A DNA stretch of 64,000 nt from Embleya scabrispora DSM 41855 (lineage in GTDB: Bacteria > Actinomycetota > Actinomycetes > Streptomycetales > Streptomycetaceae), in assembly GCF_000372745.1 (NCBI RefSeq), contig NZ_KB889585.1, forward strand, positions 62,001-126,000, in the 5' to 3' direction. Under the pieces are notes generated by a model, which saw only the letters and a program-made list of their open reading frames with translations, ran no database searches and had not been told where the DNA came from. The position numbers were made by a program, and so were the translations under genes. Shown here one piece after another: positions 1 to 64,000 of this stretch; the stretch's first letter is position 1; each line of letters opens with the position of its first letter.

Positions 1-838
1 TTCGTCCTCGGACGACGACAAGACGGTGGTCGGCTCGGCCGGTTTCACCGAATCGGAGATCCTGGCGCAGATGTACAAACAGTTGCTCGACAAGGGCGGG
101 GTGAAGGCGAGCATCAAGACGGTCAAGAACCGTGAGCTCTACGAACCCGAGCTGGAGAAGGGCAAGATCGCGGTCGTGCCGGAGTACGCGGCGACGATGG
201 CGGAATTCCTGAACCGAAAGAAGAACGGCCCGGATGCCGCACCGGTCGCCTCATCGGATGTGACGGCCACGGTCGCCGCGCTGAACACGCTCGCCGGCCC
301 GGCCGGGCTCAAATCCGGCACGGCGTCGCAGGCGGTGGACCAGAACGCGTTCGCGGTGACCAAGGACTTCGCCGCGAAGAACAACCTGAAGACGCTTTCC
401 GATCTGGGCAAGGCCGGTATCGAGGTGAAGATCGCGGCGGGCGAGGAGTGCAAGACCCGCCCGTTCTGCGCCCCGGGTCTGGAGAAGACGTACGGCATCA
501 AGGTGAGCGGCGTGGACCCGCTCGGCGTCGGGACCACCGCCGCCAAGCAGGCGGTCAAGGATGGCAAGGACCAACTGGTCCTGACCACGTCCACGGATGC
601 CACGCTCGACCGGTTCGGCCTGGTCGTCCTCACGGACGACAAGAAGCTGCAGAACGCCGACAACGTGATTCCCGTGGTCAATTCGGGCAAGGCCGACAAG
701 ATCCTGCCGCTGGTCGACAAGCTCGCCCGGATCCTCACCACCGAGGATCTGACCGCGCTCAACAAGCAGGTCGACGAGGACCGCAAGAAGCCGGCCGACG
801 TGGCGAAGACCTACTTGAAGTCCAAGAACCTGATCTGA
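1..838 (+). CDS. Glycine betaine/osmoprotectant ABC transporter substrate-binding protein (5' partial)
   Basis: The gene is cut by the window edge; the reading frame is open from base 2, so the signal peptide and lipobox lie upstream. The visible part starts with an Asp/Ser linker and then reads VGSAGFTESEILAQMY, the opening of the OpuAC/ProX fold that binds quaternary ammonium compounds. A PEYAATMAEFL segment and a GTTAAKQAVKDG segment fit the closed two-lobe binding protein. It would deliver substrate to a membrane permease/ATPase pair, presumably encoded upstream. The C-terminus (KTYLKSKNLI) is the usual end for this family. A hairpin follows the stop. The exact ligand (betaine, choline, carnitine) cannot be told from sequence alone. 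Confidence 0.85.
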   Translation, partial: SSSDDDKTVVGSAGFTESEILAQMYKQLLDKGGVKASIKTVKNRELYEPELEKGKIAVVPEYAATMAEFLNRKKNGPDAAPVASSDVTATVAALNTLAGPAGLKSGTASQAVDQNAFAVTKDFAAKNNLKTLSDLGKAGIEVKIAAGEECKTRPFCAPGLEKTYGIKVSGVDPLGVGTTAAKQAVKDGKDQLVLTTSTDATLDRFGLVVLTDDKKLQNADNVIPVVNSGKADKILPLVDKLARILTTEDLTALNKQVDEDRKKPADVAKTYLKSKNLI

Positions 839-847
839 TCCCCGAAT

Positions 848-896
848 CGCCGACCTGGGACGAATCCTCCGGTAGGCGGATTCTTCGAGGTCGGCG
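848..896 (+). terminator. Hairpin terminator after the osmoprotectant-binding gene
   Basis: Arms CGCCGACCT and AGGTCGGCG enclose a second imperfect stem (GAATCCTCC with GGCGGATTC). It starts 10 nt after the stop codon. There is no T-run, as is common in GC-rich actinomycetes. Confidence 0.6.
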
Positions 897-1103
897 CGCC
901 ATTTCGGATCGGCCGGGCGGTTCAATTCTTCGCCGCCCGGAGCAACGCTCAACGCCGGTCGGGCAGTTCAATAGCCCGGCCGGCGCTCGGGGCCAAATCG
1001 GCCCGGCTGGCGTTTGCGGCCGGCTCGGCCAAGTCCTGACCACGGAAAGCAAAAAGCCCGCGCCCACGGCAACCCCCGCACCAAAGCGAACGCCGTATCG
1101 CGC

Positions 1104-1109
1104 TAACGT
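1104..1109 (+). promoter_or_regulatory. -10 box TAACGT of a leaderless gene
   Basis: TAACGT lies 7 nt before the ATG at 1117, so the transcript would begin at the start codon. It supports choosing 1117 over upstream in-frame starts. Confidence 0.5.
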
Positions 1110-1116
1110 CTGGTGC

Positions 1117-2817
1117 ATGCCACGTGGACGCCATCGCTCGGTCTCGACCGCCACACGCATATCCCTGCTTGCCGCCATATGCGCGCCGGCGCTCGTCGCC
1201 GTCGTCCTGGCGGTCGTCGCGGGAGGTGCGACCACCCTTCGACTCGCCGTGCTGCTCGGTGTGTTCTCCGCCGGCGGCGCGATCGTGTGGGTGGTGCGCG
1301 GAAGCACCGCACACCACCGGCGGCTGGCCGAGGAGAGCATCGCCCGGCGCCGGGAGCGGGAGCGCATGGCCGAAGAGCTGCGCGCCGCGATCAAACGGGC
1401 CGACGAGCACGAACTCGCCGCGCTGCGGGCCGGCGAACTGACCGCGGCACACCTGGTGTCGCGTCCGCAGCGGCTGACCCCGGACTTGTTCGCGCGCGGC
1501 GCGGCGGTGTTGGACCTGCTGGACCGGCGGGCCGGCGTGGCGCGTCCCACGGCTCCGTCCATCGTTCCGGCCGTACGCCGGCCGCCCGTGTCCGCGCCGG
1601 ACCTGGTCCCGGCCTACGCGGCCTCGGTGTTCGGTCCGACGGCACGTTCCGCGGGGCGGGGCGGAGCGGGGGTCGCCACCGGGACCCGGTCGGCCGAGCC
1701 GGCTCCGGACGCCGGCCGCTCCGCTGTGCGAGCCGGGACCGGGACGACCGCCGTGGCATCGGGCGCCCCGACGTCCGTTGCCGGCGGCTCTGTCGCGCGG
1801 TCCGAGAGCGCGTCGACCGCCGTGGCTCCGAACATCGCGGGTCCCGCCGAGGGGCGTGCGACCACGTCGAGCGGGACGGCACCGACCGACGCTTCGGCGC
1901 CTGCGGCCGTGCGCTCCGCCGCGCGGGGCGAATCCGAGGATGCCGGCGAGGTCGGGTCGAGTACCGGAGCGCGCCCCGGAGCGCCGATCGCACCGCCCGC
2001 CGAGCTGAGCCGGAGCGTCGCCCGTCCGGCTGCCGGAGCGACCGCCGAGGGTGCCCCCGAGGCGACCCCCGCGGAGGTCGGCCGGGCCGAGTCCACCACC
2101 GGGTCCGCGCTCGCGGAATCGCCCCCGTCCACAATCGCCGCGCCCGACGACTCGGCTTCCGCACCGGCGGAGGCCCCCGCCGACGCGCCCGACGCGCCCG
2201 CGAAATCCTCCGCTGCGCCGGCGCCCACCACTTCCATTGCGCCCGAGCCCACCGCCTCGGCCCCTGCCGAGGCGAGCGCGCCCGCGCCGGCCGGCGCGCC
2301 CACCCCCACCCCCGCCCACGCCGGTGCGGCCACGTCCGCGTCCGAGACCGCCGAAGTGACCCGGATGGTGCGGGACAAGGTGCTGGAGGTGACCCGCCGG
2401 GTGGCCGGCTCCGGGGCCTCCGGGCGGTTCGACTTCTTCGCGCCGCGCGCCGTCCTGGCCGAGCCCGAGGCGACCGGCTTCCTGACCGACGAGCTGTTCG
2501 GTCCGGACGCGTACTACGACGCGCTCGTCGCGGGGCGCCCGCACGGGGACGAGATCGCGCCCGCCGAGGCGACGTCCGCCCCGGAGGCGGCGGTCGACGA
2601 CATCGAGGCCGATGGGCTCGCCGATCCGGTGCGTGCCGAGGAGGCGCCGGCCGGCCGGCCCGCGCCGGTGCACCGCGGGCACGGCGTACGGTTCGCGCCC
2701 AGCGAGTCAGACCGGGCCCGTCCGGGTGTGCCGCGGCCCAAGCCGCTGCCGGTGGACCTCACCGCGCACGACGACACCGAGGAGATCCCCCGGATCGACA
2801 TCCGCAAGCACGCCTGA
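1117..2817 (+). CDS. Ala/Pro-rich membrane protein with coiled coil, unknown function
   Basis: This 566-residue protein is not one I recognise. Residues about 17-37 and 43-62 are two membrane spans. They are followed by a charged helical stretch (about 66-110, rich in Arg/Glu, e.g. RRRERERMAEEL) that looks like a coiled coil. Residues about 150-420 are low-complexity Ala/Pro/Ser/Thr. A more ordered C-terminal part contains VTRMVRDKVLEVTRRV and ends in a charged tail. The ATG at 1117 was chosen because a -10 box sits 7 nt upstream; the frame is open much further back but only through shadow sequence. The layout suggests a membrane-anchored protein with a long flexible cytoplasmic arm. No partner is evident: the next gene, nuoD, is convergent. 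Confidence 0.7.
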   Translation: MPRGRHRSVSTATRISLLAAICAPALVAVVLAVVAGGATTLRLAVLLGVFSAGGAIVWVVRGSTAHHRRLAEESIARRRERERMAEELRAAIKRADEHELAALRAGELTAAHLVSRPQRLTPDLFARGAAVLDLLDRRAGVARPTAPSIVPAVRRPPVSAPDLVPAYAASVFGPTARSAGRGGAGVATGTRSAEPAPDAGRSAVRAGTGTTAVASGAPTSVAGGSVARSESASTAVAPNIAGPAEGRATTSSGTAPTDASAPAAVRSAARGESEDAGEVGSSTGARPGAPIAPPAELSRSVARPAAGATAEGAPEATPAEVGRAESTTGSALAESPPSTIAAPDDSASAPAEAPADAPDAPAKSSAAPAPTTSIAPEPTASAPAEASAPAPAGAPTPTPAHAGAATSASETAEVTRMVRDKVLEVTRRVAGSGASGRFDFFAPRAVLAEPEATGFLTDELFGPDAYYDALVAGRPHGDEIAPAEATSAPEAAVDDIEADGLADPVRAEEAPAGRPAPVHRGHGVRFAPSESDRARPGVPRPKPLPVDLTAHDDTEEIPRIDIRKHA

Positions 2818-2818
2818 C

Positions 2819-2849
2819 CCGGCCGGCGCCCCGCCCGATCGCCGGCCGG
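2819..2849. terminator. Hairpin between convergent genes
   Basis: Perfect 9-bp arms CCGGCCGGC and GCCGGCCGG are separated by 13 nt in the 43-bp gap between two convergent stop codons. It could end transcription in both directions. Confidence 0.5.
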
Positions 2850-2860
2850 AGTCCGGGGTG

Positions 2861-4012
2861 TCACTTGTCGATGTCGCCCACCACGAAGAAGAGGGACCCC
2901 AGGATCGCCACCATGTCCGCGATCAGGCAGCCCGGCAGCAACTCGGTCAGCACCTGCACGTTGTTGTAGGACGCCGAGCGCAGCTTGAGTCGCCACGGGG
3001 TCTTCTCGCCCCGGGAGACCAGGTAGTAGCCGTTCAGGCCGAGCGGGTTCTCGGTCCACGCGTAGGTGTGCCCCTCGGGCGCCTTGAGCACCTTCGGCAG
3101 CCGCAGGTTCACCGGACCCTGCGGGAGCTCGTCGAGCCGGTCGCAGCACGCGTCGGCGAGGTCCAGGCTCACGTGTACCTGCTCCAGCAGGCACTCGAAC
3201 CGGGCCAGGCAGTCGCCCTCCTCGCGGGTGACCACACGCAGCACGTCGGCGAGCTCGCCGTAGGCCAGATACGGCTCGTCCCGGCGCAGGTCGAAATCGA
3301 CGCCCGAGGCCCGCGCGATGGGCCCGCTGACCCCGTACGCGGCCACCAGGGCCGGCGTCAGCACCCCCACGCCCCGGGTGCGGGCGCGGAAGATCTCGTT
3401 GCCCGAGACCAGGTCGTCCAGGCCCGACAACCGCGTGCGCACGGTCGCGACGGCGTGCCGAACCCGCCCGATCCAGCCCGCCGGCAGATCCTCCTTGAGC
3501 CCGCCGACCCGGTTGAACATGAAGTGCATTCGGCCGCCGGAGATCTCCTCCATCACCGCCTGGATCTCCTCGCGCTCGCGGAACGCGTGGAAGATCGGGG
3601 TGATCGCACCCAGCTCCAACGGATACGAGCCCAGGAACATCAGATGGTTGAGCACCCGATTCAGCTCGGCGAGCAGCGTCCGCGCCCATACCGCGCGCTG
3701 CGGCACCTCCATGCCCAGCATGCGCTCCACCGCGAGCACCACGCCCAGTTCGTTGGCGAACGCGCTCAACCAGTCGTGCCGGTTCGCGAGCATCACGATC
3801 TGTCGGTAGTCGCGCACCTCGAAGAGCTTCTCCGCGCCGCGGTGCATGTAGCCGACGATCGGCTCGGCGGAGACGATCCGCTCGCCGTCGAGCACGAGTC
3901 GCAGCCTCAGCACGCCGTGCGTGGAGGGGTGCTGGGGCCCGATGTTGAGCACCATGTCGGTCGTGTCGAGCTGGTCGGCGCCGATACCCACGCCCACGGT
4001 CCTGGCGGTCAT
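2861..4012 (-). CDS. nuoD: NADH-quinone oxidoreductase subunit D paralogue (stand-alone)
   Basis: This 383-residue protein carries the NuoD/49-kDa hallmarks: [15 protein letters not shown] near the N-terminus, which holds the quinone-site histidine, then [10 protein letters not shown], and the C-terminal [13 protein letters not shown]. NuoD sits in the peripheral arm of complex I where electrons reach quinone. No other nuo gene is nearby, so this is a detached copy rather than part of the nuo operon; such stand-alone copies occur in Streptomyces genomes. The start at 4012 (MTARTVGVG) gives normal family length; the longer frame to 4306 runs antisense into the next gene. Arg58 in HRG aligns with the arginine that NDUFAF7 methylates in mitochondria, and a MidA/NDUFAF7 homologue lies at 7461-8435. 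Confidence 0.9.
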
Positions 4013-4082
4013 GGACCCTGAGTCTGCCAGTAGTCGTGTGCTCCTTCGCACCCTTGTATGCCCACCTGGGAAGGTTGCCCGT

Positions 4083-4580
4083 ATGAAACCGGCCGATGAC
4101 GCCCTGACTCCGCCCGATCTCGACTGGCGGGCCGTCTCGGAACAGCTGTACCGGATGCGCCGTGCCCTGCTGCTCGCCGGCTGCGTGCTGCTCGCCGTGG
4201 TCGTCGGCGGTCTGCTCGGCCGGTTCGTGGCCTGGTGGGCGGGCGCGGTGGTGGTGCTCGCCTGTGCCGGGGCGGGCGCCTGGGGTCTGCCGGCGATCCG
4301 GCGCAACCAGCGTTCGTGGCGCTATGCCGAGCGGGCCGACGACCTGCTGATCGCGCACGGCGTGCTGTTTCGCCGGCTGGTGGTGGTGCCGTACGGGCGG
4401 ATGCAGTTCGTGGACGTCGAGGCGGGCCCGCTGGAGCGCCGATTCGGCATCGCCACGGTGACCCTGCACACCGCCTCGGCCTCCTCGGACGCGGTCGTGC
4501 GTGGCCTGCCGCCGGCCGAGGCCGCACGGCTGCGCGACCGGCTCGCGGCGCTGGGCGAGGCCCGATCGGCGGGGCTGTGA
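4083..4580 (+). CDS. PH domain-containing membrane protein (bPH2/DUF304, YdbS-like)
   Basis: The product has 165 residues. Residues about 28-48 and 50-68 form a two-helix membrane hairpin. A single bacterial PH domain follows, with the signature [47 protein letters not shown]. The domain is thus membrane-tethered and cytoplasmic. A good ribosome site (GGGAAGG) lies 8 nt before the ATG. The stop overlaps the start of the next gene, a larger three-domain member, so the two are co-translated as the YdbS-YdbT-type pair. In Bacillus, YdbST is linked to antimicrobial resistance; that role is not established here. Confidence 0.85.
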
Positions 4581-5947
4581 GCACCGGGGACGAGCGGCCG
4601 GTCGAGGGTGCCGGGGAGCCGCGCCGACTGCACCCGCTGACCCCGCCCGCCCGCGGCTGGGTGGTGATCGCCGCGTGCCTGGGCGTGGTCGTGCACAACG
4701 TCAACTCCGGGTGGGCGACTCCGAGTCGGCTGGTGATCGGGCTCGGCGTGGTGGTGCCGCTCGCGTTCGGCTACGGATACGTCTCGTGGTGGTTCACCAC
4801 GTTCCGGATCGAGGGCGACGACCTGCGGCTGGACTCGGGGGTGCTGTTCCGGCGGACCCGGCACGTGCGGCTGTCCCGGCTCCAGGCGGTCGACATCGTC
4901 CGCCCGCTGGCCGCCCGGTTGTTCGGGCTCGCCGAGTTGCAGCTCCAGGTCGCCGGCGGGGATAAGGCCGAGGCGAGCCTGTCGTATCTGGGCGAGGCGG
5001 ACGCGCAGAAGCTGCGCGCCGAGCTGCTCGCGCGCGCCGCGGGGGTGCGCCCGGACGCGGGGGAGGCGCCCGAGCAGACGCTCGTGTCGGTGCCGCTGTC
5101 GGCGGTGGTCGGCTCGGTGCTGCTCTCGGTCGGCACCTGGGCCGCGCTCGCGCCCAGCGTGGCGGTGGTGATCCTGGCCTTTGCCCTGCACGAACTCGCC
5201 TTCGTGTTCGGGTCGGTGCCGCTGTTCCTGGCTGCCTGGCAGTTCACCGCCGGGCGGGTGATCCGCAATTTCGACTTCACCGTGGCCCGCTCGCCGGACG
5301 GCCTGCGGTTGCGGCACGGACTGCTCGAACAGCGGCATCAGACGGTGCCGCCCGGCCGGGTCCAGGCGGTGCGGATCGTGCAGCCGTGGTTGTGGCGGCT
5401 GCGCGGTTGGGTCCGGGTCGAGATCAATGTGGCCGGCTACGGCGGCAAGGACGCCGACAACAAGGAGACGATCCTGCTGCCGGTCGCGCCGCGGGCGGTT
5501 GCCCATGGGCTGCTCGGGCAGGTCCTGCCGGGCATCGACGTCGACGCGGTCGAGCTGATCCCGGCGCCGCGTCGGGCCCGTTGGCACGACCCCGTCGGCT
5601 GGTCGGCATACGCCTACGGTGCGGACGCCGAGGTGTTCGTGGCCCGCAGCGGCCGGTTCCACCGGGTCCTGGACGTGATCCCGCACGCGAAGGTGCAGAG
5701 CGTGCGGCGGACCCAGGGGCCGTGGGAGCGCCGGCTCGGCCTGGCCACCGTGCACCTGGATTCCACCCCGGGTCCGGTGCACGTCAAGGCGGCCCGACGG
5801 GATGCGGCCGAGGCCCACACGATGGTGGCCGAACAGGCCGAACGCTCGCGTACCGGACGTCGCGAGGCGGGTGCGGAGCGCTGGATCGCACCCGCATCTG
5901 ACAGTTCGTCAGGTTCCGCCTCTTCCCTCGACGAGGGCGCCGGTTAA
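4577..5947 (+). CDS. Triple PH-domain membrane protein (YdbT-like)
   Basis: This 456-residue protein starts at a GTG that overlaps the previous stop (GTGA). It has two pairs of membrane helices (about residues 27-65 and 175-215). Three bPH2 domains can be seen: FRIEGDDLRLDSGVLFRRTRHVRLSRLQAVDI, SPDGLRLRHGLLEQRHQTVPPGRVQAVRI, and a shorter C-terminal one with FHRVLDVIPHAKVQSVRRTQGPWERRLGLATVHLD. Each contains the exposed-strand pattern LFxRRxxxVxxxRxQAV seen in the family. Length and domain order match YdbT. The pair probably acts as one membrane complex. The tail from residue 430 is Ser-rich and disordered. Confidence 0.85.
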   Translation: MSTGDERPVEGAGEPRRLHPLTPPARGWVVIAACLGVVVHNVNSGWATPSRLVIGLGVVVPLAFGYGYVSWWFTTFRIEGDDLRLDSGVLFRRTRHVRLSRLQAVDIVRPLAARLFGLAELQLQVAGGDKAEASLSYLGEADAQKLRAELLARAAGVRPDAGEAPEQTLVSVPLSAVVGSVLLSVGTWAALAPSVAVVILAFALHELAFVFGSVPLFLAAWQFTAGRVIRNFDFTVARSPDGLRLRHGLLEQRHQTVPPGRVQAVRIVQPWLWRLRGWVRVEINVAGYGGKDADNKETILLPVAPRAVAHGLLGQVLPGIDVDAVELIPAPRRARWHDPVGWSAYAYGADAEVFVARSGRFHRVLDVIPHAKVQSVRRTQGPWERRLGLATVHLDSTPGPVHVKAARRDAAEAHTMVAEQAERSRTGRREAGAERWIAPASDSSSGSASSLDEGAG

Positions 5948-5983
5948 TATCTGACGCATCGTCATATTCGCAGGGAGGCAGCG

Positions 5984-7237
5984 ATGAGTCAGGTCGAGTC
6001 GAAGGGTGGAGCCCCGCTCGCAGGGGTTCGCATCATCGAGTGTTCGATGCTGGGACCGGCCGCGATCACCTCGTCGTTGGTGGACCTGGGCGCCGAGGTG
6101 ATCAAGATCGAGCCGCCGCAGGGCGACTACATCCGGGACATGACGTGGCCCATCGTGGAGGGCTCGTCACTGATGCACCTGCACGTCAACCGGGGCAAGA
6201 AGTCGCTGGTCCTGGACCTGCGCAAGCCGGAGGCGATCGAGACCTTCAAGGCACTGGTCAAGGACGCCGACGCGGTGATCGAGGCGATGCGGCCGGGCGG
6301 TCTGGCCCGACGCGGGATCGGCTACGAGGACCTGAGGAAGATCAACCCCCGGATCGTGTTCTGCACGATCTCCGGCTACGGCGCCACCGGCCCCTACCGG
6401 GACATGCCCAGCCACGGTGTCGCCTACGACACCTGGGCCGGCGTGGTGAAGCCGGCGATCAACGAGGACGGCTTCCCGTACCTGCCCGAGCACGCCTCGA
6501 TCGGCATCCACGCCGGCCCGATGTTCGGCGCGCTCGGTGTGCTCGCGGGCATCATCCGCGCCCGGGCCACCGGCGAGGGCAGCGTGATCGACATCGCCCA
6601 GTCGGACGCGGCCGCGTCGATGGACTGGCTGCGCAGCGAGACCTGGAAGGCGTACGAGCGCCCGGAGTCGGAGGTGACCGGCAACAAGTCGGACAACTAC
6701 GAGCGGCGTGCGCCCGGTACCGGCGGCATGGAGCAGGGAGTCCGCTACCAGATCTACGCGACCAAGGACGACCGGTACGTGCTGTTCATGGCGTCCGAGC
6801 AGTCGTTGTGGAAGAACTTCTGCGAGGCGGTGGACCGCGCCGACCTGTTCGAGCGCTGGCCCGGCTCCAAGTACGCGGACCACGCGGTCGGCAACGTCGA
6901 ATTGCGCGGCATTCTGCGGGACATCTTCGCGACCCGGACCGCGCGCGAGTGGATCGAGTTCGGCAACGAGGCGAACACGCCGATCGCGCCGGTGAACACG
7001 CCGCAGACGATCGCCGAGGACCCGCAGTTCAAGCACCGATTCCCGTGGATCGGTCAGGACCGGCTCGGTGCGGAGCAGTTGCCGTCGCCGATCAAGTTCG
7101 TCGGCGAGTCGCTTCCCGTGCCGGAGCGGGCGCCCACGGTCGGGCAGCACAGTGCGGCTGTCCTGGCGGACTTGTTGGGGTACGACGAGGCCGGGATCGC
7201 CGAGCTTCGGGCGGCCGGCGTCCTTGGTGAGAGCTGA
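5984..7237 (+). CDS. CaiB/BaiF family (class III) CoA-transferase
   Basis: This 417-residue protein is full length for the family. It opens with LAGVRIIECSMLGPAAITSSLVDLGAEVIKIEPPQGD, the Rossmann-like CoA-binding start. Asp149 in PSHGVAYDTWAG is at the position of the catalytic aspartate that forms the mixed anhydride and CoA-thioester intermediates. Class III enzymes move CoA between carboxylic acids (formyl/oxalate, carnitine, bile acids, 2-methylacyl racemases). The acyl substrate cannot be inferred. A strong GGGAGG ribosome site precedes the ATG. It stands alone in its orientation: PH-domain genes are upstream and a convergent methyltransferase is downstream. An SDR and P450 about 5 kb away might belong to the same catabolic theme, but nothing links them directly. 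Confidence 0.9.
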   Translation: MSQVESKGGAPLAGVRIIECSMLGPAAITSSLVDLGAEVIKIEPPQGDYIRDMTWPIVEGSSLMHLHVNRGKKSLVLDLRKPEAIETFKALVKDADAVIEAMRPGGLARRGIGYEDLRKINPRIVFCTISGYGATGPYRDMPSHGVAYDTWAGVVKPAINEDGFPYLPEHASIGIHAGPMFGALGVLAGIIRARATGEGSVIDIAQSDAAASMDWLRSETWKAYERPESEVTGNKSDNYERRAPGTGGMEQGVRYQIYATKDDRYVLFMASEQSLWKNFCEAVDRADLFERWPGSKYADHAVGNVELRGILRDIFATRTAREWIEFGNEANTPIAPVNTPQTIAEDPQFKHRFPWIGQDRLGAEQLPSPIKFVGESLPVPERAPTVGQHSAAVLADLLGYDEAGIAELRAAGVLGES

Positions 7238-7261
7238 CGCCGGCCTGAAAGTGCGCCCGGC

Positions 7262-7440
7262 CGGGCCGGCTGGGGTGGCCTCGAACGCCGGCCCGGCCGG
7301 ATCGGCTCGGGTGGAGAGGTGGCCTCGAACGCCGGTCGGGCCGGGGTGGCTCGGGTTGTGGGGTGGTCTCGCCGCCGGCTGGGCCGGGTGGCTTCGTGTG
7401 TCGGTCGGTTCGGGCGCCGGCCCGACCGGGTGCGGGCGGG
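7262..7440. repeat. GC-rich direct repeats in a convergent intergenic gap
   Basis: The gap of about 220 bp between the CoA-transferase and methyltransferase genes holds an 18-bp direct repeat (GGTGGCCTCGAACGCCGG) at 7274-7291 and 7318-7335. Further GGCCGG/GGTGGCT variants follow. I see no gene or clear hairpin here. Confidence 0.5.
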
Positions 7441-7460
7441 TCGGTCGACGGTCGTCCGTT

Positions 7461-8435
7461 TCAGGGGCGGAGTTGTTCGGGGACCGGCATTCGGACCCCC
7501 TGGGCCAACCAGTGGAAGTCGCCCAGGCCGCCGCGGGCGGTGAGTTCGCCGGCCTCGCCCGCGTCGCGCAGGCCCGCGAGGTAGCCGGCCGGGTCGATCC
7601 GGGCCAGCTCGTAGGGCGGCCGGTGGCCGACCAGGCCCAGCGCGCGCAACGCGTGTCGCTGGGTGGTGAGGACCGTGTCCCGCGCTCCCGCCGCCTCGCC
7701 CGCCGCCGCCACCGCGTCCATCGCGACATGGCAGGTCACATCGCAGGTGCCGTCCGGAACCGGCGGCACCTGCCGACCCTGCCGATACCCGGTCAGCGAG
7801 CCGTACGGCGGACGCCCGTCGGCCAGGTGCCCGTAGTCGATCGCCACCGCGACCCCCCGCTCCAGCCGCTCGATCGCGCGCGCCCACGCGGCGTCCCTGG
7901 GCTCGCCGATCTCGGCCCGCGTGCCCGGCTCCGCGCCGACCAGCGGCCACCAGCGGTCCAGCCAGCGCGCGTCCCCGTCGCGGACGGCCGCGCCCAACCG
8001 CTCCTCTCCGGTGCGCACGTCCACCTCGACCACGCGCGGCACACCGAGTTCGTCCACCTCCGCGACGTCGGCGGGGACGTTGTCCAGCCATTCGTTGGCG
8101 ATCAGCAGCGCGGCCCGGCCCGGCGCGATCTCCGGCTCCCAGGCGATCGACGGCGGCAGTGCCTCCGGCCGGTCGGCGACATCCACGCCGATCAGCTCCA
8201 GGTGCGGCGCGATCCGACACAGCGCGATCAGCAACTCGCCCCGCCCGGCACCCACGTCCACGACGGTGCCCAGGCCCGCGGCGCGCGCGAGGTCGGCCAG
8301 CGCGCGGGCGAACAGCGGGGAGGCGTGCACCGAGGTGCGGAAATGGCCGGCGGGGCCCTCGGCCCGGCGGTAGAAGCCCTCGGCTCCGTACAACGCCCGA
8401 CGGGTGGCTTCCTTCCAGGTCAGCCGTCGTTCCAT
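7461..8435 (-). CDS. SAM-dependent methyltransferase, MidA/NDUFAF7 family
   Basis: This 324-residue protein has the class I methyltransferase motif [12 protein letters not shown] (residues 58-69), an acidic second strand [10 protein letters not shown], and [12 protein letters not shown], which matches the (A/N)NE(x)LDxxP motif typical of MidA/NDUFAF7. In mitochondria this family dimethylates an arginine of the NDUFS2 (NuoD) subunit during complex I assembly. A nuoD paralogue lies 3.4 kb away with the target HRG motif intact. That makes NuoD a reasonable substrate, but this is inference. A TACCGT -10 box lies 8 nt before the ATG on the same strand, so the gene is probably leaderless, and its promoter faces away from the kinase gene next door. 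Confidence 0.85.
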
Positions 8436-8443
8436 CGCACCCG

Positions 8444-8449
8444 ACGGTA
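8444..8449 (-). promoter_or_regulatory. -10 box TACCGT of the MidA-type gene
   Basis: On the minus strand TACCGT is 8 nt before the ATG at 8435. This is leaderless spacing. Confidence 0.45.
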
Positions 8450-8526
8450 CCGGCCCCCGACCGCCGCCGTGCGACCGAGGTCGGTCCGTGCCGGTCCGCC
8501 GGGAGTGTGGGCGAATGGTGCCCGTC

Positions 8527-8532
8527 TACCCT
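8527..8532 (+). promoter_or_regulatory. -10 box TACCCT of the first histidine kinase gene
   Basis: TACCCT lies 6 nt before the GTG at 8539. It supports a leaderless start there rather than upstream in-frame codons. Confidence 0.5.
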
Positions 8533-8538
8533 GCCTGT

Positions 8539-9717
8539 GTGCATCACCTGTACGCCTGGCTCCGTGGACGGCCCCTGCTCGTGGACGGAGCGTGGGCGCT
8601 GCTGCTGCTCATGTTCGGCCTGTTCGAGGTGATCATCGACCAGCCCGGGCCGCCCGACATCCCACATCTGATCGCGCTCGGCACGATGTCGATCGTGCTG
8701 TTGATCCGCCGGCGCAATCCCACCCTCGCGCTGGTGGTCACCCTCGCGATCGGCGCCTTCCAGCTCTTCGACGACATACCGCCCGGCCTGGAGGCGCTCG
8801 CGATGCCCGCGATCGCCTACAGCGCCGCCGCGTACAGCCCGCGCTGGGCCTCGCGCACCGCGCTCGTCGGCGGCGTACTCGCGCCGATCGCGGCGATGCT
8901 GCGCTGGTGGGACAACCCGGATGTGCCGACCACCGGCATCGTCTTCTTCACGCTGTTGCTGATGGGCCCCTTCGTGATCGCGTGGGTGCTGGGCGACTCG
9001 ATGCGTACCCGGCGGGCCTACTACGTCGAGTTGGAGGACCGCGCCGACCGGCTGGAGCGTGAGCGGGACCAGCAGGCGCAGATCGCCGCGGCGAGCGAGC
9101 GGGCCCGGATCGCGCGCGAGCTGCACGACGTGGTCGCGCACAACGTGTCGGTGATGGTGGTGCAGGCCGACGGCGCGGCGTACGCGCTGGACGGTGCCCC
9201 CGAGCTGACCCGCGAGGCGCTCGGCACGATCTCCGCCACCGGCCGCGAGGCGCTCGCCGAGATGCGCCGACTGCTGGGCGTGCTGCGCTCGCAGAACGAG
9301 GGCGACGCCTTCGTCCCGCAACCGGGTGTCGAACAGTTGGAAGACCTCCTGGAGCGGGTGCGCAGCGCGGGCCTGCCGGTCGACCTGACCGTCGAGGGGG
9401 TGCCGGTCGAGTTGCCCCAGGGCGTCGCGTTGACTGTGTACCGGATCGTCCAGGAGGCACTGACCAACACTCGCAAGCACGGTGGGCCCGACGTCAAGGC
9501 GCTGGTGCGACTGCGCTATCTCGGCGAGGACGTCGAACTGGACGTGGGCGACGACGGTCGGGGCGCGGCCGCTCCCGGTGACGGGATGGGCCACGGCCTG
9601 GTCGGCATGGGCGAGCGGGTCGCGCTGTTCGGCGGCCGGCTGGATACCGGGCCCCGCTCCGGCGGCGGCTGGCAGGTCCGGGCCCGACTGCCGGTACGCC
9701 CGGGGGAGGGCCTCTGA
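8539..9717 (+). CDS. Sensor histidine kinase, NarL-partner type (first of tandem pair)
   Basis: The product has 392 residues. An N-terminal sensor of about five hydrophobic segments (to residue about 152) has almost no extracytoplasmic loop, so it likely senses within the membrane. A coiled linker leads to a HisKA_3 domain with the phosphoacceptor His196 in ARELHDVVAHNVSVM. A HATPase_c domain follows with NTRKHGG (N box) and GDDGRGAAAPGDGMGHGLVGMGERV (G boxes). It would phosphorylate a NarL/LuxR-type regulator; one is encoded after the second kinase. The GTG start aligns residue for residue with the start of the paralogue (YAWLR). The kinase core is nearly identical in DNA to that of the next gene while the sensor has diverged. 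Confidence 0.9.
   Translation: MHHLYAWLRGRPLLVDGAWALLLLMFGLFEVIIDQPGPPDIPHLIALGTMSIVLLIRRRNPTLALVVTLAIGAFQLFDDIPPGLEALAMPAIAYSAAAYSPRWASRTALVGGVLAPIAAMLRWWDNPDVPTTGIVFFTLLLMGPFVIAWVLGDSMRTRRAYYVELEDRADRLERERDQQAQIAAASERARIARELHDVVAHNVSVMVVQADGAAYALDGAPELTREALGTISATGREALAEMRRLLGVLRSQNEGDAFVPQPGVEQLEDLLERVRSAGLPVDLTVEGVPVELPQGVALTVYRIVQEALTNTRKHGGPDVKALVRLRYLGEDVELDVGDDGRGAAAPGDGMGHGLVGMGERVALFGGRLDTGPRSGGGWQVRARLPVRPGEGL
9061..9176 (+). repeat. Near-identical kinase-core segment, copy 1
   Basis: This segment matches 10361-10476 with only two base differences, including an exact 80-bp run (9097-9176). It encodes the coiled linker and the HisKA_3 phosphoacceptor region. The two copies are exactly 1300 bp apart. 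Confidence 0.85.
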
Positions 9718-9796
9718 GCCGTCCCCGCGGCACCAGGGGTGTGCGCGCGGCGTCGTCGAATGCGACTTGTGGCGGAGTGATGATTCGGTACGTCGG

Positions 9797-9829
9797 TTGA
9801 CGCGCGAACGGCCCCGCGCCACGTAGCGT
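9797..9829 (+). promoter_or_regulatory. Promoter of the second histidine kinase gene
   Basis: TTGACG (9797-9802) and TAGCGT (9824-9829) are a -35/-10 pair, with a long 21-nt spacer. The -10 box is 6 nt before the GTG at 9836, so the transcript is probably leaderless. The second kinase and the regulator can thus be expressed without the first kinase. Confidence 0.5.
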
Positions 9830-9835
9830 CGAAGT

Positions 9836-11068
9836 GTGCAACGAATCTATGCGTGGCTGCGAGCACACCCCCTGTGGGTCGACTCCGTGTGCACGATTCC
9901 GGTCCTCGGCCTCGCACTGCTCCAGGTCGTGGAGGACCCCGCCGCACCCGTGCCGCGCTGGTGGTGGCTCGTGATCGTGGTGCTGCTCAGCCTGGGCATG
10001 GTGCTGCACCGGGTGCGCCCGATGACCGCGACCGCCCTGGTCGTGGTCGGCGGGTTGATGCAGCTGGTCTGGGACGGCACGCTCACCTCGGCCAACTACG
10101 CGATGCTCGTCGCTTTGTACACGGCCGCCAAGTCCGGCCCCCGATGGCTCTCGCGCATCGGGCTCGCGATGGTCCTGCTCGGGCCGGCGATCCTGCTCGC
10201 GCGCTTCCCGGAATCGAGTGATTCCTCGTTCCGCGACAACGTCATCGGTTTCGGCTTCCTCGTGGTGTTGCTGGCGATCGCGTGGGTGTTGGGCGATTCG
10301 ATGCGTACCCGGCGGGCGTTCTACGCCGAGTTGGAGGAGCGGGCCACCCGGCTGGAGTTCGAGCGGGACCAGCAGGCGCAGATCGCCGCGGCGGCCGAGC
10401 GGGCCCGGATCGCGCGCGAGCTGCACGACGTGGTCGCGCACAACGTGTCGGTGATGGTGGTGCAGGCCGACGGCGCCGCGTACGCGATCGAGTCGTCGCC
10501 GGACCAGGCCCGCGAGGCGCTGGGCACGATCGCGGCGACCGGACGTGAGGCGCTCGCCGAGATGCGCCGACTGCTCGGGGTGCTGCGCTCGCAGACCGAG
10601 ACCGGGGCGTACGTGCCGCAGCCGGGTGTCGAGCAACTCGGCGAATTGGTCGAGCAGGTGCGCACCACCGGCCTCAACGTCGAACTCCGGGTCGAGGGGG
10701 TGCCGGTCGAACTGCCGCAGAGCGTCGCGCTGACCGCGTACCGCATCGTGCAGGAGGCGCTGACCAACACGCGCAAACACGCCGGCCCCGATGCCACCGC
10801 AACCGTCGGCGTCGGCTACGGGGAAGATGGGCTCGAAATGGAGATCAGCGACGACGGCCGAGGCGCCGCGGCCCCCGGTGACGGGATGGGCCACGGTCTG
10901 GTCGGCATGCGCGAGCGGGTCGCGATGCTGGGTGGTCGGTTGCGCACCGGACCGAGCATCGAAGGCGGGTGGTCGGTCAGCGCGATGCTGCCCTACGCCG
11001 CCCGCCCCGAATCCTCCTCCATCTCCTCCGGTACGCCCACCAGGACGACTCTTCAAGGAGCTCAGTGA
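9836..11068 (+). CDS. Sensor histidine kinase (second of tandem pair)
   Basis: This 410-residue paralogue of the preceding kinase has the same layout: a multi-span membrane sensor (to about residue 153), a coiled linker, HisKA_3 with His197 in ARELHDVVAHNVSVM, and HATPase_c with NTRKHAG and DDGRGAAAPGDGMGHGLVGM. The sensor half shares only short motifs with the first kinase (YAWLR, GDSMRTRRA), so the two likely sense different inputs. The stop overlaps the start of the regulator gene by 4 bp (GTGA), which makes this kinase the cognate partner by translation coupling. Confidence 0.9.
   Translation: MQRIYAWLRAHPLWVDSVCTIPVLGLALLQVVEDPAAPVPRWWWLVIVVLLSLGMVLHRVRPMTATALVVVGGLMQLVWDGTLTSANYAMLVALYTAAKSGPRWLSRIGLAMVLLGPAILLARFPESSDSSFRDNVIGFGFLVVLLAIAWVLGDSMRTRRAFYAELEERATRLEFERDQQAQIAAAAERARIARELHDVVAHNVSVMVVQADGAAYAIESSPDQAREALGTIAATGREALAEMRRLLGVLRSQTETGAYVPQPGVEQLGELVEQVRTTGLNVELRVEGVPVELPQSVALTAYRIVQEALTNTRKHAGPDATATVGVGYGEDGLEMEISDDGRGAAAPGDGMGHGLVGMRERVAMLGGRLRTGPSIEGGWSVSAMLPYAARPESSSISSGTPTRTTLQGAQ
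10361..10476 (+). repeat. Near-identical kinase-core segment, copy 2
   Basis: Partner of 9061-9176; see that entry. Flanking sensor-coding sequence is far less similar. Confidence 0.85.
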
Positions 11069-11763
11069 GCATCAAGGTGATGCTGGTCGACGACCAGGAA
11101 TTGCTGCGGACCGGCTTCACCATGGTGTTGCAGGCCCAGCCGGACATGAGCGTGGTCGCCGAGGCCGGCGACGGGGTCGAGGCACTGGACAAGCTTCGGC
11201 ACGTGGACGTGGACGTGGTCCTGATGGACGTGCGGATGCCGCGGATGGACGGCGTCGAGGCGTGTCGGCGGATCTGTGCCGAGGGCGGTGAGAACTCGCT
11301 CGTGCTGCCCGAGGGCCGGCTGCGGCCCAAGGTGCTCATGCTGACCACCTTCGACCTGGACGAGTACGCGTTCGCCGCGCTCAAGGCCGGGGCCAGCGGC
11401 TTCCTGCTCAAGGACGTCCCGCCGCCGGAGCTGCTGTCCGGGATCCGGGCGGTGGCCTCCGGCGACGCGGTGGTCGCGCCGAGCACGACCAAGCGCCTGC
11501 TCGACCGGTTCGCGCCGATCCTGCCCAGCGACCACGAGCCGCGGCCGGACGTGGTGGACGCGCTCACCGAGCGCGAGTTGGAGGTGATGATGCTGGTCGC
11601 CCAGGGCCTGTCCAACGCGGAGATCGCCCAGCGGCTGTTCCTGTCCGAGGCCACCATCAAGACCCACGTCGGCCGGATCCTGATGAAGCTCGGGCTGCGC
11701 GACCGGGTCCAGGTCGTGGTGCTCGCGTACGAGACCGGACTGGTCAAGGCCCGGGGGCGGTAG
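11065..11763 (+). CDS. Response regulator, NarL/FixJ family
   Basis: The product has 232 residues. The receiver domain has the acidic pair Asp9-Asp10, the phosphoacceptor Asp55 in VVLMDVRMPRMDG, Thr in MLTTFD, and Lys in LLKDVPP. A small insertion (about residues 72-84, ENSLVLPEGRLRP) lengthens one receiver loop. A LuxR-type HTH follows (LTERELEVMMLVAQGLSNAEIAQRL and ATIKTHVGRILMKL). It is translated with the second kinase through a GTGA overlap and can probably be served by both kinases, since their catalytic cores are nearly the same. Target genes are unknown. Confidence 0.9.
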   Translation: MSIKVMLVDDQELLRTGFTMVLQAQPDMSVVAEAGDGVEALDKLRHVDVDVVLMDVRMPRMDGVEACRRICAEGGENSLVLPEGRLRPKVLMLTTFDLDEYAFAALKAGASGFLLKDVPPPELLSGIRAVASGDAVVAPSTTKRLLDRFAPILPSDHEPRPDVVDALTERELEVMMLVAQGLSNAEIAQRLFLSEATIKTHVGRILMKLGLRDRVQVVVLAYETGLVKARGR

Positions 11764-11773
11764 ACCCGTCGAT

Positions 11774-11806
11774 CACACCCGCACGCGGATCCCGCGTGCG
11801 GGTGTG
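11774..11806. terminator. Bidirectional hairpin between the regulator and SDR genes
   Basis: Perfect 15-bp arms (CACACCCGCACGCGG and its complement) enclose a 3-nt loop. It fills the gap between two convergent stop codons. Confidence 0.8.
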
Positions 11807-11819
11807 CCCGTGCGGTGGC

Positions 11820-12629
11820 TCAGTCGGTGTAGAAGCCGCCGTCCGGATGCAGCATCTCGCCGGTGAAGTAGGACGACTGGTCGCTCGCCAGGAACAGCGC
11901 CGCGTTGGCCACCTCGCGGGCGCTGCCCATCCGACCCAGCGGCACGCTGCCGAGCAGGCGCTGCTCGAGTTCGGGCATCCCGCGCAGGACCGCGGTCATG
12001 TTGGTCTCGATGAAGCCCGGACCGATCGCGTTGACCCGGATTCCGGCCGGCCCCAGCACGAGCGCGGCCTGCTTGGTCAGCATCCACACGCCCGCCTTGG
12101 ACACGGAGTAGGCCGCCGAGCCCGCCTCGGGGTGCTTCGCGGCGATCGAGGCGATGGTGATGATCGAGCCGCGTCGGCCCTGGGCCACCATCCAGCGCGC
12201 GGCGGCCTGGACCGCGAGCAGCGTGCCGGTCAGGTTCACGTCGAGCACGCGCTGCCACTCGGCGAGCGGGCTGTCCACGAATCGCTTGATCGGGTCCCGC
12301 TCGGTCGCTGCCGTGTTGCCGGGTCGGCCGCTGACGTAGTCCGCCGTGCTGATGCCCGCCGCGGTGACCAGGACGTCGATCGCTCCGAACGTGTCGATCG
12401 CGTGCTGCATCACCGTCCCGGTGTCGGTCGGGCTGCTCGCGTCGGTGTGCATGTAGGTGGCCCGCCGGCCGCGCTTCTCGACCGCCTCGATGGTGCCGAT
12501 CGCGGCCTCGTCCAGGAGGTCGGCGATCACGATGTCGGCGCCCTCCTCGGCGAAGCGCTCGCAACACGCGCGGCCGATTCCGTTGGCGCCGCCGGTGACC
12601 ACGGCGACCTTCCCGTCGAGCTGTCCCAT
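11820..12629 (-). CDS. SDR family NAD(P)-dependent oxidoreductase
   Basis: This 269-residue classical short-chain dehydrogenase has the nucleotide motif TGGANGIG (residues 12-19), NAG-like TAAGIS, the catalytic serine in IASIAAKH, and YSVSK with the catalytic Tyr and Lys. RVNAIGPGFIETNM is the usual family segment. An unusual insertion after TAAGIS (VSGRPGNTAATERDPIKRFVDSP) enlarges the region near the active-site entrance. The start at 12629 (MGQLDGKVAV) has a GGAG ribosome site; upstream residues in the open frame are intergenic. It is divergent from a cupin-P450 pair across 144 bp, which suggests shared control. The substrate is unknown. Confidence 0.9.
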   Translation of the reverse strand: MGQLDGKVAVVTGGANGIGRACCERFAEEGADIVIADLLDEAAIGTIEAVEKRGRRATYMHTDASSPTDTGTVMQHAIDTFGAIDVLVTAAGISTADYVSGRPGNTAATERDPIKRFVDSPLAEWQRVLDVNLTGTLLAVQAAARWMVAQGRRGSIITIASIAAKHPEAGSAAYSVSKAGVWMLTKQAALVLGPAGIRVNAIGPGFIETNMTAVLRGMPELEQRLLGSVPLGRMGSAREVANAALFLASDQSSYFTGEMLHPDGGFYTD

Positions 12630-12658
12630 CTTCCGCTCCCCATCCCCGTCCCCGACGT

Positions 12659-12742
12659 ACACATGTGCGATCGATGATGTTGCCCATCGCGCGCGACCCT
12701 CGAAACTCACCGGCCCTTGAGGCATGCTGTTACACCGTTACA
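12659..12742. promoter_or_regulatory. Divergent control region between SDR and cupin-P450 genes
   Basis: The 144-bp gap holds the palindrome CACATGTG and a direct repeat GTTACA at 12729-12734 and 12737-12742 (8-bp phase). These are candidate operator or activator sites. No regulator gene is adjacent. Confidence 0.4.
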
Positions 12743-12773
12743 GGAGCAGTGATCGCCTCCGGGAGGAAACCGC

Positions 12774-13232
12774 ATGACCACCACCGAGACCGGACGCCCC
12801 GCCGTGCACATCGGAGCCGAGGACCTGCCGTTCGTCGAGATCGGCGGCGGCAACAAGCTCAAGGTGCTGTGCGTCAAGGAAGAGGAGGGCCTGTGGATCG
12901 TGGAGAACGTCTTCCAGCCCGGCTTCGCCGTCGAAACGCACCGGCACACCGGCCCCGTCTACGGCTACACCGTGTCCGGCGCCTGGAAATACGTCGAGTA
13001 CGACTACGTCAACCGGGCCGGCTCGTTCCTGTACGAGCCCGCCGGCTCCGTGCACACGCTCACCTGCGTCGAGCCCGACACCCGGGTGTGGTTCCAGATG
13101 TACGGCGCCAACCTCAACCTGGACGCCGAGGGCAACATCACCTCGGTGACCGACGGCGCGGGCACGCTGCGCGCCTACTACGCCCTGTGCGAGGCACAGG
13201 GTTTCGGCCGGCCGAACGTGGTCGTGGGCTGA
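12774..13232 (+). CDS. Cupin protein, 2,4'-dihydroxyacetophenone dioxygenase-like
   Basis: This 152-residue single-domain cupin has a first motif THRHTGPVYGYTVSG (His56 and His58 as metal ligands) and a second motif EPAGSVHTL (His94). The sequence resembles the 2,4'-dihydroxyacetophenone dioxygenase group, which cleaves a C-C bond next to a keto group using non-haem iron. The assignment is to the family, not the substrate. A strong GGGAGGAAA ribosome site precedes the ATG. The P450 gene begins 34 bp downstream on the same strand, so the two are probably one operon, divergent from an SDR. Confidence 0.75.
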   Translation: MTTTETGRPAVHIGAEDLPFVEIGGGNKLKVLCVKEEEGLWIVENVFQPGFAVETHRHTGPVYGYTVSGAWKYVEYDYVNRAGSFLYEPAGSVHTLTCVEPDTRVWFQMYGANLNLDAEGNITSVTDGAGTLRAYYALCEAQGFGRPNVVVG

Positions 13233-13266
13233 CAAGGGTGCCATCCGAGGCCGCAAGGGAGATGTC

Positions 13267-14448
13267 ATGACCGTCACGCCCGCCCCGACCGGACCCGACC
13301 TCTACAGCCCCGAGCTGTATCTCGACGGCCCGCCGCACGCGCTGTTCGCCGAGTTGCGCCGGACCGACCCCGTGCACTGGCAGGACATCCCGGGACAACC
13401 GGGGTACTGGGCCGTGCTCCGGCACGCCGACGTCGAGTACGTGTCGCAGAACCCGGCGATCTTCTCCGCCGAGGCCGGCGGGATCATCCTGGAGGACCTC
13501 GAACCCGAGCGACTCGAAGCCCTGCGCGGCACGCTGCTGTCGATGGACCCGCCGCGCCATCGCGCGTACCGCAAGCCGCTGGTGAAGTCCTTCACCGCGA
13601 AGGTGGTCGGCGGCATGGAGGACCGGATCCGGACCATCTGCCGGGAGATCTTCGCGCGGGTGGGCACCGGTGACGTCGAGTTCGTGCACGACGTCACCTC
13701 CAGCCTGCCGACCCAGGTGATCGGCGAGCTGATGGGCCTGCCGCCGGCCGACTGGGACCACATCCACGCGCTCGCCGAGCGCAACACGGCGGGCGAGGGC
13801 GGCGGGGCGGCGATCGAGATGGCCCGCTACGCCATCGGCTTCGCCGCCTCGCGCCGGGCCGAGGAGCCGCGCGAGGACATCACCTCGCTGATCCTGGAGT
13901 CCGAGTTCGGCGGCCGGATGATGACCGACCTCGACTTCGGCCAGTTCTTCGTGCAGCTGGTCACGGCCGGTAACGACACCACCAAGACCATGCTGTCCGC
14001 CGGCCTGCACGCGCTGCTGACCCACCCCGACCAGCTCGCGGCGCTGCGCGCGGACCCCGCGCTGATCCCGGGCGCGGTCGAGGAGATCCTGCGCTGGGCC
14101 AACCCGCTGCACTATTTCCGCCGCACCGCCACCCGGGACACCGAACTGCGCGGCGTGTCGATCAAGGCGGGCGACAAGGTGGCCATGTACTACACGTCCG
14201 CGAATCGCGACGAGGAGGTCTTCACCGACCCGCAGCGCTTCGACATCACCCGCAGGCCCAACCCGCACCTGTCCTTCGGCTTCGCCGAACACTTCTGCCT
14301 GGGCGTGCACATCGCGCGCCTGGAGGGACGGGTGTTCTTCGAGGAGCTGCTCGCGACCCATGCCACGATCGAGGCGACCGGCGAGCCGGAGCGGCTGCGC
14401 TCGAACCTCAACAACGCGCTCACCCGATTGCCGGTCCGGCTCGGCTAG
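13267..14448 (+). CDS. Cytochrome P450
   Basis: The product has 393 residues, typical of soluble bacterial P450s. The I-helix oxygen-activating motif is AGNDTT (234-239), the K-helix ExxR is E273-R276, and the haem ligand is Cys344 in HLSFGFAEHFCLGVHIAR. The usual FGxGxHxC reads FGFAEHFC here, with Ala and Glu in place of Gly and a variable residue. The PPRHRAYRKPLVKSFT segment is the C-helix haem-propionate region. The AGNDTT form recalls steroid- and lipid-oxidising groups, but substrate cannot be assigned. Electrons must come from a ferredoxin and reductase encoded elsewhere, since none is adjacent. It follows the cupin gene closely. Confidence 0.92.
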   Translation: MTVTPAPTGPDLYSPELYLDGPPHALFAELRRTDPVHWQDIPGQPGYWAVLRHADVEYVSQNPAIFSAEAGGIILEDLEPERLEALRGTLLSMDPPRHRAYRKPLVKSFTAKVVGGMEDRIRTICREIFARVGTGDVEFVHDVTSSLPTQVIGELMGLPPADWDHIHALAERNTAGEGGGAAIEMARYAIGFAASRRAEEPREDITSLILESEFGGRMMTDLDFGQFFVQLVTAGNDTTKTMLSAGLHALLTHPDQLAALRADPALIPGAVEEILRWANPLHYFRRTATRDTELRGVSIKAGDKVAMYYTSANRDEEVFTDPQRFDITRRPNPHLSFGFAEHFCLGVHIARLEGRVFFEELLATHATIEATGEPERLRSNLNNALTRLPVRLG

Positions 14449-14461
14449 GGCACCGTCCACC

Positions 14462-14526
14462 GGACCGGACCGGACCGGGCCCGGGGGCGGCGGTGACCTT
14501 CGGCGACCTTCGGTGACCGTCGGTCG
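14462..14526 (+). repeat. Short tandem repeats downstream of the P450 gene
   Basis: A 5-bp GGACC array (14462-14477) is followed by three tandem copies of a 10-bp unit, CGGTGACCTT with variants (14491-14520). The rest of the 255-bp gap shows no gene. Confidence 0.5.
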
Positions 14527-14703
14527 GGCTGCCCGGAGCCCGCCCGGCGGAGCCCGCCCGCGGAGCCCGATCGCGAGTCCTTCGCGGGATGAGAGGCATG
14601 CGAAGGCGGTCGAAAGGGGACACATAAGCGACCGACTCGGGGAAAGAAGAGGGCCGAACCCTCGCACCCTGGTCAATCGTCACCGGTCTCCGGGAGGCTC
14701 CCC

Positions 14704-15138
14704 ATGGGCAGCCGTCAGCTGGTCATACGCGCGAGTCGACGCTGCGCGCTCGCGGTCGCCGCGATCGGGATCGTCGCGGCGGCCGGGGCCCTGGACGTCG
14801 GCCCCACCCCGTCGCCGTCACCCGAGCGCAGTAGCGCCGCACCAGTGGAATCGACCGCCGACAAGGCCCGCTCGACCTCCTCCGCCTACTCGCTGCAAAC
14901 CCAGGGCGGCCCGCGCAGCGCCCGGGTGGCCCGGGTGGTCACCGGCACGATGTTGTTGACCGGCCTCGTGCTGACCGCGCTCGGCGCGATCGGGATGCGC
15001 GGGCCCGAGCTGATCCGGCACAAGGTCGTGCGCCGCGTCGCGCACCAGGCGGGCTCCACCCGCTATCGGTGGGCGCCGCCGGGCCCGCGGCCGAGCGACG
15101 TGCCGACCAACCCGGGGACCGGCCCGCCCGGCGCGTGA
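14704..15138 (+). CDS. Small membrane protein, unknown function
   Basis: This 144-residue protein has a well-placed GGGAGG ribosome site 6 nt before the ATG. Residues about 13-33 are a membrane span or signal anchor. A Ser/Pro/Thr-rich linker runs to residue 75 and a second span covers about 78-98 (VVTGTMLLTGLVLTALGAIGM). The tail is basic then Pro/Gly-rich. I do not recognise a family. It lies just upstream of the pantothenate/NAD block in the same direction, but 64 bp separate it from the next start, so it may or may not be co-transcribed. Confidence 0.7.
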   Translation: MGSRQLVIRASRRCALAVAAIGIVAAAGALDVGPTPSPSPERSSAAPVESTADKARSTSSAYSLQTQGGPRSARVARVVTGTMLLTGLVLTALGAIGMRGPELIRHKVVRRVAHQAGSTRYRWAPPGPRPSDVPTNPGTGPPGA

Positions 15139-15202
15139 GTACCCTGATCGGGCCAGTACTCGTCCGGTACCCGCCGCGGACTGGAACGGAAGGCTCGCTC
15201 GC

Positions 15203-16141
15203 GTGAACAACGACATCACCGCACGTCCGCATCCGCACGGCCGCTCGCCCGACCCCACCGACCGCCCCGCGCGGCTGCGCGTGGGAGTCGTCGGCACCGG
15301 CCGCGTCGGCCCGACCCTGGCCGCCGCCCTCGCCCTCGCCGGGCACTCGGTGGTGGCCGCCTCCGGCGTCTCGCAGACCTCTCGGCGTCGCGCCGAGGAC
15401 CTGTTGCCGGGCGTCCCGCTGGTCACCCCGCAAGAGGTGATCGCGGCCTCCGACCTGACCCTGCTGACCGTGCCCGACGACGCGCTCGAAGCGCTCGTAC
15501 ACGGCCTGGCCGAGACCGGCGCGATCAAGGCCGGTCAACTCCTGGTGCACGCGTCGGGCCGCTACGGCGTCGACATCCTGGAACCGGCCACGCGCGCCGG
15601 CGCGCTGCCGCTCGCACTACACCCGGTGATGACCTTCACCGGCAGCACGATCGACCTCGAACGGCTGGTCGGCTGCTCCTTCGGGGTCACCTCGCCCGAG
15701 CCGCTGCGCCCGGTCGCCGAGGCGCTCGTGGTGGAGATGGGCGGCGAACCGGAGTGGATCGAGGAGCGCGACCGCGCGCTCTACCACGTGGCCCTGGCCA
15801 ACGGCGCGAACCACCTGGTCACCCTCGTCGCGCAGTCGATCGAACTGCTCGGCGCGGCCGGCGTCCGCGCCCCGGGCCGCATGCTCGGACCACTGCTGGG
15901 CGCCGCCCTGGACAACGCGCTGCGAGCCGGCGATCACGCGCTGACCGGACCGGTCGCGCGCGGCGACGCGGGCACCGTGGCCGCGCACGTGAGCGAACTG
16001 CGCCGGGTCTCGCCCGAGGCGCTGGCCGCCTACGTGGCGATGGCCCGACTGACCGCCGACCGGGCGCTGAACGCCGGCCTGCTCAAGGCCGAGGCGGCCG
16101 AGGCGCTGCTGGACGTGCTGGCCGAGGGAGGCCGACCGTGA
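15203..16141 (+). CDS. Rossmann/DUF2520 protein, candidate ketopantoate reductase-like enzyme
   Basis: This 312-residue protein has an N-terminal NAD(P) fold ([25 protein letters not shown], residues 26-50) and a C-terminal all-helical DUF2520 domain (about 165-300, with [15 protein letters not shown]). The layout is the 6-phosphogluconate-dehydrogenase-like fold shared by ketopantoate reductases. A GGAAGG ribosome site precedes the GTG start. The stop overlaps the panC start (GTGA), so it is translated with panC and panD. No panE lies in the window. A reductase role in pantothenate synthesis is therefore plausible but inferred only from fold and operon position. Confidence 0.8.
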
Positions 16142-16998
16142 CCGCCGTGCGCCTGGCCCGGACCGCGGCCGAACTCACCGAGGACACCCGGCCGTACGGG
16201 TTGCGCGCGGTGGTGATGACGATGGGCGCGCTGCACCAGGGGCACGCGGCGCTGATCCGCGCGGCGCGCGAGTTCGTCGGCCCGACCGGTCACGTCGTGG
16301 TCACCGTGTTCGTCAACCCGCTCCAGTTCGGCGCGGGCGAGGACCTGGACCGTTACCCGCGCACGTTGGACGCCGACCTGGAACTGAGCGGGGAGGCGGG
16401 CGCCGACGTGGTGTTCGCGCCGTCGGTGGACGAGGTGTACCCGGGCGGCGAGCCGCGGGTGCGGATCACCGCGGGACCCACCGGCGCGGTGCTCGAAGGC
16501 GCCTCCCGGCCCGGCCACTTCGACGGCATGCTCACCGTGGTCGCCAAACTGCTGCACCTGACCGCACCCAAGGTCGCCTTCTTCGGCGAGAAGGACGCCC
16601 AGCAACTCGCGCTGATCCGGCGCATGGTGCGCGACCTGAACTTCCCCGTCGAGATCGTGGGCGTGCCCACCGTCCGCGAACCCGACGGGCTGGCCCGGTC
16701 CAGCCGCAACCGCTACCTGTCCGAGGCCGAGCGGGAGATCGCGCTCTCGCTCAGCCGCGCGCTCGACGCGGGCGCCCGGCGTGCGGGCGACGGTGCGGGC
16801 GCCGTGCGCGCCGCCGCGGAGGACGTGCTGCGCGGCGTGCTGAAACCCGACTATGTGGAGTTGGTCGACATCGACGACTTCACCCCGGTGGCCGCCGATC
16901 ACGCCGGCCCGGCGATCCTGGCGATCGCGGCCCGCGTGGGCGCCACCCGGCTCATCGACAACGCCCGCCTGACGATCACGGGAGTCCCCCGGTCATGA
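16138..16998 (+). CDS. panC: Pantothenate synthetase
   Basis: PanC joins pantoate and beta-alanine using ATP through a pantoyl-adenylate. The 286-residue product has [15 protein letters not shown], with the two histidines of the nucleotidyl-transferase HxGH site, then [20 protein letters not shown] for pantoate binding, [10 protein letters not shown], and RSSRNRYLS near the C-terminus. All are family hallmarks. The GTG start overlaps the DUF2520 gene stop, and its own stop overlaps the panD start, so the block is translationally coupled. The next enzyme, PanD, supplies the beta-alanine. Confidence 0.97.
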
Positions 16999-17426
16999 TG
17001 CGCACGATGTTCAAGTCCAAGATCCACCGCGCGACGATCACGCAGGCGGACCTCCACTACGTCGGCTCGATCACCATCGACGAGGATCTGCTCGAAGCCG
17101 CCGACATCCTGCCCGGCGAACTGGTGCACGTGGTCGACATCGACAACGGCGCCCGCCTGGAGACCTACACGATCGCAGGCCCGCGCGGCACCGGCGTGAT
17201 CGGCATCAACGGTGCCGCCGCACGCCTGGTGCACACCGGCGACCTGGTGATCATCATCGCCTACGCCCAGGTCACCGACGCCGAGGCGCGGGCGATGAAG
17301 CCGCGCGTGGTGTTCGTGGACGCGGCCAACGCGATCACCGGTACCGGCCACGACCCGGCCGAGGCTCTTCCCGGCGGCGAGACGGTACGCGGTGACCGCG
17401 TGGTGGGCGACCGGGTCGCGCAATGA
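16995..17426 (+). CDS. panD: Aspartate 1-decarboxylase precursor
   Basis: PanD decarboxylates aspartate to beta-alanine with a self-made pyruvoyl group. The 143-residue proenzyme has the cleavage site Gly24-Ser25 in HYVGSITID; Ser25 becomes the pyruvoyl cofactor. Lys9, Tyr22, Arg54 and the GING/NGAAA segment fit the fold. The tail beyond residue about 115 is a charged extension. The first of two ATG codons overlaps the panC stop (ATGA) and gives the standard Gly24-Ser25 numbering. The stop overlaps the nadB start, so NAD and pantothenate synthesis are coupled in one transcript, both drawing on aspartate. Actinomycete PanD proenzymes need no separate PanZ gene here. Confidence 0.97.
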
Positions 17427-19072
17427 ACACGCCCGCACTTCCCGCGCGCCTGGCCGCTCCCGATCCCGGGTGGAGCGTGCGCGCGGACGTCATCGTGGTC
17501 GGCTCCGGGGTGGCCGGCCTGACCGTCGCACTGCGTGCGCGCCGGGCGGGCCGGGTCCTGTTGGTGACCAAGGCACAACTCGACGAGGGCTCCACGCGCT
17601 GGGCACAGGGTGGGATAGCGGCCGCGCTCGGCGAGGGCGACAGCCCCGAACAGCACCTGCGCGACACGCTCGTGGCCGGTGCCGGGCTGTGCGCCGAGGA
17701 CGCGGTCCGGGTCCTGGTCACCGAGGGTCCGGACGCGGTGCGCCGACTGATCGACACCGGCGCCGAGTTCGACCGGGGTCCGGACGGCGACGTACTGCTC
17801 ACCCGTGAGGGTGGCCACCTGCGCAACCGGATCGCACACGCCGGCGGCGACGCGACGGGAGCGGAGATATCGCGGGCTCTGGTCGCCGCGGTGCGGGCCA
17901 CGCCGGACATCGAGGTGATCGAGAACGCGCTCGTGCTCGACCTGCTCAAGGACGCCTCCGGGCGCGCGTGCGGGGTCACCCTGCACGTGATGGGCGAGGG
18001 CGCGCGGGACGGCGTCGGCGCCGCCGTGGGGCGGGCCGTCGTGCTCGCCACCGGCGGCATGGGCCAGGTCTTCTCGTCCACCACGAACCCGTCGGTGGCC
18101 ACCGGCGACGGGGTCGCGCTCGCGCTGCGCGGCGGGGCCGAGGTCACCGACCTGGAGTTCGTCCAGTTCCACCCGACCGTGCTGTGGCTCGGTGCGGGCG
18201 CCGAGGGTCAGCAGCCGCTGGTCTCCGAGGCGGTCCGCGGCGAAGGCGCCCACCTCGTGGACGCGGCCGGCATCCGGTTCATGACGGATCGTCATCCGCT
18301 CGGCGAATTGGCCCCGCGCGACATCGTGGCCAAGGGCATCGTGCGCCGGATGGCCGAAACCGGCGCCGAACACATGTACCTGGACGGCCGGCACTTCGGC
18401 GCGGACATGTGGAAGCACCGCTTCCCGACCATCCTGGCCGCATGCCGTGCGCACGGGATCGACCCGGTGACCGAGCCGATCCCGGTGGCGCCCGCCGCGC
18501 ACCACGCGAGTGGAGGCGTACGCACCGACCTGCATGGACGGACCAGCGTGCCGGGGTTGTACGCATGCGGAGAGGTGGCGTGCACCGGCGTGCACGGCGC
18601 CAACCGGCTCGCGTCCAACTCGCTGTTGGAGGGCCTGGTCTTCGCCGAGCGGATCGCGGCGGATCTGGCCCTGGGCATGCCGCCGTTCGCTGCGCCGGCC
18701 GCCCCCGAGGGCCCGGCGGGGCTGCTCGGCGAGGAGGTCCGGCTGCGCCTGCAACGCGCGATGACCTCGGGCGCCGGGGTGCTGCGCGGCGCGCACGGTC
18801 TGGCCGGCGCCGAGGCCGCGTTGGTCGAGTTGGCCACCCGTACCAGCACCGATCCGTGCACGCAGACGTGGGAGACCACCAACCTGCACCTGGTCGCGAG
18901 CGCACTCACCCGAGCCGCGCTGCTCCGCGAGGAGACGCGCGGTTGTCACTGGCGCGAGGACCGTCCGGACCTCGACGACGCCGCGTGGCGCGGCAACCTC
19001 GTCACGTCGCTGCGCGAGGGCGCCCTGCACGTCGCCTACCAGGCACACGAACCCGAGGAGTCGACCGCGTGA
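17423..19072 (+). CDS. nadB: L-aspartate oxidase
   Basis: NadB oxidises aspartate to iminoaspartate, the first step of de novo NAD synthesis. The 549-residue flavoprotein has the FAD motif [21 protein letters not shown] (about 25-45), [15 protein letters not shown], and the C-terminal FAD segment [37 protein letters not shown] carries the active-site histidine region of the fumarate reductase/NadB superfamily. The start overlaps panD (ATGA) and the stop overlaps nadC (GTGA). The next pathway enzyme, NadA, is not in the window and must lie elsewhere, a common arrangement in Streptomyces. Confidence 0.96.
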
Positions 19073-19959
19073 GCACCGTCCAGCTGTCCGCCGATCTCAC
19101 GTCGCGCCTGGCCGAGGCCGGGCTCGACCCGCTCGCCGTCGCCGCGCTGGCGACCGCCGCCGTCGCCGAGGACCTCGACGGCGGCGTGGACGTCACCTCG
19201 GTGGCCACCGTGCCCGAGGACGCGCGCGGTCACGCCGAGTTCACCGTCCGCGGATCGGGTGTGGTCGCGGGCATCCCGGTCGCCGAGGCGGTGCTCGAAC
19301 TGGTCTGCGGCGCCGACCTGGTGCTCACCCGGCACGTCCGGGACGGCGACGCGGTGACGCCCGGCACGGTGCTGTTCACTGCCGAGGCGAGCACCCGCAC
19401 GCTGCTCACCGCCGAGCGGGTCGCGCTCAACCTGCTGTGCCGGCTGTCCGGTGTGGCCACCGCCACCCGCGCGTGGGCGGACGCGATCGAGGGCACCGGT
19501 GCCTCGGTCCGGGACACCCGCAAGACCACGCCGGGCCTGCGCGCCCTGGAGAAGTACGCGGTGCGCTGCGGCGGCGGGGTCAACCACCGGATGTCGCTGT
19601 CCGACGCGGCGATGGTCAAGGACAACCACGTGGTCGCCGCGGGCGGCGTCGCCGAGGCGTTCAAGGCCGTGCGGGCGGCCTTCCCGAACGTGCCGGTCGA
19701 GGTGGAGGTGGACCACCTCGACCAGATCCCGCCGGTCCTGGACGCGGGCGCCGACCTGATCCTGCTGGACAACATGACGCCGGATCGCATGCGCGAGGCG
19801 GTGGCCCTGGTTGCGGGCCGGGCCCGCCTCGAGGCCAGTGGTGGCCTCACCCTGGCGACCGCCCGCGAGGTCGCCGAGACCGGTGTGGACTACATCGCGG
19901 TCGGCGCGCTCACCCACTCCGCCCCGATCCTGGACGTCGGCGTGGATCTGCGCGCCTGA
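19069..19959 (+). CDS. nadC: Nicotinate-nucleotide diphosphorylase (carboxylating)
   Basis: NadC (quinolinate phosphoribosyltransferase) makes nicotinate mononucleotide from quinolinate and PRPP, releasing CO2. The 296-residue product has LTAERVALNLLCRLSGVAT, DTRKTTPGLRALEKYAVRCGGGVNHR with the Arg, Lys and His active-site residues, VEVEVDHLDQ, and the LDNMTP barrel motif. The family-standard ending IAVGALTHSAPILDVGVDL is present. The GTG start overlaps the nadB stop, giving tight coupling between the oxidase and the phosphoribosyltransferase. Confidence 0.97.
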   Translation: MSTVQLSADLTSRLAEAGLDPLAVAALATAAVAEDLDGGVDVTSVATVPEDARGHAEFTVRGSGVVAGIPVAEAVLELVCGADLVLTRHVRDGDAVTPGTVLFTAEASTRTLLTAERVALNLLCRLSGVATATRAWADAIEGTGASVRDTRKTTPGLRALEKYAVRCGGGVNHRMSLSDAAMVKDNHVVAAGGVAEAFKAVRAAFPNVPVEVEVDHLDQIPPVLDAGADLILLDNMTPDRMREAVALVAGRARLEASGGLTLATAREVAETGVDYIAVGALTHSAPILDVGVDLRA

Positions 19960-20072
19960 GCGACCGGTACCGTTCACCGGATCAGCCGTCCCGCCCCGCC
20001 CCGCCGCTCTTCCCTTCCCGAAGCCGCGCTCCGTCCCCCACGGCCCGAGCCAGAACACCAAGGACGCCCACG

Positions 20073-20861
20073 ATGTTGCTCACCATCGACGTCGGTAACT
20101 CGCATACCGTGCTCGGCCTGTTCGACGGTGACGAGATCGTCGAGCACTGGCGCATCTCGACCGAGGCCCGGCGGACCGCGGACGAACTCGCCGTCGTCCT
20201 CGCGGGATTGCTCGGCCAGCACCCGCTGATCGGTGCCGACGGCATCGACGGCATCGCGATCTGTTCCACCGTGCCGTCCGTGCTGCACGAGATGCGCGAC
20301 ATGGTGCGGCGCTACTACGGCGACATCCCCACGGTCGTCGTCGAGCCCGGGGTCAAAACCGGCGTGCCGGTCCTGATGGACAACCCCAAGGAGGTCGGCA
20401 CCGACCGGATCATCAACGCGCTCGCGGCGGTCAAGCTGTACGGCGGCCCGTGCGTGGTGGTCGACTTCGGCACGGCGACCACCTTCGACGCGGTCAGCAC
20501 CAAGGGCGAGTACGTCGGCGGCGCGATCGCCCCCGGCATCGAGATCTCGGTGGACGCGCTGGGCGCGCGCGGCGCGCAGTTGCGCAAGATCGAGCTGATG
20601 CGCCCGCGCAGCGTGATCGGCAAGAGCACGGTCGAGGCGATGCAGGCGGGCATCCTGTACGGCTTCGCCGGGCAGGTGGACGGCGTGGTCAAGCGCATGG
20701 CGGCCGAACTGTCCCCGGACGACCCGGACGCGGTCACGGTGGTGGCCACGGGCGGACTGGCGACGCTGGTCCTGGGCGAGGCGTCGGTGATCGACGTGCA
20801 CGAGCCGTGGCTGACCCTGATCGGCCTGCGGATGGTCTACGAGCGCAACGCGGCGGTCTGA
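20073..20861 (+). CDS. coaX: Type III pantothenate kinase
   Basis: CoaX phosphorylates pantothenate in the first committed step of CoA synthesis. The 262-residue protein begins MLLTIDVGNSHTVLGLFD, the ASKHA phosphate-1 motif with the catalytic Asp. It also has NPKEVGTDRIINALAA and VDFGTATTFDAVS, and an adenosine-binding GGLATLVLGE. The gene follows nadC after 113 bp and uses the pantothenate made by the panC-panD products upstream. A CCGGTACCG sequence in the gap contains a possible TACCGT -10 box. Start by family alignment at ATG 20073. Confidence 0.96.
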   Translation: MLLTIDVGNSHTVLGLFDGDEIVEHWRISTEARRTADELAVVLAGLLGQHPLIGADGIDGIAICSTVPSVLHEMRDMVRRYYGDIPTVVVEPGVKTGVPVLMDNPKEVGTDRIINALAAVKLYGGPCVVVDFGTATTFDAVSTKGEYVGGAIAPGIEISVDALGARGAQLRKIELMRPRSVIGKSTVEAMQAGILYGFAGQVDGVVKRMAAELSPDDPDAVTVVATGGLATLVLGEASVIDVHEPWLTLIGLRMVYERNAAV

Positions 20862-20948
20862 GCGGGGTCGGCCCGAAGCCGACCCGAAGTCGGCTCGAAG
20901 TCGGAAAAACACAAGCACCAAATAAGCAGGATTGTCCATCTCTGCACA

Positions 20949-20954
20949 TACAGT
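20949..20954 (+). promoter_or_regulatory. -10 box TACAGT of a leaderless gene
   Basis: TACAGT lies 7 nt before the ATG at 20962 and supports that start over 20932. Confidence 0.45.
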
Positions 20955-20961
20955 GCGTGGT

Positions 20962-22116
20962 ATGCCGACGCCACATGGTGACCAGGGGATGGCCTTCAGC
21001 GCGCATGAGGTACGGGTGTTGCGCCGCGCGCTGGCCGTCGCGGTGCGCAGCGGTCGCGACTCGGTCGACTTCTGGCTGCTCGGCCGCGCGATCGGCGAGG
21101 CGCAGGACGAGCGCGAGCGGCTGCGCGCGTTCATGACGGCCGAGCTGCGGCGCTATCGGGCCGCGCTGCCCGGGAGCGCGGCCACCTTCCTGTCCTGTCT
21201 GCGCAACGCGGTGGACGAGGTCGCGCACGTCCCCTCGGCCGAGGACCTGGCCGCCCTGCGGAGCACCCTCGACCTGCCCTGCGGCGAGCGCGAACGGGCG
21301 AGCCGCGTCGCGCTGTTGAGCCGCTGCACCCGGTTGGCCGAGGCCGACCTCGAACGCCGCCTCGCCGCCCGGGCCCACCGCCGCGCCGCCGCCGCAGCCG
21401 TCCGGGCCACCCGCACCGACCCCCTGGACATCCTGATCCCCACCCGCCCGAGGCCGGCAACCCAGTGCCCGATGCCGACGGTTCCACCGGAGTCCGAGGT
21501 TGCCCCGGAACCGGCCCGGGCCGCCACACAGCCGCAAGCCGCGGAGAAACCGGCCGCCCACCACGAACACTTCGCCCACCCCGAAGCGGAAGCCCCGGCC
21601 GAGCCGGCCGTGGCAGACGAGGCCCCGGCGGCCCGGTTCCCGAGTGACGAGACCCTCGAACCCGAGGCGGCCGACCCGGCGGCAGCCGAAGGCGAAGGGC
21701 CGGACGACGAGACCCCCGAAGGCGAGGCCCCGGTCTCGTCCCCGGTCTCGTCCCCGGCCTCGGCATCCGCCGAACTCGAAGCGGTACCCCACCAAGCCCC
21801 GGCCGAGGAAACCGCGAACGACGAGCCGTCCGAGCACGAAGCCCCCGCCCCTCGGCCCGTCGAACCCGAGGCGATCCAACCCGAGGCGACCGAACCGGAG
21901 GCGACCGAACCGCAGGCGACCGAACCCGAGGCGACCGAACCGGAGGCGACGGAACCGGAGATGGACGCGACCACCGACCGCGACACCGCGACGCCGGCCC
22001 CCGCCGCCTCGGACCGGGCCCGAGAGATCCTCTCTCCGGTCATTCCCCACCGCCGCCAGGGCCGCGTCCTGGGCCAACTTCCGGCCCCCGAGGTCCTGCA
22101 GACCGGCACGGGCTGA
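20962..22116 (+). CDS. Helical protein with acidic repeat tail, unknown function
   Basis: The product has 384 residues and no family I recognise. Residues 1-145 are a compact helical domain rich in Arg/Glu (EVRVLRRALAVAVR, RDSVDFWLLGRAI), ending in a basic Arg/Ala stretch. Residues 165-360 are low-complexity Pro/Glu/Ala, with a run of five-residue repeats of the EPEAT type (about 300-332). A short ordered motif, RAREILSPVIPHRRQGRVLGQLP, closes the protein and could be a binding tag. There is no membrane segment, so it is probably cytoplasmic. It sits between coaX and lysS with its own promoter. Many residues in the tail would leave it intrinsically disordered. Confidence 0.75.
   Translation: MPTPHGDQGMAFSAHEVRVLRRALAVAVRSGRDSVDFWLLGRAIGEAQDERERLRAFMTAELRRYRAALPGSAATFLSCLRNAVDEVAHVPSAEDLAALRSTLDLPCGERERASRVALLSRCTRLAEADLERRLAARAHRRAAAAAVRATRTDPLDILIPTRPRPATQCPMPTVPPESEVAPEPARAATQPQAAEKPAAHHEHFAHPEAEAPAEPAVADEAPAARFPSDETLEPEAADPAAAEGEGPDDETPEGEAPVSSPVSSPASASAELEAVPHQAPAEETANDEPSEHEAPAPRPVEPEAIQPEATEPEATEPQATEPEATEPEATEPEMDATTDRDTATPAPAASDRAREILSPVIPHRRQGRVLGQLPAPEVLQTGTG
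21862..21960 (+). repeat. 15-bp tandem repeat encoding EPEAT units
   Basis: About six copies of a 15-bp unit (GAGGCGACCGAACCG with variants) run in frame in the gene above. Unit length is a multiple of three, so copy-number changes would keep the frame. Confidence 0.8.
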
Positions 22117-22307
22117 GCCCGCGACGCCGGATCGGCGGTCCCGGTACCGACAACGCCGCATGCTGGTGGTGAGGGGCAGCGGTCAGGGCGGTTCGCGTCG
22201 GTCGCCTCGCGTCCCGGTGCGGCCTTCCGGGCTTCCGTCGCCGGGACCCGTCCCCCGGCTGGGCCCTGTCCGGCGGATATCGGTTCGGGGAGCCGGTTGG
22301 CCATGGG

Positions 22308-22313
22308 TAGCCT
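22308..22313 (+). promoter_or_regulatory. -10 box TAGCCT of lysS
   Basis: TAGCCT lies 6 nt before the GTG start of lysS; leaderless spacing. No ribosome site precedes the GTG. Confidence 0.5.
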
Positions 22314-22319
22314 TGTCCC

Positions 22320-23828
22320 GTGACCGAGCAGAGCGCAGCGCAGCCGCAGATCGACGACCTTCCCGAGCAGATGCGGGTTCGCCGCGACAAGCTCGACCGG
22401 CTTCGGGCCGAGGGGACCGACCCGTATCCGGTCGGATTCCCCCGCAGCACGACGGTGGCCGCCCTGCGCGCGGAGTTCGACGGTCTCGACGCCGACGTGG
22501 AGACCGGGCGCCGGGTCGGCGTCACCGGCAGGGTCGTGCTGTATCGCACCGGCGGCAAGCTGTGCTTCGCGACACTGCGCGACGCCGACGGCGACATCCA
22601 GGTGATGGTCTCGCTCGACGGCGTCGGCGCCGAGTCGCTGGCCGCCTGGAAGAGCGATGTCGACCTCGGTGACCATGTCGGCGTCGAGGGCCAGGTCATC
22701 ACCTCCCGCCGCGGCGAGCTGTCGATCATGGTCGACTCCTGGGCGATCACGTCCAAGTGCCTGCGCCCGCTGCCGGACAAGCACAAGGGCCTGACCGACC
22801 CGGAGGCCCGGGTCCGCCAGCGCTACGTCGACCTGATCGTCAACGACGAGTCGCGCGCGATGTTGCGCACCCGCAGCCGGATCGTGCGCTCGATTCGCGA
22901 GTGGTTCGACACCAGGGACTTCCTGGAGGTCGAGACCCCGATGCTGCAGCCGGTGCACGGCGGCGCCACCGCGCGCCCGTTCGTCACCCACATCAACGCG
23001 TACGACATGGACCTCTACCTGCGCATCGCGCCGGAGCTGTACCTCAAGCGCCTGGTCGTCGGCGGCGCCGAGAAGGTCTTCGAGATCAACCGCAACTTCC
23101 GCAACGAGGGCGCGGACTCGACGCACAATCCCGAGTTCACCATGCTCGAGGCGTACGAGGCGTACGGCGACTACAACACGATGGCCACGCTCACCCGCGA
23201 GGTGTACCAGCACGTCGCCCAGGCCGTGTTCGGGACGCACACCTTCCGCTACGGCGACCGCGAGGTGGACATCTCCGGCGAGTGGCGCGAGATCACCGTC
23301 TACGGCTCGGTCTCCGAGGCCGTCGGCGAGGAGGTCACCCCCGAGACGCCGATCGAGACGGTGCGCAAGCTCGCCGACGCGCGCGAGATCGAGTACGACA
23401 AGGCGTGGGGCCAGGGCAAGCTGGTCCAGGAGATCTACGAGGCGCTGGTCGAGCACACCCTCGCCGAGCCGACCTTCGTGCGCGACTTCCCGATCGAGAC
23501 GTCGCCGCTGACCCGCCAGCACCGCAACACGCCGGGCGTCGCGGAGAAGTGGGACCTGATCGGCTTCGGCATGGAGCTGGGCACCGCGTACTCCGAGCTG
23601 GTCGACCCGGTCGAGCAGCGTCGCCGGCTCACCGAGCAGTCACTGCTCGCCGCGGGCGGTGACGTCGAGGCCATGCGGATCGACGAGGACTTCCTGCGTG
23701 CGCTGGAGTTCGCGATGCCGCCGAGCGGCGGCCTGGGGCTGGGCATCGACCGGATGATCATGGCCTTCACCGGCCGTGGCATCCGCGAGACGATCCTGTT
23801 CCCGCTGGTCAAGCCGACCACCGACTGA
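22320..23828 (+). CDS. lysS: Lysine--tRNA ligase, class II
   Basis: LysRS charges tRNA-Lys. The 502-residue protein has an N-terminal OB-fold anticodon-binding domain (VGVTGRVVLYRTGGKLCFATLRD, about 60-82). The class II catalytic core has motif 1 around VETPMLQPVHGGA, motif 2 FEINRNFRNEGADSTHNPEFTMLE, and motif 3 GGLGLGIDRMIMAFTG, whose Arg contacts ATP. Length is standard. The GTG start at 22320 is directly behind a leaderless promoter. A hairpin terminator follows the stop. Confidence 0.97.
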   Translation: MTEQSAAQPQIDDLPEQMRVRRDKLDRLRAEGTDPYPVGFPRSTTVAALRAEFDGLDADVETGRRVGVTGRVVLYRTGGKLCFATLRDADGDIQVMVSLDGVGAESLAAWKSDVDLGDHVGVEGQVITSRRGELSIMVDSWAITSKCLRPLPDKHKGLTDPEARVRQRYVDLIVNDESRAMLRTRSRIVRSIREWFDTRDFLEVETPMLQPVHGGATARPFVTHINAYDMDLYLRIAPELYLKRLVVGGAEKVFEINRNFRNEGADSTHNPEFTMLEAYEAYGDYNTMATLTREVYQHVAQAVFGTHTFRYGDREVDISGEWREITVYGSVSEAVGEEVTPETPIETVRKLADAREIEYDKAWGQGKLVQEIYEALVEHTLAEPTFVRDFPIETSPLTRQHRNTPGVAEKWDLIGFGMELGTAYSELVDPVEQRRRLTEQSLLAAGGDVEAMRIDEDFLRALEFAMPPSGGLGLGIDRMIMAFTGRGIRETILFPLVKPTTD

Positions 23829-23851
23829 CGCGCCGGCCAACCGGCGCACGA

Positions 23852-23891
23852 GAGCCCCTTCGGTGACGGATCGTCGCTCCCGAGGGGGCTC
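23852..23891 (+). terminator. Hairpin terminator after lysS
   Basis: Twelve-bp arms (GAGCCCCTTCGG and CCGAGGGGGCTC, with one G-U pair) begin 24 nt after the lysS stop. Confidence 0.75.
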
Positions 23892-23928
23892 CTGTCGTAT
23901 TTCCGGGCGCATCACCCGTTCGTACGCA

Positions 23929-23934
23929 TAGGGT
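23929..23934 (+). promoter_or_regulatory. -10 box TAGGGT of the SGNH hydrolase gene
   Basis: TAGGGT lies 7 nt before the ATG at 23942; leaderless spacing. Confidence 0.5.
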
Positions 23935-23941
23935 CGGCCGC

Positions 23942-24571
23942 ATGGAAGCAGCCCCCGATCTCCGGATCTGCGTCGCCGGCGATTCGTTCGTCCAAGGCGT
24001 CGGCGATCTCGCCGGCGGCGGATGGGTCGGCCGCCTCGCGGCCGAGTCCCGTCGCCGGGGACGGCAGTTGACCGCGTACAACCTCGGCGTGCGGCTGGAG
24101 ACGTCGGCCGACGTCGCGGAGCGCTGGTACGGCGAGGCGGTCCCGCGGATGCGGCACGCCGACGGCACCGGCATGGTCTTCGCGTTCGGCGTCAACGACG
24201 TCAAGGTCGAGCGCGGCCGCCGCCGAGTCGGGCACGCGGACAGCGTGGCCAACCTCGACGCGATACTGGACACCGCCACCGGCGCCCGCTGGATTTGCCT
24301 GGTCGTCGGCGCGCCCCCGGTCCCCGGCGAGGCGAACGGTGGCGAGGACGCGCTCGCCTTGGAGGACGCGTACGCGAAGACGTGCGCCGCGCGCGGCATC
24401 ACCTTCGTGCCCCTCCAGCGCACACTGCGCGAGGACCCCGAGTGGTGGGCGAGCATCGAGGCGTACGGCGACGGCGCGCACTGCGACTCGGCCGGCTACG
24501 CCAAGCTCGCCGGGCTGATCGCCGCGGGCGGCTGGTGGGACTGGCTGGACTCGCTCGCGATCAGGGGCTGA
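23942..24571 (+). CDS. SGNH/GDSL-type hydrolase
   Basis: The 209-residue protein has block I CVAGDSFVQGVGD with the nucleophile serine, the block II glycine in YNLGV, block III GVNDVK with the oxyanion Asn, and block V DGAHCDSAGY with the catalytic Asp and His. It is a small esterase/lipase-type enzyme with no signal peptide, so it acts in the cytoplasm unless exported by other means. The substrate is not predictable. It is transcribed from its own leaderless promoter and converges on the M23 peptidase gene. Confidence 0.88.
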   Translation: MEAAPDLRICVAGDSFVQGVGDLAGGGWVGRLAAESRRRGRQLTAYNLGVRLETSADVAERWYGEAVPRMRHADGTGMVFAFGVNDVKVERGRRRVGHADSVANLDAILDTATGARWICLVVGAPPVPGEANGGEDALALEDAYAKTCAARGITFVPLQRTLREDPEWWASIEAYGDGAHCDSAGYAKLAGLIAAGGWWDWLDSLAIRG

Positions 24572-24599
24572 CGGGCCGGTCGCAGCGGGCACGGCGATC

Positions 24600-24641
24600 G
24601 GGACGCGGTGCTCGGGACCCGGTGCTCACGGCGTGGTGCTC
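24600..24641. repeat. Three tandem 14-bp repeats between convergent genes
   Basis: Units GGGACGCGGTGCTC, GGGACCCGGTGCTC and ACGGCGTGGTGCTC are contiguous. The last touches the stop codon of the M23 peptidase gene. I see no obvious hairpin. Confidence 0.6.
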
Positions 24642-25494
24642 AGGGCGCGACGCCCTTGCCGGCCAGCCACTTGTTCGGGTCCACGGCCGCGCCGCCCTTG
24701 GGGTGCACCTCGAAGTGCAGGTGCGGTCCGGTGGAGTTGCCGGTCGTACCGACGTAGCCGATCACCTCGCCCGCCGCCACCGAGCCGGAGGTCTTGGCGA
24801 ACCGCGACTGGTGGCAGTACCAGGTCTGGGTGCCGTCGGGGTGGGTGATCACGATCCGGTTGCCGAACGCGCCGGCGGTGCCCGCGGAGGCGATCTTCCC
24901 GGCGGCGGCGGCCTTGATCGGCGTGCCGGAGCGCGTCGCGAAGTCCAGGCCGGTGTGCGTGTGCGCCCAGCGCGAGCCGCTGTTGCCGAAGCGACCGGTC
25001 AGCGTGTAGCCGGAGGTCGGTACCACCCATCCCGAGGCGGCCCGCTCCGCCGCCGCCCGCTCGGCCTCGGCCTGTTCCTCGGCCTCCCGGGCCCGCTCGG
25101 CTTCCGCCCGCTCGGCTTCCACGCGCTCGGCCTCCCGAGCCTGCTCGGCCTCCACACGCTCGGCCTCCACACGTGCGGCCGTGTCCGCGGCGGCCTGCCG
25201 CTCGGCCGCCTGCGCGGTGTCCAGCGCCGGGCGCTCCTGCGAGCGGGCCGCGACGTCCGCGCCGCGGCCGGCGAGCCGCTGTGCGATGTCCGGATCGGCG
25301 CTCGGCGCGCCGGTCGCCCGCACGCGGCTCGTGTCCGTCCCCGCCGCCTGGACCCCGGTGGTGACCGCGACGGCCAGCAGCGCGAGGCCGGCGACCGCGG
25401 TGGCCGGACGACTCGGACGCAGCGCCTTCAGCCGCGAAAGGCGATCGGCGGACGTGGACGTGGACGTGGTCGGAGCTTCGGGGGAGTGCGGCAC
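24640..25494 (-). CDS. Secreted M23 (LytM) peptidase with coiled-coil stalk
   Basis: The product has 284 residues. A basic N-terminus and the hydrophobic segment ATAVAGLALLAVAVTTGVQA form a signal peptide or anchor. Residues about 95-150 are an Ala/Glu/Arg coiled coil (AEAERAREAEEQAEAERAAAE). The LytM domain covers 155-284, with the zinc ligands His and Asp in HTHTGLDFA, TWYCHQS, and HLHFE. Such enzymes cut peptidoglycan cross-links or act as amidase activators; all metal ligands are present, so an active peptidase is likely. The GTG at 25494 has GAGG five nt upstream; the GTG at 25500 is too close to it. It is divergent from a BlaI-type repressor gene. Confidence 0.88.
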   Translation of the reverse strand: MPHSPEAPTTSTSTSADRLSRLKALRPSRPATAVAGLALLAVAVTTGVQAAGTDTSRVRATGAPSADPDIAQRLAGRGADVAARSQERPALDTAQAAERQAAADTAARVEAERVEAEQAREAERVEAERAEAERAREAEEQAEAERAAAERAASGWVVPTSGYTLTGRFGNSGSRWAHTHTGLDFATRSGTPIKAAAAGKIASAGTAGAFGNRIVITHPDGTQTWYCHQSRFAKTSGSVAAGEVIGYVGTTGNSTGPHLHFEVHPKGGAAVDPNKWLAGKGVAP

Positions 25495-25576
25495 GAACAC
25501 CTCGGGGAATCGACGACAGGGCCGGGATCAGTGGTAACAACCCACGGCATATCGACCAAGTCGCGAGAGAGGGGAC

Positions 25577-25594
25577 ACTACGCCCTCGCGTAGT
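25577..25594. promoter_or_regulatory. Candidate BlaI-type operator
   Basis: The inverted repeat ACTACG and CGTAGT is separated by 6 bp in the 250-bp gap between the divergent M23 and BlaI-family genes, on the M23 side. GTAGT-type half-sites are typical of BlaI/MecI operators. The assignment is inference. Confidence 0.5.
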
Positions 25595-25744
25595 AGTACG
25601 TTCCGCGCTCCCGCGTTCGCGCATACCGCGAATCACGACATAGGACAAATCCTGACGAAACGGTGTCTACGATGCCGCATAGGAGACTGCGCGCCGTCCG
25701 TGATGCAGCTCACGGCGCGGCCAGGTTTCGGGAAGGAGTCGACC

Positions 25745-26101
25745 ATGAACCGTCTCGGTGAACTCGAAGCCCAGGTGATGCTCCGCGTCTGGCGGCTCAA
25801 TCGCCCGTCGTCGGTGCGCGAGGTGCAGGAGGCGCTGCTGCCCGAGCGCGAGCCCGCATATACGACGGTGATGACCGTGCTCGACAAACTCTTTCGCAAG
25901 GGACTGTTGCGCCGCCGGATGCACGGGCGGGCCTATCGGTACGAAGCCGTGCGCTCGCGGGACGCGTATACAGCCGAGTTGATGCGCGCCGACTGGGCGG
26001 CGGGGGACAGTCGCGCGGGCGCTCTCGTGCACTTCGTCGAGGGCATGACGCCGGAACAGATCGAGGCGTTGCGCGACGCGTTGCGGGTCGCGCTCCCCTG
26101 A
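25745..26101 (+). CDS. BlaI/MecI/CopY family transcriptional repressor
   Basis: This 118-residue winged-helix protein reads LGELEAQVMLRVWRLNRPSSVREVQEALL and AYTTVMTVLDKLFRKGLLRRRMHGRAYRYEA, the family signature of recognition helix and wing. A short C-terminal dimerisation region follows (ALVHFVEGMTPEQIEALRDAL). In Staphylococcus, BlaI/MecI are cleaved after a BlaR sensor peptidase detects beta-lactam; no BlaR-type gene lies beside this one. A GGAAGGAG ribosome site precedes the ATG. It is divergent from a cell-wall peptidase gene, so control of wall remodelling is a natural hypothesis. Confidence 0.9.
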   Translation: MNRLGELEAQVMLRVWRLNRPSSVREVQEALLPEREPAYTTVMTVLDKLFRKGLLRRRMHGRAYRYEAVRSRDAYTAELMRADWAAGDSRAGALVHFVEGMTPEQIEALRDALRVALP

Positions 26102-26263
26102 GTCGAATCGATGGCGCGTTCGGCGGCGATGAGGGCTGTTCGGCGGCTCGGTTAATTCGTTCGGCGCAGCCCGCGTCGACCCGAAGCGCAACTCTGCGTA
26201 ATCGCATTAATGATCTACGTAAGAAATGCGACTTCTGCGCGGCGGAACTGAAAGTGAGCCGAC

Positions 26264-27157
26264 ATGATGCGAGCGAAAACTCGAGCGGGACGCGCCTTCG
26301 CGATGGCCGGCGTCGCGGTGGGCGCCGTGCTGGTCGCGATCCCGGTCACGGTCGACCGGGCGGCTGCCGCATCCGAGTGGCAGCCGGAACCCGTTACGAC
26401 GTCGTACGAATGGACGACCTCGCACGAGTGGACCCGGTGGTCGTCCTCGCGCGTGTCCGCACCGTCGCGGTCGGACCTGACGGCGGCGAACGACGCGATG
26501 GCCGACCTGCGCGCGCAGCTGGATCGCATGCGAGCGACGCTCGGACAGCGGCTCCAGAGCACCCTCGGGGACGCGCCGAGCCCGCTGGGCACGTCACTGC
26601 CGCCGGGCGTGACCCCGCCGGGTCTCCCCGACCCGGCCGTTCGGACCGGAAGCACGTCCGCGGTGCGGCTGCCGGACGAGCCGGCGCCGACCCGTCCGCC
26701 CGCGCCGCCCACCGCGACCCGGCCGCCCGCCCGGCCGGGGCCCCCGGCCTCGACGGCGAAGCTGGAATTGCGCCGTGCGGCCGACCTCGCGCAGGCCAAG
26801 CCGGGCGACCGGGTCACCCACACGGTGACCGTGTCGAACTCCGGCGGCAGCGAGGCGAAGTCCGCGGTCGTGCGCAACGCGTTGCCGGCGGGCGCGAAAC
26901 CGGTGGATTCCAAGGTGTCGCAGGGTGAATTCGACGCGGCGACCGGAGTGTGGAACACCGGCCGGATCAAGGCCGGCTCCGAGGTCACCCTGATTCTCGT
27001 GTTCAAGGTGCCGCAAGGCGCGGCCGGATCCGAGATGATCGCTCGATCGAGTTTCGTCAGCGCGCCGGGTGCCAAGCCGGTCATCCGCAACGCGTGTGCC
27101 GACGACGCCGAGGCGGCCTGCGCGAGCACACGCGTGGTCGAATCCACGACCCGGTAA
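26264..27157 (+). CDS. Secreted protein with C-terminal DUF11 domain
   Basis: The product has 297 residues with a clear signal peptide (RAFAMAGVAVGAVLVAIPVTVDRAAAA). A Trp-rich patch follows (YEWTTSHEWTRWSS). Next come a short coiled segment (about 70-98), a Pro-rich linker (about 102-162), and a beta-sandwich DUF11 domain (165-265) with KPGDRVTHTVTVSNSGGSEAKSAVVRNALPAG. DUF11 domains are common in bacterial surface proteins as stalk modules. There is no LPXTG or other anchor, so the protein is likely released or loosely attached. Two cysteines near the C-terminus (NACADDAEAACAS) may form a disulfide. Function is unknown. Confidence 0.8.
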   Translation: MMRAKTRAGRAFAMAGVAVGAVLVAIPVTVDRAAAASEWQPEPVTTSYEWTTSHEWTRWSSSRVSAPSRSDLTAANDAMADLRAQLDRMRATLGQRLQSTLGDAPSPLGTSLPPGVTPPGLPDPAVRTGSTSAVRLPDEPAPTRPPAPPTATRPPARPGPPASTAKLELRRAADLAQAKPGDRVTHTVTVSNSGGSEAKSAVVRNALPAGAKPVDSKVSQGEFDAATGVWNTGRIKAGSEVTLILVFKVPQGAAGSEMIARSSFVSAPGAKPVIRNACADDAEAACASTRVVESTTR

Positions 27158-27370
27158 TGATCGGGGAAATCCGTCCATATCCGGCCTGATCACTCGTGCG
27201 GCAGTGGCGGCGGGTCATGGGTATCGGTGGTGCCGGATGTATGAAGAACGCGAGGTCCGGGTGGTGGGAAACCCCGCCCGGACCTTCGTCGTCGGTCCGG
27301 GTGTTTCAGCTGCCACCGGGGCAGATCGGTGGTAAACAGGGCGGAGCGGCGACGACTATCGTGATCGCGA

Positions 27371-27376
27371 TAGCGT
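27371..27376 (+). promoter_or_regulatory. -10 box TAGCGT of argA
   Basis: TAGCGT lies 6 nt before the ATG at 27383; leaderless spacing. The upstream 225-bp gap shows no other gene. Confidence 0.5.
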
Positions 27377-27382
27377 CAGCGC

Positions 27383-27892
27383 ATGGAAGTGACGATCCGA
27401 CGTGCCAGAACGTCCGATGTGCGGGCCATTCGACGCCTTGTGGATGGGTACGTGGGGCTGCGTATCCTCTTGGACAAACCCACGGTCACCCTCTTCGAAG
27501 ACGTGCAGGAGTTTTGGGTCGCCGAGCGGGACGCGGACAGTGAGGTGGTCGCGTGCGGTGCGCTGCACGTGATGTGGGAAGACCTCGCCGAGGTGCGCAC
27601 TCTCGCGGTGGATCCGGTGTGTCGCGGGCACGGAGTGGGCCACCTCTTGCTCAGCAAACTCCTGGAGACCGCGCGTTGGCTCGGTGTTCGGCGGATATTC
27701 TGCTTGACCTTCGAGGTCGACTTCTTCGCGAAGCACGGCTTCGTCGAGATCGAGGAGACACCGATCGACGGCGATGTCTACAGTGAACTGATGCGTTCGT
27801 ACGACGAGGGCGTCGCCGAGTTTTTGGATCTGGAACGCGTCAAACCCAACACCCTTGGCAACACGCGGATGCTGCTCCATCTCTGGCAGTGA
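27383..27892 (+). CDS. argA: Amino-acid N-acetyltransferase (actinobacterial ArgA)
   Basis: The 169-residue single GNAT domain matches the short mycobacterial-type N-acetylglutamate synthase: TIRRARTSDVRAIRRLVDGYV at the start, EVRTLAVDPVCRGHGVGHLLL as the acetyl-CoA loop, and FCLTFEVDFFAKHGFVEIEE. The enzyme acetylates glutamate (or glutamine) to open arginine synthesis. It lacks the kinase-like regulatory domain of enterobacterial ArgA. No other arg gene is close. The region is syntenic with Streptomyces, where this gene lies near lsr2 and clpC. Confidence 0.88.
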   Translation: MEVTIRRARTSDVRAIRRLVDGYVGLRILLDKPTVTLFEDVQEFWVAERDADSEVVACGALHVMWEDLAEVRTLAVDPVCRGHGVGHLLLSKLLETARWLGVRRIFCLTFEVDFFAKHGFVEIEETPIDGDVYSELMRSYDEGVAEFLDLERVKPNTLGNTRMLLHLWQ

Positions 27893-28123
27893 TCTCGATC
27901 CGCGTAGACCGCGCGAGTGTGGTGGAGATCGCGTGACCCGTGCCGGCGAACCCCTTGACGCTTCTTGCTCATGGCGGTGTGGTGTGCGGTGAAGTCGCAA
28001 CCACAAACCCGGTAACGTATTGCCGACTCGACGGGTTCCGCGCGGGGTGGGTTTGTATTTTCCCGCAGAAAGCGGTTTCCTTTTCTCGAGTTGGTTGAAC
28101 CCTCCCGATGAAAGGGAATCCTG

Positions 28124-28465
28124 GTGGCACAGAAGGTCCAGATTCTTCTCGTTGACGACCTCGACGGCGGCAAGGCCGATGAGACGGTGACGTTCGCGCT
28201 CGACGGTGTCTCCTACGAGATCGACCTGAGCGCCACGCACGCAGAGCAGCTTCGCTCGGCCCTGACGACCTACGTCGAGGCCGGCCGTAAGACCGGTGGC
28301 CGGGTCGCGGCTCGCCGCGGCGTCCGCCAGGTGGTCAAGGGTGGTGCCGCCTCCGGCGACACCGCCAAGATCCGCGCCTGGGCCAAGGAGAACGGCCACG
28401 ACGTGAGCGAGCGCGGTCGCGTGCCGGGCAACATTCGCGAGGCATACGAGAAGGCCCACGCCTGA
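28124..28465 (+). CDS. lsr2: Lsr2 family nucleoid-associated protein
   Basis: Lsr2 is the actinobacterial H-NS-like silencer that coats AT-rich DNA. The 113-residue protein has the N-terminal oligomerisation domain (residues 1-60: KVQILLVDDLDGGKADETVTFALDG, then YEIDLSATHAEQLRSAL). A basic linker follows, then the C-terminal DNA-binding domain with the AT-hook-like RGR core in DVSERGRVPGNIREAY. The GTG start has GAAAGGGAA upstream. The 231-bp leader region has a possible -10 box (TAACGT near 28012), pointing to a long untranslated leader unlike many neighbours. A strong terminator follows. Confidence 0.95.
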   Translation: MAQKVQILLVDDLDGGKADETVTFALDGVSYEIDLSATHAEQLRSALTTYVEAGRKTGGRVAARRGVRQVVKGGAASGDTAKIRAWAKENGHDVSERGRVPGNIREAYEKAHA

Positions 28466-28481
28466 TCGTCGACGCCATCAT

Positions 28482-28534
28482 CGAGCGGTGCCCTCCCCCA
28501 ATGAACCGGGGGAGGGCACCGCTCGTGTCGTTTT
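28482..28534. terminator. Strong terminator after lsr2
   Basis: Perfect 18-bp arms (28482-28499 and 28508-28525) enclose an 8-nt loop, followed by GTCGTTTT. This is a textbook intrinsic terminator and is rare in this GC-rich window in having a T-run. Confidence 0.92.
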
Positions 28535-28594
28535 CCCGGGCCCGGGTGGGGGTCGGGGCGTCAGCCGGTCCGGGGCCGGTCGCCGGGGCGTGGT

Positions 28595-29308
28595 TCAGGC
28601 CGGTGCCGGGCGGTGGTGGGTCAGCGGCCTCGGCTGGGAGGCCCGCGGCCGCGGGAACAGCCGCACATGCTGGCAGGCGTGCGCCAAAGTGCTCAGCAGT
28701 CGTGTGACGTCCGGGAATCGCACGTCCACGTGCAGCGCCGCACCGAGGGTCGCGAGGTCCCCGACGGGGCGCACGCGGCCCGGGTCGACCGGCGGGCGCA
28801 GCCAGCGCGCGTGCTCCCACGAGCGGGGCCACGGCGCCCGCCACGTGGCCGGCCACGGCGACGGCGCGGCCACCGTGTCGCCCTCGCCGTACGCGCGCAG
28901 GTCCAGATCCGGGTCGGCCCAGTCCAGCCAGTCCAGCAGCGCGGGCAGATCGCCCGCGACCCCGGGAGCCACCAGGAACTGCACGCGACCGGTGCCGGTG
29001 GCCGCCACCGGCCCGATCGGGACGCCGATCCGCTCGGCCCGGTCCAGGGCTCGGACGCCGGCCGCCGCGGGGACATCCAGGACGTCGAACCGCACCCCGG
29101 CGGCCAACCGGACCGAGGCCGCCGGGTCGGCCGCCCAGTACCGCGCGAGCACCCGCGGATCGGTGGTGGCCACCGCGGGCCCGCCCGTCGCGTCGACCGA
29201 TCCCGGAGCCGCCGGCCAGCCGAGGGCACGCGCGTACCAGAGGGCCTCGTCCAACGGACCGGGCACGACGGGCGCCGAACGGGACGCGAAAACAAGCGTG
29301 GCTGCCAT
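28595..29308 (-). CDS. Primase-polymerase-like N-terminal domain protein (SCO3374-type), probably inactive
   Basis: This 237-residue protein has the pattern of the bifunctional primase/polymerase (Prim-Pol) N-terminal domain: ALWYARALGWPAAPG, then ATTDPRVLARYWAADPAASVRLAAG, then VRFDVLDVPAAAG. In active Prim-Pol domains the last segment carries a DxD metal site; here it reads LDVP, so the second acid is missing. The later RVQFLVAPG segment and a helical C-terminus remain. The gene lies between lsr2 and clpC, convergent on lsr2, a conserved position in Streptomyces. It probably no longer makes nucleic acid; binding or a regulatory role is possible. This is a fold-level guess. Confidence 0.65.
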   Translation of the reverse strand: MAATLVFASRSAPVVPGPLDEALWYARALGWPAAPGSVDATGGPAVATTDPRVLARYWAADPAASVRLAAGVRFDVLDVPAAAGVRALDRAERIGVPIGPVAATGTGRVQFLVAPGVAGDLPALLDWLDWADPDLDLRAYGEGDTVAAPSPWPATWRAPWPRSWEHARWLRPPVDPGRVRPVGDLATLGAALHVDVRFPDVTRLLSTLAHACQHVRLFPRPRASQPRPLTHHRPAPA

Positions 29309-29768
29309 AACGTGTTCAACTCCGGGACGACAGCGAGGTTACGAAAGGTGATATGGCAACCGCGATGAGTGAGATGACGCGCGGGGCGGCCGCTCCGGGC
29401 CTGCCCGAGTGCCCGCGCTGTTGCCTGCACAGCGGTCGTGACCTGCCGGTATACAGCAGGTGTCGTCCTGGGTATGACCCGGACATGGAGGGGAGACGGG
29501 GAGGCGGAATCGGTGCCGATGCCGGACCGGGCCCGTGCCGGAAAATACCGCGTTCGCTTCTGGCGTACTCGGAATCGGCCTCAGGACGTGGCCGGCGGGA
29601 ACACCGACACGCACCATCGGGTTTGACTAGTTGTCCAACGCGGTCCGCAACACGTGGGTCGCACGTCTTCACGGACGAATCGAGCGGTCCTGCGTGCAGG
29701 ACTAGCATGCGGAAGGACAGGGAGGGGACCGTCCCCGATCTGCACGACCGCTCTGAGGAGCGATAACG
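29309..29768. other. 460-bp control region upstream of clpC
   Basis: This gap separates the divergent primase-like gene and clpC. It holds a ClgR box (29552-29565), a TTGACT hexamer near 29622, and TAGCAT at 29703-29708 that could act as a clpC -10 box. Short open frames here lack coding character and ribosome sites. Confidence 0.6.
29552..29565 (+). promoter_or_regulatory. ClgR box (GTTCGC-N5-GCG) upstream of clpC
   Basis: The sequence is GTTCGC, five bases (TTCTG), then GCG, an exact match to the motif known for ClgR, the activator of clp and lon genes in Streptomyces. It lies 204 bp before the clpC start. ClgR itself is not encoded in the window. Confidence 0.75.
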
Positions 29769-32291
29769 ATGTTCGAGAGGTTCACCGACCGCGCGCGGCG
29801 GGTTGTCGTCCTGGCTCAGGAGGAGGCCCGGATGCTCAACCACAACTACATCGGTACTGAGCACATCCTCCTCGGCCTCATCCACGAGGGTGAGGGCGTC
29901 GCTGCGAAGGCCCTGGAGAGCCTCGGCATCTCGCTTGAGGCAGTGCGTCAGCAGGTTGAGGAGATCATCGGTCAGGGTCAGCAGGCCCCGTCCGGTCACA
30001 TCCCCTTCACGCCCCGTGCGAAGAAGGTCCTCGAGCTGTCGCTTCGCGAGGCGCTCCAGCTCGGCCACAACTACATCGGCACGGAGCACATCCTGCTGGG
30101 TCTGATCCGCGAGGGCGAGGGTGTCGCAGCCCAGGTCCTCGTGAAGCTCGGCGCCGACCTCAACCGGGTCCGCCAGCAGGTCATCCAGCTGCTCTCCGGC
30201 TACTCCACCGGCAAGGAATCCGCCGCGCCGGGCGGTAGCGGCCAGGAGGGGACACCTTCGACGTCCCTCGTGCTCGACCAGTTCGGGCGCAACCTGACCC
30301 AGGCGGCGCGCGAGGGCAAGCTCGACCCGGTCATCGGGCGCGAGAAGGAAATCGAGCGGGTCATGCAGGTGCTGTCCCGCCGCACCAAGAACAACCCCGT
30401 TCTGATCGGCGAGCCCGGCGTCGGCAAGACCGCCGTCGTCGAGGGCTTGGCCCAGGCGATCGTCAAGGGCGAGGTGCCCGAGACGCTCAAGGACAAGCAG
30501 CTCTACACGCTGGACCTCGGCGCGCTGGTGGCGGGCTCCCGCTACCGCGGTGACTTCGAGGAGCGGCTGAAGAAGGTGCTCAAGGAGATCCGCACCCGCG
30601 GCGACATCATCCTGTTCATCGACGAGCTGCACACGCTCGTCGGTGCGGGTGCCGCCGAGGGCGCGATCGACGCGGCGAGCATCCTCAAGCCGATGCTGGC
30701 GCGAGGCGAGCTGCAGACGATCGGTGCGACCACGCTCGACGAGTACCGCAAGCACCTGGAGAAGGACGCGGCGCTGGAGCGCCGGTTCCAGCCGATCCAG
30801 GTCGCGGAACCGTCCCTGCCGCACACGATCGAGATCCTCAAGGGCCTGCGCGACCGCTACGAGGCGCACCACCGCGTGTCGATCACCGACCAGGCCCTGG
30901 TGGCCGCGGCGACGCTCGCGGACCGGTACATCTCCGACCGGTTCCTGCCGGACAAGGCGATCGACCTCATCGACGAGGCCGGCTCGCGGATGCGCATCCG
31001 GCGCATGACCGCGCCGCCGGACCTGCGCGAGTTCGACGAGAAGATCGCCAACGTGCGTCGGGACAAGGAGTCCGCGATCGACGCGCAGGACTTCGAGAAG
31101 GCCGCGTCCCTGCGCGACAGCGAGAAGAAGCTGCTCGCCGACAAGGCGAAGCGGGAGAAGGAGTGGAAGGCCGGCGACATGGATGTCGTGGCCGAGGTCG
31201 ACGAGGAACTGATCGCAGAGGTTCTCTCGACCGCCACCGGCATCCCGGTCTTCAAGCTGACCGAGGAGGAGTCGGCCCGTCTTCTGCGCATGGAGGACGA
31301 GCTGCACAAGCGGGTCATCGGCCAGAAGGACGCCATCAAGGCGCTCTCCCAGGCCATCCGGCGCACCCGCGCCGGGCTCAAGGACCCCAAGCGTCCCGGT
31401 GGTTCGTTCATCTTCGCCGGCCCGTCCGGCGTCGGTAAGACCGAGCTGTCCAAGACGCTGGCCGAGTTCCTCTTCGGCGACGAGGACGCGCTCATCCAGC
31501 TGGACATGAGCGAGTTCTCCGAGAAGCACACGGTCTCCCGGCTGTTCGGTTCGCCGCCCGGATATGTGGGTTACGAAGAGGGCGGCCAGCTCACCGAGAA
31601 GGTCCGTCGCAAGCCTTTCTCGGTGGTGCTGTTCGACGAGGTCGAGAAGGCCCACCCGGACATCTTCAACTCGCTGCTGCAGATTCTGGAGGACGGTCGA
31701 CTGACCGATTCCCAGGGTCGGGTGGTGGACTTCAAGAACACCGTCATCATCATGACGACCAACCTCGGCACACGGGACATCTCGAAGGGCTTCGGCCTCG
31801 GTTTCTCCGGATCGTCCGACGTCAAGACCGGTTACGACCGGATGAAGGCGAAGGTCAACGAAGAGCTGAAGCAGCACTTCCGTCCCGAGTTCCTCAACCG
31901 TGTCGACGACACGATCGTCTTCCACCAGCTTTCCGAGGAAGACATCATCCAGATCGTCGACCTGATGATCGCCAAGGTGGACGAGCGGCTGCGCGACCGG
32001 GACATGGGCATCGAGCTCCGTCCCGCCGCCAAGGCACTGCTCGCCAAGCGGGGCTACGACCCGCTGCTGGGTGCCCGTCCGCTCCGGCGGACGATCCAGC
32101 GCCAGATCGAGGACAACCTCTCCGAGAAGATCCTCTACGGCGAGCTGCGCTCCGGGTCGATCATCGTGGTCGACACCGAGGGTGAGGGCAAGGACGAGAA
32201 CTTCACCTTCGAGGGCATGGAGAAGGCCCCGCTGCCGGACGCACCGCCCATCGAGGCGACCGGCTCGGGCCCGAACCTGACCAAGGAGTAG
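29769..32291 (+). CDS. clpC: ATP-dependent Clp protease ATP-binding subunit ClpC
   Basis: ClpC unfolds substrates and feeds them to ClpP. The 840-residue Hsp100 protein has a double Clp-N domain ([28 protein letters not shown], repeated at about residue 80). The first AAA+ module has Walker [13 protein letters not shown]. The ClpC-specific middle UVR segment ([19 protein letters not shown]) follows. The second AAA+ module has Walker [13 protein letters not shown], and a GYVGYEEGG pore loop is present. Length and layout are standard. A GAGGAG ribosome site precedes the ATG. A ClgR box upstream predicts stress activation. It is convergent with the MMPL gene across a very strong terminator. Confidence 0.98.
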
Positions 32292-32315
32292 TCGGGCGCG
32301 CGGGAGACCGCGCGC

Positions 32316-32375
32316 GGCACGACGAAGGGGCCGCCCCCGGAAAGTACTTTCCGGGGGCGGCCCCTTCGTCGTGCC
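32316..32375. terminator. 60-bp perfect palindrome, bidirectional terminator
   Basis: Two exact 30-bp arms meet without a spacer (centre AAAGT/ACTTT). It lies between the convergent clpC and MMPL genes, 25 nt after the clpC stop. Confidence 0.92.
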
Positions 32376-32403
32376 AACCGAGCGCGCCGGTCGCCGTGCC
32401 GGG

Positions 32404-34584
32404 TCAGCGCACGCCATTGCGTACGGGCTCGCCGGCCCCGCGCGCGGCATCCGACCGGGCCGCCGGCACGGCCGACTCCGCCGACTCGCGCAGGCCCACC
32501 CGGTCGTGCACACGGCGCAGCATCCGCGGGGCGTACCACGCGTGCCTGCCGAGCACGCGCATCGCGGCCGGCACCAGGATGCCGCGGACCAGGGTCGCGT
32601 CCAGGAGGATCGCCAGCGCCGCACCGAAGCCGAACAGCTGGAGGAAGCTCACGCTGCTGGTCAAGAACGCCACGAAGGTCACCGCGAGCAGCGCCGCGGC
32701 GGTGGTGACGATCCGTCCGGTGCGACCCAGACCCTGCCGGACCGCGTCCTCGTCGGACGCACCGGCGTCGTGCAACTCCTTGATCCGGCTGGTCACGAAC
32801 ACCTCGTAGTCCATCGACAGCGCGAACGCGATGCAGAACAGCAGCACCGTCATCGAGGTGTCCATGGGCAGCGGGGTGAAGCCGAGCAGGCCGGAGAGAT
32901 GCCCGTCCTGGAAGACCCACACGGTGATGCCGACCGCCGCCATGATGCTGATCCCGTTCAGGAGCAACGCGCGCAGCGGTTGCAGGATGCTTCCGGTGAA
33001 CAGGAACAGCAGCACGAACGTGCTGAGCACGATCAGCCCGAAGGCGAGCGGCAGCCGGTCGCCGATCGAGGACTTGGTGTCGACCAGGCGCGCGTCCGTG
33101 CCGCCGACCAGGGCCTCGGTGCGGTCCGGTGCGGGGATCGCCCGGACGTCGCGGACCAGGTCCTGCGCGGCGTCCGACTTGGCCGGCAGCGTGGTGATCA
33201 CCGACAGCAGGCGCGCGTCGGGTCGGACCCGCTCCGGGCCCGCGCTGTCCACCCGGGTCACTCCCGGCAGCGCGGCGAGCCGGGCCGCGTAGGTGTCCAC
33301 CGGGGCCTGGGCGCCGGTGCCGAGCAGCACCACGTCCAGCGTGCGGGTGTCGTCGAGGCTGTAGTCCGCGCGCAGCGTGTCGCCGACCCCACGGGCCTCG
33401 GTGCTGGTCGGCAGGACCCGTTCGTCGGGCGTGCCGAACTCGACCCCGAGCAGCGGCGACGCGGCCAGCAGCAGCACCGCCAGCACCGGCAGCGCGGTGA
33501 GCGCGGGCCGACGGGTGACGAAGCCGGCGAGCCGCGACCACACCGGCGCCTCCGTGCCCTGGACACCTCGGATGCCCTTGATCCGCATCGACTCCACGCG
33601 CGGTCCGAGCACGGTGAGCAGGGCCGGCGCGATGATCAGCGCGGCGAGCGCGGAGACGATCACCACGCCGATGCCCGCGTACGCGAACGAGCGCAGGAAG
33701 TACTGCGGGAAGACCAGCAGCACGGCGAGCGCGGCGGCCACCGTCGCGGCGGAGAACAGGATGGTCCGCCCGGCCGTGCGCAGCGTGCCCACGACCGCGT
33801 CGTGCAGGTCGTGCCCCGCGCGCAGCAGCTCGCGGTGTCGGGCCACGATCAGCAGCGCGTAGTCGATCGCCAGGCCCAGGCCCAGGGCCGTGGTGAGGTT
33901 GATCGAGAAGATCGACACGTCGGTCAGACTGCCGAGGACGAACAATTCGGCGAAGGTGCCCATGATCGCGATGAAGCCGATCACGAGCGGGACCAGGGCC
34001 GCGATCAGACTGCCGAAGGCGAGCACGAGCAGCAGCAGCGTCAGCGGTATCGCGATCGACTCGGCGATCGCCAGGCTCTTGCCGACCTGGCCGTTGACGG
34101 CCGGTCCGATCGAGGCGTCGCCGCCGATTCGGACCCGGAGCGGGCTGTCCGGCGGCAGCTGGGCGGCCTTGGGCAATTCGCTGATGTCGTCCTCGACCGA
34201 ATGGGCGACGAGCAGCGCGCCGCGGCCCCCGTCGGCCTTGAGCCCGGGTGCGTTGGTGGTCCAGTAGGAGGCCACCTGGTCGAAGCCCGGCACGGCCGCG
34301 AGGGACGCGGTGAGTCGGCGGCCGGCCTCCGCGACGGCCGGTGCGTCGACGCTCGAGCCGTCCTTGGCCCGGATCTCGACCACCAGGTTGGGCCGGCCGC
34401 CGAAGGTGTGCTTGATCTCGTCCTGGGCCCGGGTCGAGGCCGAGTTCGGCGCGTCGAATCCGCCCGACTGGAGCTTGCCGAAGGCGCCGAAGCCCAACCC
34501 GGCCGAGACGAGCAACAACAACGCGCCGACCACGAGCACGGCGCGTGCCCGGCGGAATACGAGATCCCCCAGTCGTTCGAGCAT
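32404..34584 (-). CDS. MMPL/RND family transporter
   Basis: The product has 726 residues with the MMPL layout: one N-terminal span, a periplasmic-type domain (about 45-175), five spans (about 178-360), a second extracytoplasmic domain (about 385-530), and five C-terminal spans. Motifs include ALGLGLAIDYALLIVARHRE and IAFALSMDYEVFVTSRIKELHD; the repeated DY residues are the family proton-relay sites. Members export lipids or drugs. The start at 34584 (MLERLG) has GGAAGG nine nt upstream; the ATG six bases earlier is too close. It is divergent from a TetR gene, with an operator in the gap, so it is probably repressed by that regulator. Confidence 0.92.
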   Translation of the reverse strand: MLERLGDLVFRRARAVLVVGALLLLVSAGLGFGAFGKLQSGGFDAPNSASTRAQDEIKHTFGGRPNLVVEIRAKDGSSVDAPAVAEAGRRLTASLAAVPGFDQVASYWTTNAPGLKADGGRGALLVAHSVEDDISELPKAAQLPPDSPLRVRIGGDASIGPAVNGQVGKSLAIAESIAIPLTLLLLVLAFGSLIAALVPLVIGFIAIMGTFAELFVLGSLTDVSIFSINLTTALGLGLAIDYALLIVARHRELLRAGHDLHDAVVGTLRTAGRTILFSAATVAAALAVLLVFPQYFLRSFAYAGIGVVIVSALAALIIAPALLTVLGPRVESMRIKGIRGVQGTEAPVWSRLAGFVTRRPALTALPVLAVLLLAASPLLGVEFGTPDERVLPTSTEARGVGDTLRADYSLDDTRTLDVVLLGTGAQAPVDTYAARLAALPGVTRVDSAGPERVRPDARLLSVITTLPAKSDAAQDLVRDVRAIPAPDRTEALVGGTDARLVDTKSSIGDRLPLAFGLIVLSTFVLLFLFTGSILQPLRALLLNGISIMAAVGITVWVFQDGHLSGLLGFTPLPMDTSMTVLLFCIAFALSMDYEVFVTSRIKELHDAGASDEDAVRQGLGRTGRIVTTAAALLAVTFVAFLTSSVSFLQLFGFGAALAILLDATLVRGILVPAAMRVLGRHAWYAPRMLRRVHDRVGLRESAESAVPAARSDAARGAGEPVRNGVR

Positions 34585-34641
34585 GATCATCGACCTTCCA
34601 TGCGGTCCGTGGGAGACGGAGGGTGCCAAGGGCAGAACGTC

Positions 34642-34705
34642 ATGTTGACGCCGATAACAATGTTGTCATTGATAACTTGGCATCGAATGTGCGCAGTGTC
34701 AACAT
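34642..34705. promoter_or_regulatory. TetR-type operator and divergent promoters
   Basis: Three alternating half-sites GATAAC (34653-34658), GTTGTC (34662-34667) and GATAAC (34671-34676) are each 3 bp apart, forming two overlapping 15-bp palindromes that match at 12 of 15 positions. An outer inverted repeat ATGTTGAC (34642-34649) and GTCAACAT (34698-34705) supplies TTGACG and TTGACA -35 boxes facing inward. The region is visibly AT-richer than its surroundings. Confidence 0.7.
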
Positions 34706-34728
34706 GGGGTTGGATCGAACGGAGAACC

Positions 34729-35418
34729 ATGGCAAGCGAGCAAGCCGCCGGCACCTCGGGTCGTCGCGGATACCACCACGGCGACCTGCGCAACGCGCTG
34801 ACCGAGGCGGCGGTGGAACGGGCCCGGGCGGGAGGCCCGCAGGCGATCGTGTTGCGCGAAACGGCGCGCGCGAGCGGCGTGTCCTCCACCGCCGCCTACC
34901 GGCACTTCGCCAACCATCACGAGTTGGTTGTGGCGGTCAAGGATCGTGGCCTGGCGATGCTCGCGGCGACGATGCGGGCCGAGTTGGCCGCGGGCGAGCC
35001 GTGTCCCGATCCGGGGGACGAGGCGCTGCGTCGGCTGCGCGCCGCGGGGCTGGGCTACGTGCGCTTCGCGTTCGCCGAGCCCGGCCTGTTCCGGACCATC
35101 TTCCACGGAGTCACCGAGGGCGACCCGATGATCGGTCGTCGGCAGGCGGCTGCCGCCGCGGGTGACGGCGAGGGGCATCTGCCCGGCACGCCGGACGAGT
35201 CGGAGGAGTCCTACACGCTGATGTCCCAGGCGTTGGACGAACTGGTCGTGCTCGGCCGGCTCCCGGCCGAGCGCCGCAAGTACTCGGACGTGGTGATGTG
35301 GTCCGCCGTGCACGGCCTGAGCGTGCTGCTGCTGGACACCGAACTGGCCCATCTCCCGGACGAGATCAAGGCGGACATCGTCCGGCGCGGCATCGACGTG
35401 GCGCTGAACGGCCTGTGA
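34729..35418 (+). CDS. TetR/AcrR family regulator (WHG-domain type)
   Basis: The product has 229 residues. The N-terminal HTH reads YHHGDLRNALTEAAVERARAGGPQAIVLRETARASGVSSTAAYRHFANHHELVVAV, the variant typical of the TetR_C_33/WHG subgroup. The C-terminal ligand domain (80-225) includes GLGYVRFAFAEPGLFRTIFHG and MWSAVHGLSVLLLDTEL, the latter giving the WxxxHG motif. It is divergent from an MMPL exporter over a symmetrical operator, so it probably represses both genes until a ligand exported by the pump binds. A GGAG ribosome site lies before the ATG. Confidence 0.92.
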   Translation: MASEQAAGTSGRRGYHHGDLRNALTEAAVERARAGGPQAIVLRETARASGVSSTAAYRHFANHHELVVAVKDRGLAMLAATMRAELAAGEPCPDPGDEALRRLRAAGLGYVRFAFAEPGLFRTIFHGVTEGDPMIGRRQAAAAAGDGEGHLPGTPDESEESYTLMSQALDELVVLGRLPAERRKYSDVVMWSAVHGLSVLLLDTELAHLPDEIKADIVRRGIDVALNGL

Positions 35419-35492
35419 GGCCGGTTGCGGCCGTCCCCCATTAGGTCTCGTCCGACGGGCGCGGGCGGTCGCCCGCTCCCAGGATCGAAGGC

Positions 35493-36245
35493 ATGAGCGC
35501 CGACTTCGCAACCAGGACCGCCATCGTCACCGGTGCCGCCTCGGGCATCGGTGCCGCGATCGCCCGCCGACTCGCCGCCGACGGCGCGAACGTCGTGGTC
35601 GCCGACCTCGACGACGTCGGCGCCGCTCGCGTCGCCGCCGAGATCGCCGAGGCCGGCGGCATCGCTCGGGGCATGCGGGTGGACGTGGCCGAGCCGGAGT
35701 CGTGCGCGGCGCTCGTGCGTGCGGCGGTGGAGGTGTTCGGCGGGCTGCACCTCGCGGTGAACAACGCGGGCATCACCGGCCCGCACGCGCACACCGGCGA
35801 GTACCCGACGGACGGCTGGCGCAGGGTGATCGACATCAACCTCGGCGGCGTCTTCTACGGGATGCGTCACCAGATCCCGGCGATGCTGGAGTGCGGTGGC
35901 GGTGCGATCGTCAACATGGCGTCGATCCTGTCCTCGGTCGGCTTCCCGAACGCGGTCGGCTACGTGGCCGCCAAACACGGCGTGCTGGGCCTGACCAAGA
36001 CCGCCGCGATCGAATACGCGCAGCGCGGGATTCGGATCAACGCGGTCGGCCCGGGCTTCATCGAGACCCCGTTGCTCAAGGAATCCGACGCCGAGGCGCA
36101 CGCCGCGCTGGCCCGACTGCACCCGATGGGCCGGCTCGGCACGGTCGACGAGGTGGTCGAACCGGTCGTCTTCCTGCTCTCGGATCGAGCCGCGTTCGTC
36201 ACCGGCAGCTACCACCTGGTGGACGGCGGCTACACCGCGCCGTAG
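35493..36245 (+). CDS. SDR family oxidoreductase (3-oxoacyl-reductase-like)
   Basis: The 250-residue classical SDR has TGAASGIG (13-20), ADLDD for the cofactor-specificity strand (an acid there favours NAD), NNAGITG, the catalytic Ser in MASILSS, and YVAAKHG with Tyr and Lys. INAVGPGFIETPL completes the family set. It is most like 3-oxoacyl or secondary-alcohol dehydrogenases. A CAGGAT hexamer 7 nt before the ATG may be a leaderless -10 box. A truncated alcohol dehydrogenase sequence begins right at its stop codon. Confidence 0.9.
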   Translation: MSADFATRTAIVTGAASGIGAAIARRLAADGANVVVADLDDVGAARVAAEIAEAGGIARGMRVDVAEPESCAALVRAAVEVFGGLHLAVNNAGITGPHAHTGEYPTDGWRRVIDINLGGVFYGMRHQIPAMLECGGGAIVNMASILSSVGFPNAVGYVAAKHGVLGLTKTAAIEYAQRGIRINAVGPGFIETPLLKESDAEAHAALARLHPMGRLGTVDEVVEPVVFLLSDRAAFVTGSYHLVDGGYTAP

Positions 36246-36645
36246 CTCGGGCGCGCATCTGGCGATCAGGTCCGACGACAAGGCCGCCGACATCGTCCGC
36301 GAGGCCACCGACGGCCTCGGCGCGCAGCTCGTGCTCGACTTCGCGGGCGTGCGGCCCACCGTCGACCCGGCCGCCAGGTGCGCGGCCGTGGAGAGCGACC
36401 TGACCATCGTCGGCATCGGCGGCGGCATCCTCCCGGTCGGCTTCGGCCTGCTCCCGTACGAGTGCTCGGTCGGCACGCCCTACCGGGGCACCCGCGCCGA
36501 ACTGATCGAACTCATCGAGCCGGCCCGGCACGGCGCGGTGAGCGCGTATGTGGAGAAGTTCCCGCTCGAGCAGGCGCCGGATGTGTACGACCGACAGCAC
36601 CACGGCCGGATCAACGGCCGCGCGGTGCTCGTCCCGGGCGCCTGA
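36244..36645 (+). pseudogene. Remnant of a zinc-type (MDR) alcohol dehydrogenase, 5' truncated
   Basis: The frame reads GAHLAIRSDDKAADIVREA, then LGAQLVLDFAGV, DLTIVGIGGGILPVGFGLLPYE, and RINGRAVLVPGA at the end. This is the C-terminal third of a medium-chain dehydrogenase: the end of the Rossmann domain and the return to the catalytic domain. The catalytic N-terminal half, zinc ligands and GxGxxG are absent. The homology starts exactly at the stop of the SDR gene, so a deletion probably fused the two. A first in-frame GTG is at 36331, but a functional enzyme is not possible. Confidence 0.75.
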
Positions 36646-36738
36646 TCGAAGCGCGATCGGCCGGACGGAATACCTCGCCGGGGTATTCGGTTCTGCCTGG
36701 TGTCCGAAGCCGTCACGAGCATCGCGAAAGGAGCCACC

Positions 36739-37089
36739 GTGACGCTGACCCTGGAGAACTACCGAGTTGCCGAGGAACTGGTCGAGCGACGCGACCCGTT
36801 GGGCGCGCTGCGCGTCCTGGAGCCGGTGCTGGAGGACGAGCGCGACAACGTGGCCGTGCAGCAACTGGCCGGCCGGGCCTACTTCCTCTCGCTCCAACTC
36901 CGCCGGGCCGAGGCGACGCTGCGCCGGGTGGTCGAGCTGGACCCGTGTGACGCGTGGGCCACGCACGCGCTCGGCCGGACCCTGGAGCGGGCCGGCCGCG
37001 GCACGGAGGCCGCGCCGTACCTGCGGCTCGCCGCGGCGATGAACCCGGAGCCGGAGTACACGGCGGCAGCGGCGAAGTACGCCGACTGA
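36739..37089 (+). CDS. Tetratricopeptide repeat protein
   Basis: This 116-residue protein holds about two and a half TPR units, e.g. DNVAVQQLAGRAYFLSLQLRRAEATLRRVVELDP and CDAWATHALGRTLERAGRGTEAAPYLRLAAAMNP. It is all helical, with no signal peptide, and would bind a partner protein in the cytoplasm. The GTG at 36739 has AAAGGAG six nt upstream and is preferred to the GTG at 36700. Its stop is only 6 bp from the convergent yhhN-type stop. Confidence 0.85.
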   Translation: MTLTLENYRVAEELVERRDPLGALRVLEPVLEDERDNVAVQQLAGRAYFLSLQLRRAEATLRRVVELDPCDAWATHALGRTLERAGRGTEAAPYLRLAAAMNPEPEYTAAAAKYAD

Positions 37090-37095
37090 GCCGAC

Positions 37096-37776
37096 TCAGC
37101 CCGACGAGGCGGCGGACCGACGGTCCGCCGCCTCGTCGGCGTTCCGACGAGCGAACGGCCACGTCGCCCAGGTGAGCACGAGGAGCAACTGGGCGGCCAC
37201 GTACGTGGGCATCACCACCGCGTCCTGCCCCGGCACCAGGTCCACGTCGGCGATGCCCAGCGCGATCACCGCGTCCGAGAGCAGGAACAACGCACCGCCG
37301 AGACCGGTACGCCGGCCCGCACCCGCCGCGTACGCCGCCATCGCGGTGAGCAGCAGGCTGTAGCCCAGGACCGGCACCAGCAACTCGTCCAGGCCGCGCC
37401 ACACCAGCGCCATCGTCGCGCCCCACGCGAGCAGGTACCCGACGGCCCGGCCCGCCGAGAGCGCGGCGCCCATGCGCCCGAAGGCCAGGAGATAGCAGAC
37501 GTGCCCGACCGCGAATCCGGCCATCCCGATCATGAAGGTCGCTTCGCGGTCCACGAGCAGCCCGACATCGCCGACGAACCCACCCACCAGGGCGCCGATC
37601 GGCAGCCACGGGTCGCGCCCCGCACCGGGTCGTGCGGCCGCCCACACGAAGGCGATCAGCACCGGCATCAGCAGCGTCTTGCTCACCCAGCGGGGTCCGT
37701 CGACGCCGGCCGCGGCCAGCACCGTGTCGGTGGCGCCCAGGGTCAGGTACGCGACGAGCAGCGCGCGTGCCCTCAC
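37096..37776 (-). CDS. YhhN family membrane protein, lysoplasmalogenase-like
   Basis: This 226-residue protein has eight or so membrane spans and matches the YhhN/TMEM86 family: SKTLLMPVLIAFVWA, ALVGGFVGDVGLLV, FMIGMAGFAVGHVCYLLAF, FLLSDAVIAL. Human TMEM86B hydrolyses the vinyl-ether bond of lysoplasmalogens, and the conserved Asp residues in GDVGLL and LLSDAV are present here. The GTG start overlaps the stop of the preceding hydroxylase-family gene, so the two are co-translated. An enzyme role on ether lipids is inference from family and partner. A terminator hairpin lies inside the 3' end of the coding sequence. Confidence 0.85.
   Translation of the reverse strand: MRARALLVAYLTLGATDTVLAAAGVDGPRWVSKTLLMPVLIAFVWAAARPGAGRDPWLPIGALVGGFVGDVGLLVDREATFMIGMAGFAVGHVCYLLAFGRMGAALSAGRAVGYLLAWGATMALVWRGLDELLVPVLGYSLLLTAMAAYAAGAGRRTGLGGALFLLSDAVIALGIADVDLVPGQDAVVMPTYVAAQLLLVLTWATWPFARRNADEAADRRSAASSG
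37101..37139. terminator. Hairpin inside the 3' end of the YhhN gene
   Basis: Perfect 19-bp arms (37101-37119 and 37121-37139) are separated by one base. The hairpin lies just past the convergent TPR gene stop and within the last codons of the YhhN gene. It can serve as the TPR gene terminator. Confidence 0.75.
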
Positions 37777-38633
37777 GCGCCGGCCCGGGCGACGGCGGGC
37801 GGCTCGGTCGTTGCGGTCGCGGGCTGCCAACCGGGTCCGCGCAGCACCCGGCCGAAGCGCACCCGCCAGGTGCCCGCGGCCCGGACGTCACGCGCGATGG
37901 CCGCGTACTCGTGGAAGGCCACCCGCAGCGGGTTGTACGTCTCGATGTTCTTGGTGAGCCCGTAGTTCACCGGCTCGCCCTCGGGCTCGAAGCTGCGGAA
38001 CAGCCGGTCCCACAGGATCAGGATGCCGCCGTAGTTGCGGTCCAGGTACTGCCGGTTCGAACCGTGGTGCACGCGGTGGTGCGAAGGCGTGTTGAAGACG
38101 TACTCGATCGGCTTCCAGAGCTTGTCGATCCGCTCGGTGTGGATCCAGAACTGGTACAGCAGGTTGATCGAGAAGGATGTGACCACCATCGTCAGCGGGA
38201 AGCCGAGCAGCAACATCGGCCCGATGAACACGATGTGGTGTGCCCCGGTCCAGGTCTGTCGCAGCGCGGTGGAGAGGTTGTAGTGCCGGCTGGAGTGGTG
38301 CACGACATGGCTGGCCCACAACAGCCGGATCTCGTGCCCGGCGCGATGCTCCCAGTAGTAGAAGAAGTCCACGCCGACGATCACCAGCACCCACGCCCAC
38401 CACGTGTGCTCCAGCCGCAGCGGGGTCGACTCGTGCAGCCCGTCCCAGGCGAGCACGGTCAACAACCCCCAGCCGAGCCCCGCCGCGATGCTGCCCAGGC
38501 CCATGGTCAGGCTCGTCGCGGTGTCCTTCACCGCGTACCCGCGCTCGTCGTCGTCGGGGGCGAATCGATACGACACCCACTCGACGACCAAGAGGAGGGT
38601 GAAGGCCGGAATGGCGAGCACCGTGAGGTCCAT
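37773..38633 (-). CDS. Sterol desaturase/fatty acid hydroxylase family membrane protein
   Basis: The 286-residue integral membrane di-iron enzyme has all histidine boxes: HRAGH (96-100), HVVHH (109-113), an extra His165, and HHRVHH (185-190). Four to five spans surround them. The family includes sterol C4/C5 oxidases, carotene hydroxylases and alkylglycerol monooxygenase (AGMO). Length and box spacing are closest to the AGMO-like bacterial group, which cleaves ether lipids. It is co-translated with a lysoplasmalogenase-family gene, which favours an ether-lipid role, but the substrate is not proven. The gene starts at the ATG at 38633. Confidence 0.88.
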   Translation of the reverse strand: MDLTVLAIPAFTLLLVVEWVSYRFAPDDDERGYAVKDTATSLTMGLGSIAAGLGWGLLTVLAWDGLHESTPLRLEHTWWAWVLVIVGVDFFYYWEHRAGHEIRLLWASHVVHHSSRHYNLSTALRQTWTGAHHIVFIGPMLLLGFPLTMVVTSFSINLLYQFWIHTERIDKLWKPIEYVFNTPSHHRVHHGSNRQYLDRNYGGILILWDRLFRSFEPEGEPVNYGLTKNIETYNPLRVAFHEYAAIARDVRAAGTWRVRFGRVLRGPGWQPATATTEPPAVARAGA

Positions 38634-38740
38634 GTCTCGGACCCTACTGGCGAGTAACGCCGGGCGGAAGAGGTGATTTCCCGCTGTTTTTCCCGGTGGT
38701 GCCCGATACTCCCGGACACCACCGACGCCCCGGTCATCGC

Positions 38741-38791
38741 CGAAGCCCCCGGCCGCCGTCGCAGACGAGCCGGGGGCGATCGGGGGCTTCG
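38741..38791 (-). terminator. Hairpin downstream of the PRC-barrel gene
   Basis: Arms CGAAGCCCCCG and CGGGGGCTTCG are separated by 29 nt that contain secondary pairing. It lies 24 nt past the stop of the minus-strand PRC-barrel gene. Confidence 0.55.
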
Positions 38792-38814
38792 CGGGAGACC
38801 GAGCGGGGCGGGGC

Positions 38815-39921
38815 CTACTTGTTCATGTTCTTGTCCGGACGCTCGCCCTTGCCGTCGAGGACCTGCATCTTGTCCCCGTCGTGCAGTTCGATGCGTTCGC
38901 GCCGGACCTCCTCGGTCACCCGCTGCTCGCCCTGCACCTTCTTGGCGACCAGCCGGATGCGCTCCACCGGGACGACGTCCTTGCGGACGACGACCCGTTC
39001 GGCGTGCAGCACGAGCTCGCGCGTGCTCTCGCGCATGTCCGGGCCCTCGAGCGCGGCACGGCGGTTGGAGCTGTCGATCGGCTCGCGGATGATCTCCCAC
39101 TCCTCGTGCATCACCGGCACGACCTTGTCCACGCGCTCGGTCTCGATCACCTTGCGCAGCCTCACGCGCCCGGCCTCGACCATCTCGACGTGCACGTCCA
39201 GCCGCTCCTCGGAGCGGGTCATCGCGTCGTCGGTACCGGCCTTGGCGGTGCCCATCTCGGCCCCGGCCGCGCGGGTCGTGGTCGAGGACCGCATCCCGGC
39301 CTTGGTGTCCGCCTCCATCCCCTCCCGGCCGTGCCGACCGGTCGCGGTGCCGCCGAGCCCGGCGGCCGTCGTGGTCGAGGACGGCGTGTCGGCGCGGGCC
39401 GACGGCGGGTCGTTGGTGCGCACCGAGGGATCGTGCTTGCCGGTCAGCTCCTCGAAGCCGTTGTCCGAACCCGCGAGCTGCGACTTGGACATGTCCGCCC
39501 GTCGGTGGGTGTCGGCCGCGCCGGCGGTGCCGGCGGCTCCGGCCGCCGCCGTACCGGCTGCGTCGGTGCCGGTTCCCTGCGAGGGCTCGGTGCGGGTCAT
39601 GCCGCTGGACGGCGTGACGCTGTAGTGGCGGTAGAGGCGGGCCTCCTCCTCCGGCGAGAGGTGCTCGTCGGTGCCCAGGCTCGGCGCCTCCTTGACGAGT
39701 TCCTTGTCGAAGGGCACACGCAGGTCGTCGCCCTGCATGTCGGCAGGGCCCAGCGGCACGAAGCTCTCTCGTCCGCCGAACATGCCGGTCTTGACGGTGA
39801 CCCATTCCGGCTCGCCGGTGCGGTCGTCCAGGTACACCTGGCCGATGGTCCCGATCTTGCTGCCTTCGGAATCGACGACCTTGCGGCCGATCAGTTCCTG
39901 CGGGGTGACATTCGTCTTCAC
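38815..39921 (-). CDS. PRC-barrel and DUF2382 (YsnF-type) stress protein
   Basis: The product has 368 residues. The N-terminal PRC-barrel reads ELIGRKVVDSEGSKIGTIGQVYLDDRTGEPEWVTVKTGMFGGRESFVPL (about 9-57). A low-complexity Ala/Gly/Thr linker follows (115-235). The C-terminal DUF2382 domain is RSEERLDVHVEMVEAGRVRLRKVIETE and RVVVRKDVVPVERIRLVAKKV. Bacillus YsnF and cyanobacterial AvaK share this domain and are general-stress proteins. The GTG start at 39921 has AGGAG upstream. The protein is cytoplasmic and highly charged; no partner is nearby. Confidence 0.88.
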   Translation of the reverse strand: MKTNVTPQELIGRKVVDSEGSKIGTIGQVYLDDRTGEPEWVTVKTGMFGGRESFVPLGPADMQGDDLRVPFDKELVKEAPSLGTDEHLSPEEEARLYRHYSVTPSSGMTRTEPSQGTGTDAAGTAAAGAAGTAGAADTHRRADMSKSQLAGSDNGFEELTGKHDPSVRTNDPPSARADTPSSTTTAAGLGGTATGRHGREGMEADTKAGMRSSTTTRAAGAEMGTAKAGTDDAMTRSEERLDVHVEMVEAGRVRLRKVIETERVDKVVPVMHEEWEIIREPIDSSNRRAALEGPDMRESTRELVLHAERVVVRKDVVPVERIRLVAKKVQGEQRVTEEVRRERIELHDGDKMQVLDGKGERPDKNMNK

Positions 39922-40248
39922 GAGCCAACGCTCCTGTTCCCGGCGTCGCGGCAAGGTGTCGCGACATGGCGGTCGTCGTGTGGGAGCTCCGTTCACCAGC
40001 AGACGGCGAATCGGCCGAAGGGACAACCGGAGGCGGCCGGGGCGGTGTCGACCGGGTGCCCGTCGCGGCGCTGTCATCTGCGGGAATACAACCGGTGCCG
40101 GCCGGTGGCGGACCGAGTGGGATTCACCCGAACGGGTGAGTGACCAACCGCGTTCGACCGGATACCGAGTCGACTGTCCGTGCTGCTCGGGACGGCTTCG
40201 GCGGCGCGCGCCCCGGGATAGGCCCATCACAATTTGTAGGCTTTCGGC
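39922..40248. other. 327-bp intergenic region with hairpin
   Basis: This gap separates divergent genes (PRC-barrel minus, GNAT plus). A perfect inverted repeat TCACCCG-AA-CGGGTGA lies at 40124-40139 and could be an operator. No gene is seen. Confidence 0.45.
40237..40242 (+). promoter_or_regulatory. -10 box TAGGCT of the GNAT gene
   Basis: TAGGCT lies 6 nt before the ATG at 40249; leaderless spacing. Confidence 0.5.
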
Positions 40249-40710
40249 ATGACCATGACCATCCGCCCGGCGACGGCTCGGGATCTGCCCGGGCTGCTCG
40301 CGCTGTACGCCGAGTTCCACCCCGACGACGTGCCGCTGCCGGTCGAGGACGCCTACCTGATCTGGGCGGACATCGCCACGCAGCGTGGTCGCACGGTGCT
40401 GGTCGCGGACTTGGACGGGGACGTCGTCGGCACCGCCGACTGCGCGGTGTTGCCCAACCTCACCCGAGGCGGGCGCCCGATCATGTTCGTGGAGAACGTC
40501 GTGGTGGCGGCGACGCGCCGCAGGCAGGGCACCGGCCGCCGACTGTTGGCCGCCGCCGGCACGCTTGCCGCCGACGCGGGGTGCTACAAGCTGCAACTCC
40601 TGGCCGCGGACAGCGCCGAGGCACACGAGTTCTACCGCGCCTGCGGTTTCGAGAGCCGGGCTCAGGGCTTCCGCCGATACCTGCGGCCCGTCTCGTCGAC
40701 TACCCCCTAG
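40249..40710 (+). CDS. GNAT family N-acetyltransferase
   Basis: The 153-residue GNAT domain has TIRPATARDLPGLLALYAEF at the start, IMFVENVVVAATRRRQGTGRRLLAAAG as the acetyl-CoA pyrophosphate loop (R/QxxGxG/A), and AHEFYRACGFESRAQGFRRYL at the end. The acceptor substrate is unknown. It has a leaderless promoter and converges on a small cysteine-motif gene 31 bp away. Confidence 0.88.
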   Translation: MTMTIRPATARDLPGLLALYAEFHPDDVPLPVEDAYLIWADIATQRGRTVLVADLDGDVVGTADCAVLPNLTRGGRPIMFVENVVVAATRRRQGTGRRLLAAAGTLAADAGCYKLQLLAADSAEAHEFYRACGFESRAQGFRRYLRPVSSTTP

Positions 40711-40741
40711 GGCGGGCCTGGGACGGGCCTGGAGCGGGCCG

Positions 40742-40978
40742 CTACCCGCCTGTGCGCCAGGGGCCGCCGAGGGAGCCCTCCGGTGGGTCGGCCGGGCCGT
40801 TGTGCAGCCAGCCGGTGCCTCGGCAGTGCGGGCAGCGGGTGCCGGCCCAGATCGTGGACACCTCGCGATGCCGGCTGCGATACACCCGGCCGGAGGTGTC
40901 CAGGCCGGTGCCCTGGCAACCCGTGCATCGGATCGCGTCGCCCGCCGTGGACTCGTCGTGTCCGGCTTCCTCCGTCAC
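40742..40978 (-). CDS. Small zinc-finger-like protein with two CxxCxGxG motifs
   Basis: This 78-residue protein has two CxxCxGxG motifs: C18-TG-C21-QGTG and C49-PH-C52-RGTG. These are the DnaJ-type zinc-binding repeats, here without a J domain. Together they could bind one zinc. The GTG start at 40978 has AAGGGGGA five nt upstream; the longer frame enters non-coding sequence. Function is unknown; such domains bind unfolded protein or act as thiol reductase modules. Confidence 0.7.
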   Translation of the reverse strand: MTEEAGHDESTAGDAIRCTGCQGTGLDTSGRVYRSRHREVSTIWAGTRCPHCRGTGWLHNGPADPPEGSLGGPWRTGG

Positions 40979-41382
40979 CGCGTCCCCCTTCGATCGGTGT
41001 GCGCCCGCGACCGAGCCGTATCGCGTTCCGTAGTGGGCGCGTGTACACCCAGTATTCGCGCGCCGTGCGCTCGGCGCGGGGATTCGGGACACGAAGGTTT
41101 TCGGGTCGGGTGCGCCGGAGTGCGCCGGGCCGATGCGCCGTCGGCCCGGGCCGCGGCGCATCGGGATCGGGTCGGCCGGGGTGCGTATTGCAATCCCTTT
41201 GCCCGATTGTTTCGCTACGTTGGAAAGAAATAATCTCCGAAATGACACGCGCAGCTCGGATCGTGGATACAGTTTTCGATCGAATTGTCGAGTGCCGGCA
41301 GGGGCAATTCGGACGGCCATTTCCACGATGATATTATTGCGCCGATCGGTGTGCGGGACGACAACAGCTCGGGAGCAAGGCG
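40979..41382. other. 404-bp AT-richer region upstream of the AftB-like gene
   Basis: Base composition falls clearly below the window average from about 41190 to 41470 (runs such as GAAAGAAATAATC and GATGATATTATTG). This crosses into the first codons of the next gene. It is a possible Lsr2-bound control region or a sign of transfer. A 29-codon frame at 41242-41331 has no ribosome site. Confidence 0.5.
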
Positions 41383-43221
41383 ATGGGCGTAGAAAGCGCC
41401 TTGGTCGAAAATAATGCGACCGAGGTCATGGGGAATACCGATCCGGAAATGTCGCAAAAAAGGCCGTGGTATCGGCCGGACGCGCGCAGCGGATGGGCCC
41501 TGGCCGTCGTGCTGGTCCCGGCGTTGCTCCTCGGACTGGCGGCCTTCCAACGACGCTGGATCGGCGACGACGGCCTGATCTTCGTCCGCGTCTCGCAGCA
41601 GATCCTGGACGGCAACGGGCCCAACTTCAACGTGGGCGAGCGCGCCGAGGCGGCGACGTCCACGCTGTGGCCGTGGCTGCTCGCGCTGGTCGGCGGGGTG
41701 ACCGGGATCGACCTGGTCGCCGTCGCGGTGTACGGCTCACTGGTGTGCGCGGTGGCCGGCCTGGCGATCGCCACGACGGGCACCAGGCGGCTGTATCGCG
41801 ACCTCCCGGGTGGCGGGTGGCCGCTGCCCGCCGGGGCGCTGGTGATCGCCGCGCTGCCGCCGTTCTGGGACTTCGCCACGTCCGGCCTGGAGATGGGGCT
41901 GATCTTCGTCTGGCTGGGCACGAGTTGGTCGCTGCTGGCCCGGCTGGACCGGGACAGCTCCTTCGCGCGCCAGGCGTGGACCTCGTTCGCGCTCGGCATG
42001 GGCGTGCTGGTGCGGCCCGACCTGGCGCTGGGCACGATCGTGTTCGCGGTGGCCGCCTGGCTGCTGCTGCGGCCGACCCGCAAGCGGTTGGCCGTGCTCG
42101 CGCTGTGCGGCGGCCTGCTCCCGGTGCTCTACCAGATCTTCCGGATGGGCTACTACGGCGTTCTGTTGCCCAACACGGCGATAGCCAAGGAGGGCACCAA
42201 GACCGACGTCGGTCGCGGCTGGACCTACTTCGAGGACTACGCGAGCCCGTACAACATCTGGGCGCCGCTGCTGCTCACCGTGGTGGCGGTGGGTCTGTTG
42301 GTCACCGTGGGCCGCTCGGTCGGCGACTTCGAGCGCTACCGGATCCGGGTGCTGACCGCGACCGCGCTGGTCGTGGGCACGGTGCTGCTCGGCTACGTGA
42401 TCGTGGTCGGCGGCGACTTCATGCACGCCCGGCTGCTGCTGCCCGGCACGTTCGCGTTCCTGCTGCCGGTCCTGGTGCTGCCGCTGCAGCGGTTGTACGC
42501 GAGCACCGCCGCGGGGTTGGCCGTGTGGTCGGTGGTCTGCGCGGCCTCGATGCGCGTGCCGTACCAGGGCTTCGGTCCGCAGAACATCGAGGACACCCGC
42601 GCGTGGTACGTGACCTGGACCGGCGAGCGGAACCCGGTCACCTCGAAGGCATACCGGGACGCGTTCGTGAAGCGGCTCGAAGGCGTCGGCACGGAGTGGA
42701 GGACGGACACCGCCACGCCCGGCGCGCAGTTCGTCTACCTGACCTACTACCACGAGCCCGACAAGTTCTGGATGTTGAACTTCGACTTCCGCTCCGCGCC
42801 GCTCAAGTACCACGTCCCGGTCACCGACTCGGTGGTCTACGGCGCGCTCGGGCAGCCCGCGGTCCTGGTGCCCACCTCGGGGCTGGCGATCGACATCTTC
42901 GGTCTGGCCAATCCGCTCGGCGCGCACCTGGACCTCGACTACCGGACCCGGTCCGGGCACGACAAGCTGACCTACATCGAATGGATTCTGGCCGACTTCA
43001 CCCAGCCGGGTACCCGACTGGACATGCGCAACGTCGATCCGGCCAAGGTCGAGGCGGCCCGGCGGGCTTTGAACTGCGGCGGTATTCGCGAACTTCAGGA
43101 AGCGACCCGTGAGCCCATGTCGGTATCGCGATTCTGGAAGAACCTCATCGGGTCGCCGAAGCGGAACTCGATGCGGATTCCGACGAATCCGATCGACGCG
43201 GAGAAGAAGTACTGCCGCTGA
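41383..43221 (+). CDS. AftB-like (GT89) membrane arabinofuranosyltransferase homologue
   Basis: This 612-residue GT-C-type protein has about nine to ten spans (38-430) and a C-terminal soluble domain. Residues 55-95 read FQRRWIGDDGLIFVR and GNGPNFNVGERAEA with STLWPW, the signature of mycobacterial AftB, which adds terminal beta-1,2-arabinofuranose to arabinogalactan and lipoarabinomannan. Asp62-Asp63 match the catalytic pair of the first loop. Streptomyces-like walls lack mycolylated arabinogalactan, so the acceptor must differ. The start is taken as the ATG at 41383; the ATG at 41428 is an alternative. Its 3' end overlaps the convergent mutY gene by 77 bp. Confidence 0.75.
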   Translation: MGVESALVENNATEVMGNTDPEMSQKRPWYRPDARSGWALAVVLVPALLLGLAAFQRRWIGDDGLIFVRVSQQILDGNGPNFNVGERAEAATSTLWPWLLALVGGVTGIDLVAVAVYGSLVCAVAGLAIATTGTRRLYRDLPGGGWPLPAGALVIAALPPFWDFATSGLEMGLIFVWLGTSWSLLARLDRDSSFARQAWTSFALGMGVLVRPDLALGTIVFAVAAWLLLRPTRKRLAVLALCGGLLPVLYQIFRMGYYGVLLPNTAIAKEGTKTDVGRGWTYFEDYASPYNIWAPLLLTVVAVGLLVTVGRSVGDFERYRIRVLTATALVVGTVLLGYVIVVGGDFMHARLLLPGTFAFLLPVLVLPLQRLYASTAAGLAVWSVVCAASMRVPYQGFGPQNIEDTRAWYVTWTGERNPVTSKAYRDAFVKRLEGVGTEWRTDTATPGAQFVYLTYYHEPDKFWMLNFDFRSAPLKYHVPVTDSVVYGALGQPAVLVPTSGLAIDIFGLANPLGAHLDLDYRTRSGHDKLTYIEWILADFTQPGTRLDMRNVDPAKVEAARRALNCGGIRELQEATREPMSVSRFWKNLIGSPKRNSMRIPTNPIDAEKKYCR

Positions 43222-44098
43222 GCGAGCCGGCGGGCAGTCGGTACACGCCCGCCGCCAACGGCTCGACCAGACCGTCCGCGACCAGCCCGTCCAGCGCCCG
43301 TGCGCGTTGGACGGGCTCGTCCCACACCGCGTCCAACGCGGCCTGGGAAACCGGTCCGGCGCTTTCCCGCAGCACCGCGAGCAAGCGACCGCGGACCTGG
43401 CGGTCGGTTCCCGCGTAGGTCTGGCCGCGCCGGGGCGGCCCCTCGTACGCGGGCTTGCCCGCCAGCCGCCACGCGCACAGCGCGGCGATCGGGCAGCCCA
43501 CGCACTTGGCCGACTTCGCGGTGCACACCAGCGCGCCGAGTTCCATGATCGCCACCGCCCAGGTCGCGGCGCGTTCCGCGGCGGCGGGCAACAGCGTGGT
43601 CGCGGTGCGCCGCTCGGCCGGCGTGGTGGCCTGCGGCGGGTACTCGACGCCGTCGATCGCCCGGCCGATCACCCGGCGCACGTTGGTGTCCAGCACGATG
43701 TGCCGCTGCCGGAAGGCGAACGAGGCGATGGCCGCGGCGGTGTACTCGCCGACGCCCGGCAGCGCCAGCAGATCCGAGTGTGCGGACGGGACTTCGCCGT
43801 CGTGGCGCTCGACCATCGCGACGGCTGCGCCGTGCAGCCGCAGCGCGCGGCGCGGGTAGCCGAGCCGACCCCACATCCGCACCGCCTCGCCCGGCTCGTC
43901 GGCGGCCAGCGCGGCCGGCGTGGGCCAGCGGGTCAGCCAGGCTTCGTAGACCGGCAACACCCGCGCCACGGGAGTCTGTTGCAGCATGAACTCGCTGACC
44001 ACGACCGCCCACGCGGATGCGTCGGGGGTCCGCCAGGGCAAATCGCGTTGATTGGCCGAATACCAGTCCAGGATCGGCTCGTGCAGTGCGTGTGACAT
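43145..44098 (-). CDS. mutY: A/G-specific adenine glycosylase
   Basis: MutY removes adenine opposite 8-oxoguanine. The 317-residue protein has the catalytic Glu36 in SEFMLQQT, the helix-hairpin-helix LPGVGEYTA (113-121), the catalytic Asp137 in VLDTNVRRV, and the iron-sulfur loop C192-x6-C199-x2-C202-x5-C208. The C-terminal region is shorter than the MutT-like domain of E. coli MutY. The last 25 residues are Ser/Ala-rich and are encoded antisense to the end of the AftB-like gene, so the tail may be a recent extension. It starts at ATG 44098. Confidence 0.95.
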   Translation of the reverse strand: MSHALHEPILDWYSANQRDLPWRTPDASAWAVVVSEFMLQQTPVARVLPVYEAWLTRWPTPAALAADEPGEAVRMWGRLGYPRRALRLHGAAVAMVERHDGEVPSAHSDLLALPGVGEYTAAAIASFAFRQRHIVLDTNVRRVIGRAIDGVEYPPQATTPAERRTATTLLPAAAERAATWAVAIMELGALVCTAKSAKCVGCPIAALCAWRLAGKPAYEGPPRRGQTYAGTDRQVRGRLLAVLRESAGPVSQAALDAVWDEPVQRARALDGLVADGLVEPLAAGVYRLPAGSLSGSTSSPRRSDSSESASSSASATR

Positions 44099-44267
44099 CT
44101 CTCCCCGATCCTCGCACGTTACGGGAGGTCACTCGGGCGAGTGACGGTGGCTTCTGCCCGTAAATGCCGGAATAAGCCTGCGACCAGGGCTTCTTCGGTC
44201 GCGACACGGCAGGAAATTCCAACGCTTTCGACGGTGTGGCTACACCGGACGGCGTAACGATCTCCCC

Positions 44268-44273
44268 TAGAGT
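44268..44273 (+). promoter_or_regulatory. -10 box TAGAGT of a leaderless gene
   Basis: TAGAGT lies 6 nt before the GTG at 44280, fixing that start over the TTG at 44274. Confidence 0.5.
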
Positions 44274-44279
44274 TTGCGC

Positions 44280-45122
44280 GTGGACTCGATGCGCCGTCCC
44301 GTGGGTCACCTGCCGTCAACCGTGTATTGGCGACGGCGGGTCGTCGTGCTGCTCGCCCTCGCGCTGTTGATCGCGCTGGTGGCCTGGGCATGCACTGCCG
44401 GTGGGGACTCCGACGACAAGAAGAACGCCTCGGACAAGAAGCCGATCGCGTCCGGATCGGCCTCGCCCGATCCGAGCGCCATCACACCGGGGGCCAACCC
44501 GACCAACGGCGCAAACCCGCCGATCCCGGGCGGCGGTACCGGCACGCCCGGCGCGGGCACCTCCGGCGCGTCGGCGGGCACGGCCGGCCAGCCCGGCGGG
44601 CAACCGGGCCAGAGCTCCGGGCAGTCCGCGGGTACGGCCGGCAGCGGCGGTACGACGCCCGGGGGCGGCAAGGCCGCGCCGAACGGTGGCATCTGGTGCA
44701 CGCCGAGCATGATCCGGGTGCAGATCCAGCCGGTGGAGTCCGGCAAGAGCGCGTACAACGCCTCGCAGAACGTGGCGCTCAAGGTGATCGTCACCAACCG
44801 GACCGGGCCGACCTGCTACGTCGACCTCGCGCCGAGCCGCGCCTACATCGAGGTGCTCTCCGGCAACGACCGGCTGTGGAGTTCGGCCGACTGCGCGGCC
44901 GGTGCGGCCACCGATCTGCGCCAGTTGCAGCAGGGCGACGCCCAGGCCGTGTCGATCACCCGGGACTGGGCCTGGACCCGTTCCAACGCCGGGCAGTGCG
45001 CCATCAACGGCGGGCAGACCAAGGCCGCTCCCGCGGACAAGGCGGCCTACCGCGCCAAGGGCACGCTGGCAGGCCTGGAGCCGTCCGGCGAGTTCGTGTT
45101 CACCGCGACGGTGGGCAAGTAG
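44280..45122 (+). CDS. Membrane-anchored protein with Gly/Ser-rich linker and beta domain
   Basis: The product has 280 residues. A basic N-terminus and the span VVVLLALALLIALVAWACTAGG anchor it; the C after the span could be a lipobox-like residue but the context is weak. Residues 50-135 are a flexible Gly/Ser/Pro/Thr linker. Residues 138-280 form a beta-rich domain with Cys pairs (IWCTPSM, PTCYVDL, ADCAAG, GQCAING), resembling extracytoplasmic DUF4232-like domains. It would be held on the outer face of the membrane. It lies between mutY and disA, a conserved site in Streptomyces; function is unknown. Confidence 0.75.
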   Translation: MDSMRRPVGHLPSTVYWRRRVVVLLALALLIALVAWACTAGGDSDDKKNASDKKPIASGSASPDPSAITPGANPTNGANPPIPGGGTGTPGAGTSGASAGTAGQPGGQPGQSSGQSAGTAGSGGTTPGGGKAAPNGGIWCTPSMIRVQIQPVESGKSAYNASQNVALKVIVTNRTGPTCYVDLAPSRAYIEVLSGNDRLWSSADCAAGAATDLRQLQQGDAQAVSITRDWAWTRSNAGQCAINGGQTKAAPADKAAYRAKGTLAGLEPSGEFVFTATVGK

Positions 45123-45141
45123 CGGGACGATCCGCATCGAG

Positions 45142-45185
45142 CACGAGAAGGGGCCCCGGCGCACGCGCCGGGGCCCCTTCTCGTG
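45142..45185. terminator. Bidirectional terminator between convergent genes
   Basis: Perfect 21-bp arms (45142-45162 and 45165-45185) are separated by 2 bp. The hairpin fills the gap between the membrane protein gene and disA. Confidence 0.9.
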
Positions 45186-45200
45186 TCCGTACGACCGCGG

Positions 45201-46310
45201 TTACACGTAGCGCTCCAGGATCGAGGACTCGGCGAGTCGGGACAGGCCCTCGCGCACGCTGCGTGCCCGGGCCTCGCCGACGCCGTCCACGGCCTGGAGG
45301 TCGTCGACGCTGGCCGCGAGCAGCTTCTGCAGGCCGCCGAAGTGCTCCACGAGCCGCTCGATCACCACGGGTGGGAGTCGGGGGACCTTGGCGAGCAGTC
45401 GGTAGCCGCGCGGGCTGACCGCGGAGTCGAGCACCTCGTGGCCCGACGTGAAGCCGAGTGCGCGGGCCACCGTCTGCAGATCGAGCAGATCCGCGTGCGC
45501 GAGACCGTCGAGCTCGGCGAGCACGTCGGCCTCGGTCCGGCCGCGCTTGATCGCCCGCTCGGGCACGTAGTCGCGGGCGACCAGCTTGCGGTCGTCCTCG
45601 ACGCCCGCGATCAGCTCTTCGAGCTGCAACGAGAGCAGTCGGCCGTCGACGCCCAACTCGGTGACGTAGCCGTCGATCTCACGGGCGATCAGGCGCACCA
45701 TCTCCAGTCGCTGGGACACCGCGCACACGTCCCGCACGGTGACCAGGTCCTCGATTTCCAGCGCGGACAGCGTGCCCGACACCTCGTCGAGCCGGAGCTT
45801 GTACCGCTCCAGGGTGGCCAACGCCTGGTTGGCTCGGGACAGGATCGCCGCCGAGTCCTCCAGCACGTGTCGCTTGCCGTTGACGTAGAGCGCGATCAGG
45901 CGCATGGACTGGCTCACCGAGACCACCGGGTAGCCGGTCTGCTTGTTGACCCGCTCGGCGGTGCGGTGCCGGGTGCCGGTCTCCTCCGTCGGAATCGACG
46001 GGTCCGGGACGAGCTGGACGCCCGCTCGGACGATCTTCGTGCACTCGCGGTCGACCACGACGCCGCCGTCGAGCTTGCACAGCTCGCGCAGCCGGGTCGC
46101 GGAGAACTCGACGTCGAGCACGAAGCCGCCCGTGGAAAGCGCCTCCACCGCCTTGTCGAAGCCAAGCACGATCAGGCCGCCCGTGTTGCCCCGGAGAATG
46201 CGCTCCAGGCCGTCGCGCAGGGCGGTGCCCGGGGCCACGGATTGCAGCGCGGCCCTCACGAGGGCCGCGTCGGCACTCGTGCCCTTGTCGGTCCGGTCAT
46301 TCGTAGCCAC
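45201..46310 (-). CDS. disA: DNA integrity scanning diadenylate cyclase DisA
   Basis: DisA makes cyclic di-AMP and scans DNA for branched structures. The 369-residue protein has the DAC domain (residues about 15-150), with the active-site DGG (81-83, usually DGA) and RHR (114-116) motifs. A helical linker is followed by the C-terminal helix-hairpin-helix DNA-binding domain ([19 protein letters not shown]). The GTG at 46310 has GGGGAG upstream and is preferred to the ATG at 46334. radA lies upstream on the same strand across a 347-bp gap; in other bacteria RadA and DisA act together at stalled forks. Confidence 0.96.
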
Positions 46311-46657
46311 AGAACTCCCCGTGGTCGTTGCCATCCTCGGCCGGCCATCGGCCGTCACCCGGGCATTTGCTCCGGTATGCACGGCCGGGAGCGCCTCAGG
46401 ACCTGCGGTCGACACAGGTCGGCCGCTACGTCGGAAGATCGGTGGAAAAGTCTAGTGCCTCCCGGCCGCCGACCGGTCGCCTTATCCGGCCCGAAGCCGT
46501 GTTTCGGCACAGGTCGCGCATGCCGTTCCGCTTGTCGAGTATCTCCGAGGCGACGCTTGGTCACTCCTCGGGGCACCTGAAAGTTGCCGGCCGGCATCGC
46601 GCGGTCCGGCCGGCGTCCCGTCGAGGTCCGCTCCGGGCGGGCCCGCGGCGGGCCCGC

Positions 46658-48049
46658 TCACTCGCGGTCGGCCTTGCGCTCGCGGTGCGAGACCAGGTTG
46701 AACGCGCGCAGTGCCTCACGGATGTCGGCCACCTCGATCACCTTCATGCCCTTGGGGATCTTGCCCGGATCGGGCGGCACCAGCGCGTGCGTGAAGCCGA
46801 GCCGGAACGCCTCGGCCAGTCGGCGCTGCACGCCGGTGGTCCGGCGAATCTCGCCGGCGAGGCCGACCTCGCCGATCGCGACCAGCTTGGACGGCAGCGG
46901 GTGGTCGGCGGCGGCGCCCGCGAGCGCCAGGGCCGCGGCCAGGTCGGCGGCCGGCTCGGTGAGCTTCACCCCGCCGACGGTGGCGGTGTGGATCTCGGTC
47001 TTCTCCAGGCGCACCCCGCCGCGCCGCTCCAGGACTGCGAGCACCATGCCCATCCGGGCCGAGTCGAGCCCCGAGGTGGCCCGGCGCGGGGTGGGGATCT
47101 GGGACGGCGCCACCAACGCCTGCACCTCGACCACGAGCGGGCGCTTGCCCTCCAGGGTCACCGTGACGCACGTGCCGGAGACCGGTTCCTGGCGCTGGGT
47201 CAGAAACAGGCCGCTGGGGTCGGTCAGGCCGGTGATGCCCTCGTCGTGCAGCTCGAAGCAGCCGACCTCGTCCGCCGTGCCGTAGCGGTTCTTGATCGCG
47301 CGGACCAGGCGCAGCCGGGCGTGTCGGTCGCCCTCGAAGTGCAGCACGACGTCGACCAGGTGCTCCAGCAGGCGCGGGCCGGCGATCGAGCCGTCCTTGG
47401 TGACGTGGCCGACCAGGACGGTGGCGATGTTGCGTTCCTTGGCGATGCGGATCAGCGCGCCGGTGACCTCGCGGATCTGCGACACGCCGCCGGGGGCGCC
47501 GTCGATCGCGGGCGAGGCGATGGTCTGCACCGAGTCGACCACGAGCAGCGCGGGTTTGACCGCGTCCACGTGGCTGATCAGCGCGGCGAGGTCGGTCTCG
47601 GCGGCGAGGTAGAGCTCCTCGTTCAGGGCGTCGATCCGACCCGCGCGCAGCCGGACCTGGGCGGCGGACTCCTCACCGGTGATGTAGAGCGTGCGCGCGG
47701 CCGGCGAGGCGGATTTGCTGGCCACGTCCAGCAGCAGGGTGGACTTGCCGACGCCGGGCTCGCCCGCGAGCAGCACGACCGCGCCCGGGACCAGGCCGCC
47801 GCCGAGCACGCGGTCCAGCTCCTCGACGCCGGTCGAGCGGAACTTGGCCGCCTGGACGTCGATCCGGCCGATCGGCAGCGCGGCGGTGGTGACCGGTCCG
47901 GCGACGATCGAGCGGGCCTTGGGCGCGCCGAACTCCTCGACCGTGCCCCATGCGTGGCACTCGTTGCAGCGACCCAGCCATTTCGGCCCGGTCCAGCCGC
48001 ATTCGGTGCAGCGGTACGACGGGCGATCCTTCGTGGTGGTCCTGGCCAT
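46658..48049 (-). CDS. radA: DNA repair protein RadA (Sms)
   Basis: RadA is a RecA-like helicase that processes recombination intermediates. The 463-residue protein has a C4 zinc finger (C14, C17, C28, C31), Walker A GEPGVGKST, the RadA-specific KNRYG motif (usually KNRFG), and a C-terminal Lon-like domain (LGFTHALVPP near the end). Length is normal. It starts at ATG 48049 by family alignment; the ribosome site is weak. disA is downstream in the same direction. The 347-bp gap between them contains no other gene that I can support. Confidence 0.96.
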   Translation of the reverse strand: MARTTTKDRPSYRCTECGWTGPKWLGRCNECHAWGTVEEFGAPKARSIVAGPVTTAALPIGRIDVQAAKFRSTGVEELDRVLGGGLVPGAVVLLAGEPGVGKSTLLLDVASKSASPAARTLYITGEESAAQVRLRAGRIDALNEELYLAAETDLAALISHVDAVKPALLVVDSVQTIASPAIDGAPGGVSQIREVTGALIRIAKERNIATVLVGHVTKDGSIAGPRLLEHLVDVVLHFEGDRHARLRLVRAIKNRYGTADEVGCFELHDEGITGLTDPSGLFLTQRQEPVSGTCVTVTLEGKRPLVVEVQALVAPSQIPTPRRATSGLDSARMGMVLAVLERRGGVRLEKTEIHTATVGGVKLTEPAADLAAALALAGAAADHPLPSKLVAIGEVGLAGEIRRTTGVQRRLAEAFRLGFTHALVPPDPGKIPKGMKVIEVADIREALRAFNLVSHRERKADRE

Positions 48050-48179
48050 GCCAGGAACGTTAACGGCCCGCGCCGACATCGATCACCGGCGGCCGGTCGG
48101 CCGCCGATCGATCATGGTCGGAATGTCTTGATCCTGTCACCGAGCCGGCAAAGCGATGGTGACCATGGGGCGTTCTCCC

Positions 48180-48185
48180 TACCGT
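48180..48185 (+). promoter_or_regulatory. -10 box TACCGT of the first sigma-fusion gene
   Basis: TACCGT lies 8 nt before the ATG at 48194; leaderless spacing. Confidence 0.45.
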
Positions 48186-48193
48186 GGGGCGGC

Positions 48194-49681
48194 ATGGCGG
48201 GTGGGGACGTTGCGGGGCAGGGATCCGGTACGGCGGACGTGACGGGCGCGGCGCCCGACGCCGTCGCTTTGTACGACGCCCACGGTGACGCCCTGTTCGG
48301 GTTCTGCGTGGCGCTGGGGTACGAGCCGGGGGTCGCGGCGCGGGCGGTGCGCGCGACGCTGGCGGCGGCGCCCGAGCGGATCCGCGCGCTGCGCGAGCCG
48401 AGCCGGGCCCGGGCGCTGCTGTACGGCCTGGCGCGCGTCGAGTGCGCCCGGGAGGCGGTCGACCGGCGTGGGCCCGGGGTGGTCGAGCAGGTGTTGGCCG
48501 CGGGCGGAGCGGTGTGGTCCGTGCCCGATCGGCAGCGGCTGGTGCCCCTGGTCCGGTACGCGTTGTGGGCGGTGGACGAGGTCGAGCGGATCGTGCTGGA
48601 CCTGTCCGTGCGGCATCGCCTGCGCGATCGGGAACTGGCCGATGTGCTGGCGCTGTCCGAGCGGCGGGTGGAACGGGCACTGAGCCGCGCCGGGGAACAG
48701 TTCGAGCACGCGCTCGCGGTGTACGCGGTGGCCACGCACGCGCGGCGGGACTGCCCCGAACTCGCGCTGCTGCTGCCGGACGCGGGCGCGGCGGTGGAGG
48801 CGTCGCTGCGCCAACCCCTGTACCTGCACGTCGACTCGTGCCCGGACTGCGTGGCGCTGCGGCCGGGGGAGGTGGACGCGCGGGCGGTGTTGGCCGCCGC
48901 GGTCCCGCCCGCGGCGCCGTACTCGATCCGGACCGAGCTGTTCGCGGCCGGGACGAGCGGCGCCGGTGGGCCGGTGGATCGGAGCGGTTTCCCGAAGGGG
49001 ATGGGCCGGCCCCGCTCGCGGGTTCCGGTCGTGGTGGGGGGTGCGGTGGCCGTGGCGCTGGTGCTCGGCCTGGCCGTGCTGGTGCGACCGGGCGACGGGG
49101 ACGCGGGCTCGCCGGTCGCGCGGGGTTCGGCCCAGGCTCCGGATCAGCCGGTGATCATTCATCCGCCCGAGGTGCCCACGCACGCGCCGAGTGTCGCGCC
49201 GTCGAGGCCGACCGGGTCGAGCGCGCCGACCGCGGTGCCGAGTACGCGCGCCGGTAGTGCGAAGCCCACCGCCCGCAGCAGCAGGAGCGCCAAGCCCCCG
49301 GCGGCCGGCCCCGCGTCGGCGGCCGGGCTGCCGGCGAACCGGCCGCGGTCGATGGAGACGACGCAGGGCAATCCGGCGCCGCGGGGCACCCTCGCGTGGT
49401 CGCGCACATCGGTGGACCTCGACGCGGGCGGTGCCGCGCAGACCGTCCGGCTCACCGCGACCGGTGGCCCGGTCACGTGGTCCGTGGCCGTGTCGGAAAA
49501 CGATTGGCTCACGGTGAGTCCGAATTCCGGAACGTTGGCCAATGGCCAGTCGATCTCGATCACGATCTCGGCAAATGCGGACAGCGCACCGACCGCCGCG
49601 TGGGCGGTCACTCTTTCGGCGCAGCCGACGGGTGTTTCGCTCGTGGTCCACGGCGCGAGTCGTCGCGTGGATGTTCGATGA
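48194..49681 (+). CDS. Membrane-tethered ECF-sigma-like / zinc-motif / BACON fusion protein (first copy)
   Basis: The product has 495 residues in five parts. Residues 26-90 look like sigma region 2 (ALYDAHGDALFGFC, ARALLYGLARVECARE). Residues 125-172 look like region 4 with an HTH (VDEVERIVLDLSVRHRLRDRELADVLALSERRVERALSRA). H212-x3-C216-x2-C219 is the zinc motif of anti-sigma ZAS domains. Residues 276-298 are one membrane span. A Pro/Ser/Thr linker (310-395) leads to an extracellular BACON-type beta domain (400-490, ENDWLTVSPNSGTLANGQSISITI). Sigma, anti-sigma-like and sensor parts are in one chain. It may bind RNA polymerase at the membrane or be released by proteolysis. Region-2 DNA-contact residues look degenerate. 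Confidence 0.8.
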   Translation: MAGGDVAGQGSGTADVTGAAPDAVALYDAHGDALFGFCVALGYEPGVAARAVRATLAAAPERIRALREPSRARALLYGLARVECAREAVDRRGPGVVEQVLAAGGAVWSVPDRQRLVPLVRYALWAVDEVERIVLDLSVRHRLRDRELADVLALSERRVERALSRAGEQFEHALAVYAVATHARRDCPELALLLPDAGAAVEASLRQPLYLHVDSCPDCVALRPGEVDARAVLAAAVPPAAPYSIRTELFAAGTSGAGGPVDRSGFPKGMGRPRSRVPVVVGGAVAVALVLGLAVLVRPGDGDAGSPVARGSAQAPDQPVIIHPPEVPTHAPSVAPSRPTGSSAPTAVPSTRAGSAKPTARSSRSAKPPAAGPASAAGLPANRPRSMETTQGNPAPRGTLAWSRTSVDLDAGGAAQTVRLTATGGPVTWSVAVSENDWLTVSPNSGTLANGQSISITISANADSAPTAAWAVTLSAQPTGVSLVVHGASRRVDVR

Positions 49682-49785
49682 AGGAATGCGGCCAAAGGTG
49701 ACGGATATTCACTCGAAAGTATGATTGTCGACCTCGAAAGGCGTATGAAAGTGCAAATCACCTGAGTCGGCGGCTCTCGGACACC

Positions 49786-49791
49786 TACGTT
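49786..49791 (+). promoter_or_regulatory. -10 box TACGTT of the second sigma-fusion gene
   Basis: TACGTT lies 7 nt before the GTG at 49799; leaderless spacing. Each fusion gene thus has its own promoter. Confidence 0.5.
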
Positions 49792-49798
49792 CACGAGC

Positions 49799-51457
49799 GT
49801 GACGGATTCGGTGACCGGCCCGACGACCTCCCTCGGAGGTGCTCCTCGCTTCGCTTCCCCCGCCGCGGTGCTTTCGTGGGGACGCGCCGCCTACGACGCC
49901 TATGCCGAAGGGCTCTACACCTACTGCCTCTCGGTGCTTCGGGATCACCAGGCGGCGGCGGAGTCGCTGCGCAGCACCTTCGTGCTGGCCGATCGTCACA
50001 TCGGCCGGCTTCCCGACCTGGACCTACTCAAACCGTGGTTGTACGCGCTCGCCCGGTACGAGTGCCTGGTCCGGCTGGACGCGCACGTGCGGGTGGGCAC
50101 CGGGCCCGCGCGGCCCGAGGACGTGCGGGTGGTGTGGGCGCACGAGCGCAGCCTGCCGCTGCTGGCCGCGGACGTCGACCAGGTCGCCGATCCGTTCCCC
50201 GGCACCGAGGCGGGCCGATCCCCCGCCCGGCGCGCCGACCTGGACGAACTGGCCTGGCCGGACGCGGTGGGCCTGGTGCCGGAGCAACGCGAGGCGCTCG
50301 AACTGTCCGTGCGGCACGGGCTCGACCCGCGCGGCCTGGCCGCCGTGCTCGGTTGCGACGAACAGCACGCCCGCAGCCTGCTCCTGGCGGCCGGCCGCGA
50401 GGTGGACCGGACCCGGGCGGCGATGGCGGGCGCCGAGGCGTCGCACGGGTGCCCCGAGGGCCAGGAGCTGGCCACCGGGCGGCTCACCTCCGCGCTCCGC
50501 GAGCGCCTGATCGCGCACGTCGAGACGTGTCGGCGGTGTGGCCCGCAGGTGCGCCGCGCCGCGGCCCGCCTGGCGCCGACCACGGGCGCGGCCGCGGCGC
50601 CGGTCGGGCTCGCGCTGATCGCCCCGCCGGCGGCGCTGCGGATCGAGGTGCTGGGCGAGGTCGGCAAGGGGCGCTCGGCCCAGCGGCCGCCGGAGATCGC
50701 CCGGCGGGTCGCCGAGTTCGACCGGGCCGGCTTCCCGGTCTTTCGGGCAGGCGTGGTCGAGCGCGGCAATCGCCGCCGGGCCACGGTGATCGCGGCGGTC
50801 GTGGTGGCCGCGGTGGTCGCCGCGCCCGCGCTCGCCCTGTGGCAGGCGTCCGGCGGCTCGGCCGGCGAGTCGACCGCCAAGGCCGTCACCATCGCCTCCG
50901 CGCGGGTGGAGGACCCGGGCGACCCGGCCGCGGCGCCGGCTCCGATCGAACCGGCGCGGTCGCCGGCCACGACGGGGAGCCCGACCGTCCCGAGTTCGCC
51001 GCACGGGCAGGGCTTGGCCCCGGGGCCGTCCACGGCGATGGTCGCCTCGATCGCATCCGAGGTCGTCGCGCCCGGTGTCGCCGCGCTTCCACCGCCCGGT
51101 TCGACCGCCCCGCTGCCGCTGTTGGTGACCGCCACCCACACCGGTGACCACACGCTCGTCACGCTGCGCAACACCGGCTCGGTCCCGGTCGACTGGCAGG
51201 CCCGGACGGCGGCGGCCTGGCTGCGACCGAGCCCCGCGCAGGGCACGCTCGCCCCGGGGCAGCAGGACACCGTCACCGTGTCGGTGGATCCCAAGCGGGC
51301 CCCGCGGGGATCGTGGACGGCCGCGGTGGTGGTGGATCCGGGCGGCACGGTGATCACCATCGAGGGCCGCACCGGCGAGCCGACGCCGTCGCGCCCCCCG
51401 GCCGGCACACGGCCCGCGCGAACAACGCCGCCGCGCAGTCCCGAGCCGACGGGCTGA
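49799..51457 (+). CDS. Membrane-tethered ECF-sigma-like / zinc-motif / BACON fusion protein (second copy)
   Basis: This 552-residue paralogue of the preceding protein has the same order of parts. Sigma region 2 covers about 30-95 ([34 protein letters not shown]). Region 4 covers about 155-207 ([41 protein letters not shown]). H240-x3-C244-x2-C247 is the zinc motif. A membrane span lies at about 328-349. A linker and a BACON-like domain (about 450-515, [25 protein letters not shown]) follow. Identity to the first copy is low outside motifs, so the duplication is old or the two serve different signals. It starts at a leaderless GTG. Possible roles are a membrane-held sigma factor or a transcription antagonist. 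Confidence 0.8.
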
Positions 51458-51524
51458 GCCGGGTCCGTTCCGGGCCGAGTTCGCCCGGAGTCGGGCCGAC
51501 CGGCCGAGCCCGTCCCGGTGGGAC

Positions 51525-52268
51525 TCAGTCGACCGGATCCGCCGGATGCGGTGCGATCGGTCGGCCACCCGCGAGCCTGGCCTCACACGCCGCGACCAGT
51601 ACCGCGTAGGCCGCCTCGCCCATCAGCTCGCGCAGCTCCGGGCCGTACGACTCGTACACCGGCTCGCCGGCGCCGTGTGCCTCGGTGCTTCCGGTGCACC
51701 ACCAGTGCAGGTCGTGGCCGCCCGGGCCCCAGCCCCGGCGGTCGTACTCGCCGATCGTCACCATCAGCACGCGGGTCTCGTCCGGCCGGTCGATCCAGTC
51801 GTAGGTCCGGCGCACCGGCAGCTGCCAGCACACGTCCGGCTTGGTCTCCAGCGGGTGCACGCCCTCACGCAGCGCGAGGGCGTGCAGCGAACAGCCGGTG
51901 CCGCCGGCGAACCCGGGCCGGTTCAGGAACACGCACGCCCCGTCGACCAGCCGCGTGCGCTTGTCGCCGTCCTCGAACTCGCTGACGCCCTGCTCCATGG
52001 CCAGGTCGTGGAACTGCCAGGTCTGCGGCGTCAGCCGTTCCGCCCACGTCAGCACCCGCGTCTCGTCGTCCTCGTCCGACCAGTGCGCGCCCAGCGAGCA
52101 GCACCCGTCGGGCGCGCGGCCGGCCACGACGCCGTGACAACCGGCGCCGAAGATGCACTGCCAACGCGAGGTCAGCCAGGTCAGGTCGCAACGAAAGAGT
52201 TGATCGGCGTCCTCGGGGTCGGGGAATTCGAACCAAGCGCGCGGAAAATCCAGGTCTACCTCAGGCAC
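51525..52268 (-). CDS. YkgJ/DUF3109-like cysteine-cluster protein
   Basis: This 247-residue cytoplasmic protein is rich in conserved cysteines: [46 protein letters not shown], and KPDVCWQLP. The pattern of C...CC...CVF...CxxH...KPxxC matches the zinc/iron-chelating YkgJ/DUF3109 group, though spacing differs. It probably binds metal; the biochemical role is not known. A TACGCT -10 box lies 6 nt before the GTG at 52268, so it is probably leaderless. It is divergent from the Ppx/GppA gene and converges on the second sigma-fusion gene. Confidence 0.7.
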
Positions 52269-52274
52269 ACGACA

Positions 52275-52280
52275 AGCGTA
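52275..52280 (-). promoter_or_regulatory. -10 box TACGCT of the cysteine-cluster gene
   Basis: On the minus strand TACGCT is 6 nt before the GTG at 52268; leaderless spacing. Confidence 0.45.
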
Positions 52281-52361
52281 GGGCCCCGGTCCGGATGGTC
52301 GGTCGGGCAAAGGTGTGGCAACCGAGGGAACGCCCCCGCTCGCGCGTGTGGGGCGACGGAT

Positions 52362-52367
52362 TACCTT
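52362..52367 (+). promoter_or_regulatory. -10 box TACCTT of the Ppx/GppA gene
   Basis: TACCTT lies 7 nt before the ATG at 52375; leaderless spacing. Confidence 0.45.
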
Positions 52368-52374
52368 CGTGACC

Positions 52375-53301
52375 ATGCGACTCGGTGTTCTCGACGTGGG
52401 CTCCAATACGGTCCACCTGCTCGTGGTCGACGCCCATCAGGGTGCTCGACCCCTTCCCGCGTACTCGCACAAGCGCGAGTTGCGCCTGGCGGAACTCCTG
52501 GAGCCGGACGGGAGCATCGCCCCACACGGGGTCGATCTGCTGGTCCGGACGATGGCCGCCGCCCTGGAGATCGCCGAGGACAAGGGCGTCGAGGACCTGC
52601 TGCCGTTCGCCACGTCCGCGGTACGCGAGGCGGCCAACTCCGAGGCGGTGCTCGATCGGGTGCGGCGCGAGACCGGCGTGGACCTGCAGGTGCTGACCGG
52701 TGCCGACGAGGCCCGGCTGACCTTCCTGGCGGTGCGCCGCTGGTTCGGCTGGTCCTCCGGGCGGCTGCTCGTGCTCGACATCGGCGGCGGCTCGCTGGAA
52801 ATCGCGGCGGGCGTGGACGAGGAGCCGGACGCGGCGGCCTCGCTGCCGCTGGGCGCGGGCCGGCTCACCCGGGCCTGGCTGCACACCGACCCGCCATCCC
52901 CGGACGAGATGCGGGTGCTGCGCAAGCATGTACGCGCGGAGATCGCCCGAACGGTCGCCGAGTTCACCCGGCTCGGTCGGCCCGACCACGTGGTGGCCAC
53001 GTCCAAGACGTTCAAGCAGCTGGCCCGGATCGCCGGCGCGCCGGCCTCGGGCGAGGGCCCGTACGTCAAGCGCTCGCTCAGCCGGGCCGGTCTCGCCGAC
53101 TGGCTGCCCCGGCTCGCGGCGATGACCTCCAGCGAGCGGGCCGCCCTGCCGGGGGTGTCCGTGGGCCGGGCTCCGCAACTGGTCGCGGGTGCGATAGTCG
53201 CCGACGCGGCGTTGGACCTGTTCAACGTGGCGGCGCTGGAAGTGTGTCCGTGGGCGCTGCGCGAGGGGATCATCCTGCGGCGCCTGGACTGGATGGACTG
53301 A
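52375..53301 (+). CDS. Ppx/GppA family phosphatase (exopolyphosphatase)
   Basis: The 308-residue protein has the ASKHA phosphate-1 motif [19 protein letters not shown], the catalytic region [11 protein letters not shown], phosphate-2 [15 protein letters not shown], and a C-terminal adenosine-like loop [21 protein letters not shown]. It is the short, single-core form typical of actinomycetes (Ppx1/2 type) without the HD-like C-terminal domain of GppA. Expected substrates are polyphosphate or pppGpp. It is divergent from the cysteine-cluster gene with back-to-back leaderless promoters only about 100 bp apart. Confidence 0.92.
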
Positions 53302-53389
53302 GGCCGGCCGTTCACCCGGATGCCGTGGTCGCCGCCCGGATCGCCCACACCCACGTGTGGGATACCACCGGGTCGGCGGCCGATGGTTC

Positions 53390-53395
53390 TACTCT
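53390..53395 (+). promoter_or_regulatory. -10 box TACTCT of the isomerase gene
   Basis: TACTCT lies 7 nt before the GTG at 53403; leaderless spacing. It supports that start over the long upstream open frame. Confidence 0.5.
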
Positions 53396-53402
53396 GGGCG
53401 AC

Positions 53403-54287
53403 GTGGCCGACCACGACATACTCCACGGTACGGGGGCCGACACGTCCGAGGCGCGGGTGCCGGACGCGGTTTTGCGCGTGCCCGACGCGAAGATCGCCCT
53501 GTCCACCGCCTCCGTCTACCCCGAGTCCACCGCCGACGGTTTCGAGATCGCGGCCCGGCTCGGCTACGACGGGATCGAGGTCATGGTCTCGACCGATCCG
53601 GTGAGTCAGGACGTCGAGGCGCTGCGCCGGTTGTCCGACCACCACGGTGTGCCGATCGTGTCCGTGCACGCGCCCTGCCTGTTGATCACGCAGCGGGTGT
53701 GGGGGACGGACCCGTGGACCAAGCTGGTGCGCGCGCGGGACGCGGCCGAGCGACTCGGTGCGAAGACCGTCGTGGTGCACCCGCCGTTTCGGTGGCAGCG
53801 CAGCTACGCCCGCGACTTCGTGCGCGGCATCGACCGCATGGCGGGCGAGACCGACGTGCTGTTCGCGGTGGAGAACATGTTCCCGCTGCGCTACCGGGAC
53901 AAGGAGGTCGCCGCGTACGCGCCGGACTGGGATCCCTCCGACGAGGACTACCGGCACTTCACGCTCGACCTGTCGCACACCGCGACCTCACGCTCGGACG
54001 CGCTGGACATGCTGGCCCGGATGGGCGACCGGTTGGGGCACGTGCACCTGGCCGACGGCAGCGGCTCGCTCAAGGACGAGCACCTGGTGCCCGGACGCGG
54101 CACCCAACCGTGCGCGGAACTGCTCGAACACCTCGCGCGCACCTCGTTCGCCGGGGCGATCGTGCTGGAGGTCAACACCCGCCGAGCCGCCTCGCGCGCC
54201 GAACGCGAGGCGGATCTGGCCGAGGCGCTCGCGTACACCCGGTTGCACCTGGCGGCCGAGGCCGAGGCGGAGCGGCGCTATGGCTGA
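53403..54287 (+). CDS. Sugar phosphate isomerase/epimerase (xylose isomerase-like TIM barrel)
   Basis: The 294-residue TIM-barrel protein of the AP endonuclease 2/xylose isomerase-like group has [62 protein letters not shown] with the metal-binding Glu, [19 protein letters not shown], and VLEVNTR. The Glu/Asp/His/Glu metal set is thus complete. The substrate is unknown. The stop overlaps the start of a TetR gene by 8 bp, so the two are translated together; the regulator may control this enzyme. Confidence 0.88.
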
Positions 54288-54906
54288 AGCGCGAACCGCG
54301 GCCGGCGCGGCCGGCGCGCGGCGGGGTCCGGGCCGCCCGCCCGGCCGGCGCGGCAACGCCTCGGCGACGCGCGAGGGCATCCTGGAGGCGGCGCGCGCCG
54401 AGTTCGCCGCGCGCGGCTACGCCGGTGCCTCGGTGCGCGCGATCGCCCGGGGCGCGGGGGTGGATCCGGCGCTGGTGCACCACTACTTCGGGCCCAAGGA
54501 CCGGGTGTTCATCGCGGCGATGGACCTGCCGCTGGAACCCGAGGTGCTGGTCGCCCGGGTGTTCGCGGGGGGTGTCGAGCAGGCGGGCGAGCGCCTGGCC
54601 GAGGCGTTCGTGACGCTGTGGGAGCATCCGGACACCGGCACCCGGCTGCTGGCCATCCTGCGCACGTCGGTCGTGGACGGCGGCAATCCGGCGTTTCGCG
54701 AGTTCGTCGGCGCCGAACTGATCGCGCGCCTGGCCGAGGGGATCGGTGGCGACGACGGTGCGCTGCGGGCGAACCTGTGCGTGAGCCAACTCCTGGGGGT
54801 CGCGCTCACCCGCTACGTGCTGCGACTGGAACCGATCGCCTCGACGCCGGCGGCACGGCTCGCCGAACGGCTCGCGCCGATCCTGCAGCGCCATCTGACC
54901 GGCTGA
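54280..54906 (+). CDS. TetR family transcriptional regulator
   Basis: The product has 208 residues. After a basic, Gly/Arg-rich N-terminus ([14 protein letters not shown]) the HTH reads [53 protein letters not shown]. The C-terminal ligand domain (80-208) matches the TetR_C_17 type with [18 protein letters not shown]. Its ATG lies within the end of the isomerase gene. The site is conserved next to ilvD in Streptomyces, but ligand and targets are unknown. Confidence 0.92.
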
Positions 54907-54975
54907 GCGCGATCCGACCCGGCGCGCGGCGGGTCGCATGGTGGACGTCCGCGCCGCAGGTCGCGGTCGCGGACG

Positions 54976-54981
54976 TAAGCT
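54976..54981 (+). promoter_or_regulatory. -10 box TAAGCT of ilvD
   Basis: TAAGCT lies about 48 nt before the ilvD start, giving a short leader that ends with GAGAGGG as ribosome site. I see no clear -35 box, T-box or attenuator. Confidence 0.35.
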
Positions 54982-55028
54982 CGAAAGCACCCCGGATCCA
55001 CCGGTGAATTGCTGAGAGGGTGTGTGCA

Positions 55029-56882
55029 GTGCCGCAACTCAGGTCTCGGACGGTCACCCACGGTCGCGAAATGGCGGGCGCCCGCGCCCTCCTCATGGCC
55101 GCAGGCGTCAAGCGTGAGGACTTCGGCAAGCCGATCATCGCGGTTGCCAACAGCTTCACCGAGTTCGTACCGGGGCACACCCACCTTCAGCCGGTCGGCC
55201 GGATCGTGTCCGAGGCGATCTCCGCCGCGGGCGGCATCCCGCGCGAGTTCAACACGATCGCGGTCGACGACGGCATCGCGATGGGCCACTCGGGCATGCT
55301 CTACTCGCTGCCCTCGCGCGAGTTGATCGCCGACGCCGTGGAGTACATGGTCAACGCGCACCAGGCCGACGCCATGGTGTGCGTGTCGAACTGCGACAAG
55401 ATCACCCCCGGCATGCTGATGGCCGCGCTGCGGCTGAACATCCCGGCCGTGTTCGTCTCCGGTGGTCCGATGGAGGCCGGTACCGCGGTCATGGTCGACG
55501 GCCGGGTGCGCCCGCACCTGGACCTGATCACCGCGATCTCCGACTCCGCGTCCGACCAGGTCTCCGACGAGGACCTGGAGCGGATCGAGAACGCCGCGTG
55601 TCCCACGTGCGGTTCGTGCGCGGGCATGTTCACCGCCAACTCGATGAACTTCCTGGTCGAGGCGATGGGCCTGGCGCTGCCCGGCAACGGCTCGGTGCTC
55701 GCGACGCACACCGCGCGCAAGGCGCTGTACGAGGACGCGGGCCGTACGGCGGTGGAGATCACCAAGCGCTACTACGAGCAGGACGACGAGAGCGTGCTGC
55801 CGCGCAACGTGGCGACCCGGAAAGCGTTCGAGAACGCGATGGCGATGGACATCGCCATGGGCGGCTCGACCAACACCATCCTGCACCTGCTCGCGGCCGC
55901 GCAGGAGGCCGAGATGGACTTCACCATGGCCGACATCGACGCGCTCTCGCGGCGCGTGCCGTGTCTGGCCAAGGTGGCGCCGAACAACGCGCCGTACCAT
56001 GTGGAGGACGTGCACCGCGCGGGCGGCGTGCCCGCGCTGCTCGGCGAGTTGTACCGCGCCGGGCTGCTGCACGAGGACGTCCGTTCGGTGCACACCGACT
56101 CGCTCGCCGAGTGGCTCAAGACGTGGGACGTGCGTGGCGGTTCGCCCTCCGCCGAGGCGGTCGAGCTGTTCCACGCGGCGCCCGGCTGCGTGCGCTCGGC
56201 CACCGCGTTCAGCCAGTCCGAGCGCTGGGACTCGCTCGACCTGGACGTGGCCGCGGGCTGCATCCGCGACGTCGAGCACGCCTACAGCAAGGACGGCGGG
56301 CTGGGCATCCTGTACGGCAACCTCGCCGAGGCGGGCTGCGTGGTCAAGACCGCGGGAGTGGACGAGTCGATCTGGACCTTCTCCGGCCCGGCCGTGGTGG
56401 TCGAGTCGCAGGAGGCGGCCGTCGACGCGATCCTGACCAAGCGGGTCAAGGAGGGCGACGTCGTGGTCGTGCGCTACGAGGGTCCCAGGGGCGGTCCGGG
56501 CATGCAGGAGATGCTCTACCCGACGTCCTTCCTCAAGGGCCGCGGGCTCGGCGCGAAGTGTGCGCTGATCACCGACGGGCGCTTCTCCGGCGGTACGTCG
56601 GGCCTGTCCATCGGGCACGTCTCGCCGGAGGCGGCGGCCGGCGGCACGATCGCGCTGGTCCAGGACGGCGACATCATCAGCATCGACATCCCGAATCGGC
56701 GGATCGACCTGGAGGTCTCCTTCGAGGAACTGGCCGAGCGTCGCGAGCGGCTGCTGCACGACCTGGGCAAGTACCGCCCGGTGGACCGCGACCGGGTGGT
56801 CAGCACCGCGTTGAAGGCGTACGCGGCGATGGCCACCAGCGCGGACAGGGGCGCGGTGCGCGACGTGTCGATGTTCGACTGA
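55029..56882 (+). CDS. ilvD: Dihydroxy-acid dehydratase
   Basis: IlvD dehydrates dihydroxy-acids in the third step of valine and isoleucine synthesis and needs an iron-sulfur cluster. The 617-residue protein has [10 protein letters not shown]-type start ([21 protein letters not shown]), [15 protein letters not shown] and [18 protein letters not shown] with the cluster cysteines, and the C-terminal [21 protein letters not shown]. Length matches the long IlvD form. The GTG at 55029 has GAGAGGG 8 nt upstream; the GTG at 55020 lacks spacing. A terminator follows. Confidence 0.97.
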
Positions 56883-56914
56883 GCCATGCCCGACTGATCC
56901 ACGGCGATTGCCAC

Positions 56915-56950
56915 AAGGGCGTCCCGGCTGCGGCCGGGGCGCCCTTTGTC
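56915..56950 (+). terminator. Hairpin terminator after ilvD
   Basis: Fourteen-bp arms (AAGGGCGTCCCGGC and GCCGGGGCGCCCTT, one G-U pair) with a 4-nt loop are followed by TGTC. Confidence 0.8.
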
Positions 56951-56964
56951 GTGCGCGTGGGTCC

Positions 56965-56994
56965 TTGACGAGGGGCGGCCGGCGCGCGCATATT
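56965..56994 (+). promoter_or_regulatory. Promoter of the ABC exporter operon
   Basis: TTGACG and CATATT are 18 nt apart. The -10 box is 6 nt before the ATG at 57001, so the operon is probably leaderless. It is one of the closest matches to the -35/-10 consensus in the window. Confidence 0.65.
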
Positions 56995-57000
56995 CAACAC

Positions 57001-57780
57001 ATGATGAATTATGCCGGGGACGACGCGATCCGAGCCGAGGGGCTACGGGTCGTGCGTGGTGGGCGCGTGGTGCTCGACGACGTCTCGTTCGGGGTGCCGC
57101 GCGGGAGCGTGACCGGGCTGCTCGGACCGAGCGGTTGCGGCAAGAGCACGCTGATGCGCGCGATCGTCGGCGTGCAGGCGCATGTGAGCGGGCGGCTGGA
57201 CGTGCTGGGCCGGCCCGCCGGGCACGCCGGACTGCGCAGCACGATCGGCTACGTGACCCAGGCGCCGTCGGTCTACGCGGACCTGACCGTGCGGGAGAAC
57301 CTGCGCTACTTCGGCTCGATCCTGGGCGCCGCGGCGGGCGAGGTGGATCGGGTGCTCGGCGAGGTGGACCTGATCGACCGTCAGGATGCGGCCGTGGCCC
57401 GGCTCTCCGGCGGGCAGCGGGCCCGAGTCTCGCTGGCCGCCGCGCTGCTGGGCGCGCCGGAGCTGCTGGTCCTGGACGAGCCCACGGTCGGCCTGGACCC
57501 GGTGTTGCGGCGCGATCTGTGGGGCCTGTTCCACCGGCTCGCGGCCGGCGGCGTCACGCTGCTGGTGTCCAGTCACGTGATGGACGAGGCCGAGCGCTGC
57601 GAGCGGCTGTTGTTGCTGCGCGAGGGCGTGCTGCTCGCCGACGAGACCCCGGCCGCGCTGCTGGCGCGCACCGGGACGCAGGACGCGGAGTCGGCCTTCC
57701 TCACCCTGGTCGAGGCGGCGGCCGGGCCGGGCTCGACCGCCGCCGCCCTCTCGCCTTCGGCTCCCGGGAGTGCGTCGTGA
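57001..57780 (+). CDS. ABC transporter ATP-binding protein (ABC-2 exporter)
   Basis: The 259-residue ATPase has Walker A LLGPSGCGKSTLM, Q-loop TQAP, signature LSGGQRARVSLA, Walker B LLVLDEPTVGLDP, and the switch His in SSHVMDEAERC. It is the DrrA/NodI-type partner of a single permease. The permease gene overlaps by GTGA. The exported substrate is unknown; drug, lipid or siderophore efflux are all possible. The leaderless promoter is close to consensus, so the operon may be well expressed or regulated by a factor at the nearby -35. Confidence 0.93.
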   Translation: MMNYAGDDAIRAEGLRVVRGGRVVLDDVSFGVPRGSVTGLLGPSGCGKSTLMRAIVGVQAHVSGRLDVLGRPAGHAGLRSTIGYVTQAPSVYADLTVRENLRYFGSILGAAAGEVDRVLGEVDLIDRQDAAVARLSGGQRARVSLAAALLGAPELLVLDEPTVGLDPVLRRDLWGLFHRLAAGGVTLLVSSHVMDEAERCERLLLLREGVLLADETPAALLARTGTQDAESAFLTLVEAAAGPGSTAAALSPSAPGSAS

Positions 57781-58514
57781 CCGGCACCGCCACCACCGCC
57801 ACCGCGCGCCGCGTGCTCGCCCAGCTGCGGCACGACCCGCGCACCATCGCGCTCATGCTGCTCGTGCCGTGCGTGCTGCTCACGCTGCTGTACTGGCTCT
57901 ACGACGGCCGGCCGCAGCAGTTCGACCACATCGGCGGGCCGCTGCTGGGGATCTTTCCGTTCGTGGTGATGTTCCTGGTCACCTCGGTGGCCACGCTGCG
58001 TGAGCGGTCCACCGGCACGCTGGAGCGGCTGCTCACCATGCCGATCGGCAAGCTGCAACTGATCGGCGGCTACGCGCTCGCCTTCGGTCTGGTCGCGGTG
58101 GTCCAGGCGGTTGTGGCCACCGGACTCGCGATCGGGCTGCTCGATCTGGACGTGGCGGGGCCGACCTGGCTGATCCTGTGCGTCGCGGTGCTCGACGCGC
58201 TGCTCGGACTCGCCCTGGGGTTGCTGGTGAGCGCCTTCGCCAACACCGAGTTCCAGGCCGTGCAGTTCCTGCCCGCGGTGATCCTGCCGCAGTTCCTGCT
58301 GTGCGGGCTGTTCGTGCCGCGAGATCAGATGCAGCCGGTGCTCGAAGCCGTCTCCGATGTGCTCCCGCTGTCCTACGCGGTGGATGCGATGCTCCGGCTG
58401 AGCACCGAGAGCGAGGTCTCCGGCCTGCTGCTTCGCGATGTCGCGGTGATCGCCGGCTGCGTGCTCGCGGCTCTCGCGCTCGGCGCGCTGACCCTGCGCC
58501 GGCGCACCCCATAG
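57777..58514 (+). CDS. ABC-2 type transporter permease
   Basis: The 245-residue protein has six membrane spans and the ABC-2 signature ERSTGTLERLLTMPIGKLQLIGGYALAF, followed by LPLSYAVDAMLRL near the end. GTG start overlaps the ATPase stop. Together they form an ABC exporter of the DrrAB type. Downstream, before proC, lies a perfect 10-bp palindrome (ACCGTACGGT, about 58530). Confidence 0.92.
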   Translation: MTGTATTATARRVLAQLRHDPRTIALMLLVPCVLLTLLYWLYDGRPQQFDHIGGPLLGIFPFVVMFLVTSVATLRERSTGTLERLLTMPIGKLQLIGGYALAFGLVAVVQAVVATGLAIGLLDLDVAGPTWLILCVAVLDALLGLALGLLVSAFANTEFQAVQFLPAVILPQFLLCGLFVPRDQMQPVLEAVSDVLPLSYAVDAMLRLSTESEVSGLLLRDVAVIAGCVLAALALGALTLRRRTP

Positions 58515-58598
58515 GACACGTGTACGTACCGTACGGTGGCCACTGGAGGCACCCGGCGTGCCTCCGGAGGACCAACGGACGCGAGAAAGTGTGGGGCC

Positions 58599-59408
58599 AT
58601 GGCTCAGCGGGTCGCCGTCGTCGGCACCGGGAAGATCGGTGAAGCGCTGTTGTCCGGGATGATCCGGGCGGGCAAGAGCCCGGGCGACCTTCTGGTCACC
58701 ACGCGCCGGGCCGAGCGGGCCGAGGATCTGCGTCGTCGCCACGGCGTGGAGGCGGTCACCAACGCCGAGGCCGCCAAGGCCGCCGACATCCTGATCCTGA
58801 CGGTCAAGCCGCAGGACATGGCCGCGCTGATGGACGAGTTGGCCCCGCACGTGCCCGCCGACCGGCTGGTCGTCAGCGGCGCGGCGGGCATCACCACCTC
58901 CTTCCTGGAGGCCCGCCTGGCCGCCGGCACGCCCGTGGTGCGGGTCATGTCGAACACGCCCGTGCTGGTGGACGAGGGGATGAGCGCGATCTCCGGCGGC
59001 GCGCACGCCACCGAGGAACACCTGGCGCGGGTCGAGGAGATCTTCGGCTCGGTCGGCAAGACCATCCGCGTCCCGGAGAAGCAGCAGGACGCGGTCACCG
59101 CGCTGTCCGGCTCCGGCCCGGCCTACTTCTACTTCCTGGTCGAGGCGATGACCGACGCCGGCATCCTGCTCGGGCTGCCGCGGGCCGCCGCGCACGACCT
59201 GATCGTGCAGGCCGCGATCGGCGCGTCGGTGATGCTGCGCGACTCGGGCGAGCACCCCACGCTGCTGCGCGAGGCGGTGACCTCCCCGGCCGGCACCACG
59301 ATCGCCGCGATCCGCGAGTTGGAGAACCACGGCGTGCGCGCCGCGCTGCTGGCCGCGCTGGAGGCCGCGAGCAACCGGTCGCAGGAGATCGCCGAGGGTC
59401 TCAAGTGA
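58599..59408 (+). CDS. proC: Pyrroline-5-carboxylate reductase
   Basis: ProC makes proline from pyrroline-5-carboxylate using NAD(P)H. The 269-residue protein has the nucleotide motif VAVVGTGKIGEALLSG, VKPQDM, VRVMSNTPVLVDEGMSAI, and the C-terminal signature DAVTALSGSGPAYFYFLVEAM with SPAGTTIAAIRELE. Length is standard. The start is ATG 58599; the ribosome site is weak (GTGGGG). Its stop overlaps the HAD gene (GTGA), so the two are coupled. Confidence 0.96.
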   Translation: MAQRVAVVGTGKIGEALLSGMIRAGKSPGDLLVTTRRAERAEDLRRRHGVEAVTNAEAAKAADILILTVKPQDMAALMDELAPHVPADRLVVSGAAGITTSFLEARLAAGTPVVRVMSNTPVLVDEGMSAISGGAHATEEHLARVEEIFGSVGKTIRVPEKQQDAVTALSGSGPAYFYFLVEAMTDAGILLGLPRAAAHDLIVQAAIGASVMLRDSGEHPTLLREAVTSPAGTTIAAIRELENHGVRAALLAALEAASNRSQEIAEGLK

Positions 59409-60088
59409 AGCCCGACCTGGTGATCTTCGACAACGACGGTGTGCTGGTGGACAGCGAGCCGATCGCCAATCGGGCGCTCGCCGGCCTGCTCACCGAACTG
59501 GGCGTGCCCACCAGCTACGAGGACTCGCTGCGCGACTACCTCGGCGGCACCATGGCCCGCGTGCACACGATCGTCCGCGAGCGGGACGGCGTCACGCTGC
59601 CCGACGACTTCGATCACGTCTATCACGAGCGCGTGTTCGCCGGGTTCCGGGCCGAGCTCGAAGCCGTGGCCGGGGTCGCCGACGTGCTCGCCGCCCTCGA
59701 CCTCGCGGGTGTCCCGTACTGCCTGGCCTCGTCCGGCACGCACGAGCGGATCCGGCTCGCGCTGACCCGGACCGACTTGATCGGGCGCTTTCCCGACCCG
59801 ATCCGGTTCAGCGGCCAGGACGTCGCGCAGGGCAAGCCCGCACCCGATCTGTTCCTGCACGCCGCGGCCGCGATGGGCGTCGACCCGGTGCGCTGTGTGG
59901 TGGTCGAGGACAGTCCGCTGGGCGTGCAGGCGGCGCGGGCGGCGGGGATGACCGTCCACGGCTATGCCGCGATGACCCCGCCGGAGCGGCTGGCGGACGC
60001 CGATTCGTTGTTCAAGGACATGGTCGACCTGCCGGAGCTGCTGGGAGTACATCCGCCTTCGGACGGTTTTTCCGGCCGCGGAATCTGA
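59405..60088 (+). CDS. HAD family hydrolase (beta-phosphoglucomutase-like)
   Basis: The 227-residue HAD enzyme has motif I DLVIFDNDGVLVDSEP with the nucleophile Asp, motif II in YCLASSGTHER, motif III Lys in QGKPAPDLFL, and motif IV VVVEDSPLGVQAA. The helical cap covers about 15-85. It is close to phosphoglycolate phosphatase/beta-phosphoglucomutase enzymes. GTG start overlaps proC, so co-expression with proline synthesis is expected, although the substrate is unknown; metabolite repair is one option. Confidence 0.9.
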   Translation: MKPDLVIFDNDGVLVDSEPIANRALAGLLTELGVPTSYEDSLRDYLGGTMARVHTIVRERDGVTLPDDFDHVYHERVFAGFRAELEAVAGVADVLAALDLAGVPYCLASSGTHERIRLALTRTDLIGRFPDPIRFSGQDVAQGKPAPDLFLHAAAAMGVDPVRCVVVEDSPLGVQAARAAGMTVHGYAAMTPPERLADADSLFKDMVDLPELLGVHPPSDGFSGRGI

Positions 60089-60139
60089 CGATTCATCAAA
60101 AGATCTTCCCGGCCTCTGTCCGTCGAAGTGACCCGTCGG

Positions 60140-60145
60140 TAGCGT
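60140..60145 (+). promoter_or_regulatory. -10 box TAGCGT of the MFS gene
   Basis: TAGCGT lies 8 nt before the ATG at 60154; leaderless spacing. Confidence 0.45.
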
Positions 60146-60153
60146 GCACGCCC

Positions 60154-61356
60154 ATGCAGGTGACCGAACCGGCGGCCGAGCCGTCCAAGGACGAGATGTT
60201 GCGCCGCGCGCGGTTCAGCCTGCTCGCGTGCTTCCTGATCCAGGGCGCGTCCTTCGCCCTTCTGGTGACCAGGATCCCGGCGATCCAGCGCCGTTACGAC
60301 ATGGGCGACGGCACGCTGACCGCGGTCCTGTCGGTGGTGCCGATCGTCGCGGGCGTGGGCAGCGTCATAGCCGGGGCGCTGGCCAAGCGCTTCGGCAGCC
60401 GGCTGGTGCTCCGGGTCTCCCAGCCGATCGTGTGCGCGATCCTGATCGGGGTCGGCGCGGGCGATCGGCTGTGGCAACTGGCGATCGTCCTCTTCGTGTT
60501 CGGGCTCTCCCTGGGCGCGGTGGACGCCACGATGAACATGCAGGGCGTGGCGATCCAGGCCCGGGCGGGTCGCAGCATCATGCTCGGCTTCCACGCCTCG
60601 TACAGTCTCGGCGGCCTGGCCGGCGCCGGGGTCGCCGGGCTGTGCGCGTGGGGGGACGTCCCGCTGGTGTGGATGTACGCGGGGGCCGTCCTGGTCACCG
60701 TGCCCGTCGCGCTCGTGGTCGGCCCCGGCTACCTGGGCACGGACACCGTGATGCCGGTCGCCGACCCGGAACGCTCGGCGGCCCGCAAGCTGCCGTGGCG
60801 CCCGCTGATCCCGCTGTGCCTGGTGATGACGTTCGCCTACATCGGCGACTCGACGGTGGCCAACTGGAGCGCGGTCTACCTGGAGAAGGTGCTGGACAGC
60901 TCCGAGGCGTTCGCCGTGGTCCCCTACATCGCGTACATGATCACCACCTTGATCGGCCGCAGCGTGGGCGACCTCGGCGTGCGCCGCTGGGGCATGGTCA
61001 ACGTGGTCCGCGGCGGAGCCGTGGTCGCCGCCGCCGGCTTCGCGGTGGTCCTGGCCGCCCCGCACGCCGCGGTGGGTCTGCTCGGCTTCGTGATCCTGGG
61101 CGTGGGCCTGTGCGTCCTGGTCCCGCAGACGTTCGCCGCGGGCGGCCGACAGTCGCCGCGGGACGCCGACGAGGCGGTGGCCCGACTCAACATCTTCAAT
61201 TACGTCGGCTTCCTGGTCGGCACCCCGCTCGTGGGCGGGATCGCCGATCTCGCCTCGTTCCGCGTCGCGATGCTGGTGCCGCTGTTCCTGGTGCTCGCCG
61301 TGGTGCCGCTGGCCCACGCCTTCGCCCCGCACGGTGAACCCGCTCACGACCGATGA
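60154..61356 (+). CDS. MFS transporter
   Basis: The 400-residue protein has twelve spans and the YbjJ/FucP-like pattern (LLACFLIQGASFALLVTRIPAIQRRYDMGDGTLTAVLSVVPIVAGVGSV, and HASYSLGGLAGAGVAGL). The central loop (about residues 195-210) is short. The substrate cannot be assigned. It has its own leaderless promoter; acuC starts 32 bp after its stop with another, so the two are not obviously one operon. Confidence 0.9.
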   Translation: MQVTEPAAEPSKDEMLRRARFSLLACFLIQGASFALLVTRIPAIQRRYDMGDGTLTAVLSVVPIVAGVGSVIAGALAKRFGSRLVLRVSQPIVCAILIGVGAGDRLWQLAIVLFVFGLSLGAVDATMNMQGVAIQARAGRSIMLGFHASYSLGGLAGAGVAGLCAWGDVPLVWMYAGAVLVTVPVALVVGPGYLGTDTVMPVADPERSAARKLPWRPLIPLCLVMTFAYIGDSTVANWSAVYLEKVLDSSEAFAVVPYIAYMITTLIGRSVGDLGVRRWGMVNVVRGGAVVAAAGFAVVLAAPHAAVGLLGFVILGVGLCVLVPQTFAAGGRQSPRDADEAVARLNIFNYVGFLVGTPLVGGIADLASFRVAMLVPLFLVLAVVPLAHAFAPHGEPAHDR

Positions 61357-61376
61357 TCGCGAGCCGGCCCGGGCGG

Positions 61377-61382
61377 TAGCGT
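61377..61382 (+). promoter_or_regulatory. -10 box TAGCGT of acuC
   Basis: TAGCGT lies 6 nt before the ATG at 61389; leaderless spacing, and the same hexamer as for the gene upstream. Confidence 0.5.
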
Positions 61383-61388
61383 GACCGC

Positions 61389-62591
61389 ATGAGTCGAGCG
61401 GTGCAGGTGATGTGGGACGACCGGATGACCGGTTACGACTTCGGCCCGTGGCACCCGATGAAGCCGGTACGCCTGCGCCTGACCATCGACCTGATCCGCG
61501 CGTTCGGCCTGCACAACCTGCCGGAACTGCGGGTGCGCGCGCCGGGGATCGCCTCCGACGAACAACTGGCCATGGTGCATGCCGACGCCTACGTCGCCGC
61601 CGTGCGCGCCGCCTCGTTCGATCCCCGAAAGGCCGATCCGGCGTTCGGGATCGGCACCGAGGACACCCCCGCGTTCGCGGACATGCACGAGGTGTCCGCA
61701 CTGATCGCCGGCGCCTCGATCGCCGCGGCCGACGCGGTGTGGCTGGGACCGGAACACCCGGACGGCGCCGACCACGCGATCAACTTCGCGGGCGGCCTGC
61801 ACCACGCGATGCCCGCCGCCGCGGCCGGATTCTGCGTCTACAACGACCCCGCGCTGGCGATCGCGCGCCTGCTCGAACTCGGCGCCGAACGGGTCGCCTA
61901 CGTGGACATCGACGTGCACCACGGCGACGGCGTGCAGGAGGCGTTCCGCGACGACCCGCGCGTGCTGACGATCAGCCTGCACGAGAGCCCGCGCTTCCTG
62001 TTCCCGGGCACCGGGTTCCCGGACGAGATCGGCGGGCCGGACGCCGAGGGCTTCGCGGTCAACGTCGCGCTTCCGCCCGGGATCGCCGACGCGCCCTGGC
62101 TGCGCGCGTTCGACGCCGTGGTGCCGCCGCTGCTCGCGGCCTTTCGCCCGGACGTGCTGGTCACCCAGCACGGCGCGGACACCCACGCGGACGACCCGCT
62201 GGCCCACCTCGCGCTGAGCGTGGACGCGCAGCGCACGGCGCACGCCGCGCTGCACGCGCTCGCGCACGAACACGCGGGCGGGCGCTGGATCGCCACCGGC
62301 GGTGGGGGCTACGCGGCGGTGGACGTGGTCCCGCGCACCTGGACGCACCTGGTGGCCGAGGCGGCCGGCCACCCCATCGACCCGGCCCGGGACGTGCCGC
62401 TCGACTGGCGCGAGGAGGTCCGGATGCTGACCCGCGAAACGGGACCACAGCGGATGACCGACGGCGGGACCGGCGATTTTCGGCCGTTCTCCGCGGGCTA
62501 CGACCCGGCGGACCGGACCGACCAATCAATTCTGGCCACCCGGCGCGCGGTCTTCCCGGCGCATGGTCTCGACCCGATGTTCGACCTGTGA
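61389..62591 (+). CDS. acuC: AcuC-like histone deacetylase family protein
   Basis: The 400-residue zinc deacetylase has GGLHHAMPAAAAGFCVYND (the His-His charge relay), YVDIDVHHGDGVQEAF (the Asp and His zinc ligands), LTISLHESP, TQHGADTHADDPLAHL (second zinc Asp), and ATGGGGYAAVDVVPRTW. In Bacillus, AcuC deacetylates acetyl-CoA synthetase and so restores its activity. Length and motifs fit AcuC rather than acetylpolyamine hydrolases. No acs gene lies nearby. Confidence 0.92.
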   Translation: MSRAVQVMWDDRMTGYDFGPWHPMKPVRLRLTIDLIRAFGLHNLPELRVRAPGIASDEQLAMVHADAYVAAVRAASFDPRKADPAFGIGTEDTPAFADMHEVSALIAGASIAAADAVWLGPEHPDGADHAINFAGGLHHAMPAAAAGFCVYNDPALAIARLLELGAERVAYVDIDVHHGDGVQEAFRDDPRVLTISLHESPRFLFPGTGFPDEIGGPDAEGFAVNVALPPGIADAPWLRAFDAVVPPLLAAFRPDVLVTQHGADTHADDPLAHLALSVDAQRTAHAALHALAHEHAGGRWIATGGGGYAAVDVVPRTWTHLVAEAAGHPIDPARDVPLDWREEVRMLTRETGPQRMTDGGTGDFRPFSAGYDPADRTDQSILATRRAVFPAHGLDPMFDL

Positions 62592-62645
62592 CCCGGTGCC
62601 CCCGACGCCTGCCGTGACCTCGACCCGTGACCCAAGGAGCTGTGC

Positions 62646-63464
62646 GTGACCGTTGCGGTTCCCACCCCCGAGGAGCTTCGCTCCCACCTCGTGCGCGGCC
62701 GGATCGCCGGCGACGTGGCGACCACGAGAGAGAACAACCTCCGGCACTACCGACTGATGAGCGAGCGGCACCCCGGCCATCTGTTCGGCCTGGAACCGGA
62801 CGGTCGGTGGAACGCGGACGATGTGCTGGCCCTGATGGTGCGCCGTTGCGGAGTGGTCGCCGATCCGGCCCACCGCAACGGCCGGGACACCATCGACCCG
62901 GACCTGACCATCGCCGCCCTGGACGCGTACGCGGATCGAGTGGCGCTGGCCGCCAAACGCCGCGAGCGGGTGATCGTGGCCACGGGTCACCCGAACGGCC
63001 TACAGGATTGGTATCGGACACTGGCGCGCGTGCTGCGCGACGCCGGATGTACGCTCCTGCGCCCCGCCGCGGGCTGGGTCTATCGCACGCCGACCGCCGA
63101 GGGCGGGGAGAGTCGCACGATCCGCTATCGGGGTGATGTCGCCATGGTGGTCGACGACGAGGGAGACTTCCGGCACACCCACTCCGCGCGCGGCGTGCGG
63201 GCGATGCTGGCCGAGTTGGCCACCGCGCGCGAGCCGCTTCCGGATCTGCTGATCGGCGACCACGGCTGGGCCGGAGGCGCGGGTCAGGCGGGTGTTCCCA
63301 CGATCGGATTCGCGGATTGCAACGACCCCGCGTTGTTCGTGGCGGCAGAGGAGAGCCGGGTCGAGGTGGTCGTCCCGCTCGACGACAACGTCGCACCGCA
63401 CCTGTACAAACCGCTCATGGCCTACGTGCTCGATCGGTCCGGACTGTCCGGAATCAATCCATAA
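62646..63464 (+). CDS. Conserved actinobacterial protein, often annotated as phosphatase
   Basis: This 272-residue protein has no domain I can name with certainty. Notable segments are TRENNLRHYRLMSERHPGHLFGL, ERVIVATGHPNGLQDWYRTLARVL, VAMVVDDEGDFRHTHS, and LLIGDHGWAGGAGQAGVPTIGFADCNDPALF. The ATGHPNG and GDHGWAGGAGQAG loops look like active-site loops, and several His/Asp residues could bind metal. Homologues sit beside acuC and the excisionase-type gene in Streptomyces. A strong AAGGAG ribosome site precedes the GTG start, unlike the leaderless genes upstream. Confidence 0.6.
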   Translation: MTVAVPTPEELRSHLVRGRIAGDVATTRENNLRHYRLMSERHPGHLFGLEPDGRWNADDVLALMVRRCGVVADPAHRNGRDTIDPDLTIAALDAYADRVALAAKRRERVIVATGHPNGLQDWYRTLARVLRDAGCTLLRPAAGWVYRTPTAEGGESRTIRYRGDVAMVVDDEGDFRHTHSARGVRAMLAELATAREPLPDLLIGDHGWAGGAGQAGVPTIGFADCNDPALFVAAEESRVEVVVPLDDNVAPHLYKPLMAYVLDRSGLSGINP

Positions 63465-63528
63465 AACAGCCTGATGGGCGATTCAGGTGGGATAACTACT
63501 CCTCTTCCCCACTGGTACCACACGCCAC

Positions 63529-63534
63529 TACTCT
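63529..63534 (+). promoter_or_regulatory. -10 box TACTCT upstream of the excisionase-type gene
   Basis: TACTCT in CCACTACTCTGGAGGG gives a leader of about 70 nt before the ATG at 63611. Confidence 0.4.
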
Positions 63535-63610
63535 GGAGGGACGCACGTGCGTGTGGCAGTCGCCGGAGGGGAAGCCGGCGCCCGACGCGTGCTGAATGGT
63601 TCGGTGCGTC

Positions 63611-63814
63611 ATGGCTTCTGGAGAGAGGCCTCTCAACGAGGTCAACTTCTTGACTGTGGCCGAGGTGGCCGCGGTGATGCGGGTGTCCAAGATGACGGTG
63701 TATCGCCTGGTCCACAGTGGCGAGATGCCGGCCATCAGGGTTGGTCGGTCCTTCCGAGTTCCGGAGCAGGCCGTCCACGACTACCTGCGAGACTCCTACG
63801 TGGAAACAGCGTAG
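63611..63814 (+). CDS. Excisionase-family (MerR-like) helix-turn-helix protein
   Basis: This 67-residue protein is a single winged HTH: NFLTVAEVAAVMRVSKMTVYRLVHSGEMPAIRVGRSFRVPEQAVHDYLRDS. The VSKMTVYRLVHSG helix is the recognition helix and RVGRSFRVP the wing. It is chromosomal, with no integrase or att site, so it is a regulator and not a phage excisionase. Its sequence differs from BldC. It lies directly upstream of the bS22 gene, a conserved arrangement in Streptomyces. Confidence 0.92.
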   Translation: MASGERPLNEVNFLTVAEVAAVMRVSKMTVYRLVHSGEMPAIRVGRSFRVPEQAVHDYLRDSYVETA

Positions 63815-63861
63815 GGGGGCATTACGGACCGCCTCGTTTAGAGGTGGGCCGGGGCGGCGAG

Positions 63862-63867
63862 TAGGCT
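63862..63867 (+). promoter_or_regulatory. -10 box TAGGCT upstream of the bS22 gene
   Basis: TAGGCT gives a leader of about 60 nt that ends with a GAGGG ribosome site before the GTG at 63934. Confidence 0.45.
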
Positions 63868-63933
63868 GGCCCCCAGTTGTGCGGGCTGATCCGGCTCCGC
63901 GCGGTAGGAACGTCACGTGAGCGAGGGTTGTCG

Positions 63934-64000
63934 GTGGGCTCTGTCATCAAGAAGCGTCGCAAGCGCATGGCGAAGAAGAAGCACCGCAAGCTTCTCAAGA
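63934..64000 (+). CDS. 30S ribosomal protein bS22-type (AURKAIP1/COX24 domain), 3' partial
   Basis: The window ends inside this gene. The visible residues VGSVIKKRRKRMAKKKHRKLLK are the start of the roughly 32-residue, very basic protein found in actinobacterial small ribosomal subunits (bS22). GTG start with GAGGG six nt upstream. The gene is usually too short for automatic calling. Confidence 0.92.
   Translation, partial: MGSVIKKRRKRMAKKKHRKLLK

Follow-up and report, generated by a model that had tools for sequence, protein, structure and literature searches.

Two neighbouring genes of Embleya scabrispora DSM 41855 raise the question of whether a sigma factor that is joined, in a single chain, to a zinc anti-sigma (ZAS) motif, a membrane span and an extracellular beta domain still directs transcription or now does something else. 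The genes lie within a stretch of 64,000 nucleotides, called here the window, and encode the proteins P0001 and P0002 (Table 1). An earlier note on this DNA had proposed both open reading frames and had read the same order in their products, namely sigma-2-like domain, sigma-4-like domain, ZAS motif, one membrane span and BACON domain. Both frames are indeed present, and scans, alignment and structural models agree on this order in both proteins. P0001 and P0002 are 29% identical over the sigma and ZAS parts and about 36% identical over BACON, and in each of them arginines precede the span and a Pro/Ala/Ser linker separates it from the BACON domain.

Table 1. Features of the gene pair and of its promoters (window coordinates).
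Feature	Position	Strand	Evidence or remark
TACCGT, -10-like element of first gene, 8 nt before ATG	48180..48185	+	possible leaderless start
First gene, P0001, 495 aa	48194..49681	+	diverged paralogue with pseudo-sigma, ZAS, TM and BACON parts; separate tree clade
P0001 sigma-2-like domain, residues 20-87	48251..48454	+	model helices, residue table, dN/dS
P0001 sigma-4-like domain, residues 113-185	48530..48748	+	model; TIGR02937 partial match, E 0.0024
P0001 ZAS segment, zinc ligands C187, H212, C216, C219	48752..48871	+	ligands invariant; dN/dS 0.165
P0001 juxtamembrane Gly-Phe-Pro, residues 265-267	48986..48994	+	invariant in alignments
P0001 membrane span, residues 277-297, arginines on cytoplasmic side	49022..49084	+	sequence; predicted helix 284-294, low confidence
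P0001 BACON domain	49388..49663	+	PF19190, 41.9 bits; model strands 399-487
CGAAAGGCGTATGAAAGTGC, upstream element 51 nt from -10	49735..49754	+	fixed position in 47 distinct family promoters
TACGTT, -10 element of second gene, 7 nt before GTG	49786..49791	+	family promoter alignment
Second gene, P0002, 552 aa	49799..51457	+	radA-linked pseudo-sigma family of Streptomycetaceae
P0002 sigma-2-like domain, residues 21-99	49859..50095	+	model pLDDT mostly 82-94 over residues 31-90
P0002 sigma-4-like domain, residues 148-214	50240..50440	+	model; profile match to SigL
P0002 ZAS segment, zinc ligands C218, H240, C244, C247	50444..50569	+	invariant ligands; weak RsiW match
P0002 juxtamembrane Gly-Phe-Pro, residues 311-313	50729..50737	+	invariant
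P0002 membrane span with conserved Pro, residues 328-349	50780..50845	+	model helix 318-341, low confidence
P0002 Pro/Ala/Ser-rich extracellular linker	50846..51118	+	mostly low pLDDT; dN/dS 0.6-1.1
P0002 BACON domain	51119..51379	+	PF19190, 37.2 bits; fold matches PapD/MSP-like and GH115 beta-domains

The beta domain was rightly assigned to the BACON type, as Pfam BACON_2 exceeds its cut-off of 25 in both proteins. The Hx3Cx2C motif is likewise genuine: with an upstream ligand it reads Cys...His-x3-Cys-x2-Cys, the four ligands are invariant in an alignment of 11 proteins, and alignment and model place them on a short helical domain. In single-sequence Pfam scans, sigma-2, sigma-4 and zf-HC2 of P0001 and P0002 stay below cut-off. 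A profile built from eight homologues matches Mycobacterium tuberculosis SigL across both sigma-2 and sigma-4 (E 1.2e-12), as the proposed similarity to regions 2 and 4 predicted, and weakly matches the ZAS domain of RsiW (E 0.012). Homology to ECF sigma factors over sigma-2 and sigma-4 is established by this match and by the tree described below. Pfam r4_2 exceeds its cut-off in one family member (L026), and the PhyR sigma-like domain gives weak Pfam matches in scans of the window proteins and their relatives. The AlphaFold model of P0002, in which both sigma domains and BACON are predicted with high confidence and the membrane helix with low confidence, resembles ECF sigma factors in complex with anti-sigma factors (5uxx, TM 0.67; 5wuq, TM 0.63; target-normalised). 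In P0001, the helices of the model are sigma-like, but the best 50 matches of the fold search are all beta-domains, mostly PapD/MSP-like; hence the sigma fold of P0001 is supported by its sequence and by its homology to P0002.

The family is a nearly constant feature of Streptomycetaceae, at one locus. Of 121 genomes sampled there, 117 have a match (E <= 1e-20). Nearly all carry a single copy; Embleya and two of the three genomes of the neighbouring genus, Yinghuangia type, carry two. In one locus of this two-copy group (L025) only the P0002 type is found, directly adjoining radA. The order mutY-disA-radA-gene-conserved protein-ppx-ilvD is fixed in 20 longer loci, over the part that each locus or the search covers; at one of these, L097, the gene has diverged beyond the reach of tblastn. 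In shorter loci, radA adjoins the gene wherever the locus extends far enough. In the window, radA and disA are divergently transcribed, ahead of the P0001 and P0002 genes. The vicinity to radA and disA pointed out earlier is thus found both here and in the relatives. The closest named relative at the locus is Embleya hyalina (disA 99% and radA 96% identical). On the other side, 51525-52406 (minus strand) encodes a conserved protein, about 70% identical, which consistently adjoins the family gene on its downstream side in Streptomycetaceae. Homologues from Actinomadura and Nonomuraea occupy a different locus, upstream of genes for an NlpC/P60 hydrolase, ppa and dacB. The Streptosporangiales members of the clade, L005:5923-7605 and L006:6944-8362, precede an NlpC/P60 hydrolase, ppa and dacB, a neighbourhood that hints at a link with the cell wall. 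In a sample of 296 genomes across the phylum, 32 contain matches at E <= 1e-18, intact fused sigma factors included. Among plasmids, the only matches were a weak sigma match in Thermomicrobium and one in a Nonomuraea replicon that was deposited as a plasmid but is a chromosome.

What sets the family apart is its region 2. We take the region 2.2 Asp and Gln to contact core RNA polymerase, from what is known of region 2.2 of sigma70. The Asp is found in 18 of 19 sigma factors of the same genome (19 of the 71, from a set of 30 loci of which some gave no usable alignment) and in 19 of 21 fused relatives, against 2 of 53 radA-linked proteins and none of four P0001-type proteins. For the Gln, the corresponding counts are 18/19, 16/21, 0/53 and 0/4. 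In P0002 itself, the positions of the consensus Asp (Glu or Ser here), Gln and Asn are all altered. The Asn belongs to the pocket for the -10 element. In SigH, Asn88 opens the -10 base pair (PMC6411747), and the spacing of W81, I85 and N88 is identical to that of W80 and positions 84 and 87 here, on which the equivalence is based. This Asn is present in 13 of the 19 own-genome sigma factors and 15 of the 21 fused relatives, and in none of the 53 radA-linked or four P0001-type proteins, where Trp, Tyr, His, Val, Ser or Thr stands in its place. The Trp of the Trp/Asn pair is retained by the P0002 family only; in P0001-type proteins it is replaced by Leu and the Asn by Val, Ser or Thr. A basic stretch that follows region 2.4 has also been lost. 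In the second-gene family, Trp80 and Arg86 are nevertheless invariant and sigma-4 is well preserved.

Profile scans point the same way. Pfam Sigma70_r2 exceeds its cut-off in all four intact relatives tested. None of the five radA-linked proteins tested gives a match to it at E <= 0.05, and one Streptosporangiales member scores under the cut-off; neither P0001 nor P0002 is among the 71 Sigma70_r2 matches of their own genome. However, when a canonical sigma-2 model is used, P0002-type proteins score within the range of real sigma factors and several own-genome sigma factors score lower, so that a low profile score by itself is no proof. The pattern of key residues is the stronger sequence evidence of degeneracy. 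The suspicion that the region-2 residues are degenerate is thereby confirmed and put into numbers. Elsewhere in the same genome, L134 is an ECF sigma factor with an intact region 2, as judged from its sigma-2 sequence and long frame.

A maximum likelihood tree of the sigma and ZAS part bears on the origin of this state. P0001-type, P0002-type, Streptomyces and two Streptosporangiales proteins form one clade (support 100/91), the sister of which is an intact fused ECF sigma factor, L058 (98/89), and both together fall within a wider set of intact fused ECF sigma factors. This placement is consistent with a degenerate state that originated once. P0001-type proteins make up their own clade on a long branch, with support of 96/69 at the next node; P0001 may be an old paralogue or a fast-evolving tandem duplicate. 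An independent tandem pair, L064 and L100 of a single genome, consists of intact fused ECF sigma proteins.

These results bear on the two functions initially proposed, a one-component transcription switch and a membrane decoy for RNA polymerase. The fused chain of sigma factor, ZAS, membrane span and sensor is real. It is not unprecedented, since ECF48, ECF52 and ECF53 sigma factors carry the same ZAS-membrane extension (PMC8999054, PMC5826349), and P0001 and P0002 do have their order of sigma domain, zinc finger, TM and extracellular domain. The pair could therefore encode divergent but working membrane sigma factors of this kind, which a signal would release by proteolysis to direct RNA polymerase. 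The architecture, as in SCO4117 and ECF53 (PMC5826349, PMC8999054), the retention of sigma-4, Trp80 and Arg86, and the strong selection on sigma-2 described below are in keeping with such a role. Yet a sigma domain recognised as intact is expected of ECF48, ECF52 and ECF53 proteins, and here Sigma70_r2 is absent or below cut-off. Moreover, the consensus Gln and Asn are missing from all members scored and the Asp from nearly all, the basic stretch is gone as well, and intact fused ECF sigma factors of Streptomyces genomes retain the region 2.2 signature DVDDVVQET. We consider a working sigma factor unlikely, though a serious contender. The alternative of a decoy that sequesters core RNA polymerase at the membrane would agree with the modelled sigma fold, but the residues lost are the region 2.2 ones expected at the beta-prime coiled coil, contacts that are conserved among ECF sigma factors (PMC6411747). 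With these contact residues lost, we rejected the decoy, which is highly improbable. Both switch and decoy are disfavoured because the whole clade has lost the region 2.2 signature and the promoter-melting Asn, which its intact fused relatives have kept.

Selection shows that the protein is maintained all the same. Values of dN/dS were obtained by the Nei-Gojobori method in very GC-rich DNA, where only their ranking is usable, and some P0002 segments rest on few pairs. With this reading, the sigma-2-like part of P0002 ranks lowest between Embleya and Yinghuangia (95% identity, median dN/dS 0.044), ahead of ZAS (0.44), BACON (0.49) and the linker (0.70). P0002 is thus a maintained pseudo-sigma protein, with the sigma-2-like part as its most constrained portion. 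Among Streptomyces family members, the membrane span is the most constrained (0.128), followed by sigma-4 (0.30). In Embleya P0001, compared over three sequences, ZAS is constrained (0.165) and sigma-2 relaxed (0.51). A pseudogene was rejected on account of the low dN/dS, and a chance open reading frame on account of conservation in over 100 genomes. The same values bear on an envelope or structural role, in which the sigma-like and ZAS parts would be an inert folded cytosolic anchor and BACON would work at the cell wall. TM and BACON are retained across the radA-linked family, and BACON and the linker evolve fast, as surface contacts would. Conservation, however, is far better in the sigma-2-like part and at the zinc ligands than in BACON, and we regard an inert anchor as quite improbable.

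Each gene had also been credited with its own leaderless promoter. For the second gene the case is strong: in 50 of 53 aligned rows, a few of them duplicates, a TANNNT element is followed after 5-9 nt by an in-frame ATG or GTG. A leaderless start of the first gene is no more than plausible; the TACCGT is kept in Embleya locus L001, and spacing and sequence vary elsewhere. Further upstream, the element shared by the 47 distinct promoters is mostly ACCCGNANGG-N-TTAA-like, alternatively written ACCCGNANGGNTTAA-like. The Embleya version retains a CGAAAG core with flanks unlike the Streptomyces consensus, and a search of the window for the Streptomyces-type element, with one mismatch allowed, found none. 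The upstream element is probably a regulatory site, for an activator or as an operator.

We propose that P0001 and P0002 are each a membrane-anchored pseudo-sigma receptor that signals by binding a protein rather than by recognizing a promoter, a reading to which we give about an even chance. Architecture and phylogeny show that they descend from a one-component ECF sigma factor whose chain continued into a zinc anti-sigma domain, a membrane helix and a beta-domain outside the cell. The sigma part of this lineage has kept its fold, in P0002 under strong selection, and its sequence has lost the conserved residues for RNA polymerase contact and promoter melting; with these gone, the proteins most likely no longer initiate transcription. 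The BACON domain would sense the cell-wall space, and the signal would either alter the packing of ZAS against the sigma-like domain or lead to cleavage close to the membrane helix, which contains a conserved Pro. The pseudo-sigma module, once exposed or released, would then bind another protein. In the version we prefer, it would mimic a genuine sigma factor and titrate the anti-sigma factor belonging to that factor, by analogy with PhyR. P0001 may by now act mainly as an inhibitor-type partner, since its ZAS is constrained, its sigma-2 is relaxed and it evolves faster. Against a pseudo-sigma receptor speak the invariant Trp80 and Arg86 and the preserved sigma-4, with the r4_2 match of L026; DNA or RNA polymerase may still be contacted through other residues. 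Somewhat more tentatively, at slightly under an even chance, we view the radA-linked proteins as core receptors of Streptomycetaceae, in which the whole sigma factor has become a non-transcribing module with a fused ZAS, and the Embleya/Yinghuangia pair as having divided roles.

We found no paper in the open-access literature on the combination of ECF and BACON, nor on SCO3539, which may be the locus tag of the Streptomyces coelicolor orthologue. What is new, within the open-access literature searched, is therefore a conserved pseudo-sigma branch that sits beside radA/disA in every locus examined. If the proposal is true, it would show a route from sigma factor to receptor module. The gene, being single-copy, is also amenable to deletion in a laboratory Streptomyces, from which the binding partner of such a module could be learned.

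The pseudo-sigma module may be likened to pseudokinases. The sigma-like domain of PhyR is a sigma fold that binds an anti-sigma factor, not promoters; unlike the present family, PhyR is soluble, has a receiver domain and is devoid of ZAS and membrane span. RsiW-like class I (ZAS) anti-sigma factors share the Hx3Cx2C motif on a helical domain and the membrane anchor (PMC7406223), but are separate proteins from the sigma factor that they inhibit. ECF53 and ECF48 have the C-terminal ZAS-like and membrane extension, and proteolytic activation is predicted for them (PMC8999054). Likely ECF53/ECF48 counterparts with an intact region 2 were found in L143, L146, L154 and L064. The first three, from Streptomycetaceae, join an intact sigma factor to ZAS, TM and an extracellular domain and are likely ECF53-type comparators; in contrast to the family, they keep a DVDDVVQET-like region 2.2, and their outside parts look by eye SCP/CAP-like or glycosidase-like. 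The studied case of ECF52 is SCO4117 of S. coelicolor, which, like the family, is actinobacterial and combines in one chain an ECF sigma factor, a zinc finger, a span, a proline-rich linker and an extracellular domain (PMC5826349). SCO4117 carries a carbohydrate-binding module, adjoins atrA and affects the transcription of many genes (PMC5826349), whereas the family carries BACON, adjoins radA and has a degenerate region 2, the two being compared by locus and domain. The family is a separate degenerate branch of the proteins built on the ECF48/52/53 plan.
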